DNA from: Coptis chinensis
Taxonomy: Eukaryota; Streptophyta; Magnoliopsida; Ranunculales; Ranunculaceae
NCBI GenBank assembly: GCA_015680905.1
Contig: CM027378.1
Location: 82,241,501-82,305,500 of the forward strand
DNA length: 64,000 nucleotides
Reading direction: 5' to 3'
The position numbers and the translations under genes are program-made. The notes beneath the pieces are model-generated. The model was not told the DNA's origin. It ran no database searches and was given only the letters and a program-made list of their open reading frames with translations. Within the stretch, counting starts at the first letter, position 1. Every line of letters begins with the position of its first letter. This document shows, piece after piece, positions 1-64,000 of the stretch.

Positions 1-130
1 CTAGCTGACTTGCTAAGCTCTGGCTTTGAGCTTCAAGGCTTGCCATACTTCGTGGGCTTGAGGATTTTTCTTTTAGTTTTAGAATTTGTGAAGTGGTTTC
101 TCAAGAAATCGAGACCACAAATGGCGCCAA
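1..130 (-). mobile_element. Internal edge and PBS of an LTR retrotransposon running off the left end
   Basis: On the minus strand the LTR at 131-731 is followed directly by TTGGCGCCATTTG (118-130 region), a primer-binding site of the TGGCGCC type used by many plant Ty3/gypsy elements. The same TGGCGCC motif sits at the same place in the complete element near 59700. The rest of this stretch is untranslated leader, and the coding part would lie outside the window. No ORF of note is present. This is a sequence observation combined with family knowledge. Confidence 0.6.
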
Positions 131-731
131 TGTAAATGAGCGTTTTAGTTTTCTACACATACAAGGGAGGAAGGAGAATGGAATTGGAATTGGATGTGGG
201 AAAGGGTTTAGACCGAGTTCGTTGTTGAGCGAACCGCCTACTTATTTTCTCTTGATTCTTGGGGGAGAGAAGAATCAGGTCTGACGTAGTTCCAGAGGGG
301 GGTATTTATAGTTGTTGAGCAATGTAAATCTACGCAACACGTGTAAAGACGAATACAGTTATGTGGTTGAGATCTGGGAAGCGTGTATGGCGGTGTTAGT
401 AGGAATCCCACAATGATAGGGGGTGGTTGGGTTGTGCCAGTACGGCTCGTAATGATTGCATTTGGATAATGGATGACGTCACTAGATGGAACATTCCACA
501 TGAGGGTGTGCGAGTTGAGCTACTCTGGAGCGAGCTCATAGGACGAACATCTTAGATTGTGTGTGCGAGCTGAAGGCATAAGTCGCTCGGAAGCGAGCTG
601 AGTATACCACTTGCGTGCGGTGAATTGCTATGCAACAAGTTCGAAGACGAGGACATGAGGTCGGTGCGGTATTTCTGTTTGTGTTGGACACGTGTGTGGT
701 ATTCATTGGATGTGAATACTACTCCCTCACA
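131..731 (-). mobile_element. LTR (5' LTR of the minus-strand element at the left edge)
   Basis: The stretch starts with TGTAAATGAG directly after the primer-binding site and ends near CCCTCACA, giving the usual TG...CA ends. Its length is about 600 bp. Only one copy lies in the window, so the far end (about 731) is inferred from the terminal dinucleotides and could be a few bases off. The partner LTR should lie left of the window. No coding capacity is seen. Confidence 0.5.
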
Positions 732-2002
732 ACAACCACAAAAGTTGCGGAATGTGTAATCAATATAACAGATGAAGTGGGGAACAATTCTGGACGCCTA
801 GACTAATGAAATATGTCTGGTCACGTACTCTTTTCTCTTTTGGCTATATGCTATAGCTAATCAATAAGCAATATTGCTCCAAACTTCTATAGACTTGCTT
901 GTACACAAAAGGAATAGGAAACAATTCACCCCGGTCAAAGAGTTATTGCAGTGGTGATACAGATACACAGTGTAAAACGTGAAACTGATAAAAATCATAG
1001 CTGGTGCAACTATATAGGGGCTGCTTGTTAGCATCCCTTCCTGTAGGCAATAGAGGAAGCTACGGTCAGGGCTTAATTGCAAGTCCACTACGAGCTACCT
1101 AAAAAATATGAAGCCATTTGGTATATTTAGAGAATCGAAAATTCAAAACTTCTTGATCTTTCAAAGGTTGTGCATAATTTCACATTTCCATCTGTGAGTG
1201 GAAGACAAAACTAAATTTGATTCTCATCTCTTGTTAACCTATCTGACACTCCAACCGATCACAAAAGCATTCAACTTTAGTAAAAGTATGATAAGCAATC
1301 AAAAAGATCGACAAACAATTTTCTCAAGCGATTTTTAAAGCAACCATATTTTGAACAAATTATTAGTGTCAACAACTATTTTAAATTAATTTTCAGTTTC
1401 CAGGAAACAATGTAAAAGATTTCAAACATTTAACCTTTCTAGCTTCACCGCTTGTCATCATCGTAACTTTTTTCTCCTTTTTTTTTTTCTTTTTTCTTTT
1501 TTTAACATACAAGCATATTTAGACAATCATCAATACTTGCGAAAAGGAAAACTACTCACAAGTGGACATATCCATTTTTGCAAATTTATGAGAAATGCCA
1601 GTAGATGCCGGAATGGAGTTTCTCATGATCCAGGCGGGGTTCGCACGCCAAACCCTCTGGTATCAAGTTTTACCAATTTTGCTAGTTAAACCGATAAAAA
1701 AAAAAGAGTATTGTAGTCTTATAACCTTCAAGTTATCACAATGATTGCATTTTATTGAAATCTGACATAGACCCACTTTCAAAGATAGCTCCAAGGACAT
1801 ACAGTATAACACAAGAGAGATAGTAGCCACCAGATTTACCTAGCAAGCTCAATGTTTATTACAAACGACACAGAGCTGAGCTTTTACAGGTTTCAGTTTG
1901 CAATTACAACAATTACAAAACTTCTTACACATTGAAATGCTTCCTTATGAATGGTTAATCAAGGCACTCCATCGTAATAGTTTTCTGAGCTAAGAAAACA
2001 GC
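732..2002. other. Intergenic stretch with no recognised gene
   Basis: This stretch is AT-rich, with a pyrimidine tract near 1465-1505 and short A or T runs. I see no conserved coding exon, RNA gene or clean terminal repeat. A GGTTCG-containing stretch near 1636-1660 resembles a tRNA-type B box, but it has no companion A box at the right distance and was not called. Confidence 0.4.
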
Positions 2003-2188
2003 TCAGTTGCCTCCCACATATTCTTTGAACGCTGAAGTCAGGCTGCTCTTCTCCAATGCAAGCCAGTGTTTGTAGACAGAAGTAGCCCTCCCTCCTGCGC
2101 TATTCATCCTGACCAATGAACCAGGAAAGTTTGATTTTGTCTGGTCTATATTTTGTTTGGCCCAACTATTATATAAAGAAACAAGCAA
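2003..2188 (-). CDS. Possible last exon of an unrecognised minus-strand gene
   Basis: The minus strand has a splice-acceptor-like pyrimidine-AG (TTGGTCAG) followed by an open frame of about 35 codons ending in EYVGGN and a stop. The composition looks coding, and the frame lies downstream of MCCA on the same strand. I do not recognise the protein, and no partner exons were found between here and the SINE. It could also be a chance ORF or a distal untranslated part of MCCA. Confidence 0.2.
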   Translation of the reverse strand: MLVSLYNSWAKQNIDQTKSNFPGSLVRMNSAGGRATSVYKHWLALEKSSLTSAFKEYVGGN

Positions 2189-2504
2189 ATGCTTGCTCCT
2201 ACACGCTTAAGGAGCAAATACTCTTAAGCGCTTACCAAGATAGACAGCAATTCTCTTGGCCAATCTTGAGCATTTGGCATCTTGGAGATTTACAAAGATG
2301 AAAACAGTATGTCATGGGAAGTGCCTAGGAGAAGACTTTGCTTGTAGTTCTTACCAACACAGTATTTATAAAAAACACACACTTGTCCACACCAGTGTAG
2401 TAAACTACTCCTGCATATGGTTTCGGCATATGGTGCATATTTTTCTTTTGTTCCTTCACAAGCCACAGGGGCCTAAACTAGGCCTCAGTGTAGCTATTAT
2501 AAAA

Positions 2505-3165
2505 TGGTGAACCCAGTCCATGAGGCTCCCGCCAATGCGGGCTGAGGGAAAGGTCAGATATACATAGAGGTGTCTCCTAGGAAGCACGGATGCCGATACG
2601 CGACACGGATACGACACGACACGGATACGCAGACACGACATTTTTCAAAAATATAGGACACGGATACGTCATGGACACGTTTGAATAATATATATATAAA
2701 TATTATATAATTGAGCATTTTTCACCAAATTCAAATTAAAATGGCAATTCTACCTCATAAAATGACCAATTCAAACACATTAAGTAGCAACTTACATGTA
2801 TAACTTGGATTCACTTCATCTTTCTTCTCTTGCATCTCTTCTTAACTTGGATTTTATTTCACTTGTTTTTCTTTTGTTGAAGTTCCAAAAAAATTTCTTG
2901 TATGTGTGAGATTACTGTCCCCCGTGTGTCGGAAATTAAAAAATTAATTATAAAATCGGATACTCCAAATCGCGTATCCGACACGTATCGGGGCGTATCC
3001 ATGTCGGACACGTATCGGACACAGATACTTCACCCTTAGAGACGTATCGGTGCTTCATAGGTTGTCCCCACATAGAGAGAGGATGTTTCCGTGATTTGTT
3101 TGAACCTATGACCTAGGTCGCAATGGAGCAACCTTACCTTTGTGCCAAACCACCACTTCTAAATG
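2505..3165 (-). mobile_element. tRNA-derived SINE (Au-like), split by a MITE
   Basis: Read on the minus strand, the right part holds a pol III B box (GGTCATAGGTTCAAAC, about 3105-3120) after GGTAAGGTTGCTCC. The left part holds the conserved plant SINE tail: an ATCTGACC-like motif, then GGCGGGAGCC and CATGGACTGGGT. This order matches the Au-type SINE found widely in angiosperms (family knowledge). The body is interrupted at 2577-3060 by an inverted-repeat element. Removing that element restores a roughly 180-bp SINE, which dates the MITE insertion after the SINE. Confidence 0.65.
2577..3060. mobile_element. Small inverted-repeat element built of GATACG/GACACG words (MITE)
   Basis: The ends are inverted copies: CTAGGAAGCACGG on the left, and on the right the complement of CTATGAAGCACCG. 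Next to each end are runs of GGATACG and GACACG words, and their complements (CGTATCC, CGTGTC) appear at the opposite end. The middle is AT-rich. The flanks are similar but not identical (GGTGTCTCC against GTTGTCCCC), so the target duplication is degraded or misplaced. It sits inside a SINE. A related degenerate copy lies in an MCCA intron at 4119-4316. Confidence 0.6.
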
Positions 3166-3403
3166 TGGCTCTACTATGAAGACCTAATATATCCATATCA
3201 TCTGATATTTCAGACCCACAATTTCAGATATATATATATCACTAGTATATGCATGGACATGGCAAATTTTGCATAAGAAAATTTTAAAACAAATTACATA
3301 AAATCATGATCTTAACATTTTGTCAAGGAATTGGTAATAGCCATTGTTTTCTTGGGTGTGAAGGCAATAGTTGTTAGATAAAGCTTGTCGACTCCCTACA
3401 GTA

Positions 3404-6400
3404 CTATAAATGATCATAGGATCTATGATAAACTCTAGCAAACAAAAAGCACCAGAGATTCACCTTAATGCTAAAGAGAATGCTGTTGTCAAAAACTTGC
3501 TGCCCAGAAGCGACTTCAAGCCCACGTACATATCCAGTAGAAGGTGCTTTTACGACATGCTGAACAGGAAGATAGATATAAGATCAAGAAACCATTTTTT
3601 TTATAGTGACAGACAGATGGAAGAAGAGAAATCCAAACTAAAACAAACCTCCATTTTCATGGCTTCCAACACCAAGATAGGCTGTCCCTCTACCATCTTC
3701 ATCCCATTTTTTGCCAAAATCTTAACCACCAAACCAGCCATAGGAGCCACCACAGTCCCTCGAGGGGGGGATGTCATCTCCAGATTTGGTTTATGATGGG
3801 ACACATCATCATTAGACAGATCAAGTCCGATCTTTTGCTTGAAATGGTGATGATGCTTACCATGCCATAGGTGAATATGCTTAGTATTTTCCTGGCACAA
3901 TATTCCGAAATCAGCAAATGTAAGATAAGGAAGAAAGCAATTTGAGACATTGATAATTTGATATTTCATTTAACAACAGCATCAGCTTTTAGAATGAAAG
4001 AAAAATGCAGTAACGGATCACTTGAGCTTTTATAAAGCACCATAAGAAGAAGGGTGTTTGGATCGGGAAGATTCTGATACAAGCTATGTATTAATTACTC
4101 AACATAATGAGATATGTCTTCTCTGACACGGATATGAAGTTACATTGACACGGATACGTGTGTCCGTATCCGACATGGATATGAAGTGTCTGACGAGGCA
4201 AAATATAAAAAATTGAGGTATATCACATACAATATGAGTCCGATATGTCTGACACGGACACGTGGATATGTTTCCAATACGGATTATTTTCAAAGTATGG
4301 CGTGTCCATGTAACATAGCTGGAAAGTATGCTATGCCAGAGAAAAGCACCTGAATGTTGGTGACTTGGTGTGTGTCCTTTGTACGTTACTTATACAATTG
4401 TTCTTTAAGTTGAATGTTCACTGGATATGTTACTCTTCAAGTTAAAACTGTTCAAATAGATTTTCAGAAGAATTTTTTTCAAAATTAGGGGACAGGAGTT
4501 ACACTAGAGCGAGTATCCTCACCCTGGAGACTTGTGAGGAAAAATCAGACTAAACTCAAACAGTATGAACTGAGATCAAACCATTATTTTTAGTTAATTT
4601 GGGTTTGAACCCACTAAATGAACCAAACCTATTGGTATTTAAACCCCTGAAATTCTTGTCCTATCTCAAATACAGATAGAGTAATGCTAAGAAGAAAATC
4701 ATTACATAGTTGCACCATGCAATTACTCTTAGCAGGGCTAGTATTGTGCTTTCCATTTATTACCTATGTAATTACTTTATTACCCTCTCTAGGATTTCTA
4801 TTATTCATCTATAAATATAAGTGACGAGATCTCTCATTCACTTAATTTTTCCCTAAATTACTTTCTACATGGTATCAGAGTGAGTTATAATTATTCCATA
4901 CTCCCCCTGATCGAACTCAGCGGTGAGTTCCCTGGGAGGTTATAGGAGGGCAGCGTACTTTCTACAACTACCCTCACAATGCAGTGTTACTCATGACACC
5001 CAAATTGAAAATTGGATGCCACAATCTGTGTGCCATCATCCTTCAATGGGCACACATACAAATAAATCAATGAAAACCATTTGACCCAACACTTGAAAGT
5101 GCCTCAAAATCCAAGGATTAGGAATTATCCTAGGAACGATGTTGCATAAACACAAGTCTGAGTCCGAGCCTGACACAGGTACAGAGGGCCTGTACTATCC
5201 ACATAATAAAATTTTGGGACACGATAATAGTTTTTTAAATATACACATTCAACGTTCATAATACTAAAGACTTAAATGTATGACATGGCCCAATAACACC
5301 TAGTCTCATACTCCCATGTAACCACGTTCCTGCTTATCATCATAAATCTCTTCTATGAGAGAATAAAAGGATTATTGCCCCACTTAGACATCTAAGCATG
5401 AACTGTCCTGCTTAGAATTGTAGAGTTTTTTTTCTTTTTTTGCTATTAAATTATGATATTATTACTTTATAAAGATGTTGACATTGTGCGATTAGAGAGA
5501 TCTCAGCAAAGTTGTTTTGACTATGCTAATTTCACAAATATTCCATGGCACAAGAAATTTTATAGTTGCATTCTAGACATGCCAAAATCAACTGGAAAAA
5601 AGATAAATGTGCTGAATAAGCACGTTATACCTTAGAATAAACAGCTAAACAGATATCCATGCTTAATCCGTCAGCCTCAACTCTGAAATTATGTTGGCCT
5701 AAATGTAACACTTTAATTCCCATTCCGTGGCAATCACCATCTCCTGTCTACATATAGCACACATACAAGATGGAGTATATGAACAATCAGAGACTCAGCG
5801 GAGAGAAAAATAAAACCTATATAAACGTTAGAAATTATAAGGTATAATAATGAGTATCAAATGAAGCCATATTTTCGGAAACATAAAAGTTATTACCTGA
5901 ACAAAATAAGTTCCATCTGACTGATAGCTGATGTCGAGCCTCAGATGTTTTGAGGCACTGCTATCATATTCATTGTCCCACTCAAATTCCATTGTACGCC
6001 TCGGGGAGTGATGAACTCGGAAAGGTGGATGGGCATACCATAACGAATTTAAGTTGCTCCCTGTTGAAATGAAGAGGTTGGATGCGTCATGAAATGTTAC
6101 GAGAAAACCTAACAAAATTATTCAGAGAAGTTCCCTATTTGAAGGAAGAGGACCTTTAGTTAAAGCTAAGTTTTCCTGTTTGCACATGCAGGCAGCAACT
6201 AAGGCCACAGCTCGTGAAGCAGCTGCATATGCCTTTGTTGTTAACGTTGTATCACTTGGATCATTGAAAAGGTCAGTTTTAAAACGCTCGATAAAATGGG
6301 TTTCTACTTCGCCAGCTTCAAAAGCCCAATGGTTGGCAAGCCTTAGAAGAAAATTGATGTTGGTTGGCAAGCCAGCAACCTACAAAAGGAATTTCGTACT

Positions 6401-9400
6401 TCCAGTTTAGACTACACTGAAGAATGTCTATCAAATAAACTCAAGTCATGACTACTGCAGGTAATCAATTCCATTCAGAATGAATGAGTTGAAGTTAAAC
6501 AGTAGTTAGCACGTTCCAAATGTGAGGCATAACAATGCACCTATCTAGAAGGTTGTAATGATAGATAGAAAGTAGCAGTACACGAGGGTGTAAAACGGGA
6601 TAGGAAGGAAAACAGTAGTCATCCACTTATTTGAAGAAAGGTCTCTAGATAAAAGAACGAAATGGATGAGCAGACAACCATTTTTTCATGTATCACTCTG
6701 AGTTTAATGTCTAAAGAGTGAAGGATATATTACATATCCGTTTTTCTTTGGCGTTGGAGTGTGTAAGAGCCACTACATGATGATATAAAATATCCATTGT
6801 GGTTTATTTAGTGCAGTGCAGACCATAAAAGACTATGACATTGCAACTATAACAATCGTATACCTGAAATTTTGACAAGCAATCCTTCAATTTAACTAAT
6901 GCTGCACTACGATTTTCTCCCCATACTACTAGCTTAGCTATCATTGGATCATAATGCATGCTGACACTGTCTCCTTGTTCCACTCCTGTCTCAACTCGAA
7001 CTGTTCAATGATAGAACATCCACAAAAAACTGAATAAGGATAAGTACCAATGTTCTAAGTCCAGTGCAATTCAAGTGAAGATTTGGTGAAGAAGGAAAAT
7101 TCCATGATCCTCACAATCTGATCTCTCAACTATTTAAAATTCCTCCTAATAAAAAACAGACAGTAACAGGATCGGATAGTCAGGGATTTAGGATCGTCTA
7201 ATTAGCATGAAGGTTTGCCTTAGACTAGAGATCTCTTAGTGTGAACCTTCCTTCGGACTTCCTAACTTCTGATCGTGCTTTGTGCATGTGTATAGGATTT
7301 GGAAATATTGATTTTTCTAATCCTCCAGGCTAACATTGATATATGACTTGCAAATGAATGAGTTCACATGTTTGTGCACCTGTTGAAGAGATGGTTACTG
7401 GATCATAATGATGAAGAACACCTGCTGCAGGAAGAAATCCTTTCGGCACATTTTCAGCATAAATCCTAGCTTCAAAGGCATGCCCTATTATTACAGTGGG
7501 AAGTAGCAAAAAACATGTTAGAATCTTACTCTAGAATATGATCTAGAATGGAAGAAGAATACAAATGCCCATTTGGAATCAACAGTAAATTATCCCAGGA
7601 TCTGGTTAGTGGTTATATGCATGACCAGTTAGATAAGTGTTTGAATATTATTTTTTTTCCCCTAATCTAGCTTGGTTGTTCTACAAAGATGCTTTTCATT
7701 TGAAATCTAAGTGATTAAGTAGTGCATGGATACAAAATCAATTTAACAAAAATTCCAGGGATAACATATCAAGTAGTGCACAGTCCAAGTAACTTCTTTT
7801 TCTTTTCTTTTTTCTTCTCCTGATTACTGCTAACCTGTAGACCTTTTTTCTTTTTCTCCTTTTCTGTAGCTTCAGAATTAATCATTATCTTTCATAGTTT
7901 TTAGGGATAAAAACTCACAAGTGACAAGACGTAGCTGTTCTACAGTAAAGTTTACCTGTTAGAGGTACCTGTGCCTGACTTAAGGGAAGAGGTTCTCCAT
8001 TCGCAACACGAATCTGCCATTCTACAAGATCTTGACCAACAATCATCTCAGTCACGGGATGCTCAACCTGAACAAGGTTTTCTATGTTTTCAGTAAAGTG
8101 GTGATTAATTACATTGTAAAAGCAAAAAGAGTAGAACTAATTATCAATGCACCTGCAGACGAGTGTTCATCTCCATAAAATAAAAGTGGCCGGAGACTGT
8201 GTCCACTATAAACTCCACAGTGCCAGCATTGTGATACGAAACTGCCTTCTCAGATTGTTAGCAACAAACAGAGGCCAATCAGACTACTATCAAAAAGAAG
8301 AAGAAACATAGCGTACAGAAGAAAGTATAAACAACACAACAATCCTTATAAGAAAGAACGTTTTCAAGGAAAAAGGAAAAAGAAAAAAAAAACGCAGAGC
8401 TCCTTTCGCCAAAAATGACTACCAAATGTTAGTACTCTGCCAATTGATGTAAACTCATATATTACTTATCTCTAACGCATGATACAATACCAGACAGAAA
8501 AAGAGGTCAAGATAAGCATTCATTGACAGAATAAGCAAGTGTAAGAAACTTGCCACATCATTATAAGTTGGACTATGTGAATCTTCCTACCATCTTTCAT
8601 CTGAAAATAACAAATATCCTGTTGTTCGAAAAGTTTGATTTAAGTCCTATTATCTACTATTTCCTGAACCTCAGTGGTGAAGACATCATAGATCCTAGTA
8701 TGATCACAGTCGAGTTGCTATCTGACACCAAGGAAGTCCTGTTTCACTTGTCCATATTATGTTTCAACTTCGATTATTCCAAAAATTGGTAACGCAGATT
8801 AAGAAGAAATGACAGGGTAAAAACATATACAATTGCAAATAACACCATTGAAGTTGATGGATGATTAAATAAACAAAACAAAAACATAAATAAAAGAATA
8901 ATAGTAATAGTAATACAGGTAATAATAATAATAACTAAGGGGATATGGAGCTTACAATCTTACATATCACTTCTATAACTGAAAAAAGTCCCCAAGTCAT
9001 TAAGAAACAGGTAGCTTCAAGTCCCAACAGGTGTTAGACAACCAAAGTTTAATATAGTAGGAAGCCACATATAGGATAGATCTATAAAGAGTCACACCAT
9101 TCATAGTTGATACTATTTCAGAGTCACACCATTGTACTTCTTCACAACCAGAAAAACAAAAGCCCAAAAGGATACAACGGGAGGATTGGTACACATGAAG
9201 ATCAAAGTGTCCATATAGTGTTTACATCCAAGAACTTCTCATGAAATGGAAAATTAGCACAACTTAAGATACACTAGGATATTCCAACATGATTATGTGA
9301 TTGACAAAAAGGTCACAAATACTAACAATGGTAAGGATATTTTTTAATGAAAAATCACCTTGGCTGCAGAAACAGCGGCCTCACCCAAGTGGGAGCGAAA

Positions 9401-10952
9401 TTCAGCAATAATATTTGGCTGCAGCAATGGAGCTGTTTTAACTTACTATCATCACATTGATTATTTGTAAGGGGTGGGGAGCAAAAAAATACAAAAAAAA
9501 TAATCATCACCGCTGGTGCTTCTTCAATTATCTTCTGGTGCCTTCGCTGCACACTGCAATCTCTCTCATACAAATGTAGAACATTACCGTGTTTGTCACC
9601 AAATATCTATACATGGCAAAAATTTCAGAAACTTCAACTGATTAAAATTTAATATGAACGATGCCATACAGTACAAAGTTCACAATAATGGGTAACTGAC
9701 CTGGACTTCTATATGTCTTGGTTGAGTAATATATTTCTCTAGCAAGATTGTATTTACACCAAAAGAAGCAGCAGCCTCACGTTGAGCTCCCAAAAAGGAT
9801 TCAATAAATTCATCTGGACTTTGCACAATCCTCATACCCTGGAATATGAGGTATATATGAATCTGTAAATACTGAAGTGATGCTAATCCTTTCTATAAGC
9901 ATATCTGAAAGATTCAATCAAAAACTATCACAGGTACATACACACACACACAAATCAGGATTCAGGACAAAGAAAGAAACAACTAAAACAAAACACATTC
10001 CAACGCATTATGATTAACATTCATAAAGAATTCAATCACACAGTAGTCAAGATATATCGTAACAGTAATAAGACATTTACTTGAAAATAGTTAATATACA
10101 CACTCATACAATACAATTTTAATTTAATTCTTCTTATCAATATTTACTTTGCATGCTTCCTTTACTGAAAAACTTAAAAACAAAGTACCTTCCCTCCACC
10201 ACCATGTGTCGGCTTTATCAAAATCGGATATCCAATCTTATCAGCTTCCATTTTCATTAAATCAATATCTTGTTCATAACCATGATATCCCGGCACAAGT
10301 GGTACTCCTGCTGCCCCCATAATTCTCTTCGACGCACTAATAAACACATCACATCAATCAACTACAATAATAATAATAAATATCGTAAGTATATATATAC
10401 CAACTAGTCAACTACATTGCATTGTACCTTTTATCACCCATGTCTCTAATTGCAGATGCAGGTGGTCCAATAAAAATAAGCCCCTCGTCTTCACATAACT
10501 GAGCAAACTCAGCACTCTCTGATAAAAAACCATACCCAGGATGCACAGCCTAAAAAATCATTACAAATAAAAATTATAACAATTTTAAAAACAAGTTAAT
10601 TTATGTACGTTATTTATACCTGTGCACCAGTTGTATGAGCAGCTTTAATAATTTGTTTAGCATTTAAGTAACTTAAACGAGCAGGTGGCGGACCAATTCT
10701 AACTGCTTCATCAGCTGATTTAACATGCAGACTGTTTTCATCAGCATCACTATAAACAGCAACCGTTTTGATTCCTAATCTTTTCGAAGTTGTAGTTATT
10801 CTACACGCTATTTCTCCTCTATTTGCTATTAATATTTTCTCTATTGATTTATTATTATTAGTGCTCTTTGTTGATGAAGAGAATTGGTTTGTGAGAAATT
10901 GGGATAAGGATTTATTCCTTCTCTTGAGTTTTTGACGAATTATTAACGACAT
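3404..10952 (-). CDS. MCCA: 3-Methylcrotonyl-CoA carboxylase, biotin-carrying alpha subunit (15 exons)
   Basis: This is the biotin carboxylase/biotin carrier subunit of mitochondrial 3-methylcrotonyl-CoA carboxylase, which carboxylates 3-methylcrotonyl-CoA in leucine catabolism using ATP and bicarbonate. Exons, in transcription order: 10952-10620, 10549-10428, 10336-10189, 9838-9701, 9606-9511, 9418-9359, 8245-8153, 8067-7956, 7484-7380, 7000-6864, 6379-6154, 6060-5897, 5747-5631, 3891-3649, 3559-3404. All junctions are GT-AG and every phase joins, giving 749 codons plus stop. The first 30 or so residues are basic, Ser-rich and lack acids, as in a mitochondrial presequence. [14 protein letters not shown] opens the carboxylase domain near residue 38. 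The ATP-grasp glycine loop HGGGGKGM is near 196-203. MNTRLQVEHP, with active-site Arg and Glu, is near 325. The biotin site EAMKMEH is near 693-699 and spans the exon 14/15 junction. The last 20 or so residues after FSIK are unlike the family, so the true end may be an extra exon spliced from AAG|GTGAAT. Confidence 0.93.
4119..4316. repeat. Degenerate GATACG/GACACG repeat in MCCA intron 13
   Basis: Repeated GACACGGATA-type words lie on the left, and complementary or related words (GACACGGACACG, CGTGTCC) on the right, around an AT-rich centre. The design is the same as the element at 2577-3060, but older and without clear ends. It lies inside the 1.7-kb intron between MCCA exons 13 and 14 and is not expected to affect the protein. 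Confidence 0.45.
4685..4990 (+). mobile_element. Copia-type LTR and primer-binding-site remnant in MCCA intron 13
   Basis: TGGTATCAGAG at 4870-4880 is the initiator-Met tRNA primer-binding site typical of plant Ty1/copia elements (family knowledge). Directly upstream is an LTR-like segment ending in CTACA. It carries a TATA-like CTATAAATATAAG about 60 bp before the end, as an LTR promoter would. No second LTR or gag/pol coding was found, so this is a solo remnant or a very small (TRIM-like) element. The left edge (4685) is a guess from the TG dinucleotide. Confidence 0.45.
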
Positions 10953-10997
10953 TTTCTTTTTGAGAAAGAGAGAGTGGAAGTGTTTTTTTCAGTTTGG

Positions 10998-11005
10998 TTT
11001 TTATA
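10998..11005 (-). promoter_or_regulatory. Possible TATA box of MCCA
   Basis: On the minus strand TATAAAAA lies about 46 bp upstream of the MCCA start codon. The start of transcription would then be only some 15-20 bp from the ATG, which is short but possible. No other TATA-like site is closer. Confidence 0.3.
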
Positions 11006-11250
11006 GTGTGTGGTTATTGTGAGTTTTATAGGGTGTAGTGTCGTTCTTAGGTTTGAAGCGTTGATTTGTGTTTGAGGAGAATTGGATGGGTGAGAAGGAA
11101 GGAGGTTGTACTCTGATGAATGAGGTGGATGCTATTTTAAGTGGATAAAGTTTGATGGGTTTCTCTGACTTGATGATTACGTGGAAGCTGAGTCAGTTGG
11201 ATCGTTGGGAATTGGACTTTTTGGATTTGTTTGCCGGGATAGACGCTTTA

Positions 11251-11623
11251 GGCTGAGTCCAATGGCTCTCTATCCCTTTAAAAGTAGTGTTAAAGTCAAT
11301 AAAGTAGAGCTAAAGTCAATAAAGTAGCTCTAAAATAGAGTTAAAGTAAATTTAAAGTCGATAAAAAGAAATAAAAAAGTCAACATATTTGTTTCTCTAT
11401 CTCTATTTTTCTTTTACATAAATTGACATATTTATTTTCTATCTCTATTTTACTCTCATTATAGAGAGTAAAATAGAAGATGAAATATGTTGACTTTTAA
11501 ATTTCTACTTTATTGACTTTAGCTCTACTTTAACTCTATTTTAGAGCTACTTTATTGACTTTAGCTCTACGTTATTGACTTTAACACTACTTTTAAAGGG
11601 ATAGAGAGCCATTGGACTCAGCC
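11251..11623. mobile_element. PIF/Harbinger (Tourist-like) MITE with very long inverted repeats
   Basis: The first and last 30 or so bases are perfect inverted copies beginning GGCTGAGTCCAATGG. The inverted similarity continues inward for well over 100 bp through repeated AAAGTCAATAAAGTAG words. The flanks are TTA and TAA, so the expected 3-bp TWA duplication differs at its middle base. The terminus closely matches the left end of the large composite at 13039, suggesting one family and possible cross-mobilisation. There is no coding capacity. It lies about 300 bp upstream of the MCCA start codon. Confidence 0.8.
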
Positions 11624-11691
11624 TAAATGCGGACTAGATATTCTGATGCCCACCACAAAAACACATTTCAGAAGTCAGCCGTGATTCGCTG

Positions 11692-11907
11692 GTGAGGGGA
11701 GAGGAGAGAGATGAGTGAGAATTTGACTTATTATTTTAATACAATACACCAATCAGAATTAACTTCGGAGGTTTTTTTTGTGCTGGTGAAACGCATGGCC
11801 CAGTACAAAAAAAACGTCCGAAGTTGACTGTGATTGGTTGATAAAAATAAAATAACAACTCAAACTCTCTTTCTATCTCCTCTCTCCTATTTTCTCTCTC
11901 TAAACCA
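11692..11907. mobile_element. Fold-back (hairpin) element
   Basis: Two arms of about 95 bp are inverted copies around a short centre near 11795-11800. The shared blocks include AACTTCGGAGG/CGTCCGAAGTT with eight-base homopolymers, an ACCAATCA block, and an outer purine-rich GAGAGGAGAGAG block. A transcript would form a long hairpin. No clear target duplication was found, so the superfamily is not assigned. There is no ORF. Confidence 0.6.
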
Positions 11908-11966
11908 GGCAATCCTAGTCTAAATACGCTTGGTGCTCCAATCGAGAGAAATGATTTTTTTTTAAA

Positions 11967-12920
11967 GGCGCGACTATCCCACGTGACCCAGCACACATAT
12001 TTTTAACGAAATGACACTTGATTGGCCGTGAGTCATAACTGGCACCATAGAAAAACTAAAATCTCACACATTAATAAGCCTAAAACCAAAAAAAGAAAAC
12101 AGATTTCAAATTAAAGGTACCTATCTTTTCGTTATTCTCTTCTCTCCTGTTTTACTATTTTACCTTCTATCAAGATACCAAGAAACAAAACCTTCTTACT
12201 TTTCCTTCTCTTACTCATACAGTAATACAAATTCCAAATACAAATTCAGGTGGGAGAGATAAGAATGTTCAGAGTTTATTTGGTGTTTTAAAGCACCCAA
12301 GTTGTAAAAATTAAGAATTTGAATACAAAATGGTGCAACCCATCCATTCTTACATACTCAGCAACACTTCTATTAAAATATATTAGTATTAGAACATGTC
12401 CTATATGTAAAGTCTCACGTTTCTATAAGTGTGGACATCCATATTTTAATACTTATATATTCTAATAATCTCTTTTGTATCTTACGATAATTCAAATTTT
12501 GGTGTCACCTCTCAAGCACCTCAAAGTTGTTGATTTTGATTCAAGAAAAATTGACTTTTATACAAGCACTTTGCCATTTAAAAAAAAACAAATTCAAGAG
12601 TAAATTTAGAGAAAAAAAAATCATTAATGAAAATGAATTCTTAATATGGTATATAGGGTTCACCTAAACAAAGTATATACATATGAACTCAAGATCAAAT
12701 TATTACATAGAAGGAAAAATGGTGAAAAGAGAGAGGAGAGAGAGCCGAAGATAGAGAGAGAGACGTTTAATTTGAAGTCTGTTGTCTTCCCTTGGTTTTG
12801 GGCTCATTAACTCATGAGATTTTTGTTTCTCGATCTATAGTGCCACGTCATGACTCACAGCCAATCAAGTGTGACTTCGTTAAAAAAATATGTGTTGGGT
12901 CATGCGGGATAGTCACGCCC
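11967..12920. mobile_element. Mutator-like MITE with a 10-bp target duplication
   Basis: Terminal inverted repeats of about 80 bp start GGCGCGACTATCCC on the left, and the right end is the complement of GGGCGTGACTATCCC. Both run inward through a CACTTGATTGG block and a TGAGTCAT block to about 12048 and 12838. The bases outside both ends are identical: TTTTTTTAAA at 11957-11966 and 12921-12930. Long inverted repeats with a 9-10 bp duplication fit the Mutator superfamily (family knowledge), although the T-rich duplication could partly be chance. The interior has no recognised ORF. Confidence 0.7.
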
Positions 12921-14012
12921 TTTTTTTAAAGCCATTTTTTCCTTAAAACACATTAAATTTAGACATTTTCTTCAACGGTTCCAAAAGTCAAATGCACTCA
13001 ATGTACACTAATCAGCACCCTCCATCCACTCAAACTAAGGCTGAGTCCAATGGTCAGCCACCCTTTATCCTCATTCCTCAATAGCACAGTGGTATGAGGA
13101 TAGAGAGTAGGTTTGGTCGAAGCAATGGTTTGAACCATCCTACGCCAGTTCAACCGGGCGCGGTTAAAAAAAAAACCATTCGACGCCACTTCAACCAGCG
13201 CAGAATGAAAACCCACATTTTGTAAAAGACGAAACTGCCCCTGCGCCCTTTAACCGAACCTCTTTCTTCTTCCTCAGCTAATTTTCCAATTTCGCTCCAA
13301 AATTCATTTGCGCCACTTCCCCATTTAGCGCCACTCCCCCATTTAGCGCCACTTCCCCATCGACCAGGAGTTTGGAGGCTTCAATAGGTCCTGTCCTTGG
13401 TGTTAATTCTCTTGTGGAACAGGCAAGTTTTCAATTCGATTTCGATTTGTAATATATTTTATCGGTTTGGTTTGGTTTTTGGTTCCATAACCCCGATCCA
13501 AACCAATCTATTGACAGCCCCTACCGATAATATGTGAGCTAAGAAACCTTAATATCACATAATCACATATAATATTTGCTCGCATTTGTTCTTATACTGT
13601 CCCTAGTATGCGTGATTGCGTGTTAAATTGCCACCTAAGTGAGATTGTGAGGGGCAAGTTTGTGCTGTCAACCTCATGACCAATATAATATATGTATATG
13701 TACATGGCAACATGATTCGAAAGGCACAAGACGATGTGAGAAATTCGAATAAGGCAAGTAACAGTACTCAACATTCTTCAATGTCGACACAGTTACATAT
13801 AATATTGTATAATTACTGTTAGTTTCATAGGATGTTCATTGCAGTTAAAAATTTAATATGAATGGGATTTGCAAAATCCACTTGATAAACATAGCTTTGC
13901 ATGTCGACTTATTCTGAATCCCTTCAAAATGCATCACTGTGAGCTATTCTATAATGGTGTGAATTATAAAACATTGTTAAATTATATCTTCATGTACATT
14001 GTTTAATTCGAG

Positions 14013-16129
14013 TTGATCTCCAGTAAAATGTCCGGATTTGGGCGTGTACTTTGGAGTTCAAGGAGTAGAAAAAAGGCCATGAAACAAATATCTTCTCGTT
14101 CAGAGGATACAAATCCTCCTATTACATTGGATGATCCCACGTCGTATGAACGTGTTGTTCCAAATGAAGAGACACATATATTTTACAGTCTTCGAAATGG
14201 TGGGACAGTTCCAAAAATTGGTCTTAAAGGGACTTGGACTCCTGTGTTGAAGTGGATGAAATTAATAGACACCGTCGAATTTTGGCAATTCATTAATGAC
14301 ATTGGGTTCGACATTTTTGCACGAATAGATAATGAGCAGGCCGACCATGCTTTAATAGAGGCCATTGTGGAGAGATGGTGGGATTCTACCCATACGTTTC
14401 ACTTACCGTGTGGGGAGCTAGGAATCACGCCACTTGATTTCGCTATGTTGACTGGTCTGCGTATTGGAGTTGGGAAGCCGCTGGCTTATGATAAGAGCTG
14501 AGTCATTTGAGTTGGCTGAAGAATATCTCACATTGTTGAATGAAAATGACATTCAGTATGGTAGCATCAAGTTGGTTCATTTGGAGCAATATACGTGCTA
14601 TGCCTATTCCGATGAAGAGGTGGAAAGGGATATGTTTTTACGAGCTTGTATGTTGTATGTTATTGGTCATATTTTGTGTCCAAAAAGTAATAGCACGGTG
14701 TGTTTGGGGTATTTGGCGAGCCTTACTACTATAGACGATATTTGTAGTTATGATTGGGGAGGAGCTGCGTATGCGTACCTAATTCGATCTTTGGACAAAG
14801 TATGTCGCTATGGCACTGAACCTGGGACTAAAACTATGTCGGCGATATGGCAAGTGCTTGAGGTAATGAAAATTAATTACATGTTATTTATTAAATTAAG
14901 TACTTAGTTATTTGAATTTGTGAGTTAATCTAAATTAATTATGTTCAGTACTGGTATTACTCTTATTGCCAAAATGGCATGCACGCGTTATAAAAACCCG
15001 AGCCTAACCAGTTTCCAGCTATAAATAATTGGGGTCCAAGTTTTCGTCAGCATGCCTCGGGTGAAGCTCGTCATATTTTAGACCTAGCTCGACAGCAGTT
15101 AGAGTTTCGTAGTCGGGCTTCTATTATATGGCAGCCATGGAAGGGTTACATAGAACATCATTACGTTCAGAGCGCTAAAGAGTTGACTGACCTACGGTGC
15201 ATTGTGTTTGGAGCTCATGTACATACATGGTATTTGGGAGAGCGTTGTCGGCGCCAAGTGATGGGTGAAGCTTCAATTCCTTGTGCTCCACCTTCCCCTG
15301 CGGATCTTAGTTAGGCCTCTCCTGTGACACTACAGTGGTGGTCAGAAAATGTTGGTGTTCCTGCTGCTAGTTTGGTCCGACTTGTTAGTGAGGATCAGTA
15401 CAAAGCTTATTGGGGTCACGTGTCAGTAGGTATGCTTCTTCCCGCCTTGCGTAGAGCTGTAAATGTGGACTACATTGGTCCATCTGGTCTCCAGGATGAT
15501 GTGCATATCTCACAACCGGTAGATGCGACCTTGTCTTACACACCTTACCCCCAGAGAGAGCGTGAGGTCAATGCACCCGACACTGCAAGCAACTGGACTG
15601 TCCCTATCACTTTACAGAATGGGCAGATCATTCATGACCATATTGAACCAGTGGGTCGAGAATCAGTGCCACAACTTCCTATTTCTGATCAGATGTCTCG
15701 TGTAAGTAACTTAATTTGTTTGATTGTTTTATTTGCATTTGTTACCGTACTTGTTAGTGTTGGTTATGATAAGTAATTGTTATCTTTGAATATATGCAGG
15801 CTAAGATGAAGGCAATGTTAGAGGATGTTCTACATGCAAATGCTTCAAAGGCTCGAGTTATATCTCATATCTCAAATGGGGTGTATAGTACTCCAGGTGA
15901 TGTCATTCGAGCTTTTAACGACACTGTTGGTCATAGTAGTTCAGAGGATCAACATACTCATTCCCAAGTATTTGAGACTCATATGACTCCACTGGGAGGT
16001 GTATACTATCCTCAATTTGAGCCTCCACAAACATCTAGGCGCCACTCCAACTTTCATGGTGACTCCGGCTTTGATGGCGTTAGAAGTACTTTTCAGGGGG
16101 ATAGTAGTGGCAGTGGAGGGTGGTTTTAG
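14013..16129 (+). pseudogene. Plant mobile domain (MAIN-like) gene, broken
   Basis: The translation matches the plant mobile domain family (MAIN/MAIL and the 'phosphatase 7 long form' proteins), nuclear proteins of partly known silencing roles that are also carried by plant transposons. Visible blocks: GTWTPVLKWMKL, ALIEAIVERWWDSTHTFHLP, GELGITPLDFAMLTGL (residues about 80-155), then YVIGHILCPKS and WGGAAYAYLIRSL after a frameshift near 14490. Further exons begin near 14949 (WYYSYCQNG, IIWQPWKGYIEHHY), 15324 and 15800. Breaks include the frameshift near 14490, a stop near 14990 and a TAG near 15312. Introns remain, so it is not a retrocopy. It lies inside the proposed PIF/Harbinger element and reads towards the epsin fragment. 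Confidence 0.75.
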
Positions 16130-16283
16130 CACGGTACTTTAATAGCTCCCTTGGTGGCTTGATGGTATAACATCCTCAAATTTTTAACCTTGGATTATTT
16201 TAGCTATTTTTATAAATATATTTTTGTGATGCTTGTACTCATGATCTTGTAACTTACTTGTGACATTTTTTTTTCATCTTGCA

Positions 16284-16430
16284 GACGCTGTCTGATTTTC
16301 AATACATTGATTCTAGTGGGAGAGACCAGGGAAGTGATGTCAGGAAGAAGTCTCAGTCTTGTGGCACTAGTGAATGACAAAGAGAGAATCTTGGAAGCTA
16401 GACAGAAAGCCAGTGCAAACCGGGACAAGT
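16284..16430 (+). pseudogene. Epsin (ENTH domain) exon fragment, frameshifted
   Basis: After a pyrimidine-rich acceptor (CATCTTGCAG) the frame reads TLSDFQYIDSSGRDQGSDVR, the end of the ENTH domain of plant epsins, which recruit clathrin in endosomal and Golgi trafficking. A single missing base in the QSLVAL block shifts the frame, after which NDKERILEARQK and ANRDK follow. A GT donor follows the AAG. A possible next piece (SSSGGRAEE) follows an acceptor near 17130 and hits a stop. It is a short intron-flanked piece of a host gene, in the same orientation as the plant-mobile-domain pseudogene. Confidence 0.7.
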
Positions 16431-17640
16431 GAGTTTGACTTTCAAGATTATAGGGTCTAGTAAATCATTTTCGTTTGGTCCAAGTTGTGAACTTGGATGG
16501 CTTATCCTTGGATTCCTTTGCTTTAGGTTGGGTGTTGGTTCTACCTTTAGCTAGTTTTAGTAGATTAAAGCTTTCATCATCATCATAGGCTCGATCTTTC
16601 ATGACAGTGCTATTACTCAAATATTTGCTTGAGATGAATATTTGTCATTTTACTCAAATATTCTTTCGTTATGAACATGATTTATGTTCAGTTTAGTTCA
16701 GTCAGACAATCTGCTTCAGCCCTTGTTAGATAGATGGAAGAACTGTTGATTACATGAAATTATTTGTTTGTTAAATTAAATGAGTATGTGTCTGCGATTT
16801 TCTTAGCTTGTCATTCAAGAGTTATTACAGGCTTTAAGCCTTGCTAGGAAGAACTACTTATAAAGAAAGCCTATGATGATGATGATGGCCGCTATTCATC
16901 TCGGTATTTTTTCTCTTATAAAGAAAGCTAGATTTGTGATGATTTTGGCATTCCTTAATGGTTACATCGTCAAGATAGCTTCCTAGTCCAATGTTGATTT
17001 TATTAAATGTGATAACACTTACTGTATGTTGTAAAATTCCCGATCCTTTATTATGGCTATCGATATCATAACTCTTACTAGTACAATGCCATGAACGACA
17101 TAGTCATATATAGCCTTTCTTTGTTACAGCAGTAGTGGTGGACGAGCAGAAGAATAGTCTCAAGATGAATGGTAATTTTTCAGCAGGTACTCATTTAAAC
17201 CACTTTTCTTTGGGACTTTGTTACGGACCCTCGGTTTCAATCACACTAACAGCAACTGGAGGACGTATTTCCTTTCAAGTTGTAATATAGTTTTTAAAAT
17301 ATATTTCCTTTCAAGTTGTAATAAGTGGAGGACTTATTTATTATGTTTGTAAGAAATATTTAATTTCCTCAAATGGTGTATATATTTGATATCATGTTGA
17401 TTATGGGAAAGTATTGAAAATACAAGGAGATTGTCGGGTATGACAGGATGTAATAATGTAGTTTATGATACATTGCAGGTATGATAGGATTAATATTATG
17501 AAAAAGTACTGAAAATACAAAGGAGGCTCTGTCCTTTTTTTTTTTTTTTCAAAAGATAGTTTATAATATGTAACTTCGAACACATAACATTTGAAATACA
17601 AAACTTAAAAGTTACATACAACACAACATACAACATTGAA
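16431..17640 (+). other. Non-coding interior of the composite element
   Basis: AT-rich sequence lies between the epsin exon and the transposase. It has no exon that I can place apart from the possible epsin remnant near 17130-17155. Two similar stretches near 17407-17425 and 17503-17522 (AGTACTGAAAATACAAAGGAG type) are a short direct repeat. Confidence 0.35.
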
Positions 17641-17650
17641 ACGTGAAGAC

Positions 17651-17788
17651 TGAAACTTGGAAATAATAAGACAACAAATAACTTTATTTATTAGTTTGAA
17701 CTTGGAAATAATAAGACAACAAATAACTTTATTTATTGGTTTGAACTTGGAAATAATAAGACACCAAACAACTTTATTTATTGGTTTG
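17651..17788. repeat. Three tandem copies of a 46-bp unit at the transposase 3' end
   Basis: The unit AACTTGGAAATAATAAGACA continues with ACAAATAACTTTATTTATT and occurs three times in a row (starting about 17653, 17698 and 17744) with few differences. The last copy overlaps the stop codon of the transposase frame. It may be 3' untranslated or subterminal repeat sequence. Confidence 0.8.
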
Positions 17789-19177
17789 CACGCCATTCCC
17801 ACAAGTGATTAATTAAGCGTTGTTCTAATTCTCTATGCTCAACTCGATTGTGCATATAAGCTAAACGTTGTAGGATTCTTATAAATTCAACATTACTAGT
17901 GTCTCGTTCAAGAACAATATGTGGGACAGCAGCCTCTTCATAATTATAGTCCCTAGTAGGTGGTAAATCTCCAAACTCTTCTGCATACACATATGTATGT
18001 CTTTCTTCTTCCACAATCATGTTATGCATAATTATGCATGCTGACATAACATCATGCAACACATCTTTCTCCCATAGGTGAGCTCGACCCCTAACAATGG
18101 CAAATCTTTTTTGAAGAACTCCAAATGCTCGTTTAACATCTTTCCTGTAACACTCTTGCATCTGTGTAAAAAATTGTTCTCTTTCACCTCTAGGTTTTTT
18201 AATCGCTTTTACTAGTGTAGACCATTTAGGATATATACCATCCGTCAGATAGTAACCAATGGTGTAGTTTTTACCCATGAGAGTATAGTTTGCAGGAGGG
18301 GTAAGACCAAACATGAGATTATTGAAAAGAGTAGAGCGCCACAAAACATTAACGTCATTATTAGTACCTGGTAGGCCGAAGTAAGCGTGCCATATCCACA
18401 TGTCGTAAGAAGCAACTACCTCGAGTATGATGGTTGCAGCTCCATGTCTTCCAGTGTACTGTCCTGCCCACTCTGTTGGACATGCTTCCCAAGTCCAATG
18501 CATACAATCGAGACTACCAAGCATTCTTGGAAACCCCCTTAGCTCAGAAATGTTAAGCAACCTTGCAATGTCCTCCTGGTTTGGTTCTCTCAAATATTCG
18601 GGACCAAATGCCTCCACTATATGTTGGCAGAACAATTTTACATATGAGAGTATGGTTGATTTAGCAATGCGGAAATATTGATCCAGAAAATCAGCTGGGG
18701 TTCCGTAAGCTACCGTTTGCAATGCACACAATATTTTTCCCCGAGATGACAATCCGACTTTACCAGCTGCGTCAGATTTCTCTTCCAAACGTCACTATGT
18801 TGCTTTAGGCGACTCCTAATCTTCAAGAATAACTGACTACTCATTCGGTTGCGACTGTTGAAAATGCCTTCATCATATGTGGGATTCGGACCAAAGTAAT
18901 CAGCCTTTAGACGAGCATTGCCCATGACTCTATTACAGTTACGATACTTGCGTCCTGCAATAGACCCTAGACGGGGACTTTCAGGTTGAATGGCATTACT
19001 ATAGATAGCAATCGCTGCAGCAAGATTTGCTTGGATGCCAATAGCTATGGTATCCAAAAAATCTTGATCTTGTTGGTAGAATTGAAGAAAATGATTTCTT
19101 CGATTAATAGCATCATTGTCTTCATTATCAGAAGAGTTGGAAGAATGATGATGAGAAGGACCAGCTCCAGAGGCCAT
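17778..19177 (-). pseudogene. PIF/Harbinger DDE transposase, frameshifted
   Basis: This is a HARBI1-type nuclease/transposase in two frames. Residues 1-140 or so (from 19177) include the family block NCNRVMGNARLKADYFGPNP and NRMSSQLFLKIRSRL. The frame breaks near 18785-18790 and continues in the adjacent frame from EEKSDAAGKVGLS. DDE blocks: GSLDCMHWTW (first Asp), GLPGTNNDVNVLWRS (second Asp), YYLTDGIYPKWSTLVK, then KDVKRAFGVLQKRF. In the family the last block carries the third catalytic acid as VERAFG. Here the codon at 18132-18134 is AAA, giving Lys. The frameshift and the lost Glu together make it very likely inactive. It is divergently arranged with ORF1, which starts near 19581. Confidence 0.9.
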
Positions 19178-19256
19178 TTTCCTTAAGATTATACAAGAAA
19201 GAGAAAATAATGAACGAAGTAAGAAGGTACATTGGAATGGTATATGCTTATTATTG

Positions 19257-19463
19257 TTTATATAGACAAATGAAATCTAAAATTGAGGTCCAAATTTTTT
19301 GAAGATAAGATTTTGGAGAATGGGGAATGGAGATTGGAGATTGGAGCGAGTGCCACATTTATTTCCTTGGAACGAGTGCCACATTTATTTCCTTGGAGCG
19401 AGTGCCACATTTATTTCCTGACTTAGAGCGAGTGCCACATTTATGATTTTTTAGTTATAAATA
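19257..19463. promoter_or_regulatory. Divergent promoter with two TATA boxes and four short direct repeats
   Basis: The 400-bp gap between transposase and ORF1 contains TATATAAA on the minus strand (19257-19264) for the transposase and TATAAATA on the plus strand (19456-19463) for ORF1. Between them the word GAGCGAGTGCCACATTTAT occurs four times (about 19345, 19371, 19397 and 19427; spacing 26, 26 and 30 bp), with one base changed in the second copy. Such a shared control region fits a two-gene transposon. The repeats could bind the Myb-like ORF1 product, which is inference. Confidence 0.6.
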
Positions 19464-19580
19464 CGTATCCATTCTCATCATACAATTCACACATTTCTCA
19501 TTCTGTTTTGAACCAACAAAAAATAAAATCTCATTCTCTCAGTTTTATTCTCATTTAGTACTAAGCTTGTTTTATAGCAA

Positions 19581-20543
19581 TGTCTTCTAGGAATCGTCAT
19601 TTAACCCAATGGAAGACACAATTTTGATTGAAACATGGTTACAGTTCTCTATTGATCCAATTACTGGGATCAACCAGTCCTATAACATGCTCTGGGATAA
19701 TATTGCGAATCACTACGAGACAGAGAGATTGAAGTTCTGTTATATTCATCGAACCAAGAAAAGCTTGGAAAATCGTTGGGGAAGTATCAACAAAGCTATA
19801 ACTCGTTTTAGGTGGTTGTGTCCATCTAATTTGAATCATTTAACATTTCTGGAGCAAACGATGCACATATTGTAAGTATTGATATGAAATTCACTAGTAT
19901 TGTTAAATTTAATTTGTATTTCATTTAATATTACAGTTTGTATAATTTTTCTTAACAGATGACACAAGCAAAACAGATGTATGTCAAAAGGTCAACGGGT
20001 CACAAGAATTTTACCATGGATCACGCATGGGAACTATTGAAAGACAACCAGAAATGGGCTCCACATGAAGTCTCACCGACACCTGGCATCTCCATTAACA
20101 ATATGGATTTCACATCACCCGCGTCAGTAAACATTAGCGTCGAGACTGGGGCAACACCTGATTCTGGTATGCCAGGAAATCCTTCGTCGACAAGGGTACG
20201 TGGGCGAGACAAAGCAAAACAAGTGAAAAGAGCTGAATCACAAAATGCACCCAGTCTGAAGAATATTGAAGAATACTCTCGACGAGCGATGAAGGCTATT
20301 GAAGACTCGCATGACCGCGGGAAAAAAGCCTATGAAGTTTATGAATCCAGTGAAAAAAATTCTTTACATGGTAAAAATAAAGAGAAGGAGCCAACCCTCG
20401 CGAGATTGGAGTGGGAGTCAAAAATCATGACCACAAATACTTCAGATATGACACCAGAGGGGAAAATATATTATAAGGGGATGAAACGTCAAATTAATCA
20501 CGGATATGCAAAACGCGTATGTCCGGTGTATCAAGGAACTTAG
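19581..20543 (+). pseudogene. PIF/Harbinger ORF1, Myb/SANT-like DNA-binding protein
   Basis: This accessory protein normally works with the transposase. A short first frame (MSSRNRHLTQWK) is out of frame with the main one, which reads TILIETWLQFSIDPITGINQ and NRWGSINKAITRFRW, the trihelix/Myb-like block of plant PIF ORF1 and 'No apical meristem-associated' proteins. A GT-AG intron spans about 19874-19958. Exon 2 (19959-20543) gives YVKRSTGHKNFTMDHAWELL, a low-complexity middle and a charged C-terminal region (EPTLARLEWESKIM). The early frameshift near 19610 probably disables it. It lies 400 bp from the divergent transposase and 550 bp from the right end of the element. Confidence 0.8.
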
Positions 20544-21092
20544 ACTTCACCGAATGCGACGAAGATTCCGATTGAAATTGAATATCTTTTGGAAGTGTTG
20601 TGTTATTTCATGCCATTTTAATTTCTGTGTGTTGTAATAATGAAATGTTTTTTTTTTTTTTTTTTTTTATGTTATGCAATTCGTTTTATTTTATAATTGT
20701 CAATTAATTTGGAAAATTTTGTTTTAATTACGCAAAAACACACATGGCAAAATTAAATTAAATTGAGTAATAAGATACATCCGTAATAAAATAGAAGTAG
20801 TGGGAGTAGTGTAGTAATTCACTGTTCTCATAATTACCATGTTATCTGGTGGGGACACTTTGCAAACCACTCCACTTCAAATGGCGCGGTTTGAAATTGC
20901 ATATTGCATTCCACGCCACTTGAAGTGGCGCCGTTTGAGTTTTTATAAACCACTCCACTTCAAGTGGCGTGGAATGCACTCTCTATTCCTCCATTTCACT
21001 CTCTATATATGGAGAGTAAAATAGAGATGGGGGGCAATGACCACCGCCACTCCCTCCAGTTTTGAAGGAATGGGGTGCCATTGCACCCAGCC
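20544..21092. repeat. Right subterminal region of the PIF/Harbinger element
   Basis: After ORF1 there is a long T run (about 20648-20668). Then, at 20860-20975, there are three near-palindromic repeats of CACTCCACTTCAAGTGGCGTGG type in both orientations. The region ends in ATTGCACCCAGCC at 21092 followed by TAA. Similar CGCCACTTCAA words lie near the left end (13180-13200 and 13310-13360). Subterminal repeats of this sort are typical transposase-binding sites. Confidence 0.55.
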
Positions 21093-21819
21093 TAAGGGTT
21101 GAAGATGTATTGCACAAAAGACAAATTTTTTTGAGTGAAAATTTTCACAAAAACCCAAATCTCAATGAAAAAAATGTCAAATAAAAAACAACAAATTGTG
21201 CTCATTAAGTCTACTCAATGTGATGCACATTGAAGAAGCACTCTTAAATTTAAGACCAAAAAAAAATGTGAAGTAAAAAACAAAGGCCCATTTAGAGGCT
21301 GTATTAGAAGATGTTTTTTTTATTGGTCCCTCAATTTTGAAGATAAAAGCCCGTGTAGAACCTCCATTGGTCATGCCATTACACTTAAACCCCCCAAAGG
21401 CTCAAAACACATTTATTCAGAAATCATATTCACTCTTTCGAGACTCCATCACCTGCTGAGTGCTTCTTAACGAATGTGATTAAAACATATGGTAATTTTC
21501 TCTTTGCCAACTCTTTAATATCCGTGTGACTAATGGGAAGGAAATGAAAATTATGGGGTGGTTTTTAAGAATGTAGTGCAAAGTTGCAGCAAGCAGTTCC
21601 ATAACCACCATAATATACTCATTTAAAAAGACTGTGATCACAAGTAAAAATTTCACACAACTATCAAACAACAAGGCAATGTATCAAACATAGCATGTGG
21701 ATTATATATAGACGCTGTAGTCACTTGAAATCTATATGATTTTTGTTCGGAGTGAAATTTATACGAAAACTTAACCCATTGAGATATGAGGTAAAAAATG
21801 ATATATGGCTTATCCTAAG
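21093..21819. other. Intergenic stretch, nothing recognised
   Basis: AT-rich sequence without conserved coding frames or terminal repeats. It ends with the left target duplication (ATCCTAAG) of the following hAT-type element. Confidence 0.35.
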
Positions 21820-22672
21820 TAGGGGTGGGAATTTGGCCCTAACGACTCTAACCCGGCCCTGACCGACCCGACCCTAAGCCCTATAGAGCCCTCACAACTA
21901 AAGCCCTCACAGAGTTTAGGACAGGACCGACCCGATCCGACTCTAAGGCCTTCTAGGGCAGGGCTAAGGCTAATGTTCTGAAACATAGGCCCGACCCTAA
22001 TTCAGCCCTAACCAAGCCCTAGTTATAGTTTCGTTTCACATGTCACTATAAATACACGTACTATAATTGTCCAACTCTTTGTTAAATATTTTAAGTTAAA
22101 ATAACATTGTCCTTTGTAATTTATCACTTACACCCAAGGCTACTTCCAATAACTTATCTTATATAACAAAAACTTGTCAACCTATCTAGCAGCCATGAAG
22201 AACAATGAGCACTAGCTTAATAAAAAAAAATAAGACTTTATTCTTTTGATCATCAAATCAAAGTCTAGAACTTATTATTCTCAATTTATTTTCCCCCTTA
22301 CTTCTTATAAATTATATTTTTATTCACATCCAAGCCAAGTCTAGAACTAAAGGTTTCTGTCCACACCATTAAAGCGAAATACAGAGCAGACATTTGTAAC
22401 ACAGAAACCAAAAAAACAACCTTTGTTTGAAAAATGACATTTGTAAAAAGAAGAAAATATATAGGCCCGGCTATAAAATCCGACCCTAAAATCCGGCCCT
22501 AAAGCCTTTAAAGAAGGCTTAGAGTAGGGTCAGAGCTTGAGATTTAGACTTGTGACCCAGCCCGACCCGACCCTATACTGACTTTAGAACCAGGCCGACC
22601 CGACCTTAATATCTGAAGAGCTTTTAAATGTTTAGGACCGGGCTAGCTCGACCCACCCATTGCCCACCCCTA
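21820..22672. mobile_element. hAT-type non-autonomous element with exact 8-bp target duplication
   Basis: The ends are TAGGGGTGGG (left) and the complement CCCACCCCTA (right). ATCCTAAG lies directly outside both ends (21812-21819 and 22673-22680). A TAGGGGTGGG-type terminus with an 8-bp duplication is diagnostic of hAT (family knowledge). Next to each end are iterated words of CCGACCCGACCCTAA type on the left, with related words on the right (about 22450-22640) around a 500-bp AT-rich centre. There is no transposase coding, so it depends on an autonomous partner. Confidence 0.9.
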
Positions 22673-22718
22673 ATCCTAAGTACAATCCTATTGATTCACC
22701 TATTTTAGAACCTCTTTA

Positions 22719-22771
22719 GTTTTTGGTCGATGGGCTGGATCAAATGCAGCTAACAAACACAATATCGCAAG
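22719..22771 (-). repeat. Exon-like fragment, copy 1 of a 53-bp direct repeat
   Basis: The minus strand reads AILCLLAAFDPAHRPKTKE in an open frame. The same 53 bp, with one mismatch, recur at 27218-27270. The source gene is not recognised. The two copies bracket 4.4 kb that holds the kinesin and PDH-E2 pieces. Confidence 0.7.
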
Positions 22772-22782
22772 CATAATACAAA

Positions 22783-23012
22783 ATATCAGGATATGACAAA
22801 ATATCGATCTCTGATTTATGGATATGTATCGTGGATATATCCCCTTCTGTGTGGATATATTATATTGGGGCATCTGCAAATATCATGGATATATTGAGAT
22901 ATATCGACAAATATTCCAAAATATCGCTTGACTGTGTGTGTATATTGCTAACTGCAAATATCGTGAATATATAGTGATATATCGACAAATATCGCAAAAA
23001 ATATCCACAAAT
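22783..23012. repeat. ATATCG-word repeat, copy 1
   Basis: Runs of AAATATCG, GATATATCG and GGATATAT words occur in both orientations. The same kind of sequence appears at 26965-27128 and, as a complete element with an 8-bp duplication, at 61565-61941. No ends are defined here. Confidence 0.55.
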
Positions 23013-23066
23013 CATCTATATTTTCTTTGAATGTGGTCATACTTTTAATATTTTCTTTGTACATAC

Positions 23067-23500
23067 TTAGCTTGAGGATTGCTGCATTGAGGACCCACCC
23101 CTTGACTGCTGTGACCTTGGTGTTGTCACCCGTTGTGACCCAACACCACCACCAATGGAAACTCTACGTTGTTGTGACTGAACCCCATCATTTCCATCAA
23201 AATCAGGAGGACCACCACCACCTACTCGACTCGAACCACTACCATCCCCACGACGACCACCACCTCCTCGACTTGGACCACTGGCACGAACTTGAGCATG
23301 ATCATCATCATCGCTATTGTTATCGTTATCGTTATCAACAACATTGTGAGTATTATCGTGCTCCCCATCACTAGGCATTCTCCATGTATCAAGATCATAA
23401 TATATTTCACCATCAAGTTGAGTGTCATTAGGAGATAAAGTTGCTTCAAAGTTATCTTCAGGATTGGGATTCGAAACAGGTTCCCAATTTCCACGGCAAA
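23067..23500 (-). other. Open frame with acidic and Gly/Ser-rich tail; possible hAT transposase C-terminus
   Basis: The minus strand holds an open frame of about 140 codons. It has an acidic stretch (DNDNDNNSDDDD) followed by a Gly/Arg/Ser-rich tail and a stop. Upstream codons read NPNPEDNFEATLSPND and GEIYYDLDTWRMP, resembling the linker and tail after the dimerisation domain in hAT-like plant transposases. I see no zinc-finger or dimerisation motif, so the family is uncertain. The frame stops abruptly upstream at a repeat-rich block. Confidence 0.3.
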
Positions 23501-23850
23501 AAACCGTTGCTAATCATTTTTGCAACGGTTAAAAAGCGTTGCAAACAGAACTTTCCAACGGTTATTCACCGATGCGAACAAAAATTTCCAACGCTTATTA
23601 ACCGTTGCAATAATGATTTGTAACGCTTTTTATAACCATTTCGTACACAAATTTAAAACCTTTGCAACGGTTTTTTGATTTCACAAACGCTTTGTAAGCG
23701 TTAGGAATTTGTTAAAAAAATTACCAATGGTTCTTAACCGTTGCAAAGTTGTCAGTTAATTTTTAAAAAATAAATCAGTTTGTTCACGCCTATTCGTTTG
23801 TAACGGTTATAAACCGTTGCTGATAAATTTTTTTTTTATCATACTTTGTA
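23496..23850. repeat. Block of AACGGTT/AACCGTTGC words (CACTA-like subterminal repeats)
   Basis: At least ten copies of TTGCAACGGTT, AACCGTTGCAA or AACGCTT-type words lie in both orientations within 350 bp. Arrays like this are typical subterminal repeats of plant CACTA elements (family knowledge). I found no CACTACAAGAAAA terminus beside it, so the element end is missing or degraded. Confidence 0.5.
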
Positions 23851-23879
23851 ACGACCAGCTAAACCTACAAAAAGATACT

Positions 23880-24801
23880 CCTCTTGCACCATCATCCTCC
23901 AAATCAAGGCAATCAACAAAATCATTACGTCTTGTATCATTCAAGCTTTGCAACCGCAACAACTGACCCTCTAATTCCTAAATCTTCGAAACATAACTTT
24001 TCACTAAATCGCAGTCCTGAAATGCATACAAAAACATCAATATCAATGACCAACCAACCAAATTTGAAATTAAATCTAAAAAGCAAAGTTTACATTGTAA
24101 AATAAATAATAACAATAATAATAGTACTAATATTCTAATAATAATAACAAGAACAAGAACAACAATAATAATAAGTGTCAAACCTGCTGTTCATCCCCAC
24201 TCTCGATCTCATCCGTGGATTTGCCATTTCGAGCAGACTCAATTTTCAAAAGCAGTTTATCTTTTTCTACCTGACAAATTCAGACAGTTATTGTAAGACT
24301 AAACGTGGAGATGTAAATGCATATTAACATAATAGTCACAAACAACAGTTCATACCAGTATACAGAAGGAAGTCAATTCAAAGTTTTTCAATTTCGTTCT
24401 CAAGTATATGAATAATAGACTCTATGAAAGACATGTGGGATGCTTACTGAAACAACAATAGCAACATTGAAAAAAAATTGTCCAACAAACCTGAGCATCA
24501 AAAGCACAATGTGCTAGCTGTTCACAGTTAAGCTTTCGTTCTCTAAGCTCCTGATGTAGTTATGAATTACTTGCTTCCAGCAATGAAATTTTGTGCCCAA
24601 GAATCTAAGGAATAAAGAGAGTAAGAATTTTGGCAAAAGAGTATTGTTACTCTGTTAGTCAAGTTCTTAACAGTGGCTTGATACCTGAAGCTCCTCTGAT
24701 GGTGTACCACCTTCTCCACAAAAATAAAGAAGCTCAGCTTGCAATTGCTCAACTTGGCTATGCATTCTTTGCATTTGAGCTGTCATTGGGTCACAATTTA
24801 T
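23880..24801 (-). pseudogene. KIN-4 (FRA1-like) kinesin fragment, four exons with stops
   Basis: Exons on the minus strand: 24801-24685 (MTAQMQRMHSQVEQLQAELL and GTPSEELQ), 24604-24491 (HKISLLEASNS, stop, LHQELRERKLNC), 24270-24184 (VEKDKLLLKIESARNGK) and 24016 to about 23880 (DLVKSYVSKI, stop, ELEGQLLRLQSLND). The order and wording match the coiled-coil stalk of plant KIN-4 kinesins, microtubule motors that influence cell-wall deposition. Junctions are GT-AG and phases join, but two in-frame stops break the reading. Motor and tail are absent. Retained introns show a genomic copy, not a retrocopy. Confidence 0.85.
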
Positions 24802-24828
24802 CTACATAAAGCAAGAAAACAATGACAC

Positions 24829-26190
24829 TTATTTGTTCACCCAGCTATTTGTCATTTTGTCCCCTCTCCCGAACCACAACATATACATCATCAATGACAG
24901 AATGAAATAGAAAACAAAGGATAAATCCCCAACATAAAAGTGTACGATTCCCAATACACCATAAGCTTCAAGTCTAATTTCTCCCGAAAAAACAAAAATA
25001 ACCTTTGAAAAAGGACTAGCAGTGCCACTTGTGGTGCGCTTTTCCTCTAATGTGTGATTTAACATTTTTTTTTTAAATGAAAGGGAAAAAAAACATTTCC
25101 TATGAATTGTAGATCTTAGTTTCATGTCTGTTGCGTGATTACTGGTTCTACCCTTATGGATTATGGTTTTGATGTCTATATAACAGATGTGACCATCAGA
25201 AGAATATATATGTATTCATCATTTCATTTATTATGATGTTTCAATCTTAAGAAATCTATCCTACAGGTTTTCAATGACACCTTTCATTTCAAATGTAAGA
25301 ATCCCCAACTAGTGAATTACCGATTACCTCAAGTCAAAGAAGAAACCAATCATTTTCCTTCGCTTAAAAGGCAACTAGCTTTGCGAGATTGATGGTATTG
25401 GTTTTTTAGAAATGAATGTGATACAAAGTTACAAGCAAAGATGGAAGCTAAAGTAAACAACTAACAGATATCATCAATATAAACTTGAAAAATGAGCTCA
25501 AATTTATTAACACATTGATATTCATATTCTTATCAATGGTCAGAGGAACTTCATTCAGCTAACTATTATCAGAAAAAAACAATGCATATGCTTATAGGTA
25601 AAACCAAAAGGTGTGTCCATAGCATTTGAGGCAGCGCAAACCCCTGTCAGTCACTGATATGACCAGATCTAAACCTTCTTCCCCTTAGGCTGTCTACTTT
25701 CTTTTAGAACAGTAACTTAAAAGAGTGAAAAGGAAGAAGCATGCAGGTATGATTTATATGATAATGAATACAATAGGCACTTCATAACAAGCAGTTTGAG
25801 ACTATGAGCACCCTCAAAAGTATGCCACCGAATTCAATCAACCAGTTTTCAGTACTACGTAGATGATCAATATATACTTAGCCCAAAGGGAAATGACTCC
25901 ATCTTCTTAGAAGCCAAATACTGAAGTCAACAAGAAACAATAACAATGATCAACTTGGTACATAATTCCTGTGTTTACAGAACCCATACACATCTGCGAT
26001 CTATTTATCAGCATATAATTGGTGCGGAAACACATTTAACTGTGTAGATGTTTGATTGCTTTTCATTTAGTGATCTTTTTATGTTTTTATATGTGTACAG
26101 TTATCTTTTTATGTATGAGAGCACTGTAATGATATCAACATATTATCACTGTGTCTATGCAGAATTAGGCTTAGAACTTCAGGGTTGCAG
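24829..26190. other. Intervening stretch without recognised gene
   Basis: AT-rich sequence lies between the kinesin and PDH-E2 fragments. Short open frames exist, but none reads like a known protein and no clean splice pattern is seen. It may be intron or flank from either captured gene. Confidence 0.35.
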
Positions 26191-26286
26191 TCATGAATTT
26201 CGTCTATTTCCACTCAACCCAAGCCACGTAATTAAGGATGAGTGATGTCCAAAGAGAAAATAAAGATTAAAAAAACTAGACTTTAC

Positions 26287-26801
26287 CAGCATTTTACTCT
26301 TCACACTGAAGAATCCATCTGCACCTGTCACAACTGTAGGCTTTGATGCTCCAACGGCCATGATAGCCCCCTGTACATGTTTCAAGCATACCATGAAAAA
26401 GTAAGTAAAACAAGATAATACTATAAAGGTGATGGAGGCAAAGAGACTCTAGCATGTCACTCACTTGGCCTGGTGGAAGAATTGCATCAAATCTGTCCAC
26501 TCCAAACATCCCCAAATTGGAAAGAGTGAATGTTCCTGAATTTTACAAGATTACACCCATGCAGTTTCTTAATATCACTGGACAGACATTGTTACAAAGA
26601 AACGGAATGTACAAAGAACCAGATTAGTAAACAACCTGAGTTATACTCATGGGGATGAAGTTGCTTTGACCTTGCTTTCTCCACTGGCTCTGACAGGTGC
26701 AGCTGCCTTTGTTGCAGAGACTTCACCATTCTCTCTCCTCCTTTATCTGGGCTTGGGACCGGCAACGGCGGAGTTAAAAATGGGGTTGTTATCTCTTCAA
26801 C
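26287..26801 (-). pseudogene. Plastid pyruvate dehydrogenase E2 (dihydrolipoyl acetyltransferase) fragment
   Basis: Three exons on the minus strand: 26801-26636 ending KARSKQLHPHEYNSG, 26535-26465 (TFTLSNLGMFGVDRFDAILP) and 26370-26287 (GAIMAVGASKPTVV and GFFSVKSKML). These are consecutive exons of the acyltransferase domain of the plastid PDH E2 subunit (LTA2/PLE2 type), and the junctions join in phase. The first half of the first exon does not resemble the enzyme, so that exon is chimeric or frameshifted. The final exon with the catalytic HxxxD (DHR) motif is missing, so no enzyme can be made. Confidence 0.85.
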
Positions 26802-26964
26802 CTGCAAAAAAACAAAAAAACTTTCATAATATAGCATTCAGACAATAAACATTCTTATAAACCATCTAGCCATCATACCATCATAACAAGCTATAGTGCA
26901 CAAGTTCCTTTTACATCTTGCGAAACTCTCCAGTTTCTTTTCCTCGCCACCACCACCACCAATT

Positions 26965-27128
26965 ATATCCAAAAATATCGTAATTAAAACAAAAATTTTG
27001 TATATCGTCGAAATATCACGATATATCCACAAATATCGTCGATACTTATACTGGTATTTATCCAAATTAATATCGCGATATTTATATACCCATATCTGAA
27101 ATCTCGATATATATCACGATATTTTGTA
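26965..27128. repeat. ATATCG-word repeat, copy 2
   Basis: The words AAATATCG, CGATATATC and TATCACGATAT recur in both orientations. It has the same style as 22783-23012 and the complete element at 61565-61941. It directly precedes the second copy of the 53-bp exon repeat region. Confidence 0.55.
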
Positions 27129-27318
27129 CTATGATCGCAAGAGCTTATAGAGAAAATTCAGTCCATCAGGGAGTTGTCCATCTTTCAAACGTTTTACTCT
27201 TCTTTTAAGAAGTTTTTTAGTTTTCGGTCGATGGGCTGGATCAAATGCAGCTAACAAACACAATATCGCAGGAGCTTCTAGAAAGTTCAGTCCATCAGGG
27301 AGTTGTCTTATATATATA
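27129..27318 (-). pseudogene. Exon-like fragment, copy 2, with an internal duplication
   Basis: The minus strand reads QLPDGLNFLEAPAILCLLAA then FDPAHRPKTKKLLKRR, and a second QLPDGLNFL follows. The phrase comes from a 25-bp direct repeat (about 27150-27174 and 27284-27308). The core (27218-27270) matches 22719-22771. The parent gene is not recognised. Confidence 0.45.
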
Positions 27319-28093
27319 CTAGTTTGTAGGCCGTACATATGCACCGGCTCTTTTGAAAACATTTAGGTTTTTTTTAGAAAATTGGGACTACTGTTTTAGT
27401 CGCTAACCCGTTCTAATTTTCTAACAAATTATTTTTAATGAAGTTTTAATTAAGTTTTAAAAACCCGTTTTTTCAATTGGGAGAGAGATTTTGTTGTAAT
27501 AGGAGAAGGATTCTCGTTTTAATTAGAAATGCTAGAATTTGTTTTAATAGGAGAGGAATTCCCGTTATAAAAAAAGATTTCCAATTTTCAAATATGAGAG
27601 AAATTTCTGTTTTAATAGGAGATGACGTGGAATTTTAATAGAGCTCTAAAAATACTCTTTGTGAGAACTTTAATATTAAGATATTTAAAAACTTGCTCAA
27701 CAATCATAACTATACATATAGAAATTTTCTAACAAATCATGATTCCTGTTTTCGTTGCTAACCCGTTTTAATTTTCTAACAAATTGTTTTAATCCAGTCT
27801 TTAAAACCCATTTCAATTTCTCAACAAATTGTTTTTATTGTGTTTTAAAACCCCATTTTTTAATTGGAGGAAGGATCATGTTTTAATTTAGAAGTGTGAT
27901 TCCCATTTTTAATAGGAGAAGGATTCCCGTTTTAATTAGAAGTGCTAGATTTTTCTTTTTCAATGGAGAGGAATTCCCATTACAATAGGAGAATAATTTC
28001 CGTTTTTTAATTGGAATAGGGATCCTGTTTTAATTTAGAAGCGTGATTACCGTTTGTAATAAGAGAAGGATTCTCATTTTAATTAGAAGTGAT

Positions 28094-28128
<35 letters not shown>

Positions 28129-28311
28129 AATAGAAGATGAATTCTCATTATAATAAGAGAATGATTCCCGTTTTAATTAGAATGTTATGCTATAATTTTT
28201 CTTTTCAATAGGAGAGAAATTCCCGTTTTAATAGGACTTGATGACGTGGAATTTTAAGAGTGCTAGAAAAATACCCCTTGTGGGAGCTTTAATATTAATA
28301 TATAGATATAG
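27319..28311 (-). mobile_element. Helitron (non-autonomous), about 1 kb
   Basis: On the minus strand the element ends with a GC-rich imperfect hairpin (GCCGGTGCATATGTACGGC), ten or so bases and CTAG (27319-27322), the Helitron 3' signature. It starts near 28311 with TCTATATATTAATATTAAAG, the TC-plus-AT-rich 5' start of plant Helitrons. The outside bases are A and T, with no target duplication, as expected. The inside has several degenerate repeats of GAGAGGAATTCCCGTTTTAA type. A second copy of the 5'-end region lies near 27640-27690, suggesting a tandem or nested insertion. There is no coding. Confidence 0.7.
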
Positions 28312-28642
28312 ATATATATTTATAAAGTAACTTGGTCTTTTAATGCTGTTATATCGAGAGGTCGGGGAGAAAACAGTTTTGGGAGATCCTACGGTAAACA
28401 ATCACTTACTTTCTAAGAGTCCTACTAAAAACCACCAAATAGAGTCCTATATACTTAGTTACTTACTATACAAAATATTCGCTTTCTTCTAACAGTCCTA
28501 CTGAAAACCACCAACTTAGAGTCCTATATACTTGCCAAAAACAAATGGAAGAAAACTTTATAGAGAGTTCATTCGTTCGTTCGCCTATTCACCCATGCTC
28601 CTTCTCTTCACGCTAGCAAAAAAAACCCTTTTTTCCCCCTTT

Positions 28643-29140
28643 TCTTCACGCCAAAAAAAAAAAAAAAAATGTTCTTTTTAGTTTTCTGACTTACCCAACC
28701 CAATCCATATTAGAAGCTTCTGAAGCATGAGAGATATCACAGTGGAACTTCTTGCCTTTCCCAACTTGAAAAGTTTGAGAGTCCATATAAAAGGGGGATA
28801 CCAATATGGTGAAATTTTGACAGAATTATTTAGTTACTTGCCTAATGTTGAATCTCTTCTCTTTACCAAAGTAAGTTCCCTATAATGTTCTAAGTTCTTC
28901 ACGCCAAAAAAAAAATGTTCTTTTTAGTTTTCTGACTTACCCAATCCATATTAGAATCTTCTGAAGCATGAGAGATATCACAGTGGAACTTCTTGCCTTT
29001 CCCAACTTGAAAAGTTTGAGAGTCCATATAAAAGGGGGATACCGATATGGTGAAATTTTGACATAATTATTTAGTTACTTGCCTAATGTTGAATCTCTTC
29101 TCTTTACCAAAGTAAGTTCCTTATAATGTTCTAAGTTCCT
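28643..29140 (+). repeat. Tandem duplication of a 241-bp unit containing an LRR exon
   Basis: The stretch from TTCACGCC plus an A run to the donor-like AAAGTAAGTTCC occurs twice, offset by 241 bp, with only a few differences. Each copy carries the same exon of an F-box/LRR gene. The A-run lengths differ (about 17 and 10). Confidence 0.85.
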
Positions 29141-29517
29141 TATACTGAAGTAAATATAGGAAATAAATATAAAGTAAATTGTTGTACTTAATTTCTGTGC
29201 TAATGCTAAAGTTTTGATTTTGGATTTTCATGTAGGAAGTTGATATAATTTTCTTTGAAGGTAATGGGTGTTGGACACTTGAAGCAATTCCTCAATCTTT
29301 TCTGTCACACTTGGAAGTCAGTTGAGCTTAGGAGTTTTGATGGAAATGAGAACGACCTTGGTTTGGTTGAGTTTTAATGAAAAATGCAATAGCCTTACAG
29401 AAAGTGACTATCAGAAGTTCTTCAACACTATCCGCAAACCCAAAGAAGCAATTTGAGGTTACAAAGCAATTGTTAATGCTTCCCAGAGACTCAACATGTG
29501 TAATCGACTTCTCCTGA
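28716..29517 (+). pseudogene. F-box/LRR-FBD protein gene fragment
   Basis: The duplicated exon reads VELLAFPNLKSLRVHIKGGY, then ELFSYLPNVESLLFTK and a GT donor. After an acceptor near 29236 the frame reads EVDIIFFEGNGCWTLEAIPQ. A frameshift near 29320 follows, then SFDGNENDLGLVEF, ANPKKQFEVTKQLLMLPRDS, TCVIDFS and a stop at 29515-29517. This is the leucine-rich repeat and FBD part of plant F-box proteins, substrate adaptors of SCF ubiquitin ligases. The F-box itself is absent. The exon duplication and frameshift show it is not functional. Confidence 0.8.
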
Positions 29518-32500
29518 AGTACTTGAATTTGCAGGTATTATGAAAAAAACACCCTACTTGTAATTGACTGGTATTAAGATATGTTTTGTAATTAGGTTTA
29601 TTTACTGAATTTCATATGCAGAGCAAGGGAAGAAGAGTGAAAGTGCACAAAGGGTTATTCGAAGTAAGTCACCGGCGCACCACCCGAAGGTGCTTCTTTA
29701 CCCAACGTCAATATAGAATCTGTCAGATTCCGGGAATTGAAAGGCAACAAATGAAACAAAATCAGAGGCGACGTGCATTTTTCATTTGAAGAGGAGCCCT
29801 TGCTCTAGGTAAAAGTTGTTTTGAACTTTCTATCGACGGGGTATCTCTAAAGGCTATCAAAGCTTCAATGGATTCCTATAATCAAGGGTTTAACAAATCT
29901 TATACTTGGAGGTATGAGTGAGGATGGTTTTTTTTATGCGCCAGCTTGCATTTTCCTTCCGTATATATGAACTAAATTTGTTTTGTTGAATTGTTATTAC
30001 TTCAAATTATGCTATGTGATAAACATAAAAATGATAGTTTACCTACGAAATGAACGATAAAACTCAAAACATAAGTAAACTAAAACTTATTACGAGCCTA
30101 ATTGCTATCAAGTTTTCTACTCTCAATTCTATCAAAATAGAGTGGAGTAACAAATTCGTTCCACTCCTAGTTCTTTAGCATGGAATGATTTCTTAATTAA
30201 CTAATCAGTCTTATGTCTAGTGAGAGATTTACGAGGGGAATTCTATACTACGGGGTGGATTCAATTGACAAGTTACGAATAACGGAATGCTACGGAATAC
30301 TGAAATGTGAATCTAGATAAAGAACTAGAGGGGAAGTGAATCCACCTTAATTCGACTTAATCCTACTAACAAAGACTCGTCGTGATCCAAATTGAATGCT
30401 TCGCATATCAAAATAGTAATTATAATCCCTAATTATACATGGCATTTCTACCAATTCATAACTAGCATGTGAGTGATTAAACCCATTCTCATGGTGAATT
30501 AATCGTTTCTAGAGTGAAATAATTATCACGACGATTTCTAAGTTTAACAAAGATCAAGCGTCATCAAGGCTTCTTCAACCCCTCTAATGGAGGTTTAGCC
30601 TTGATTCATACTACTATCATTTCCCATTGATTTAAAACTAGACATCATATAAAAATTCTATCTTTATGCAATTTATCTAAACAATAATTGAAATCTCAGG
30701 TAATAACTAGGAAATGAATAACAAGTAATAAGGGAGTTTAGATCTAAACAATTGTAAATGACAAAATCGAAATGAATAAGAATCTACTAATTTATTTATC
30801 TAATCAATGAAGATCAATGATTTAAGAGTTTCATCTAAAACAAGAATTGAATTTTAAACTAAACTTAATTAAAAACAATTAAAACTAGATCTAGAATTAT
30901 CTATAGTTTTAGGTCTAATTAGCTACCATTAACAAAGAGCTAAGTTTTTGTTTTTATATGTTAAGATCCAAAAATCGTGCATGGGCTTGGAGCCATGTTT
31001 TGGGCCAGAGAATCAGGCCCAAAACCCAATACTTTCAGTCTAAAAAGGCCTTTTCAGCTGTAGTTGACTTCGACAGACTTTTCGTCCACTTCTGCTCCTC
31101 TGATTGGGCCAAGGATTGGACCATTGGAAAGCTCTTTCCGATTCCGAGCCGGTCGTTTTGACATAAGGTAGACCCAATTCCGAGGTCTGAGTCCAAAGAT
31201 CTGACGCGAGGAAGTTCTAACGACTTTGTGTCTTTGTTTACGCCCACGTTGACTTTGACTTTTCAGCTTTGACCGAGCTTTAGAAAGGCTTTGTCTTCTT
31301 AAATCTTGGCCTTTAATCACAGAACTCCTTAGCAACCAACCATTGCTCTTTTATCTCATCAAAGTGGCACCTTTCTGCACATAATTGACTTTGAAGCACG
31401 AACGCGATAAAAACACGTGTCGGTATTAACTTTTAATTATTACTCACATAATTGGTCTAAAAGTATGACTGTTACAGGGTTAAAACTACAGTTTTGGGCT
31501 CTTATCACTATGTCAAATATTCCAATCTCTCACTCATTCACATTCATGAAATCAAGATGCTATTTTAATTATATATATGTTACATAATTATTGGATTTGG
31601 TTTATGAATTATTTTAGCATCCCTATTTATGTGTATATATATGCTCAAGGAAAAGACACACATGAGACTTTGAATATGCTGACAGTTTTCCTTTTCTCCA
31701 TATTTTCATTTGTTTTAGTGATTTTGGTCGTGTAATTATTTTCCTGGACTATATCAACATTTTGTGAGATGGGATGTGTAATTGTGTTTCTTTAGATGTG
31801 GCATTGCTTAAGTTGCTTCATGATAAGTTCCCCACTATTGCAAGCATGGGTTAAAGCAACTTCTTGATGAAGCAATATAAATAACAAATTCTGTTGATGT
31901 ATAAAGGGAGTTTACTGTAATATAATGATCCCGTCGAATCAGCTAGTATAGAAGAGTTGACATGCCCCTATTTTTTTTTAACACAGTAAGCCTAGAAAAA
32001 ACAGGAATGTTACTAGGGGAGTGTGAACTTATTCAAATTTTTTGAAGGTAGTACATGAGAATATGAGCTGATAACCATGACCAACAAGGTAGGGGGGAGT
32101 GCTCTAAATCAGAAAGATAGGTGACACTCCCACTACGTTAGCGCCCTAGCTATCAACCCCTCTTCGTGTGCGAAAGTTTGTTCCCAACCATTCAAATGAA
32201 GTACTGTTGGCTCATAAAAAATTGCAACCCAGTCTGCATAAAAAACAGAGTCTATATATTTTCCTTCCTATTTCATTATCAAGGAGTATGGCTGACACTA
32301 TCAGACTCTCATCTAGAGTGAGAGAGGAAAGAAGATGAGGATGAAGGGATAGTAGAGAACCTCTAACAAGTAGACTGTTATCTACTTGCTTGCAGAGCTT
32401 GGAAATATTATTTGCAGCTTGACTGTATTCTAGAGACACATTGCTTAAACTGATATGTGTGCCATGGTGATGCACTAAGTTGTGATTGGTCTGCCCTTGG

Positions 32501-32566
32501 AATTAGGAGCTACTTTCAGAAACTTTTCTATCCACATAGGATCTTGGAAGTGGCCTACTATATATG
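29518..32566. other. Three kilobases without a recognised gene
   Basis: The stretch is AT-rich from 29600 to 30960. A GC-richer block (about 30975-31330) follows, with no conserved protein in any frame. Its look, a GC-rich block with GGGCC and purine-rich words after a long AT stretch, recalls an old LTR or LARD-type remnant. No TG...CA pair, PBS or polypurine tract was found to prove it. Long A/T homopolymers occur throughout. Confidence 0.3.
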
Positions 32567-32739
32567 GAGAAAACTGCAGACAAGTGGGGGAAGAATGGAA
32601 TGGGTGATGAGTGACATGAGAAGTGGTGGGAAAATTACAATGCCTCTGGCCAAGCTGAGAAGTGGGCACACAAATGGTGCAGCATTGACCCCTATACACC
32701 TCTTGAAGCTGGGCATGCTCATGTTTGGCATGAGAGGTA
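32567..32739 (+). pseudogene. ESV1 (EARLY STARVATION 1)-like exon with a premature stop
   Basis: The frame reads EKTADKWGKNGMGDE, a TGA stop at 32612-32614, then HEKWWENYNASGQAEKWAHK and LEAGHAHVWHER before a GT donor. Repeated Trp/Lys/Glu/His blocks of this form are the hallmark of ESV1/LESV proteins, which bind plastid starch. The stop falls where the family has Trp (TGG to TGA). Only one exon is present. It shares orientation with the quinone-oxidoreductase fragment and the Helitron 3' end downstream. Confidence 0.75.
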
Positions 32740-34103
32740 CCAAAATATCACTATCTTAAATTGCCTTAAAGTCTTACTTCCAGATTTCCTTTGTGTGTAA
32801 TTAACTATTAAAAACCCCATATTTTAAAATATGTTTCTATGTTGACATTAAAATATGGCGTGTTTCTGATATTCGTTTGCTCCTCTTAGAAAAGTTCTGC
32901 GACCAATAATCTCCACATGTATACAACTTTACGTGATAAATGCATCATAGTCTTATCTTGCATATCTCAGAACTACTGATTTTCTCTCATGTTCTATGAG
33001 TAGTTGCATCCTGACTACATTAGTTTGAGGTTCATACCTTTAAGAATATTTGCATTCAGTCAACCCTTAGAAGTTCAAAACCAATCAGAAATCACACTAG
33101 CTGAGTTAGCCAAATCTTGGATCAATTGCATATGGTTGTTAGATAAGGAAGAAGATTTATGGATTAGGTGGGGTACAAATTCAATTATACATGTCCATTA
33201 GTGTATCATTACCATAAGAACAAGAAAAGCATGACCATCAAAGGTGGAACTTTAGTTATGTCCTAAAGCTTGAATATAATTTTTGGCCATGTTAGTTAGG
33301 ACTTAGGAGCTGATTTTTTGTGAGGGAGTATGCCTCTCTCTTCACTGCATTGTGAAAATATATATTGTTTAGTTTTTGGTTTGTTATAGTTAAAATTATA
33401 GCTAGAATTTATTTTCAATTGTTCGCAAGTATAATAACCCAAAACCGCTTCAGCTGCAGGTTTGAAAATAGGAGCTTATCCTCTGAGGTTGATCATCCAC
33501 AGATGAATCCCGAGTAGATGTAGAAACCACATTACGAAGACTCTTCAAAGTGACCTTAAACTCCATAGCACATCTCGCATAGCAAAGTGAACGAGATATG
33601 ATAGCGTGGGGCACCAATAGATGGATTGGAAGGTGCTTCTCTCTGCTAGACATCAACAACAAAATCAGATAAATTTGGACAAAGTCAGCACAATATCTTG
33701 AATTTATTCAACAAATTTAGTTTTGCCTAAGAAGAAAACTATGGAAGCAAGCCCATTCTTGGGAAGCGAATGACGATGAAGAGGAGAGCCACGGAGGTGC
33801 TCAGAGAGTTTAGTGTGCCCAGCAGTAGTGAACCATGATTTAAAACAACTATTTTAAGCAAGAACCTTTTGAATTATGTTTCTACTTTTTATGTGTCCTT
33901 AATTATGTTGAACAAGGGTAGTCCTGGAGTAAGCGAGTGGAATTGGGAGGTCTATGCCATTATGTGGATTTTCTATATGCTTTGATGTTTATCCCAATAA
34001 AATGAGTTGTTTCTGCTTGTAGTGCTCTCCTCCTGAATGTTTTCCCTAGATAGTTTAGTTAGTGATCTTTTTATTCTGAGATGTGTGGTTTATGTTTATG
34101 AAG
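32740..34103. other. Stretch between captured gene fragments
   Basis: No recognisable exon is seen. Short open frames near 33004-33201 (plus) and 33450-33662 (minus) do not read like known proteins. It is probably intron or filler within the gene-carrying segment. Confidence 0.3.
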
Positions 34104-35147
34104 GTAGAAGCTGGACACACAGTCCTTATTCATCAAAGAATTTGGAGGAGTCGGGTATCTTTTGTGCCGGTGGGCAAATGCCCTTGGCACCATCGTAATT
34201 GGAAGGCGTAATAGAAGAGAAGGCAACTCAAGCCAAAGAAGATGGATGCCACCACATCATAATCTAGACTCATGAGGATTTTGTTCTTTGCGGTCAACAC
34301 GATAACATCGGGCAAAGGAGTTGATGTTGTCTACGACTCTATAGGAAAATATACATTCGGGTAGGCTCGTAAGAAAAGATACTTTTACGATGTAGAATTT
34401 GTAGAAAACACACATGCCGTGGAAACCGCCCTGCGGTTAACGCGTTTTAGATAATAGACTGATTAGTCTTACTATAAAAAGGGATTTTGAATAGGAAAGA
34501 CCTACCACTTTTAAATTCTGTATTGACTTAGGAGGTTGGGAAGAGCTGTTAGCCTGTGAGTATTTATTCCTATCTATTGGAACTTTATCATGTTCCAAAA
34601 AAGAAAATATTGAAAATATTTGTAAAACATTCATATTGTGTTACTTAATGAATGACTACATGAGGACAAGTAAACTAAATAGTTTTCTACGCTTTTGTGT
34701 ATACCACTTACCAATTGTTTTAGTACATCATATAAGATACAATTTTTGTTTTTTTAAAAAAAAAATCCCTGTTTTGGTTTATTGTATCGATTTCGGATTC
34801 TTATGTTTGAGGTATGTTTTTTCAGGGATCACTAGCATGTTTGAAGACTTCTGGATACATGGTTAGCTTTAGGCAGGCGTCAGGTCTAATAGACCCCGTT
34901 ATGTTGTCTGCGCTTGCTGCAAAATCGTTGTTCTTAATAAAGCCCTCACTCTTTCACTACATAGAAGCTCGAGATGAGCTACTAAAAGCTGCTGGAGAAC
35001 TGTTTACCAATGTCGCATCTGGTGTGTTGGGGGTTCGCGTTAACCACACTTACCCTCTTTCACAAGCAGCACAAAGCTCATGCAGATCTTGACAATCATA
35101 AAACAACTGGAACTGTAGTGTTGATACCAGATGGTGCTGACCTGTAA
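34104..35147 (+). pseudogene. Quinone oxidoreductase (zeta-crystallin type) fragment, multiple breaks
   Basis: Piece 1 (34104-34360) carries KVEAGHTVLIH, then in a shifted frame GGVGYLLCRWANALGTIVIG (the NADPH-binding glycine motif), EEKATQAKEDGCHHIII, a stop, and SGKGVDVVYDSIGKYTF; it has several shifts and one stop. Piece 2, after the acceptor at 34823-34825, reads SLACLKTSGYMVSF, LSALAAKSLFL, SLFHYIEARDELLKAAGELF and VRVNHTYPLSQAAQ. A shift then leads to AHADLDNHKTTGTVVLIP and a stop at 35145-35147. This is the C-terminal half of an NADPH:quinone reductase. An intron of about 460 bp is kept. It is not functional. Confidence 0.8.
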
Positions 35148-35627
35148 AGGATGCAAGCCTAATGATGTTTCAATTTAATTTTGAAAGGACCGGTGAATAG
35201 TATATATATGATGGTATATACCTTCTGAGCATTTGTATATGGTGATTGGTTCCATCTCGCAGACACACTGGATATATCTGGGCTCTCTACAATTGAGTTG
35301 GTATAGTCTATGAATCACGTTAACCTGGAAACTTTGAAATGGGTGTGCTATCGTGTGAGTGCTTAATGTTTCGCATTAGTATACTCTGTAGTCGGTACTC
35401 TCTTCTTGGTAGGAACACTCCTTACAAATATAGTTTTATCAAATGGTTAGATACTCAATTCAACCACGGACACAACATGATTTTGGAAAGAACCAACATT
35501 AGTATTCATTTTAACGTAACTAATTTGTTTTTCTTTTTTGCTCTTGATTTTTTCCCAATAAAATTGGGGTTAAATTAATAAATTGATACAATTTTATTTT
35601 GCTAAATTCACCCATAATGACTCGAGT

Positions 35628-35652
35628 GGCGTAACCACAGGTTAAATTCTAG
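35628..35652 (+). mobile_element. Helitron 3' terminus
   Basis: The hairpin-forming GTGGCGTAACCAC (GTGGC/GCCAC in the sister copy; one stem base differs here) is followed by AGGTTAAATT and CTAG at 35649-35652, then T. This is the standard Helitron 3' end. The preceding 90 bp (from TTTCCCAATAAAATT, about 35553) closely match 46254-46352, so the two are copies of one family. The start of this Helitron is not identified. ESV1 and quinone-oxidoreductase pieces lie within 3.1 kb upstream in the same orientation. Confidence 0.75.
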
Positions 35653-37058
35653 TATATAATAAAACATCTTGGTTTTTAAGTGGTTTATGTGAAGTTTACA
35701 TTGGATGGCTAATAGTTAACACAATCAGTACATTTGACGGTAGACCGGCACGATTAAAGAGTAAGTTGATTCCAATTAGGAAACAATCTTTATGAAAACG
35801 TACTCAAAGAAATTACTACTAACTTATCTAAAATTTATGAAACTTATCTAAATAACTTATCTAACTTATTTAAATTCTAATTTATCTATATTTATCTAAA
35901 TTCTAGCATACTAATGATATTAATCCTCATAACCTTCTTATCGACAAACTCTTCGGAGAGTATTTCCTTGGTGTTGTGAATCCTCTATATAATAAAGCGG
36001 TTTTAGGATGATCTAACGGTAATTATAACACTAACTAATACTCACAAAATTAGAAAATACAAATATGAATTCTTCATCGGGCTAATCTCTCTCGGATGGC
36101 TAATAGTTAATACAATCAGTACATCTGACGGTAGACTGGCACAATGAAAGAGTAAGTTGATTCCAATTAGGAAACAATCTTTATGAAAACGTACTCAAAG
36201 AAATTACTACTAACTTATCTAGAATTTATGAAACTTATCTAAATAACTTATCTAACTTATTTAAATTATAATTTATCTAAATTTATCTAAAGTTATCTAA
36301 ATTCTAACGTACTGATGATATTAATCCTCATAGCCTTCTTATTGACAAACTCTTCGTAGAGTATTTCCCTGGTGTTGTGAATCCTCTATATAATAAAGCA
36401 GTTTTGGGATGATCTAACGGTAATTATAACACTTACTAATACTCACAAAATTAGGAAATAAGAATATGAATCCTTCATCGGGCAAATCTCTCTCGGATGG
36501 CTAATAGTTAATACAATCAGTACATCTGACGGTAGACCGGCATGATAAAAGAGTAAGTTGATTCTAATTAGGAAACAATCTTTATGAAAACGTACTCAAA
36601 GAAATTACTACTAACTTATCTAGAATTTATGAAACTTATCTAAATAACTTATCTAACTTATTGAAATTAGGGTTATAATTTATGCACCCCAATTTTAAGA
36701 AGCTCCTTTTTCCTTTAAAAATGGGGACCAACTCTTGGGCGACCAGGAGTGCTATAACTTAAGATGCATCTGGTTCCTGTGCTCCTTTTTCCTTCCCGCT
36801 TTTAGTAAAAACTGGTTTGGTGCAATTATCTTATCTTTTCTGCTTTCTAAGTTCCTTTCCTTATCAGGTAAAATCCTCAACTGAAGACAGTGTGAGTTCT
36901 GGTAAGGAGAGATTCTAGGGGCTTAGCTTACAAGTTCAGTTCTCCGTGGATAATATTGTTTCTCATCTTTGGTGGTTGCTTCAGCTGGTAAAATCCTCAA
37001 GTGTTAACACTGTAAGTTCAGAGTAGGAAGATAGCGCACTACCTCTTTGATAATGTAG

Positions 37059-38146
37059 TTGGATACGCTTCTAGAGATGGATTCGCAGCTAGATAATCTT
37101 AAAAGTTTTCCCCCACTCACAGCTGCTCGCGAGCAGGGATGTAATCCATCCTTGGGTAACAATCAGATGCAACATAATAATGTGAATGCTACAGGTAACC
37201 AGGCGTCGAATTGGAGCTCGCTTTTCCAGGGAGGAAATGCATCTACATCAGATACCTCTCTCCAAAGGTTTGAGCTTGATATGATTGAGGGGGTTACACA
37301 AGTGTCGATGGACTTGAGGTGGAAAGGTCTCAATGTGTGGAAAGAGTATGTTGTGGGTTTTTTTTTCTGGAACAGAGGCTTCCATATCCGGTGGTGAAGG
37401 AGTTCTTGAAAAAAAAAATGGAAAACAAAAGGTGTATATGAGATGGTTCTTTGATCTTTGACTGTTTTATTTTAAATTTTCTAATGAGGAAGATAAGAGG
37501 AAAGTGTTAGAAAATCCCCGGATATTCATGGCGTGGAAATGCTTCATAGTTACTCAATGGACTCGGGACATTGAGAGGAGGAAGGATGTTGTTAAAGCTA
37601 TACCAATCTGGGTTAATCTTTATAATGTACCAAAGGTGCTCTGGACTGGAGAGGGGTTGGGTTTTTTAGCCAGCAGAATAGGAGAGCCACAGAGGATGGA
37701 TGAAGCCACGCAAAGACGGAAGAGATTCTTGTATCACGAGGGTTTGTGTTCTAGTGGAAATTACAGCAGAGATGCTAGATTCTTTTGAAATAAATATGGG
37801 TGGAGAAGATGTTAGGAAAATCTCTATAGAATATGGGTGGGTTCCAAAAATGTGCGACTATTGTAAAAGGTTTGGACATAAGATTGTCGACTGTAGCAGT
37901 ATAGGGCATATGCCTAGGGTTGACTCTTGTGTGGAAACTAGGGTGCACACAACTGAGATTACAAGTGTGATTAGTACTACTTCAGGGGAAGAGAACACAG
38001 TGCACAATGCGGCACCAGTCACAACCTCAAATAATGAGATAAATCGAGAAGACAGAGGTGCTCAAACTGTGGAGGGTGCTACTGGGGGAACAATGAATGT
38101 CATAAATCTGGGAATTGGAGGTTTAAATGTAGTGGGGTGGATTTGA
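37059..38146 (+). pseudogene. LINE ORF1: DUF4283 domain plus CCHC zinc knuckle
   Basis: This RNA-binding gag-like protein of the LINE lies in three frames. Residues near 37370 and 37504-37790 give the DUF4283 block (AIPIWVNLYNVPKVLWTGEG, LGFLASRIGEP). The adjacent frame gives MCDYCKRFGHKIVDC, a zinc knuckle, near 37850-37900. Stops and shifts near 37395, 37455 and 37735 separate the parts. A lysine/serine-rich basic tail follows (38600-38735). Confidence 0.8.
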
Positions 38147-38739
38147 AGCAGTCCGAGGGAGAATACCATGGGTGAAGACAATGGAATGAGAGTGGATGAT
38201 AGTGAGGAAACAAGGATAAATGCAGAGGATTCAACAGTGGGATTGGATGAGATGAATGCAGTAATGGAAATGGTAGAGAATGAAGTGAGGGCTATAGTGT
38301 TAGCAACATCAGCTGAAGTACCAGAAGAAATTGAGAAGAGGAAGGAATATGAAAGCGACAGTGAATCAGATGTATGTCAGAGTAATATGTTTGCGGCCTT
38401 AGTACCTTTTGAGAACACTCGGATTGATGAAATGCAAACAAATCCAGATCCGCTGATGCACTATGAAGTTGAAAGCAGAATGAATATAACAATCTCCTTG
38501 TGGCGACCCTTTAAATGGGGACTTGTGCGGTGAGGAGTCTTGAGGAGGAGGAAACTATCTATTTCAAGGATAAGAATAATATCCCCCTGTCTATATCGGA
38601 TTCACCTGCTTCTCCAAAGGGTGGTGTGACAACGAGGAGTAAAGGTCAAACAACTAATCAGTCTAGTGGTAAGAAAAGCAAAGGAAAGAAGAGTAGGGGA
38701 CGCCCCAAGGGTTCAAAAAACAAAAACTCCAATCTATAA

Positions 38740-41700
38740 ATGATAGGACCAATTTGCGTCTGGAATGTGAGAGGAGCTAATGATCTGTTGAAAGCAGCGG
38801 AAATAAATAAGGTGCGACAAAGTAAGAAGTTGTGTATATTTGGGCTGCTAGAAACGAAAGTGAAGCAAGCCAAGTATGACCTCATAAGACAAATATGTTG
38901 CCCTACATGGGAAGATACTAATAACTATGATCGGAGTCACTCTGGATGCATCTGGATATGCTGGGATCCGTCTGTAGTCAGAGTTCTTCGAACGGACGCA
39001 TCAGATCAGTATATACATTGTAGAGTTACATATCTTCCAGAACCAGAAGAGTTCTTGCTCACAGTAGTATACGCTAGTAATGCTCCACGGGAAAGACTAG
39101 TGTTATGGAAGGATTTGCATGGTATACACAAATCGATTCAGATGCCATGGTGCGTAGTAGGAGACTTCAATAACATTTTGGCTGCAAATGAAAGGATAGG
39201 AGGAGATCCTATGCATCCGAATGAAGTGACCGATTTTAGTATATGCATACGAGACGCGGGACTCGGATATAAAATCCATCGGGTTCTTTTACACTTGGTG
39301 GAATAAATCCATCGGATCAGCCAGAATCATGTCGAGGATTGATAGATGTTTGGTTAATAGCCTGTGGCTATCTCGATACCCGCAAACTATAGCTGATTTT
39401 CTGCCACAGGGTGTTTCAGATCACTCCCCTATTCTCATTACATGGAACGATTTTAAGAGAAAGCCAACACCGTTCAGATTTTGCAACTTTTGGGTTTATC
39501 AGGATGAGTTTAAAAGTATGCTAGAGGAAGTGTGGGCAACTCAAATCTATAATAACCCGATGTATAAACTGATGCAGAAACTCAAGTTACTAAAGGAAAG
39601 GCTTAGACCATGGGCAAGAAGGAACTTCTCCAATTTACATGAGAGAGTAATTGTTGCTAGGCAAAATTTACAGGATGCACAAGTGCTGGTCCAAAATAAG
39701 TTTGATGATGCGATGTTGGGAGCACAGGAAAGGGCTGCAATGCAGAAGTACATAAGTCTTGCACGAGCAGAAGCGGAGGATATGAGGCAGAAAGCAGAGG
39801 AGAAATGGATGATAGACGGGGATAGATGCACCGTTTTTCTTCAATTCATTGAAGGAAAAAGCCGCCAAGAAAGGTATTTGGGCAATTGCAAGCGACCGGG
39901 GGTTCTGATTAAGGTCGAGGCGGATGTATCAGATATCATTGTTGAGTATTTCAGAAAGATGATGGGTACTGAGGCTCCGCTTGAGAGAGAGAGAGAGTTT
40001 TTCATGGATTTGAAAGTCCGAAATGTCATCGAGCCGAACATGAGATTTCTACTTGATGCAGAGGTTACAGGAACAGAGATTAGGCAGGCTATCTTTGAGA
40101 TGGAGAATAATAAAGTGCCTGGTCCGGATGGGTTTAATCCGTTCTTCTTTAAATATTGTTGGGAGGCAGTGGGAGAGGATGTAATAAGTGCCGTTAACAA
40201 TGTGTTCAGATGCTTTAAGATGCCGAGGGGTATCAATGCTACCTTCCTTTGCCTCATCCCAAAGGTGAGCAACCCCATAGCACTGTGCAACACGATATAT
40301 AAGTGCATATCGAAAGTAATCACCAATAGAATACAAATGGTGATATCTGAACTTGTACATGAGAACCAGTGTGCTTTTATCCCAGGTAGATCTATTCAAG
40401 ATAATATTCTCATGGCCCATGAAGTGTTGAGAGGATATGATAGGCGGCATGGCACACCCAGATGCTCAGTTAAACTGGATATCAGAAAGGCATATGATAT
40501 GGTTAGTTGGCAAACGATCCTCCTCTTGTTGGAGAAATTTGAATTCCCTCAGAAGATGCGAAGATGGATTCATATGTGTATTAGTACAGCTTATTTCTCT
40601 GTCCTGGTGAATGGGGCTCCAGAAGGGTTTTTTGCTGGGAGAAGAGGTTTGCGTCAAGGCGACCCTATGTCTCCGTATATTTTTGTGCTAGTCATGGAAA
40701 TTTTGGGAATTGTGATCAGGAAAAGCATTGGATCCAGGCTCATGCAATATCACTCTAAATGCAAAAGGAATATGTTGACACATTTGGCCTTTGCTGATGA
40801 CGTTCTCATCTTACGCAAAGGGAAGTAACCTATATAGAAGGCCTCAAGGACTGTTTACAAATATTCGAGTGAAGCTACTTTTGGACTCGGCATTAACCCC
40901 TGAAGACTACTATAATGGCGGGAGCTATGTTTCATGATGATGCACGAAATACCGGCCCGTGATCTTGGGTTTGGAACTTGTGAAACCTCCAAGAAGATAT
41001 CTCGGTCTCCCACTCATTTCGCTTTCGACTTGGAATCAAAGAGTGCCAACCATTGATTGAAAAGGTCACAAGCCGCATAAATTTGGAAAGCTAAACTACT
41101 ATCTCACGCAGCAGATTATGGTGGTCCTCGCTGTTTTGAGTTCTCTAAACATCTATTGGGCGGAACTTTCATACTTCAGATGCTTGATCTTTGGAACAAA
41201 TTGAGAAAATATGTGTCACCTTCCTATGGGCGGGCCGAATCAAAAGGTGTGTACATCAAGCAAGCTTGAGTACCATATGCAAAACAAAGGAGGAGGGTGG
41301 CCTAGGGATGATGAGTATGGAAATATGGAACAAGGGCGCATTGTGGGTCAGCTTGTTCAAGATCGCAAGTAAAGAGAGTAATGTCCGGGTCGAGTGGATT
41401 TGGAGAAATCGGTTGGAGAATAAATTCTTGTGGACTATGCCGATTCAGAGATTGTTCTTGGTCATGGCGCAATATCTTGAAGTGCGAGAAAGGAAGCAAG
41501 AGAGCTAATCTGTTATTCAATCTCAAATGGGAAGACACACTCTTATGGCACGACATTTGGTGCAGCAGCAGTCCTCTCTTACACAATTCACAAGCGGTAG
41601 CTGAAATCATGCTTCCCCTCAATGCAACAGTGAAGGAGCTATTGACCAATGGAAGCTGGAATGACATTGTAAATAATATACAGTGCAGTACCCTCAGAGA

Positions 41701-42729
41701 AGATATCTTGAGTACCAAAGTGAATCGACACATAGAGAGAGATCGAGTAGTATGGACACCGCGATCATAGTGGATCATTCGAATTTAGCAAGTCGCGTAC
41801 CATGCCCGAGAAGACATGGGGGTAAGGTTAGATGGCAACGTATGGTATGGGGCCGATCGGTTATCCCTAGTCATTCCTTTCTTGCTCGGCAATTATTCTC
41901 GAACGACCTCTCCACTCAAGACAAGGTTAGTTTACAAGAAGATTCTAACACATTCATCTTGTTGCTCGCGGTCGACCAAAGTCGGAATTCTCAAATCACC
42001 TTTTCTTTGAATGCTCCTTTCTCGAGAGGTGATCAATGGCATTAAGATAGTCTTGGGTATTGGAACCGATTGCGAAGCTCAAATAGAGAATGGTCTTCAC
42101 TGCTGAAACTTTGCAGAGGGTCGAGCCAGGTGGTGGAAATCTATAAGAGTTACATATGTGCAATAGTTAATGGGATTTGGAAGGAGCGAAATGCACGTAG
42201 GTTCTCCAATCATAGTAGGCCAAAGATCGCCAGTGTTGAAATGCATTCGAGAAAGATGAGAAGGTATCTAGAGGTGAAGGTATCGGAAATGGAGGACACG
42301 GACGTCGCCCGAAGGCTAACTCAGGATATCGGGATCCAGGTGAAGTTTAAAAGTGCGGCACAACAGTTTTGTACCTGGGAACCACCTGAACAGGATAGAT
42401 TCAAATTGAATACAGATGGGGCTGTTGCAGATAATGGTACGGGTCATGGGGGAGCAATCAGAAATAGTAAGGGTGAGTTATTGAGAGCATTCACTGGTAG
42501 TGGAGGAGAGAGGTCAGTACTCTTCCAAGAATTGAAGGCCATCGAGATTGGGTTGAGTATATGTTTGGAAATAGGTCGGTACAAGTGGATGTGGCATCGG
42601 ACTCTCTACAAGCAAAGACAAATGAGTAACAAGCGAGCCAAGCCGCCATGGAACTGTCAAGATGTGCTAAACCATATTTTAGATATAGCGTCCACGGTTG
42701 TTAAGTTGTACTTTCTCAAGATGTTTTAG
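38740..42729 (+). pseudogene. LINE ORF2: endonuclease, reverse transcriptase, RNase H
   Basis: The endonuclease part (38740-39306) shows WNVRG, LLETKV and WCVVGDFNNI. SRIDRCLVN and GVSDHSP follow in the next frame (from 39329). The reverse transcriptase runs to 40828 in one open frame with NNKVPGPDGFNPFFFKYCW, ENQCAFIPGRSIQDNI, VKLDIRKAYDMVSW, GLRQGDPMSPYIF and the catalytic LAFADDVL. After a frameshift come zf-RVT pieces (41191-41770) and RNase H (42070-42729; FKLNTDGAV, GGAIRN, ELKAIEIGLS). Breaks lie near 39310, 40830, 41500 and 42046. In the RT, the usual ten or so residues between IPK and the LCN block are missing. Confidence 0.9.
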
Positions 42730-42939
42730 GAGTCTAACAGAGTGGCCGACCACCTAGCTGGCCTATCTATTGACCATGGTTGTAATATTGTGTATGTTGG
42801 TCCTCCAATAGGTAGGGAGTTGTATAATTTCATTGAGGAGGATGCAAGAGGAACCATATATGTACGAGTTGGATGATGAATACAAGTGAGGGTCAGCCTA
42901 ACCCTAGCTTAAAGTTTAAAAAAAAAACTTATTGAAATT

Positions 42940-45900
42940 CTAATTTATCTAAAATTATCTAAATTCTAACGTACTAATGATATTAATCCTCATAGCCTTC
43001 TTATCGACAAACTCTTCGGAAAGTATTTCCCTGATGTTATGAATCCTTTATATAATAAAGCAGTTTTGGGATGATCTAACAGTAATTATAACACTTACTA
43101 ATACTCACAAAATTAGGAAACAAGAATAAGAATCCTTCATCGGGCCAATCTCTCTTTTTCATTCAAATCACTAGCTTTTAGTTACCAATAAACAAACCAC
43201 TTTTAGTTTTGGGATGATCTGACGATAATTATAACACTTACTAATACCCACGAAATTAGGAAATAAGTATCCTGGGCCAATCTATCTTTTTTCTTCAAAT
43301 CACTTTTAGTTACCAGGAAAAAAAAAACCGACGTCTTTCACTCTTTCCTCTTCCTCTTCATCTTCCTCACGAAGATACCTTAGAACCCTTTCTTCTTCCT
43401 AATCAGTAAGGTAACACCCTTATTCTCACCCTGTCACGTTTGAGTGCAAGGATCTCCCGACACAATCCTCAATTTAAGGTAAAACAATCTCATTACTTTG
43501 TTGTCAATGAATTTTGTTGCTTTTTCCACATTGTTTTTTCAGTAACCTTCTTCAATACTATCTTCTTCTCTTCAGTAAGAATTCTTAACATGATTTATCT
43601 ATCTCGGTTCTCTCCACTGCGTCATGCTCTCTCCACCACTCTAAGTCTCTTCTTCAACAGGTAATATTAATTTGTATTTAGTTTACATAGTGGTTCAGTG
43701 CATAGTTTTATGAGCGTAATGAAAACTATGCCTGTAACACTCAATTTGGATTTCAGCGGGATGGGATTTCGGCAAAATCCATTGATACGTGAATAAATCT
43801 TTTCTATTGAATAAGATTCCTCGAGATTAAACGACAGTTGTGAAGGGAAGTAGTACATTTTAACTTCATTTCCTTCTAATTGCTCAAGTTTATTTCTATG
43901 CACAGAACAACAAAGAATCTACATTCATTTCGGTATGTACAGAGTGTAGAGACTTCAACGCTTCTTTTGTAAGATTTAACTAATCAATGGAAGGTTTACA
44001 TATTGTTGAATGTGAACTTTTTTAGTCAACATGACTGAGAACGTGTCTGAGTTATAAGAAAATGTAAGAGTGAAAAATTAGCTATAATGGAAGCAAGTAA
44101 GTTAGTGGAAAAGTTATTTTTCACTATTTATATTTGAAAAGTTATGTCTTATTTGTCTGTAGATGTATGTTTCATTTTGTGCATTTTGTAGTTGTAAAGA
44201 CGTGTTGAGTGGGAGACTAAATGTAGAAGAATGTATCGTTTCCCAATCCCAAATGTTTGTGCTGGACTCATTTCCCATGTTTATTATTGTGTTGCATAAG
44301 TGCATGGTTAATGATGCAACAACAACAAAAAGAGTATAAGTCAAGGCACAAGTAGAACTTCTACTTCTTATGATATCATCACTCGAGTATTGAGGATCAG
44401 TATTTTCTCTTCTTATCAGATTTTTTAATCCTCATAATTTCTAATATGATATTTTAGTTTCGATAAATTTTTATATTAAGGTTGTAGTTTCTTGGATGTT
44501 TTCAGCCTCTTTGTATTATGATTTTGTGTGCACTTATTAGGACTTCATAACCGTACCTCACAATATATGAATTTAGTTATCATTTGACATTTATTAATTA
44601 TGTTAAATCCAGGTACAAAGGATTGTGGGTTGAATTAAAACCAATATTTTGAGAATATGACACATGAAGACTACCTCACACTAAGATCGGAACAAGTAGA
44701 TAAAGGTAGGCAAGAAAGAACCCTCTTCATAAGATACAATTGAGTTGCATATTTGGGTCATTAGTTTGGAAGCTAATGGTTCATATCCTTGGATTGTCAA
44801 ATGAACGTAGCCGGATTGACAAAATATTATATTTTCATGATTGCATTGCGAAAGTTTAGCTATGGCTTTGTGATTAAGATTTAGTTGCAAGAAGTGGCTA
44901 CAGAAGTTCAGATTTCATTGTCAATTGGGCCCACTTCTTAATAGCTAGCTACTAAACTGCCCCATGTTGTCTTGAGCATTGGTTGTGGCTGTCTTTAGCT
45001 TCTTACGCAGTAATGTTGGTTGCATATATGCTGGATTTAACAAGGATCCATTTTGTTTAATTTTTACTTATTAATGGATCTATGACTTTCACTATTATTA
45101 TATTTATGCAGGAACTATCCAATGAAGGAAATAAAGACGACAATATTTTGGCAACTGACAGATTCCCCACCCATTGAAGTTTGCAAATTAGGTATTAGAG
45201 GCATTAAAAACAAATTTTGGAAGTTCATTTGAGTAGCAAACCTATTCCCAGTGGTATCTTTGAGTGGCAGATTAAACTATTCCCAGTACATATATTTGAG
45301 TAGCAGACTTATAAATTTGTTTACAATAGCCATGTTTTAATTGGGCCTATTTGAAGCTCTATGGGCTATATATTGGTCATTTGAAATATCTTTGTTTGTT
45401 GAATGTAATGGCATAATTTGTAGTGCATCTTACATATGATCTCTTATGCATTTTTGTAGTAATTGTGTAATGGATGTGATTAATTAAATGCATTGAATTC
45501 ATTTAGCTCCTATTTTCGAACTTTTGATGTTGACAAAATCAAGAAAACTTGAGAACTTTTTGTTACTTCAGTAGTTCATATTAGTTACTGTTTTTGTTTT
45601 TGTTATTGGCTGTTGACACTTCGTTTGGCAGTCCATTGGATTGCAGACTTGCAGACATGTCCTTTAGCAGGAAACATTTGATATCAATTTAGGATCTTAG
45701 TTGTTTGATCTAAACATGTTTTACCGCAGAACTATCTGCAGAACTATTGATGATAATAATTATGTGCTCATGAATAAGCTAATCTCGCTATGTATTTAGC
45801 AAGATTAAAACACAAGTAAGCCAAAAGACCCACAAAATTTCTCTCAAGAAGATTGTCATTGGCGAAAATTGCATTTGCTTGCTTAACGACGCGGATGAGG

Positions 45901-46327
45901 TGTGCTTCAGTGTTCACTCTAAGTATAGACATGTGTGACAAGTTCTCACTAAGAGCCTAATAGTGCTCCAACAATGTTTGCATAACCCTTGAGCTTTAGG
46001 TTCTTATTGATAGCAATATATACCTTGGATTATAAGAGTTTACTATTGACTTTTTATTTATTTTTCTAATTCTTATAAAGGGACTTAACAACTATTCAGG
46101 TTTTGTTGGCGTAAGGCATATTTACTCATGGGATTTGAAGCACTTGTGGGTGCATCACTTTTATGGGCATATTGCCGTGTGAAATTGAGTATGTATGATG
46201 CACAAAAGTTCAATTTAAATGTAAAAAAATAGTGGAAACACTCTTTATTTTTTCCCAATAAAATTAAAGTTAAAATAATAAATTGACACGATTTTATTTT
46301 ACTAAATTTACCCATAATGACTCGAGT
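42940..46327 (+). other. Interior of the second Helitron; no recognised gene
   Basis: After the broken third unit (to about 43320) comes a pyrimidine-rich stretch (43330-43440) that looks like a 5' untranslated region. AT-rich sequence with short open frames then runs to the 3' terminus. None of the frames matches a protein I know. Captured gene fragments may exist but are too degraded to name. Confidence 0.35.
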
Positions 46328-46352
46328 GGCGTAGCCACGGGTTAAATTCTAG
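46328..46352 (+). mobile_element. Helitron 3' terminus, second copy
   Basis: GTGGCGTAGCCAC forms a perfect five-base-pair stem. GGGTTAAATT and CTAG (46349-46352) follow, then T and a TA microsatellite. It is homologous to the terminus at 35628-35652 over about 100 bp. Confidence 0.8.
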
Positions 46353-46404
46353 TATATATATATATATATATATTAGAAATGCATTACATCAGTGTTTTGG
46401 AAAA

Positions 46405-48060
46405 TCAGTGGAGGAGGCGAGGCCTGTTACTGACATTCGCAGATGCCCATTTAGCTAAACTATGTGCCTCCCCATTAGATATTCTAGGAATCCATTTACA
46501 GACAAAATTTCGCAATCTAGTACTAAGGTTCTGAACAGAAAGTAATATAGGATAGCAATTCCAATGTGATGGAGTGGTGCCCTCTGCAACAACAACAACT
46601 ACAGCTTTGTTGTCACCTTGAATTTGGACTTCCGCCAACTCCAGCCCTATTTGCCAACTTCAGTGCCAACTCTGCTGCCCAGAATTCAGCTTGTTCAACA
46701 CTTGTAGCCTGAAATCTTGAATATGTAACCAGCAACCATATTTCCTCCTTCTAGAAAACAACAAGCTCAAGCTATGCCAGACTTCAACAACTTGTTATAT
46801 GAGGCATCAAAGGAGATCTTAGGCCATATCTCATCAAGAGTTACAACAGCAATGTCATTCAGTATTGGAGATTCAGATACTTCATATGCTTTTATACAAG
46901 AGAGCCAATCATGCATAGTGTCTGTCCAGATGATTTGGCATGAAATACCAATTCCTTCCATTCTTGCTTTATTTCTATGACACCATATTTCATATAAGAG
47001 ATAGCAACAGTAAAGACTTTTTAATCTCTTATCTTCCTCAGAGCAGTTGAGCCACTCCATAAGAATGTCTATATGATCCTTGCAAGTGTTCACATTCAGG
47101 CTCTCAATCCTTACAGAAGCTAAGGAGCCAAACCAGACAACTCTAGTCCACTCACATTGTATGAGCAAACGAGTGTCTGTCTCTACAACTTTCCCACATA
47201 TGATACAGGTTGCATCCCCTTTGAAATTCTTTTTCATCAGACATTCCCCAGTAGGTAGGGCATATCTATACATTTTCCAGAGATACAATTATATTTTTGT
47301 TGCAGCTTTCAGATTCCAGATCCTTTTAAGGGTGAGGGGGTTTAAAGTGGAGCTTTGACCATGACTTTCTAGCAAACTAATACTATAGTGTGCAGATTTA
47401 ACAGACAAAATGCCTTTTCTAAAACCCAACCAAATAAGTCTATATCTAGTAGCATCAGGTCTGATTGTGATAGATGTGATGAGGTTTTGAATTGGGTTAG
47501 GAAACAACTCTCCTACCCTGATAGAATCCTAAGAGTTCGTTCCTGGAATGAGGAGGTGATTGACTTTAACATCCAAGAGATTTGGTTTGTAATGGTGGTC
47601 CAAGAGAAGGAAAGATTTGTTGTTTAAGGAGAGTCATGGATCAGTAAAAATGGATATAGAAGATCCATCTCCCACTGCCCAGAGAGAGTTATCTTGAACA
47701 AACTGAACCTGCTTACAGATGCCTCTCTAGAAAAAGGAGCAATCTCTTGGTAGCTGATATATATCCATATGTTGCCACCATTTCATATAAACTGACTTGA
47801 AAAAACAAACCCAAAATGAGCTATTATCAGTGAGCAATCTCCACACGTGTTTTGCTAAAAGAGCAGAGTTCATATTCCTTGAAGATCTGAAACCAAGTCC
47901 ACCCATGGTCTTGTGAGTAGCAATGTTATTCCAACTCAGAGTGTGATAGGCCTTAGAATCTGTGGTGCCATGCCAACAAAAATCTCTAGCCATCTTGTCC
48001 AAACAATCACAGGTTTTGAGGGGTAGCCTATCTCTGGGTGTCAAAGGGGAGTTGTCCCTC
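46405..48060 (-). pseudogene. 5'-truncated LINE ORF2 remnant (zf-RVT and RNase H)
   Basis: In transcription order on the minus strand: LDKMARDFCWHGTTDSKAYH and GGLGFRSSRNMNSALLAKHV (48044-47727), SVKSAHYSISLLES (47507-47289), CIICGKVVETDTRLLIQCEW (the zf-RVT Cys/His block, 47288-46767), then the C-terminal RNase H part NLSTRLRNFVCKWIPRISNG with EAHSLAKWA (46638-46405). Frameshifts separate the pieces, and the endonuclease and RT core are missing. It differs from the LINE at 36669 and lies in the opposite orientation. A TA microsatellite (46355-46375), not a clear A tail, adjoins the 3' end. Confidence 0.8.
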
Positions 48061-48832
48061 TTTCAATGTTTTACTGCTTCTTTTATATCCAGTTTCATTC
48101 TAAGTTTCAACAACCAAATTTATTCTAATTAAACATCCATAAATTTCATATTCAAGCTCAAAACCAACATGGTCGAAATCCACCATATATAATTATGTAT
48201 ATACTTCTCCATAATTTGGAATGTGATGCAAGAAGTAATAAATTGAGTAAAAAGGTGACGATAAAAAAGAAGAAATTTCTTGAACAAACATGTTCCTCGA
48301 TCTTCACAAACTATTGTGATTTCACGTCATGTTATAATATTACCTATTGAAAGCAACAACATCATGAAAACATCTAATTACTTGAATCAAACAATCAAAA
48401 CACCCAAAAGCACAAAGATCAGTCATGAAACCCCAAATGACAACAGTCTTTACAAAATCAAGAAAACCCTGAAAATAATCTAAACAAGAAATCCCTATGC
48501 AAAAAATATGAGTACAACTAAATAACAAAGGAATTGGACTTAAATTAAACCCTAAAAATGGAATATACACAATTAACCCCTTTAAATTGCATCTATATAG
48601 TTAATTTTGATACATTATATCCAATTGATACTAATTAAGTAGTCGTGAAAACAAAAAAAATCTAGATACAATTTGATGTCAATGTTTAAAGAGAGATTGT
48701 TATGCACACATATGTATAAAATAATAATTCAATACCTAATGTAACTTTAGATGGAGACTCCGAATGAGAGAAGACTGAGAATTCAATAAAATAGATGACT
48801 TATAATTCTTTGATTTAAGAGGTAAAATTTTG
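48061..48832. other. AT-rich stretch with no recognised gene
   Basis: No coding similarity was seen. It ends in TTTTGCAG, which looks like a splice acceptor. The Tat retrotransposon then interrupts the sequence, and a possible exon resumes beyond 60138. Confidence 0.35.
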
Positions 48833-48837
48833 CAGAT

Positions 48838-49268
48838 TGTAGATGTTGGTTATTTTGGGACTACGACCTGATGATCTGTTGGATAGGAAATGGCTGCACT
48901 CTTCTTGGGATAAGAGTTGCCTACGTATCAAGTTTCTCCGGGTAAACTTGAATCAAGTCTTACGTAGTTCATCTCTCTCTATTTGTAGATGTGTGTCTGA
49001 ACCGTTATGGATTGCAGATCCACCTTGTATGCTATCTTGATGATTTGCCATTACTCTGATGTTACAAAGTAAATGATTCCTTGATTGTTGCGTTGACTGA
49101 GCTCCAAGATTGCGCTAGTTGATATCTTTCCATGTATGGTTGTAACTGCTGTTGGTGACGACTTGGGTGTTGGGTCGTTGGTACGTTTTGATGTTGTGGG
49201 ATGAGCTGAGGTAAGGCGTCTTGCCTTGTGGACACGTGCTCTGTAGTGTAGAACAGAGGGTGCTTACA
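48838..49268 (-). repeat. 3' LTR of the Tat element
   Basis: 431 bp with TGTAGATG...CTTACA ends, preceded by CAGAT (48833-48837). It lies on the polypurine-tract side of this minus-strand element. It is about 94% identical by eye to the LTR at 59708-60138. Confidence 0.95.
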
Positions 49269-49682
49269 CAGCCCCCTTTTTTATCCGTTCTGTGGACAGC
49301 GGTTGCGTGGGATAAGAATGGTTTAAAAAGTAAAGTTTGAAGGCACATGTCTGACAGCTATTTTGTTTTGAATTTAGGTTTTGGAGAATGTGCGGGAACT
49401 GTTGGGCTAGATTTGTGGGCTCGGATTTGCGGCGATTTGTGGACGAGTAATGATTTAAGTTTTGAAAATACGAAATGTTTTGATTGTCTCGAGGTGTTTG
49501 GCAGTTAAGGGGTTTTTGACTTGTAGAAGATTTTTGTTTGTTCACTTTTCAACCAAAAGAAAAAAAAAATAGTCTGGAGTGAAAAAGAAAGAAAGAAGAA
49601 AAAAAAACTTCTCGTCTTTCTTGAATCAGGTTCGTCTTTCCACTTTAAAAATTTGAGCTTTCTTTCTTTCTTTGATTATGCC

Positions 49683-52262
49683 ATGTCTATGACTAGTGAT
49701 AGTGTAAGTGGTGAGGTTGAAGTTGGTAAATGAAGAGAGAGAACTGTAAGTGAAGAAAGTGAGGAGAGGGTTTGTAGTGGTGATGAGGCTTCGTCGTTTT
49801 CTTTGTTGGGGACAGTGGATAAGAGGAAGCCTAAGTCGGTGAATTCTTATGCCGCTTTGAGGAGGGAGTTTGGTTGGGTGAAATCCGACCTGGTTATGTA
49901 CGATCTGGCTAGGGAGAAGAATTTGTATACTAACGACTACGTTCCTTGGGGTGGAGGAGTAGTTGTTTGTTATGGGCAGTTGAAGGCTGGGATGAGGCTG
50001 CCCTTTTCCCGTCTTACTGTGGAGGTGTTGAATTTTTTGGGGAAAACCCCTTGTCAGCTCGTGGGGAACAATTGGAGGGTTCTCCATGTGTTGGACTTGT
50101 TGAATGACAGGGGCTACAACATCTGTTTAAACGATGTGATTGAGCACTTTGTTTTTAGGAGATCGGGTGTTATGAACTTTAGTTTTCATGTTTATAAGGG
50201 GAAGTTTCCTGTTATTGTAGGGGTGAGCAAGGAGGACTGGAGTCATAGGCCGTTGTTGGCTGCGGGTAGATATTGTCCTCCTAGCTTGGAGATTGATAAA
50301 CGTGTTGTACAATCTCATGGCAGGTCATTGGTTGTAGGTCGTAATGTGTGTGTTTTATATTATAATTTAGACGTTCTGATTTATTGTTGGGTTTGTTTGT
50401 TTTTGTTTTTGTTTTTGTTTTTTGTTTTTTGTTTTTTGTTTTTTGTTTTTTGTTTTTTGTTTTTTGTTTTTTGTTTTTTGTTTTTTGTTTTTTTGTTTTT
50501 TTTGCAGAGGTTTCTATCCCTTCTCGTACGAAGAACGGTGTGATTGAAAGGTTTGCTTGTTTGAGTTTGGAAGATAAGCAGGCTTTGCTGGGTGAGGTTG
50601 CGCATTACTTTAAGAGGCGCGGATGGAAGAAAATCAACCGTAAGAGGCTGGAGCAGAAGGCTAGGGCTCGCAAGGTGGTGGTTGAACTTTCTGATTCTAG
50701 CACAGAATCTTCCATGGAGAGGGAGAGTCACAAGAAAGCACCTATTTCTGAAGTGAAACGGAGTGGAGGTGCTGGTGACAGCCGTTCTGGTGGAGCTAGG
50801 ATGTCTGGTGGGGTCGCTGAACACCGTTTTGGAGCGGTGAGGGCGGCTAGAGGGGTGACGCCTTCCAGACATCCTGAGTTGGGTGACGCAAATCGTTTGC
50901 TATCTCAACGTTCTGAGTTGGGTGATGCAAATCGTTTGGCACCCCAACGTTCTGAGCTCGGGGGTGGAGGGCGCTCTACGTCCAACCGCTTCTCCTTTGG
51001 TGATGCAGATCGTTCTGCATCCAACTACTTCTCCTCTGGAGATGCGGGTGCTGGAAGTGCTGGTGGTGCTGCAGGTGGCAGTACTGGTGGGGAGGGTGTT
51101 GCTCCCACTTCGTTCCGGAAGCCTAATATGAAAAGGCGTTCCGAAGTGGTTGAGTCGGAGGGGGCTAAGAAGGTCCGAATTGGGTCTGGAGACCGACCTG
51201 GTGCTGTTGTAGGTCACTAGTCTTCAGGTCGGGCTCCTCTGCAGAAGATGAGCCTGATTGATGTGGCTGCTGATGTTGGGGTGGTTGAGGCCCGAGGTAA
51301 GGAGAAAGTTGGTGATGCTGAGCCTATTACTGAGTAGGGCAAGGGGTCAGGAAGTACGGACCCCCGTAAGAAGAGGGATAGTGATGTCCTTGATAGACTA
51401 GTTACGTATGAGGACCCCTACAGTCTGCTGCCGAAGTTTGTTGTGAATGGTGATTGTAACTTCAAGTCTCCTTTGGTTGGTGGGGCATTGTTGGAGAGTA
51501 TTGCGCTTGCCGGGGATAGGCGCAAGCTGGATGGTAAGGGTTTGGATGTAAACTTTATGGAGATTGAACGGTCGTTGTGCTTTGTGAGTATTCTTCCGTT
51601 ATGAGCTTGCTCCTTTTTGGTCTTGTTGATTTTGATCCCTTATAATGTCTACATTTGTTGTCTTGTTTGTTAGGTTCTGGCGATGTATCGGAAGCTGAAG
51701 GATATGGTGTCTATCTCCGACCGTTATAAGAAGAATTTGGATAATGAAGAAAAGCAAGCTTTGTAGCCCGGTGGCTGAAAGCGATGGATGGAGAGAATGG
51801 AGGTTGCAGGGCTGAGGGATCAGGTGCAACAACTTGGTAGTAAAGTGGCTCTGTTGTAACCCGCTCTGGATTCCGCAAAGTTGGAGGTTCAGCAATGGGT
51901 TGATGAGTGTAAGAGGCTGCGCTCCGTTACTGAATGAGCTGAGATTGCATACAACGACTTGGTGGATAAGGTGGAGAGTGCCGATGAGTACATGCTGTTG
52001 GATGATTATCCTGAGGCATTGGATAAATATGATCGCCTTAAGATGTCTATTGAAAGTGGGGTTGCAACAGTGTCTACTGCAGATGCTGGTGTAGATGCGA
52101 ATAGACCATCTGATCTGCCATCTGACCAAGTCGTTGTGCCACCGGTTGCTCTAACTGTTCCTTCTGTTGTTTCTGAAGTTGTTGTTGATTAGGCTACCAG
52201 TTCTGGTGTTGCAGAGGGCGTTGATCTTGACCCTTTGAATGTGGATACTCTCTTTGTGTGAA
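49683..52262 (+). pseudogene. Antisense ORF of the Tat element (Transposase_28 / 'putative gypsy type transposon' domain)
   Basis: This ORF is read opposite to gag-pol. The likely start ATG at 49683 is followed by an in-frame TGA after about 15 codons. The frame then continues with SVNSYAALRREFGWVKSDLV, LPFSRLTVEVLNFLGKTPCQ, NNWRVLHVLDLLNDRGYNIC. A GT-AG intron spans 50341-50507, and its pyrimidine tract is a TTTTTTG repeat. Exon 2 (50508 to about 51580) gives IERFACLSLEDKQALLGEVA and a Ser/Gly-rich low-complexity part with stops near 51219 and 51336. A second intron ends at 51673. Exon 3 is coiled-coil with stops. Most stops fit C-to-T changes of CAA, CAG or CGA. The protein's role in Tat elements is unknown. 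Confidence 0.8.
50397..50500 (+). repeat. TTTTTTG heptamer microsatellite inside an intron
   Basis: A run of TTTTTTG units (with a few TTTTTG) fills the 3' half of the first intron of the antisense ORF and ends at the acceptor TTTGCAG (50501-50507). It doubles as the polypyrimidine tract. Confidence 0.9.
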
Positions 52263-53080
52263 TTGATTCTGAACGTCTTGTGCTTGTCTTTGGGTTAGGA
52301 GGTCTTTGAACGTCTTGTTCTTGGGTTGGGGGGTCTTTAAGTAATACTTAAACAGCTTTTGTTCTTGATACAGATACAATATTATTTTTTGATGGGGATA
52401 CTCAAGTCGTTTTCCTAGGATAACCTGGGGGCCTTGGTATCTAACCGATTTTGTATTGAAGTAGAAATATTTAAATTACTTACTTGTTGAAGTTGGTTTG
52501 AAGTATGCATGTGATTGCTTTTGTTGCTACTGATTTGTTGTTTGACGACCTGTGCTGCATAGTGATAGTCCTGATGTACTGCTTGATTTTGCTAGGTTGT
52601 CGTTAAGGTACAGGTCGTAGAGTGTTTGAGTACGACCTGATGTATTTGCGTAGTTGGAACCTAGGCTTCATCTTGTGTCAGGTATACGCCCTGAATCGTT
52701 CCTTTTGGGGGAATTCCTGATTGATATAATTAGCCTTTGAGTGGCCATTATATTTGAGTCTGCCTTAAACCCTTTGTGAGGTCGTAAGTTGACTTGGGGG
52801 TCCTTTTGGGGGTCCCCTAGATTGAATTTGTCTGATAATTGGCCTTTGAGTGACAATTACAGTTGAACCATACCTAACCCTAGCGTTGGTGTTAGGTTGG
52901 TTTAGGGTCCTTTTGGGGGACCTTGATTTGAATTAAATGAACTTAACCATTGTGTGGCTGTTGTTGTTGAGTCGTTCTTAACTCCATCTTTGATATCCGA
53001 CCTGACATTGTGATGTCTTAGGTCGGGTTGCGTAGTGTGAAATGCAAGGTGCTCATGTAATGCAAAAATGATAGCTGCAC

Positions 53081-54600
53081 CACTACAAGAAAAATGACTT
53101 TTGGCCACAGGTACAAGTTAGTTTTAGCCACAGTCTATGGCTATGGCAGAGTATCTACGGTCCTTAGCCGTGGCTAAAGCTTTTAGCAGCTATGGCCAAT
53201 TGCGTGTGCGGTTTTAGTTTAGGTGAGTTTTTGGCCACGGTCATGTTTCCTTTTCTTTGAACCGTTGATGTAAATCTGTGTTTTTGTATCTGTTGATCTC
53301 TTGCAAAATAAAGGAGCATGAAATGAATATTTGACCAAATAGAATTAGGGTAAATCCTCTCTCTCTCTCTCTCTCACGCCATCACAGATATGGGCGGCAA
53401 GAAGAAGAAAAAGTGGGTATAAGGTCGTCTCTGTTCTCACTCCCCCATTTCTTCTTCATGTTGAGCTCTTTTTCTTATCGCCCATTTATTTTCCAGGAAG
53501 TCATCTTCTTTCTCTAAATCATCTCTCTTTTCAGCAGCGAAAACGACGTCTTCAATCGAAGGTAATTATTCTTCCTCATGTCTCCCTTTCCCCTCTTACA
53601 ATTTTACTTTTTAGGGTTATGGTTGACCAATTTCGGCTTTGAAGGTAGTGTTTTTCGGTTTTTTTGATAAATTGACTTCATTCACTATTTATTATATAGC
53701 CTTACAAAACAGTTAGTGATTTTTCCCTATTTTTTTATTATAAGAAAAAGTTGTTGTCTTTGGTTGTTATTACGATCTTTGCAGTATCTCTTCAAGGATT
53801 ATTTAACTTTTCAAACTACTTTTGGCAGTGGTTACTAATTGTCCGATATTTTTTTTCTTTTAACCATCGGTCACTCAATAATTATTATTTCTTTGTCTTC
53901 TTCTCCGTGAATTGATTGTTGTAACTAGCTATGAATCACTCAAACTTTGAATTTGTTCTTACTAAATCCATTGTGGAGTTCTTGTGATATGTATTCAATT
54001 TGACACTGTTTCATATTGTCAAAAATGGGTATCAATTAAGTGTTAGATGATATAACTGATAGAAAGAAATATATATATCAAATGACAGTGAAATTTATGG
54101 GTATCGTCAATTTTACACAAACTTGTCAAGTCCTCTTTGTTTTTCTCACTAAAATTTTCTTTGCTATAACTTATTTGTCTTATTTTTTTTGTTGTAATTT
54201 CTAGAACTTAATGGTTGATGATATTGTAAATCCAAAAATAATTGAATGCACATTGAAAGTAACCACCTCATTGGTTAATGCCTTAGGTCTTGAAATTGGT
54301 TGACTAGAGGTTTTGGCATTGGTTTTGTGGCTCTTTGTGAATCTTTTCTTTTATGTGTTTACACTAAATCAAGATATGAAGTCAAATCCTTATCTGGGGT
54401 ATAACCACTTGTATTTTATTTGTAATATACAGTAGGATTTGGAGCTTGTTTTTGTAAAGAATGTACACACTTTTGTGGAGGAATACTTGAAAAGGCTTGA
54501 ATTTACTGAGCTCATGCAAAAGCTAGGTGCTTTGGGATATGGAAACCAGGACCAGAGTAATATTTTGCATTCTTTCCATCTATTTTCTTTTATTGCATAG
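53081..54600 (+). mobile_element. CACTA-type element fragment nested in the Tat element
   Basis: The left end reads CACTACAAGAAAAATGACTT at 53081, the terminal signature of plant CACTA (En/Spm) elements. GCCACGG/AGCCGTGGC-type subterminal words in both orientations follow (53100-53240). No matching right terminus (CTTGTAGTG) was found before Tat integrase sequence resumes near 54626, so the right end is deleted or diverged. The interior has no transposase. It holds exon-like pieces on the plus strand (53390-53560 and 54436-54557). Confidence 0.65.
53390..54557 (+). pseudogene. Captured host-gene exons inside the CACTA fragment
   Basis: A 5'-UTR-like CT repeat (53357-53376) is followed by ATGGGCGGCAAGAAGAAGAA (MGGKKKKK). 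After an acceptor near 53497 the frame reads KSSSFSKSSLFSAAKTTSSI and meets a GT donor. After a CAGTAG acceptor near 54435 an open frame reads DLELVFVKNVHTFVEEYLKR, LEFTELMQKLGALGYGNQDQ and a donor. It looks like the first and a later exon of an ordinary gene with introns. I do not recognise the family. Confidence 0.45.
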
Positions 54601-54625
54601 GGTAGCATGATTTGAGCTGTTTAAG

Positions 54626-55610
54626 GTGCCAAATGAAGTGCCTACCCTTAAGAATACATATTTAGACTTGAGAGCAGTTCCGAAGCAAAGTGTGAAGGGA
54701 GATTCATTTGTACTGCATCTAGCTGTTATTCTATATGCCCATAGAATGTTTTCTAGTTGCTCTGGCCATTGGTTTTTCTTACTCTCCAGCTTCTTTTGGA
54801 GGTTTTCTTTGATGGCCTTATTGGTGGCCTCTACTTGGCCATTGCTTTGTGCATATCTAGGTGTAGAAAATACTTGAGCGATGCGTCATTTTTGTAGAAA
54901 ATCCTTGACTTGAGTGCCAGCAAATTGCGTTTCGTTGTCCATGGCTAGGGTGTGGGGTAGACCAAATCTAGTGATGATATTAGTCCAGATGAAGTTGATT
55001 ACGTTGACTTCCTTGACTTGGACTAGTGGGATTGTGTCAACCCACTTTGTGAAGTAATCTGTGGCTGCTAGGACGTATTTGACCCCTGATTCTTTTGCGG
55101 GATGAATGGTCTCATGATGTCTAGCCCCCACATGTGGAACGGCCATGGGCTGGCTATGTTGATCAATTCCCTTGCTGGACTTAGGTGATTGTGGCCAAAA
55201 GTTTGATATTGGAGGCATTTAAGAACGTACCTTTTTGCCTCGATATACATGCCTGGCCAATAATATCCTTGGGCAATTGCTTTGTGTGCCAATAATCTTG
55301 CTCCTGCGTGGTTGCCATATTAACCTTTGTGGATTTCGTCGAAAATGAGTTGTCCCTCCCTTGGAGTTATGCACCTTAGGAGGGGTCCTCCAGCAGATTT
55401 GCGGAATAGTCTTCCATTGATCACTGTGTATCTTGGGGCTCGGAGTTGGATTGCACGAGCATGCTTTGCTTCTGATGGGATCTCACCATGTAAGATGAAC
55501 TTGAGGAATGGGCCCATCCAAGATTGGTTGATTTCTTCTTCAGATGAGGGTTGGAAATCTGTGAGGCTGTTGATACTTTCTTTATGGTACGCAGTCATTT
55601 CGAACGTCAA
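54626..55610 (-). pseudogene. Tat integrase with upstream linker
   Basis: A linker (SWMGPFLKFILHGEIPSE, RAPRYTVINGRLFRKS) leads to the zinc-binding region (HKAIAQGYYWPGMYIEAKRY, KCLQYQ) and the catalytic core. YVLAATDYFTKWVD has the first Asp, ITRFGLPHTLAMDNETQF the second, and YAQSNGQVEATNKAIKENLQ the Glu. So the DDE triad is present. Breaks: a stop near 55321, a frameshift near 55080 and a stop near 54886. One Cys of the zinc site looks changed. The C-terminal part ends near the CACTA boundary. Confidence 0.85.
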
Positions 55611-56117
55611 TGTAGGCGTCGTGGTCAGACATGCCTCTTATGTTTTGGAGGCTAGGAAAGCCAAGCTGTCTGCATGTCTGTTGTCTTCTCGAGGAATATG
55701 GTCTAAAGAGAATGTCTTGAACGAGCTGATTATGTCATAAACGACTTGAACATACTTTGCCATGTTTGCTCCGCTCGTGACATATTCTTTGGTGATCTGC
55801 TTGACAATTAGCTGGGAATCGCTGTAAGCTTTAAGTTTTGAGACTTGTAGTTGTTGTGCCATACGGAGGCCTGTGATCAATGCTTAGTATTCTGCTTCGT
55901 TGTTGGACATTGCAAAATCGATTTTGATTGATTTCTGTAGCTGGGCTCCCTCTGGTGAAGTTAATACAGCCCCCAGTCCACTACCACTACTATTGCATAC
56001 GTCATCTACGTTGAGGTGCCATGTGTCTGGGGTGGCTAGCTTGTTGATGGAGTGAAGTGATTGGCTCGGGTTCCCAATTGATGTCTTCGACGAGGAAATC
56101 TGCCAAGAAATCAGCAA
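55611..56117 (-). pseudogene. Second (archaeal-like) RNase H of the Tat element
   Basis: The frame reads WHLNVDDVCNSSGSGLGAVL, then NNEAEY followed by a stop where the family has Glu, then ALITGLRMAQQLQVSKLKAY, SDSQLIVKQI and LDHIPREDNRHADSLAFLAS. This extra RNase H domain after RT/RNase H defines the Tat lineage. Confidence 0.85.
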
Positions 56118-57231
56118 CGACCTGGCCTTTGCGAGACGTTCTGGTAACGAACTCGATGTAATGTTCTCCTAGTTCTTCAGCCCATTTGGCCATGTGGGCT
56201 GTTTTGTTGCTAGAACTCAATACCTGTTTAATGGGTACATCAGTGATGACCTTGATGCTGTGAGATTGGAAGTAAGATCGGAACATCCGAGCTGAGTAGA
56301 GTAAAGAAAGCATTGCTTTCTCCATCGGGGAATAGTACTTTTCTGCATCTGCCAACGTCTTGCTAGTGAAGTAGACCGGCTTCTCGACTCCATCATGCTC
56401 TCGAAAGAAAACTGAGTTGATTGCGAAGTCGGTCGTTGCAAGGTACACCCCTAGTGTTTCTCCTTCTTCTGGTTTGGACAGGACGGGTGGAGTTGATAAA
56501 TAGGCTTTCAGGTCGGTGAAGGCTTTGTGGCACTCGTCTGTCCAAGTGAAAGTTGCTCCCTTTTTGAGTATTTGCAGGAATGGTCTGCATTTGTCAGATG
56601 CTCTTGAGATGAACCTATTGAGGGCTGAAACCATGCCAGATAATTTGTAGATTTGTTGCTTTGTGGTTGGTTCTGGCATTCCAAGGAGAGCTCGTATCTG
56701 TTCTGGATTTGCTTCAATGCGTCTTTGTGAGATGAGGTAACCTAAGAATTTTCCTGAGGCTACTCCAAATACGCATTTGGCTGGGTTGAGCTTCATCTTG
56801 TTTTGGCAAAGTCGTTCAAAAGCCTCTTGTAGGTGGGAGATGTGATCACCTGCCTTTTCATTTTTGACTAACATGTCATCTATGTAGACTTCCATAGTGT
56901 CTCCTAACAAGTCTTTGAACATTTTTGTGACAAGTCTTTGGTAGGTTGCTCCTGCGTTCTTCAAGCCGAAAGGTAGGACGTTATAGCAAAACGTACCTTG
57001 CTCCATTATGAATGACGTCTTTTCCTGATCTTCCTCTGCTAGTGGTATTTGGTTGTACCCATTGTATGCGTCCATGAATGAAAAAAGCTCATGGCCACAA
57101 GTTTGATCTACCAATATATTGATTCTTGGTAGGGGGAAGCTGTCCTTTGGATAGTGCTTGTTGACGTTGATGAAATCTATGCAGAGTCGTACCTGACCAT
57201 TCTTCTTTGGAATGGCTACTATGTTAGCAAG
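56002..57231 (-). pseudogene. Tat reverse transcriptase and first RNase H
   Basis: An open frame runs from just after a stop at 57232-57234. It includes LFSFMDAYNGYNQIPLAEED, TFCYNVLPFGLKNAGATYQR, the catalytic VYIDDMLVK and the RNase H entry KPVYFTSKTLADAEKYYSPM. The only break near the start is TAG where the family has Trp (a TGG to TAG change). The frame shifts near 56040. Confidence 0.9.
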
Positions 57232-58389
57232 CTAGGTCGGGTACTCGACTTCTCTGATGAATCCCACATTTTTGAGCTTTTCTATCTCTTCGTTGATGGC
57301 TTTTTGAAACTTGAGTGCTAGCTTCCTAGGTCGTTGTTTGATAGGCTTGATGGCTGGATCTACATTTAACTTGTGGTAAGCGATCTGAGGGTCGATTCCT
57401 GGCATATCGATATACGACCAAGCAAAAACATCTTTATTGAGAGATAGAAATTTGACAAGCTGCTCCTTGAGCTTGGGGTCTAAGTCAGCCCCTACATATA
57501 CAAATTTTGGGTCATCAGTTGTGCCCAAATTGACTTTTTCTCCTAGTTTTGTTTGAGCTTGTTTTCCTTTGAGCTTTTCTGATGCCGCTACTGGAGGGCT
57601 GGATGTTTGGGGATCCTGCCTCTTTGAAACGTCCTTGGTTTTGACGACCTGAGGCTTGGGTGAGGTCGTAGTGCTGACCTGATTGCATCGGTGAGCTTCT
57701 AGTTGGTTGCTTCTGAGCTCCATGATGCCTCTGGGACCAGGATATCGTAGGACCTGGTGTAGGGTTGATGGAATAGCTTGGATTTTGTGGATCCAACGAC
57801 GTCCTAGAATGGCAGTGTAGGACGACCTGACATCGATAACACTGAAGCGTGTTGATGTTTTGACCATGTCCTCTTTTTTGCCAATGGAGACTGGTAGGAT
57901 TACGTCTCCGATAGCATCTGTACGATCTTTGTTGAACCCATAGAGCGGTGCATTGGACTCTATCATCACCGAGTCTGGCAGGTGCATGTCTTTGTAAGTT
58001 TGATAGAACAGTATGTCGCATGAGCTCCCTGGACCGATGCGGACTTTTTTGACCGTCCAATCATTGATCTTGACGTGCACTACCAAGGCATCATTGTGAG
58101 GTAGGCACACCTTGTCTAGATCTTCTTCTGTGAATGAAATTTTCGTTGTCTTCTTAGGGTTGGTGGAGTTGATAATCTCGGCTTTGTGTGAGAGATGGTA
58201 GATTTCTTGGATTGCTCCCACTCTTCTGCGCTTATCCCAACCTGAGGTTTCATCGTTTGAGGTGTCTGTAATCATGTTGATTACTTTGTCCTCATCTTGG
58301 TCGGAGGAGTGCTGTCTCCTGTTGTGCCTTGACCGACCTGGAGACTTAGATCGTCCTATTGATGATGCGCCTTTTCTTTTGTTTTTCAT
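57232..58389 (-). pseudogene. Tat protease region and N-terminal reverse transcriptase
   Basis: The start is a basic linker (MKNKRKGASSIGRSKSPGRS). The aspartic-protease-like part has VRIGPGSSCDILFYQTYKDM and AILGRRWIHKIQAIPS. The RT N-terminus (FAWSYIDMPGIDPQIAYHKL, RRPRKLA-like block, INEEIEKLKNVGFIREVEYP) ends at the TAG. The protease active site lacks the usual Asp before Gly-Ser-Ser, so the protease is probably dead. Confidence 0.85.
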
Positions 58390-59623
58390 TTGTTGTTGGC
58401 GGTGTCGTTCATTCTTTGCGGCTCACCTACGTGGCATTCGGCATCCAGTTTGTGCCTCAGATCGCTTTCTGGCAAGAACTCTTTTAATTTGCCTTCCTCC
58501 ACTAGGTCTTGGAGGTAGTGCTTGAGGCTCCAGCAATCATTGGTATCGTGGTGGTGGAGTTTGTGGAAATGACAGTATGGACGCTCTGGTATGGCTATTA
58601 CCTTGTTGATGTTTGGTTTGAAGTATGGCGCTGTGTAGATCTTCTTCAGGATTTGACTTGGAGTCCTGGAGAAGTTGGAGAATTCCCTCTTTGTGTATGA
58701 GGGTTTGCTGGCGTTGGATCTCTTGTTGTTGTTGGTGTTGTTGTTGTTTGAATATTGCTTGCTTTCCTTGGGATCTGGCTCGTTGCTGACTGCAAGGACC
58801 TCTTTGCCTTTGTGCTTGGCCATCCACTCTTCGTACTTGATGTATTTGTCGACTCTGTGATACAGGTCGGCTGAGGTGTCTGGCTTGTTGCGCATGACGG
58901 ACCCTGCTAGGTCGGAGTCGTCTAGGAGGGCATTTGTGAACGCAGATTTTGCAAAACCGTCACTGAGTCCTGACTCCAGCGAGAGTAGGTTCTTCTTAAA
59001 ACGTCCTAGAAAGGCTCGAATCATTTCACCATGAGCTTGCTTGAGCTGGAATATGGAGTCCAGGTCGGCGCGCTTCTTTCTGTTGTGGACAAACTCTGCT
59101 ACGAATGGCTATCAAAGTTGTTGGTTGAATCCAGAGGGAGTGTGTAAAACCAGTCTATTGCTCCGTCCTTTAAACTGGCTGGAAAAAGTTTGCACTTCAG
59201 GTAGTCGTAGTCAGGATGGCTGTATAGTGCTAGGATTTGGCTGAAACGGGCTACGTGCTCGCCTGGGCAGGAGGTACCGTCGTACAAAGGGAACTTTGGT
59301 TGAATGAACTCTGAAGGAGGTTGTTTGTCTCTGATATCTTGGATGAATGGTGATGCTTTGTATGTCTCCAGCATCTTCTGAGCGATCTGGATCGCGCTGG
59401 CTCTTTCGCTTGATTTCTCTAGTTTTTGCGCGAAGTCGTCTAAACGCTGATTGGTGGTGTTGGCTAGGGCTGCAACAGTGTTGTGCTCCCCTGCTTCTGT
59501 GGTGCCATTATTGGTGTTAGAGTTGATATTCTCTCGCATTGTTTGGTTTTCCTGTTGCAAAGTGATGAAGGCTTCTTAGAGTGTCTTCATCTAGTCTGCC
59601 AATGCTTGTAGGTTGGGCTCCAT
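58386..59623 (-). pseudogene. Tat gag
   Basis: The natural start ATG is near 59623, followed by two in-frame TAG/TAA codons before the long frame from 59560. Gag blocks: RLDDFAQKLEKSSERASAIQ, PKFPLYDGTSCPGEHVARFS, FPASLKDGAIDWFYTLP. A stop near 59100 follows, then MIRAFLGRFKKNLLSLESGL and a zinc-knuckle-like HFHKLHHHDTNDCWSLKHYL. It overlaps the next frame by a few bases. Confidence 0.9.
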
Positions 59624-59707
59624 TGTGGTTTTGCTGACCAACTTTGTGAGCTTGAGAGAAGAGTGGTTGCTCTTTTCTTAAGGAAATGAATCGGCAAATG
59701 GCGCCAA

Positions 59708-60138
59708 TGTAGATGTTGGTTATTTTGGGACTACGACCTAATGATCTGTTGGATAGGAAATGGTTGCACTCTTCTTGAGATCAGAGTTGCCTACGTATCA
59801 AGTTTCTCCGGATAAACTTGAATCAAGCCTTACGTAGTTCATCTCTCTCTATTTGTAGATGTGTGTCTGAATCGTTATGGATTGCAGATCCACCTTGTAT
59901 GCTATCTTGATGATTTGCTATTACTCTAATGTTACAAAGTAAATGACTCCTTGATTGTTGCGTTGACTGAGCTCTAGGATTGCGTTAGTTGATATCTTTC
60001 CATGTATGGTTGTAGCTGTTGTTGGTGACGACCTGGGTGTTGGGTCGTTGGTACGTTATGATATTGTGGGACGAGCTGAGGTAAGGCGTCCTGCCTTGTA
60101 GACACGTGCTCTGTTGTGTAGAACAGAGAGTACTTACA
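59708..60138 (-). repeat. 5' LTR of the Tat element
   Basis: 431 bp with the same ends as 48838-49268. The PBS (TTGGCGCCATTTGCC on the minus strand) abuts it at 59707. CAGAT follows at 60139-60143. Confidence 0.95.
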
Positions 60139-60143
60139 CAGAT

Positions 60144-60315
60144 GAAGAAGAGATGATGCAGAGAGACCCAAACCTTAAAGCAAAAGCAAGTGTACGACAA
60201 GCTTGTTGAGTGGAAAGGAAACCCAGACCAGTATCCAACTGTTTGTTTTGAAATTCAGCTCTCTAGTTCAACAATGTACCACCTGGCCTTAAAGCCAATG
60301 TTAATGATTAGCTAA
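60144..60315 (+). pseudogene. Possible exon split from its splice acceptor by the Tat insertion
   Basis: Before insertion the site read TTTTGCAG|AT followed by GAAGAAGAGATGATGCAGAG, so the retrotransposon landed two bases inside a putative exon. The frame reads EEEMMQRDPNLKAKA. After a shift it gives QVYDKLVEWKGNPDQYPTVC and FEIQLSSSTMYHLALKPM, then a stop near 60315. The composition looks coding but the family is not recognised. Confidence 0.35.
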
Positions 60316-61353
60316 AAAAAAAAAAAAAAAACCTAAACTTCTGGGTCATGACTACTCCTAATTGCAATATCAATCTTTAAAAATATAACAATTGGAAAGA
60401 CAACCCTTCTCCTTGTGGCTAGTATCAACTGAGTGCTGTGTTACTAAACACATTTGGAGCTGCCTCTTTAGTTATTTCAGAACACAAATTAGTCTTAATG
60501 GGTTTCACACCTGCAAATGTAAGGGATATACGACACACATCTGGGTAATCCATTATATTGTTTAGCTGGAATGCTGGATGCGCTTGTGCACCTAATGTGT
60601 TTACGTTGTGTGATATGGCTTGTGGTGTGAGTCACTCTCTCTATAACTTAGCTAAAGTAAATTATAACACATAACAACTTAACAATATTTCAATCATGAA
60701 AATGAAAAAGAACGACATACTGAAAAATTGAATATTTCAGTAGGGCCTTATTAGCTTACCTTTGCCGTCCAGCTTCCACTATGTTATGTTATGTTTGAGT
60801 CCACTGATAAATTTGGGTGAGATAAGGCTTTCTGTATAAGCGAACACTTTCCAATGGAGACAATGGGTTTAATTTCCCTGGAATTTGTATTTACATATGA
60901 TAATATAAAATTACACAGTCTTCTTAACCTATTTAAATTTAAATTTTCATATGAAAATTTTTTCATAGGAAAATTTAAATTTATATTCTGTCTGGTGTCA
61001 TCGGAAAATTTCAATCCCAAAAGTGACTATGTAAATTTAAATTTTTATAGCTCCCATGACTATATAAATATAGTTTTGCATATATATGACTATGTAAAAA
61101 TACATTTACATATATTCAGTCAGGTGTCGGAAAATTTTCAATCCCAAAAGTTACTATGTAAATTTAAGTTTTTATAGCTCCAATAACTATGCAAATATAG
61201 TTATATATATATATATATATATGACTATGTAAAAATACATTTACATATAGTCGGGAAATTTTCAATTCCAAAAGGGTAAAAAAAAAAAAAAGATAAAATG
61301 GGAAGAAAAACATACCAGATTTGATCTCTTTTTTTGGAAAAAAGGGAAGTTAT
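60316..61353. repeat. AT-rich stretch with a tandemly repeated 110-130 bp segment
   Basis: From about 60960 to 61270 the segment 'GGAAAATTTCAATCCCAAAAG ... TATAGCTCC ... GACTATGTAAA' is repeated two to three times with drift. Otherwise there are no genes. A (TA)n run sits at 61203-61222. Confidence 0.6.
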
Positions 61354-62971
61354 TTAACAAGACCTAAATAATAGAGAGGTTATGTGATATGGGTCGATGG
61401 GAGGGAGTTTATACTCAAACGAGTTAGAACCAAGGGGCTGAGCCTCATTTCTTGCTTTCCAATGACCAGAGTCAAATATCTTAACATCACGAACCGAGTC
61501 GGTTTCTACATTATAGAAAACAATTTTTTTGGTAGAGCTTACAGAACTTTGTATTAGTATAATCCATGAACCAAAATATCGCCGATATATATCGGTATTT
61601 TGGTACACCGACATCGATAATTCTGATATATATCCACCGAATATAGAATCCTTTTTTTTTCTGATATATATCGGAATTTTCGATATAAAACTTTATATCG
61701 CCAATATAATCGATATATCCGATATTTACGATATATATCGGTTGACTTTTTAACCATTTTTTAATGTAAATCCGATATTTCCAATATATTTCCGATATTT
61801 CTGATATTATATTTCCGATATTTCCGATATTTTAAATAGTTTGGACTGGTCACTAAAAAAATAGATATATCCAATATATCTGATATATATCGGTTTTTGG
61901 GTACACCGATATATTTATCGATATCGATATTTTGGGCCTTGGTATAATCTCTCTACTGTTTGCAACTCCAACTGGTCGCAAATACTCAAGTGACCTACAT
62001 ACTCCAAGTAGTCAAATCTTAAATTGTTTTGTCCAAGAGCCAAACACACCATACTGTTTCATCACCCAAATCTGAAGCTCCACTCCAAATTGAATGCCGA
62101 ACATACAAAGTAATCCATCCAGTTCCACAAGCTCAAGATAAACATCTTTGAAGATCAACTCGGTCGGATGTGGATGTGGTATCTCTTTAAAAACCTCCTC
62201 TTTCAGGTCAAAGGAAAGGATAACTCTTGATTGCGGTAGCGGAATCCTAATTGCACGCCATTGACAAGTGGTGCGGTACAATCTTTAAGACGAGTATGGT
62301 ACTGGTCAAATGGTTCTATAGTCCTCCATGACGGCTCTCTGCTTAAACTGGTTAAAGTGCATACACTGACACAAGAGCGAAATTTGTTATTGTCACTTTT
62401 ATCTCCATAACCAACATATCTTACCACCTTATATTCATTAGTAGCTTGATTTAAACCAAACCCAAAATTGCTACGCTTACTATGACCAAGAGGAATAAAA
62501 AACTCATTGTTACGGATATGAATGCAGTCTCTGGTGAGAGGATTCCAGATATAGGTGCCGCTGAATGAGTCCACTAATGCCATTCCATTACAAATTCCAT
62601 GAACAAAATAGTAGGAACGAGTATCTAGAAAAAATGGCAGTTCAATTTTTTTTGAAATATCGCTGGTTTCTGCCAAGTGAAATTTGTGGATTCCGGGTTC
62701 AGGATATCCTTTTGCTAGAATACTAGTAATGTGGAGTTTGGATTCATTTGACTGATGAGTGAGGTGGAGTTTGGTAAAAAAAAGGGTCATTAGTAAATAA
62801 TTTAAGCCAAGATTTACTGACGCACCTGAATTTACATACATATTTAATGGGTAGAAACGAAAGTAACTCAATTAACAATTCACCTGGAACGCTCTTCTTA
62901 GTAATGCAGCCATCGGAAGAAGAAATCAAGTAGTGGAAACTCGGAACGTCACTTCCACCACCCTCCACCAC
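61354..62971 (-). pseudogene. F-box protein (F-box associated domain type), split by a MITE
   Basis: The F-box reads KKSVPGELLIELLSFLPIKY and VCKFRCVSKSWLKLF (near 62890-62790). A slip in an eight-base homopolymer (62776-62783) shifts the frame. The FBA part continues (YYFVHGICNGMALVDSFSGT, YIWNPLTRD, FGFGLNQATNEYKVVRYVGY). A second shift near 62255 leads to LPQSRVILSFDLKEEVFKEI. A stop near 62011 follows, then the 377-bp MITE at 61565-61941, then KIVFYNVETDSVRDVKIFD and a stop at 61354. F-box proteins choose substrates for SCF ubiquitin ligases. This one is dead. Confidence 0.85.
61565..61941. mobile_element. ATATCG-word MITE with exact 8-bp target duplication
   Basis: GTATAATC flanks both ends (61557-61564 and 61942-61949). 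The terminal inverted repeats are CATGAACCAAAATATCG and CAAGGCCCAAAATATCG (complement of the right end). The body is almost wholly made of GATATATATCG, TCCGATATTT and related words in both orientations. It interrupts an F-box pseudogene. The 8-bp duplication suggests hAT-type mobilisation (inference). Confidence 0.8.
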
Positions 62972-63159
62972 CCTCCTCAGTTAGAGGTAGTTCCATCATT
63001 TAGAATATGAACTACTACTCTCTCTCCCTCCCTCTCCCTCTCTCTTTAGAGTACTAGTTGGTGAGCCGGTGAAAAAAAGTGTGGTCTACCAACTCGGCGA
63101 ATTATTTGCGTATGAAAAGATTCATTTGGTAGTTGGGACTTGGGACACACTGATCCAGC

Positions 63160-63359
63160 CATAGTTCCTGATTCCGAACGAAACTCCGGAATTCCGCCCG
63201 GAATTTCGGTTTTCCAAAAAACCGAAATTTTAAATATAGAGTCGAAATTTCCGAAATTCCGAATGAACTCGAAATTCCGAATATGATAGAGTCGAAATTT
63301 AATAGATTTCGGTTTTTGAATTTATCGGAATTCCGAGAATTCCGAAATCCCGAACTATG
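63160..63359. mobile_element. GGAATTTCGG-word MITE (200 bp) with exact 8-bp target duplication
   Basis: GATCCAGC flanks both ends (63152-63159 and 63360-63367). The ends are CATAGTTCCTGATT and the complement CATAGTTCGGGATT. The interior iterates CCGGAATTTCGG, TCGAAATTTCCG and CCGAAATT words in both orientations. It is non-coding. Confidence 0.8.
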
Positions 63360-63443
63360 GATCCAGCACGAAAATAATCTTATCTTGGCGCGACATGTCA
63401 TCATTGACCCAAGGAAAGTTCTTTGGAGACCATAATTAGGATT

Positions 63444-63620
63444 GGTATATATTAGGGCTGCAGACGGATAGTTTCGGATTCAGATGTGCCTACATCCCAA
63501 TCCGAATCCGACCGGATGTGTAAAATAATGTCCGAATCCGATATCCGAATAATCCGAATCCGACCGGATGTGTAAAATAATGTCCGAATCCGATATCTGA
63601 TCCGATCACTAAACATGGGC
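63444..63620 (+). mobile_element. Left part of a hAT-like element with ATCCGAATCCG words
   Basis: TAGGGCTGCAGACGGATA resembles a hAT terminus (TAGGGCTG type). AATCCGAATCCGACCGGATG words follow, including a direct repeat of about 50 bp (about 63500-63545 and 63553-63598). No complementary right end is found before the window ends, so it is either cut by the window or truncated. Confidence 0.45.
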
Positions 63621-64000
63621 TTTCATGATTTCGTGATGGGCTTTCGTGATTTCATGGACCTTATCACCTGGTACAGTCCAAATCATGTTCTAAATTAACC
63701 TATTAAAAGCTGCGGCAGTACCTTATTCATATTTCATCAAAATCAACCTGTTAAACACTAAATTAACATTAACATAGCAGTTCATCAATTCATGCTTCAT
63801 TAACCTGTTAAACAAACTTCAACAGTTCAACCTCTTAATTAAGAAAATACTTCTAACTTAAGAAAATACCCTCATAACCTATTACAAACATAGAAATATA
63901 TTACAAACTAGAGATCATTTCTATTACATAAACATAAAAATCTGGCCCCTGCCCATACAACACTTTTCGCATCCAAAACAGTTCCAATCAATTAACACAT
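63621..64000. other. Terminal stretch with no recognised gene
   Basis: AT-rich sequence with no coding or repeat structure recognised. It may be the interior of the element starting at 63444. Confidence 0.3.

Follow-up and report, generated by a model that had tools for sequence, protein, structure and literature searches.

Plant mobile domain (PMD) proteins silence transposons in Arabidopsis, yet some transposons themselves carry genes of this kind. Transposon silencing by MAIN and MAIL1 also involves the phosphatase PP7L. Another case of a transposon with an additional gene is that of the VANDAL elements, which reportedly carry VANC, a gene with a proposed or demonstrated action on chromatin. 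In the accessible part of the literature, the published carriers of PMDs are Ty3/Gypsy retrotransposons, with PMD-A, and MULE DNA transposons, in which PMD-C is reported to be fused to the transposase in several grasses and Amborella (PMC5418596). This agrees with the remark in the original prediction that PMDs travel with other transposon groups. A counter-silencing role has previously been suggested for transposon-borne PMDs in the available portions of two sources (PMC5418596; PMC8616336). Among the published papers searched, no PIF/Harbinger carrier of a PMD was found. As far as the accessible source text goes, Harbinger elements elsewhere carry chromatin genes, namely TET/JBP in rust fungi and SET in oomycetes (PMC12730594).

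Here we describe a PIF/Harbinger element in a 64,000-nucleotide stretch of Coptis chinensis DNA (the window). The element shares with plant PIF/Harbinger transposons (Plant_tran/DDE_Tnp_4) the transposase family, a NAM-associated/Myb-like ORF1, short inverted ends and a 3-bp TWA duplication, but differs from them in a third gene, encoding a PMD, which is kept across two families. The combination of a DNA transposon with an extra gene is also found in VANDAL/VANC, TET-bearing Harbingers and SET-bearing HarbingerS; as far as their accessible descriptions go, the extra proteins are unrelated to PMD and have a proposed or demonstrated action on chromatin. The MULEs with PMD-C likewise join a DNA transposon to a plant mobile domain, but here the PMD has three exons and forms a gene of its own next to a PIF/Harbinger transposase; the Ty3/Gypsy elements with PMD-A also carry a PMD, but are retrotransposons rather than cut-and-paste elements (PMC5418596, accessible part). 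Pack-TYPE elements, including Pack-PIF, hold gene fragments between PIF-type ends, as does our element with its epsin piece; however, they are non-autonomous and have no transposase of their own, whereas a transposase and ORF1 lie inside the same unit here, though broken in the window copy, and the PMD is represented by an entire gene, for which dN/dS is below 1 (PMC8903248, accessible part).

Structure and copies of the element

One PIF/Harbinger copy occupies positions 13039-21092 of the window, with TAA on both sides (Table 1). Its terminal inverted repeats are 15 bp long and identical at 13 of 15 positions, and the subterminal inverted repeat arms, which match at 73% over 41 nt, support the element ends. 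The copies examined were the window copy and 20 fetched loci (n=21). Both ends were present in 10 of the 21, comprising the window copy and nine fetched loci (seven at the first pass and two more after four loci had been extended), and one or both ends were missing from the fetched stretch in the remaining 11. Identical 3-bp duplications flank all ten two-ended copies (five TAA and five TTA, in line with TWA), and the flanks are unlike among all ten, showing that the insertion sites are unrelated. The two-ended copies measure 7.1-9.4 kb. In each of the nine outside the window, one target-site duplication encloses the shared left and right ends and, between them, a PMD block and sequence of the transposase and ORF1; the transposase is partly missing in two of them (L011 and L028). 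The existence of further copies (20 fetched) excludes a chance outline. The original prediction that the ends and TAA flanks bracket a transposase, ORF1, a PMD gene and an ENTH exon was confirmed in the sequence, and the outline also by the ten two-ended copies. These span the whole outline, which rules out an element ending near position 17600 with an unrelated MITE at 13039. The window element is a defective member of a PIF/Harbinger family with three genes, PMD (+), transposase (-) and ORF1 (+), which in this family (family A) transpose together.

Table 1. Features of the element in the window
Feature	Position	Strand	Basis or remark
Left target-site duplication TAA	13036..13038	.	In sequence; shared pattern in copies
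Left terminal inverted repeat GGCTGAGTCCAATGG	13039..13053	.	Same 15-mer in each of the 10 two-ended copies, with at most 1 mismatch
Left arm, subterminal inverted repeat	13170..13210	.	
Sequence in the place of a different 430-470 bp of L009 and L010	13433..13985	.	Sequence comparison
PMD exon 1; reading frame disrupted, with a stop at 14499-14501	14028..14862	+	L011 model projected by eye; PF10536
PMD exon 2; stop at 15312-15314	14949..15701	+	L011 model; limits projected by eye
PMD exon 3	15800..16129	+	L011 model; limits projected by eye
Epsin-like fragment captured from the host; a single ENTH exon with intron pieces, internal deletions	16236..17255	+	Match to L029
PIF/Harbinger transposase; frameshift near 18780	17781..19180	-	ORF, Pfam
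26-bp tandem repeat between transposase start and ORF1	19341..19444	.	
ORF1; two open stretches taken as exons, NAM-associated C-terminal domain	19591..20543	+	ORFs, Pfam
Right arm, subterminal inverted repeat	20904..20944	.	
Right terminal inverted repeat CCATTGCACCCAGCC	21078..21092	.	Complement of GGCTGGGTGCAATGG
Right target-site duplication TAA	21093..21095	.	

A sequence related to 13433-13985 lies at C5:95962 kb (L033) and matches positions 13435-13985 at 93%.

Coding regions

Analysis with Pfam identified a plant PIF-type DDE transposase at 17778-18791(-), with matches to Plant_tran (PF04827, 6.2e-96) and DDE_Tnp_4 (PF13359, 2.4e-10). The third of the D, D and E positions, which we take to be the catalytic residues, is changed from Glu to Lys in the window copy (codon AAA at 18132-18134). 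Glu is encoded at this codon in 15 of the 16 readable fetched family A copies (14 GAA, 1 GAG), the exception being L016 with AAA. The first catalytic Asp is lost in L010 and L027, and one locus of a second family (L037, family B) has Lys at the third position. The change in the window copy marks a dead copy and is no argument against PIF/Harbinger membership. With a broken PMD, a frameshifted transposase and a Lys codon in place of the catalytic Glu, the window copy is dead. ORF1 displayed the NAM-associated domain of the second PIF/Harbinger ORF (19956-20543(+), 4.5e-16), and its N-terminal match to Myb_DNA-bind_6 was weak (0.011), under the Pfam cut-off by itself.

The PMD domain (PF10536) was detected in the window at 14007-14501(+) (3.6e-12), and less significant pieces (0.001 and 0.0046) extend the match to 15314. 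The gene is damaged or incomplete in 20 of the 21 copies, that is, in the window copy and 19 of the 20 fetched loci, for which the earlier description as a pseudogene is correct. It does not hold for L011, where three exons separated by two GT-AG introns give an open 639-codon frame. The L011 protein belongs to the PF10536 family, with a score of 101.3 bits (cut-off 34.9) over profile positions 12-295 of 347 (8.5e-29). This open frame and the between-family dN/dS (see below) rule out the PMD as an incidental pseudogene.

PMD sequences are abundant in the genome, with 3773 first-look candidates, 117 of which were scored. Of these best 117 of 3773 Pfam PMD loci, none has its start less than 10 kb away from one of the 121 transposase matches; one lies 14.5 kb from a 43% transposase match. 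The PMD of the element is accordingly a distinct PMD lineage. Comparison with two other PMD loci of the genome showed 27-31% identity to L041 and no meaningful match to L040.

PMD and transposase in two families

The family B loci (L035-L037) contain all three genes in the same order and orientation as family A. Simple-repeat matches aside, the two families align in their coding parts only, and a search for left ends of family B found none. For co-location, listed PMD and transposase matches were paired when no more than 8 kb apart. Among the matches listed, a PMD was found near 12 of 18 transposase matches of at least 77% identity, near 20 of 36 at 56-76% (0.04 expected by chance) and near none of 67 at 43-50%. 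The 20 pairs of the middle class include 17 with a diverged PMD and three with a family A PMD, the latter being worn family A copies. All 32 co-located pairs are convergent. Unpartnered genes amounted to 16 of 36 middle-class transposases and 14 of 32 diverged PMDs, again among the matches listed.

Synonymous divergence between the families was similar for the PMD (dS 0.89-0.99) and the transposase (0.84-1.11), and the dN/dS values, uncorrected for mutation bias, were 0.41-0.49 and 0.23-0.27, respectively. The between-family pN/pS intervals of the PMD were all below 0.72, in copies that are themselves decaying and without correction for this bias. Within family A, pooled pN/pS was 0.739 (0.626-0.878) for the PMD, 0.706 for the transposase and 0.611 for ORF1; mutation bias alone lowers pN/pS below 1, and neither the pooled values nor the dN/dS figures are corrected for it. 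For family A PMD variants present in at least two copies, N/S reached 0.75 of the value expected under neutrality (63 of 1000 simulations gave as low a value), as compared to 0.69 in at least three copies (87 of 1000) and a neutral-looking 0.98 for singletons. The constraint on the PMD alone within family A is weak, and non-significant on shared variants.

Based on the similar PMD and transposase dS, the dN/dS below 1 and the shared layout, we regard the PMD as a long-kept third gene. It looks like an old, constrained component common to two families rather than an incidental capture, and its association with the transposase gene appears old enough for the pair to have split into two families.

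Sequences 3' of the PMD gene

Three parts of the window copy (16236-16445, 16447-16560 and 16876-17255) matched a host epsin-like locus (L029) with 93-96% identity, in agreement with the predicted capture of an ENTH exon with its introns kept. The source exon at the host locus matched PF01417 (6.3e-10). The piece was present in four of 21 copies, with the same left junction region and with intron sequence kept. Its internal deletions differ among copies (L010), and one exon of the ENTH domain is left. The presence in four copies only rules out the ENTH piece as an original part of the element. The capture was recent, took place at the DNA level and concerns one sublineage; the fragment was added 3' of the PMD gene, which is the older component. 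Gene capture, as proposed earlier for the element, covers two different things: this recent epsin piece, and the PMD, with its signs of being an old constrained component of two families. The epsin piece would be a passenger, probably copied in during excision-gap repair; a functional part of the element could also explain four copies with the same left junction region, but is most improbable considering the restriction to four of 21 copies, the differing deletions and the single remaining exon.

In other copies, a CDPK-related-kinase-like block was observed 3' of the PMD. The same block is present at seven loci without Harbinger-flank matches (bases 111 to 871-873 of the query, 84-90%), so that it is a repeat of its own and the initial reading as a second direct capture is no longer favoured; ends of its own were looked for and none were seen. 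The block showed a weak match to a plant CDPK in PDB (E 0.005), and one piece of it alone gave only muscle and calmodulin matches. Pfam gave no match in the block or in three other unexplained ORFs.

Discussion

We hold with high confidence the joint picture of a three-gene unit, a family B of the same layout, similar PMD and transposase divergence, a PMD dN/dS below 1 and a later epsin addition. The common ancestor of families A and B would have acquired the PMD gene, which would have been kept because its protein helps the element persist. Cutting and pasting would be performed by ORF1 and the transposase. The likeliest route would be interference of the PMD with host silencing, for example by competition with the related host proteins MAIN/MAIL1. 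We favour this counter-silencing role, with a probability of roughly 0.3. Tentatively, a PIF/Harbinger clade may carry a selected PMD as a silencing antagonist mimicking the MAIN/MAIL1-PP7L pathway. This would be the third PMD association to arise independently, following those of Gypsy and MULE.

A direct role of the PMD in transposition (nuclear entry, end binding or target choice), rather than against silencing, is rather unlikely. It is consistent with the linkage of PMD and transposase in both families at similar dS, and with three genes in one compact unit. However, the 67 distant transposase matches (43-50%) have no nearby PMD among the matches listed, and L038, the one fetched locus of this class, has no PMD match in 9.3 kb, a stretch without an ORF1 match either and in which a distant PMD could be missed. 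These distant transposases suggest that PIF/Harbinger transposition probably needs no PMD in general.

A neutral, merely decaying passenger would account for the damaged or partial state of the PMD in 20 of the 21 copies and for the non-significant within-family signal on shared variants (63 of 1000 simulations), but is improbable given the fully open PMD of L011 and the between-family dN/dS of 0.41-0.49 and pN/pS intervals below 0.72, both uncorrected for mutation bias. Even less probable is a nested origin, in which another transposon with a PMD landed inside a Harbinger copy and has since travelled with it as a passenger. In its favour, the genome is rich in PMD sequences (3773 candidates, 117 scored), known carriers include Gypsy and MULE elements (PMC5418596, accessible part) and second ends around the PMD were judged from 25 of 76 inverted-repeat pairs, but the two families have the same layout, similar PMD and transposase dS and a between-family PMD dN/dS below 1, and the best 117 of 3773 PMD loci all start more than 10 kb from the 121 transposase matches.

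The probable source locus of the recently captured epsin piece still exists, and the case shows DNA-level capture by a PIF/Harbinger unit that has a transposase and ORF1. As for the favoured counter-silencing role, the occurrence in a third transposon superfamily of a PMD gene that stands by itself and has a dN/dS below 1 would make transposon-borne counter-silencing directly testable, and a single genome that holds Harbinger elements with and without a PMD provides a natural comparison.

Outline and copies of the element

The genome (935.6 Mb in 116 contigs; the window is C2:82241501-82305500) was searched with the PIF/Harbinger element of the window, and 20 further copies, taken as 10-kb stretches from the strongest matches, were aligned to it (family A). 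The ends with their TAA flanks, at 13036-13053 and 21078-21095, are present as originally predicted. Both ends were located in seven of the fetched copies and in two more after extension of four loci; thus, nine copies with the same two ends exist beyond that of the window (10 of 21 in total, 7.1-9.4 kb long). Each of the 10 is bracketed by a perfect 3-bp duplication (TAA in five, TTA in five), and their flanks (up to 200 bp) have at most three 12-mers in common for any pair. In the remaining 11 fetched copies, one or both ends are absent from the fetched stretch, or the copy is truncated or interrupted. The two-ended copies contradict the alternative that 13039 is the end of an unrelated MITE, as this left end belongs to the transposase element.

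A 26-bp tandem repeat at 19341-19444 lies between the transposase and ORF1 starts, and several extra overlapping matches to it in copy L020 suggest a variable copy number. The reverse complement of L020 also contains a nested stretch of 260 bp (4461-4720) that has Harbinger-like ends, is flanked by TTA on either side and resembles a MITE whose ends are related to those of the element. Window positions 13433-13985 replace the 5' region found in copies L009 and L010, and recur at C5:95962 kb (L033) with 93% identity. Family A fragments are clustered at C5:51359564-51397460 (L017), where left-end-like sequence past the expected right end suggests rearranged or tandem copies.

Coding features

Coding features of the window element and locations of the kinase-like block
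Feature	Position	Strand	Description
PMD	14007-14501	+	Pfam 3.6e-12, weaker pieces continue beyond
Transposase	17778-18791	-	Pfam Plant_tran 6.2e-96, DDE_Tnp_4 2.4e-10
ORF1	19956-20543	+	Pfam NAM-associated 4.5e-16
Kinase-like block	L011:4588-5509	-	about 760 bp
Kinase-like block, other loci	C3:104946257, C8:95044830, C1:33756110, C1:4762560, C5:35144266, C5:92280593, C3:122538642		

The plant mobile domain (PMD) gene had been described as a pseudogene, which is correct for the window copy, with its broken frame, but not for copy L011. The latter has a fully open frame of 639 codons in exons of 837, 753 and 330 bases, with two predicted introns (86 and 98 bases) that have GT-AG borders, and its protein matches PF10536 at 8.5e-29. 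Compared with this model, the gene is damaged in all the other 20 copies, by stop codons, by indels that break the frame or by the loss of parts. The genome is very rich in PMD sequences (3773 first-look candidates, 117 of them scored), many of which are open.

The L011 transposase covers only 208 of 459 codons, and the copy with the best PMD therefore cannot supply its own transposase. The window transposase is split by a single frameshift into two overlapping frames, and its third catalytic residue is Lys (AAA). Among the 16 fetched family A copies readable at this codon, 15 encode Glu and one (L016) Lys; Lys is likewise found in L037 of the second family.

Captured gene fragments

The proposed capture of an ENTH exon at the DNA level, with introns, was confirmed by the retention of intron sequence. 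Window positions 16236-17255 match C19:250540-252593 in three pieces at 93-96% identity, with the intervening parts missing; the source locus has two ENTH exons (PF01417, 6.3e-10 and 1.6e-7), the former within the captured part. Four of the 21 copies have the piece: those of the window, L009 and L023, and L010, where the internal deletion differs. It was probably acquired by gap repair with template switching.

A kinase-like block occupies the ENTH position in L011, L013 and L016, is interrupted in L020 and partial in L010, L014 and L024. Its translation resembles a CDPK (PDB AK1, E 0.005), and more closely the CDPK-related kinases. The block also occurs at seven loci without Harbinger-flank matches, at 84-90% identity and with almost identical boundaries. 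This would fit a nested repeat or a capture at second hand; another mobile element may have spread what was once a gene fragment.

Association of PMD and transposase across the genome

Three loci (L035, L036 and L037), 92-95% alike over their longest PMD blocks, represent a diverged family B, in which matches to PMD, transposase and ORF1 follow one another as in family A. Simple-repeat matches aside, its alignment to family A is confined to the coding parts. Using the L036 end motif, which is one base off the window's left end, right ends followed by TAA were located in L036 and L037; left ends were not found, even after extension of L036, and L035 showed no convincing end.

Searches with the L011 PMD protein gave at least 108 match rows (69 candidates scored of 3604), mostly near copies at 69-99%, together with a more distant group of about 46-56% identity and some lower-identity fragments of either. 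For the transposase protein, 121 of 2359 candidates were scored; the rows, at least 121, fall into three identity steps of 78-100%, 56-76% and 43-50%. Co-location within 8 kb was counted for 68 of the 108 PMD rows against all 121 transposase rows, the rows being matches rather than elements. Among the matches listed, a PMD was found near 12 of 18 transposase rows in the top step, 20 of 36 in the middle and 0 of 67 in the lowest, with convergent orientation in all 32 pairs. By chance, 0.04 co-located middle-step rows are expected, as compared to the 20 observed. Of these, 17 are paired with a diverged PMD and three with a family A PMD (85-88%); the three are worn family A copies, one being the same element as a top-step row. 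No partner within 8 kb was among the matches listed for 16 of the 36 transposase rows in the middle step, nor for 14 of the 32 rows with a diverged PMD; a lack of partners among the matches listed is weak evidence of absence. The best 117 of 3773 Pfam PMD loci all start more than 10 kb away from the 121 listed transposase rows; one lies 14.5 kb from a 43% row. The one distant transposase locus inspected (L038, 9.3 kb) had neither a PMD nor an ORF1 match.

Divergence and selection

For the PMD of L011 versus the three family B loci, dN was 0.40-0.44, dS 0.89-0.99 and dN/dS 0.41-0.49 (pN/pS 0.57-0.63, upper bounds below 0.72); for the window transposase, dS was 0.84-1.11 and dN/dS 0.23-0.27. Decay of dead copies raises these ratios, which are uncorrected for mutation bias, and mutation bias lowers them. 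The similar dS values fit one shared history, and the low dN/dS indicates that both proteins mattered over that history.

Within family A, pN/pS pooled over pairs, leaving out copies below 60% codon coverage, was 0.739 for PMD (0.626-0.878; 20 copies), 0.706 for transposase (0.544-0.937; 13 copies) and 0.611 for ORF1 (0.474-0.813; 14 copies). Relative to a simulated null (1000 runs) preserving mutation type and CpG context, singletons were near neutral (PMD 0.98, transposase 1.21, ORF1 0.97). When a variant had to be shared by two or more copies, the values were 0.75, 0.50 and 0.77, respectively (63, 2 and 242 of 1000 simulations as low), and by three or more, 0.69, 0.55 and 0.51 (87, 55 and 27 of 1000). 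PMD constraint is thus only suggestive within family A and is supported between families, and the case for constraint is carried by the between-family result. We conclude that the element structure and its long association with PMD are well supported.

Relation to published elements

Pack-PIF elements have been reported (PMC8903248), as have Harbingers with TET/JBP genes, with others carrying SET genes cited (PMC12730594). In tea, phasiRNAs are reported from PMD and transposase genes, with Harbinger and PIF unmentioned (PMC10673657). The word Harbinger is likewise absent from a paper on MAIN, MAIL1 and PP7L (PMC7156037), and for PIF, Harbinger, PMD and plant mobile domain alike, a term search of a 2026 gene-capture review (PMC13317346) was negative. 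At least two papers, PMC8616336 and PMC4583175, mention both Harbinger and the plant mobile domain. No published PIF/Harbinger carrier of a PMD was found in the literature covered; its novelty is provisional, because subscription papers, preprints and Repbase lie outside this scope.

PMDs have been described within Gypsy elements, and within MULEs of several grasses and Amborella, by Ikeda et al. 2017 (PMC5418596), who suggested an anti-silencing use for transposon-borne PMDs, an idea repeated in PMC8616336. That the PMD gene of the Coptis element acts in counter-silencing is a reasoned guess, which we consider plausible but less likely than not.
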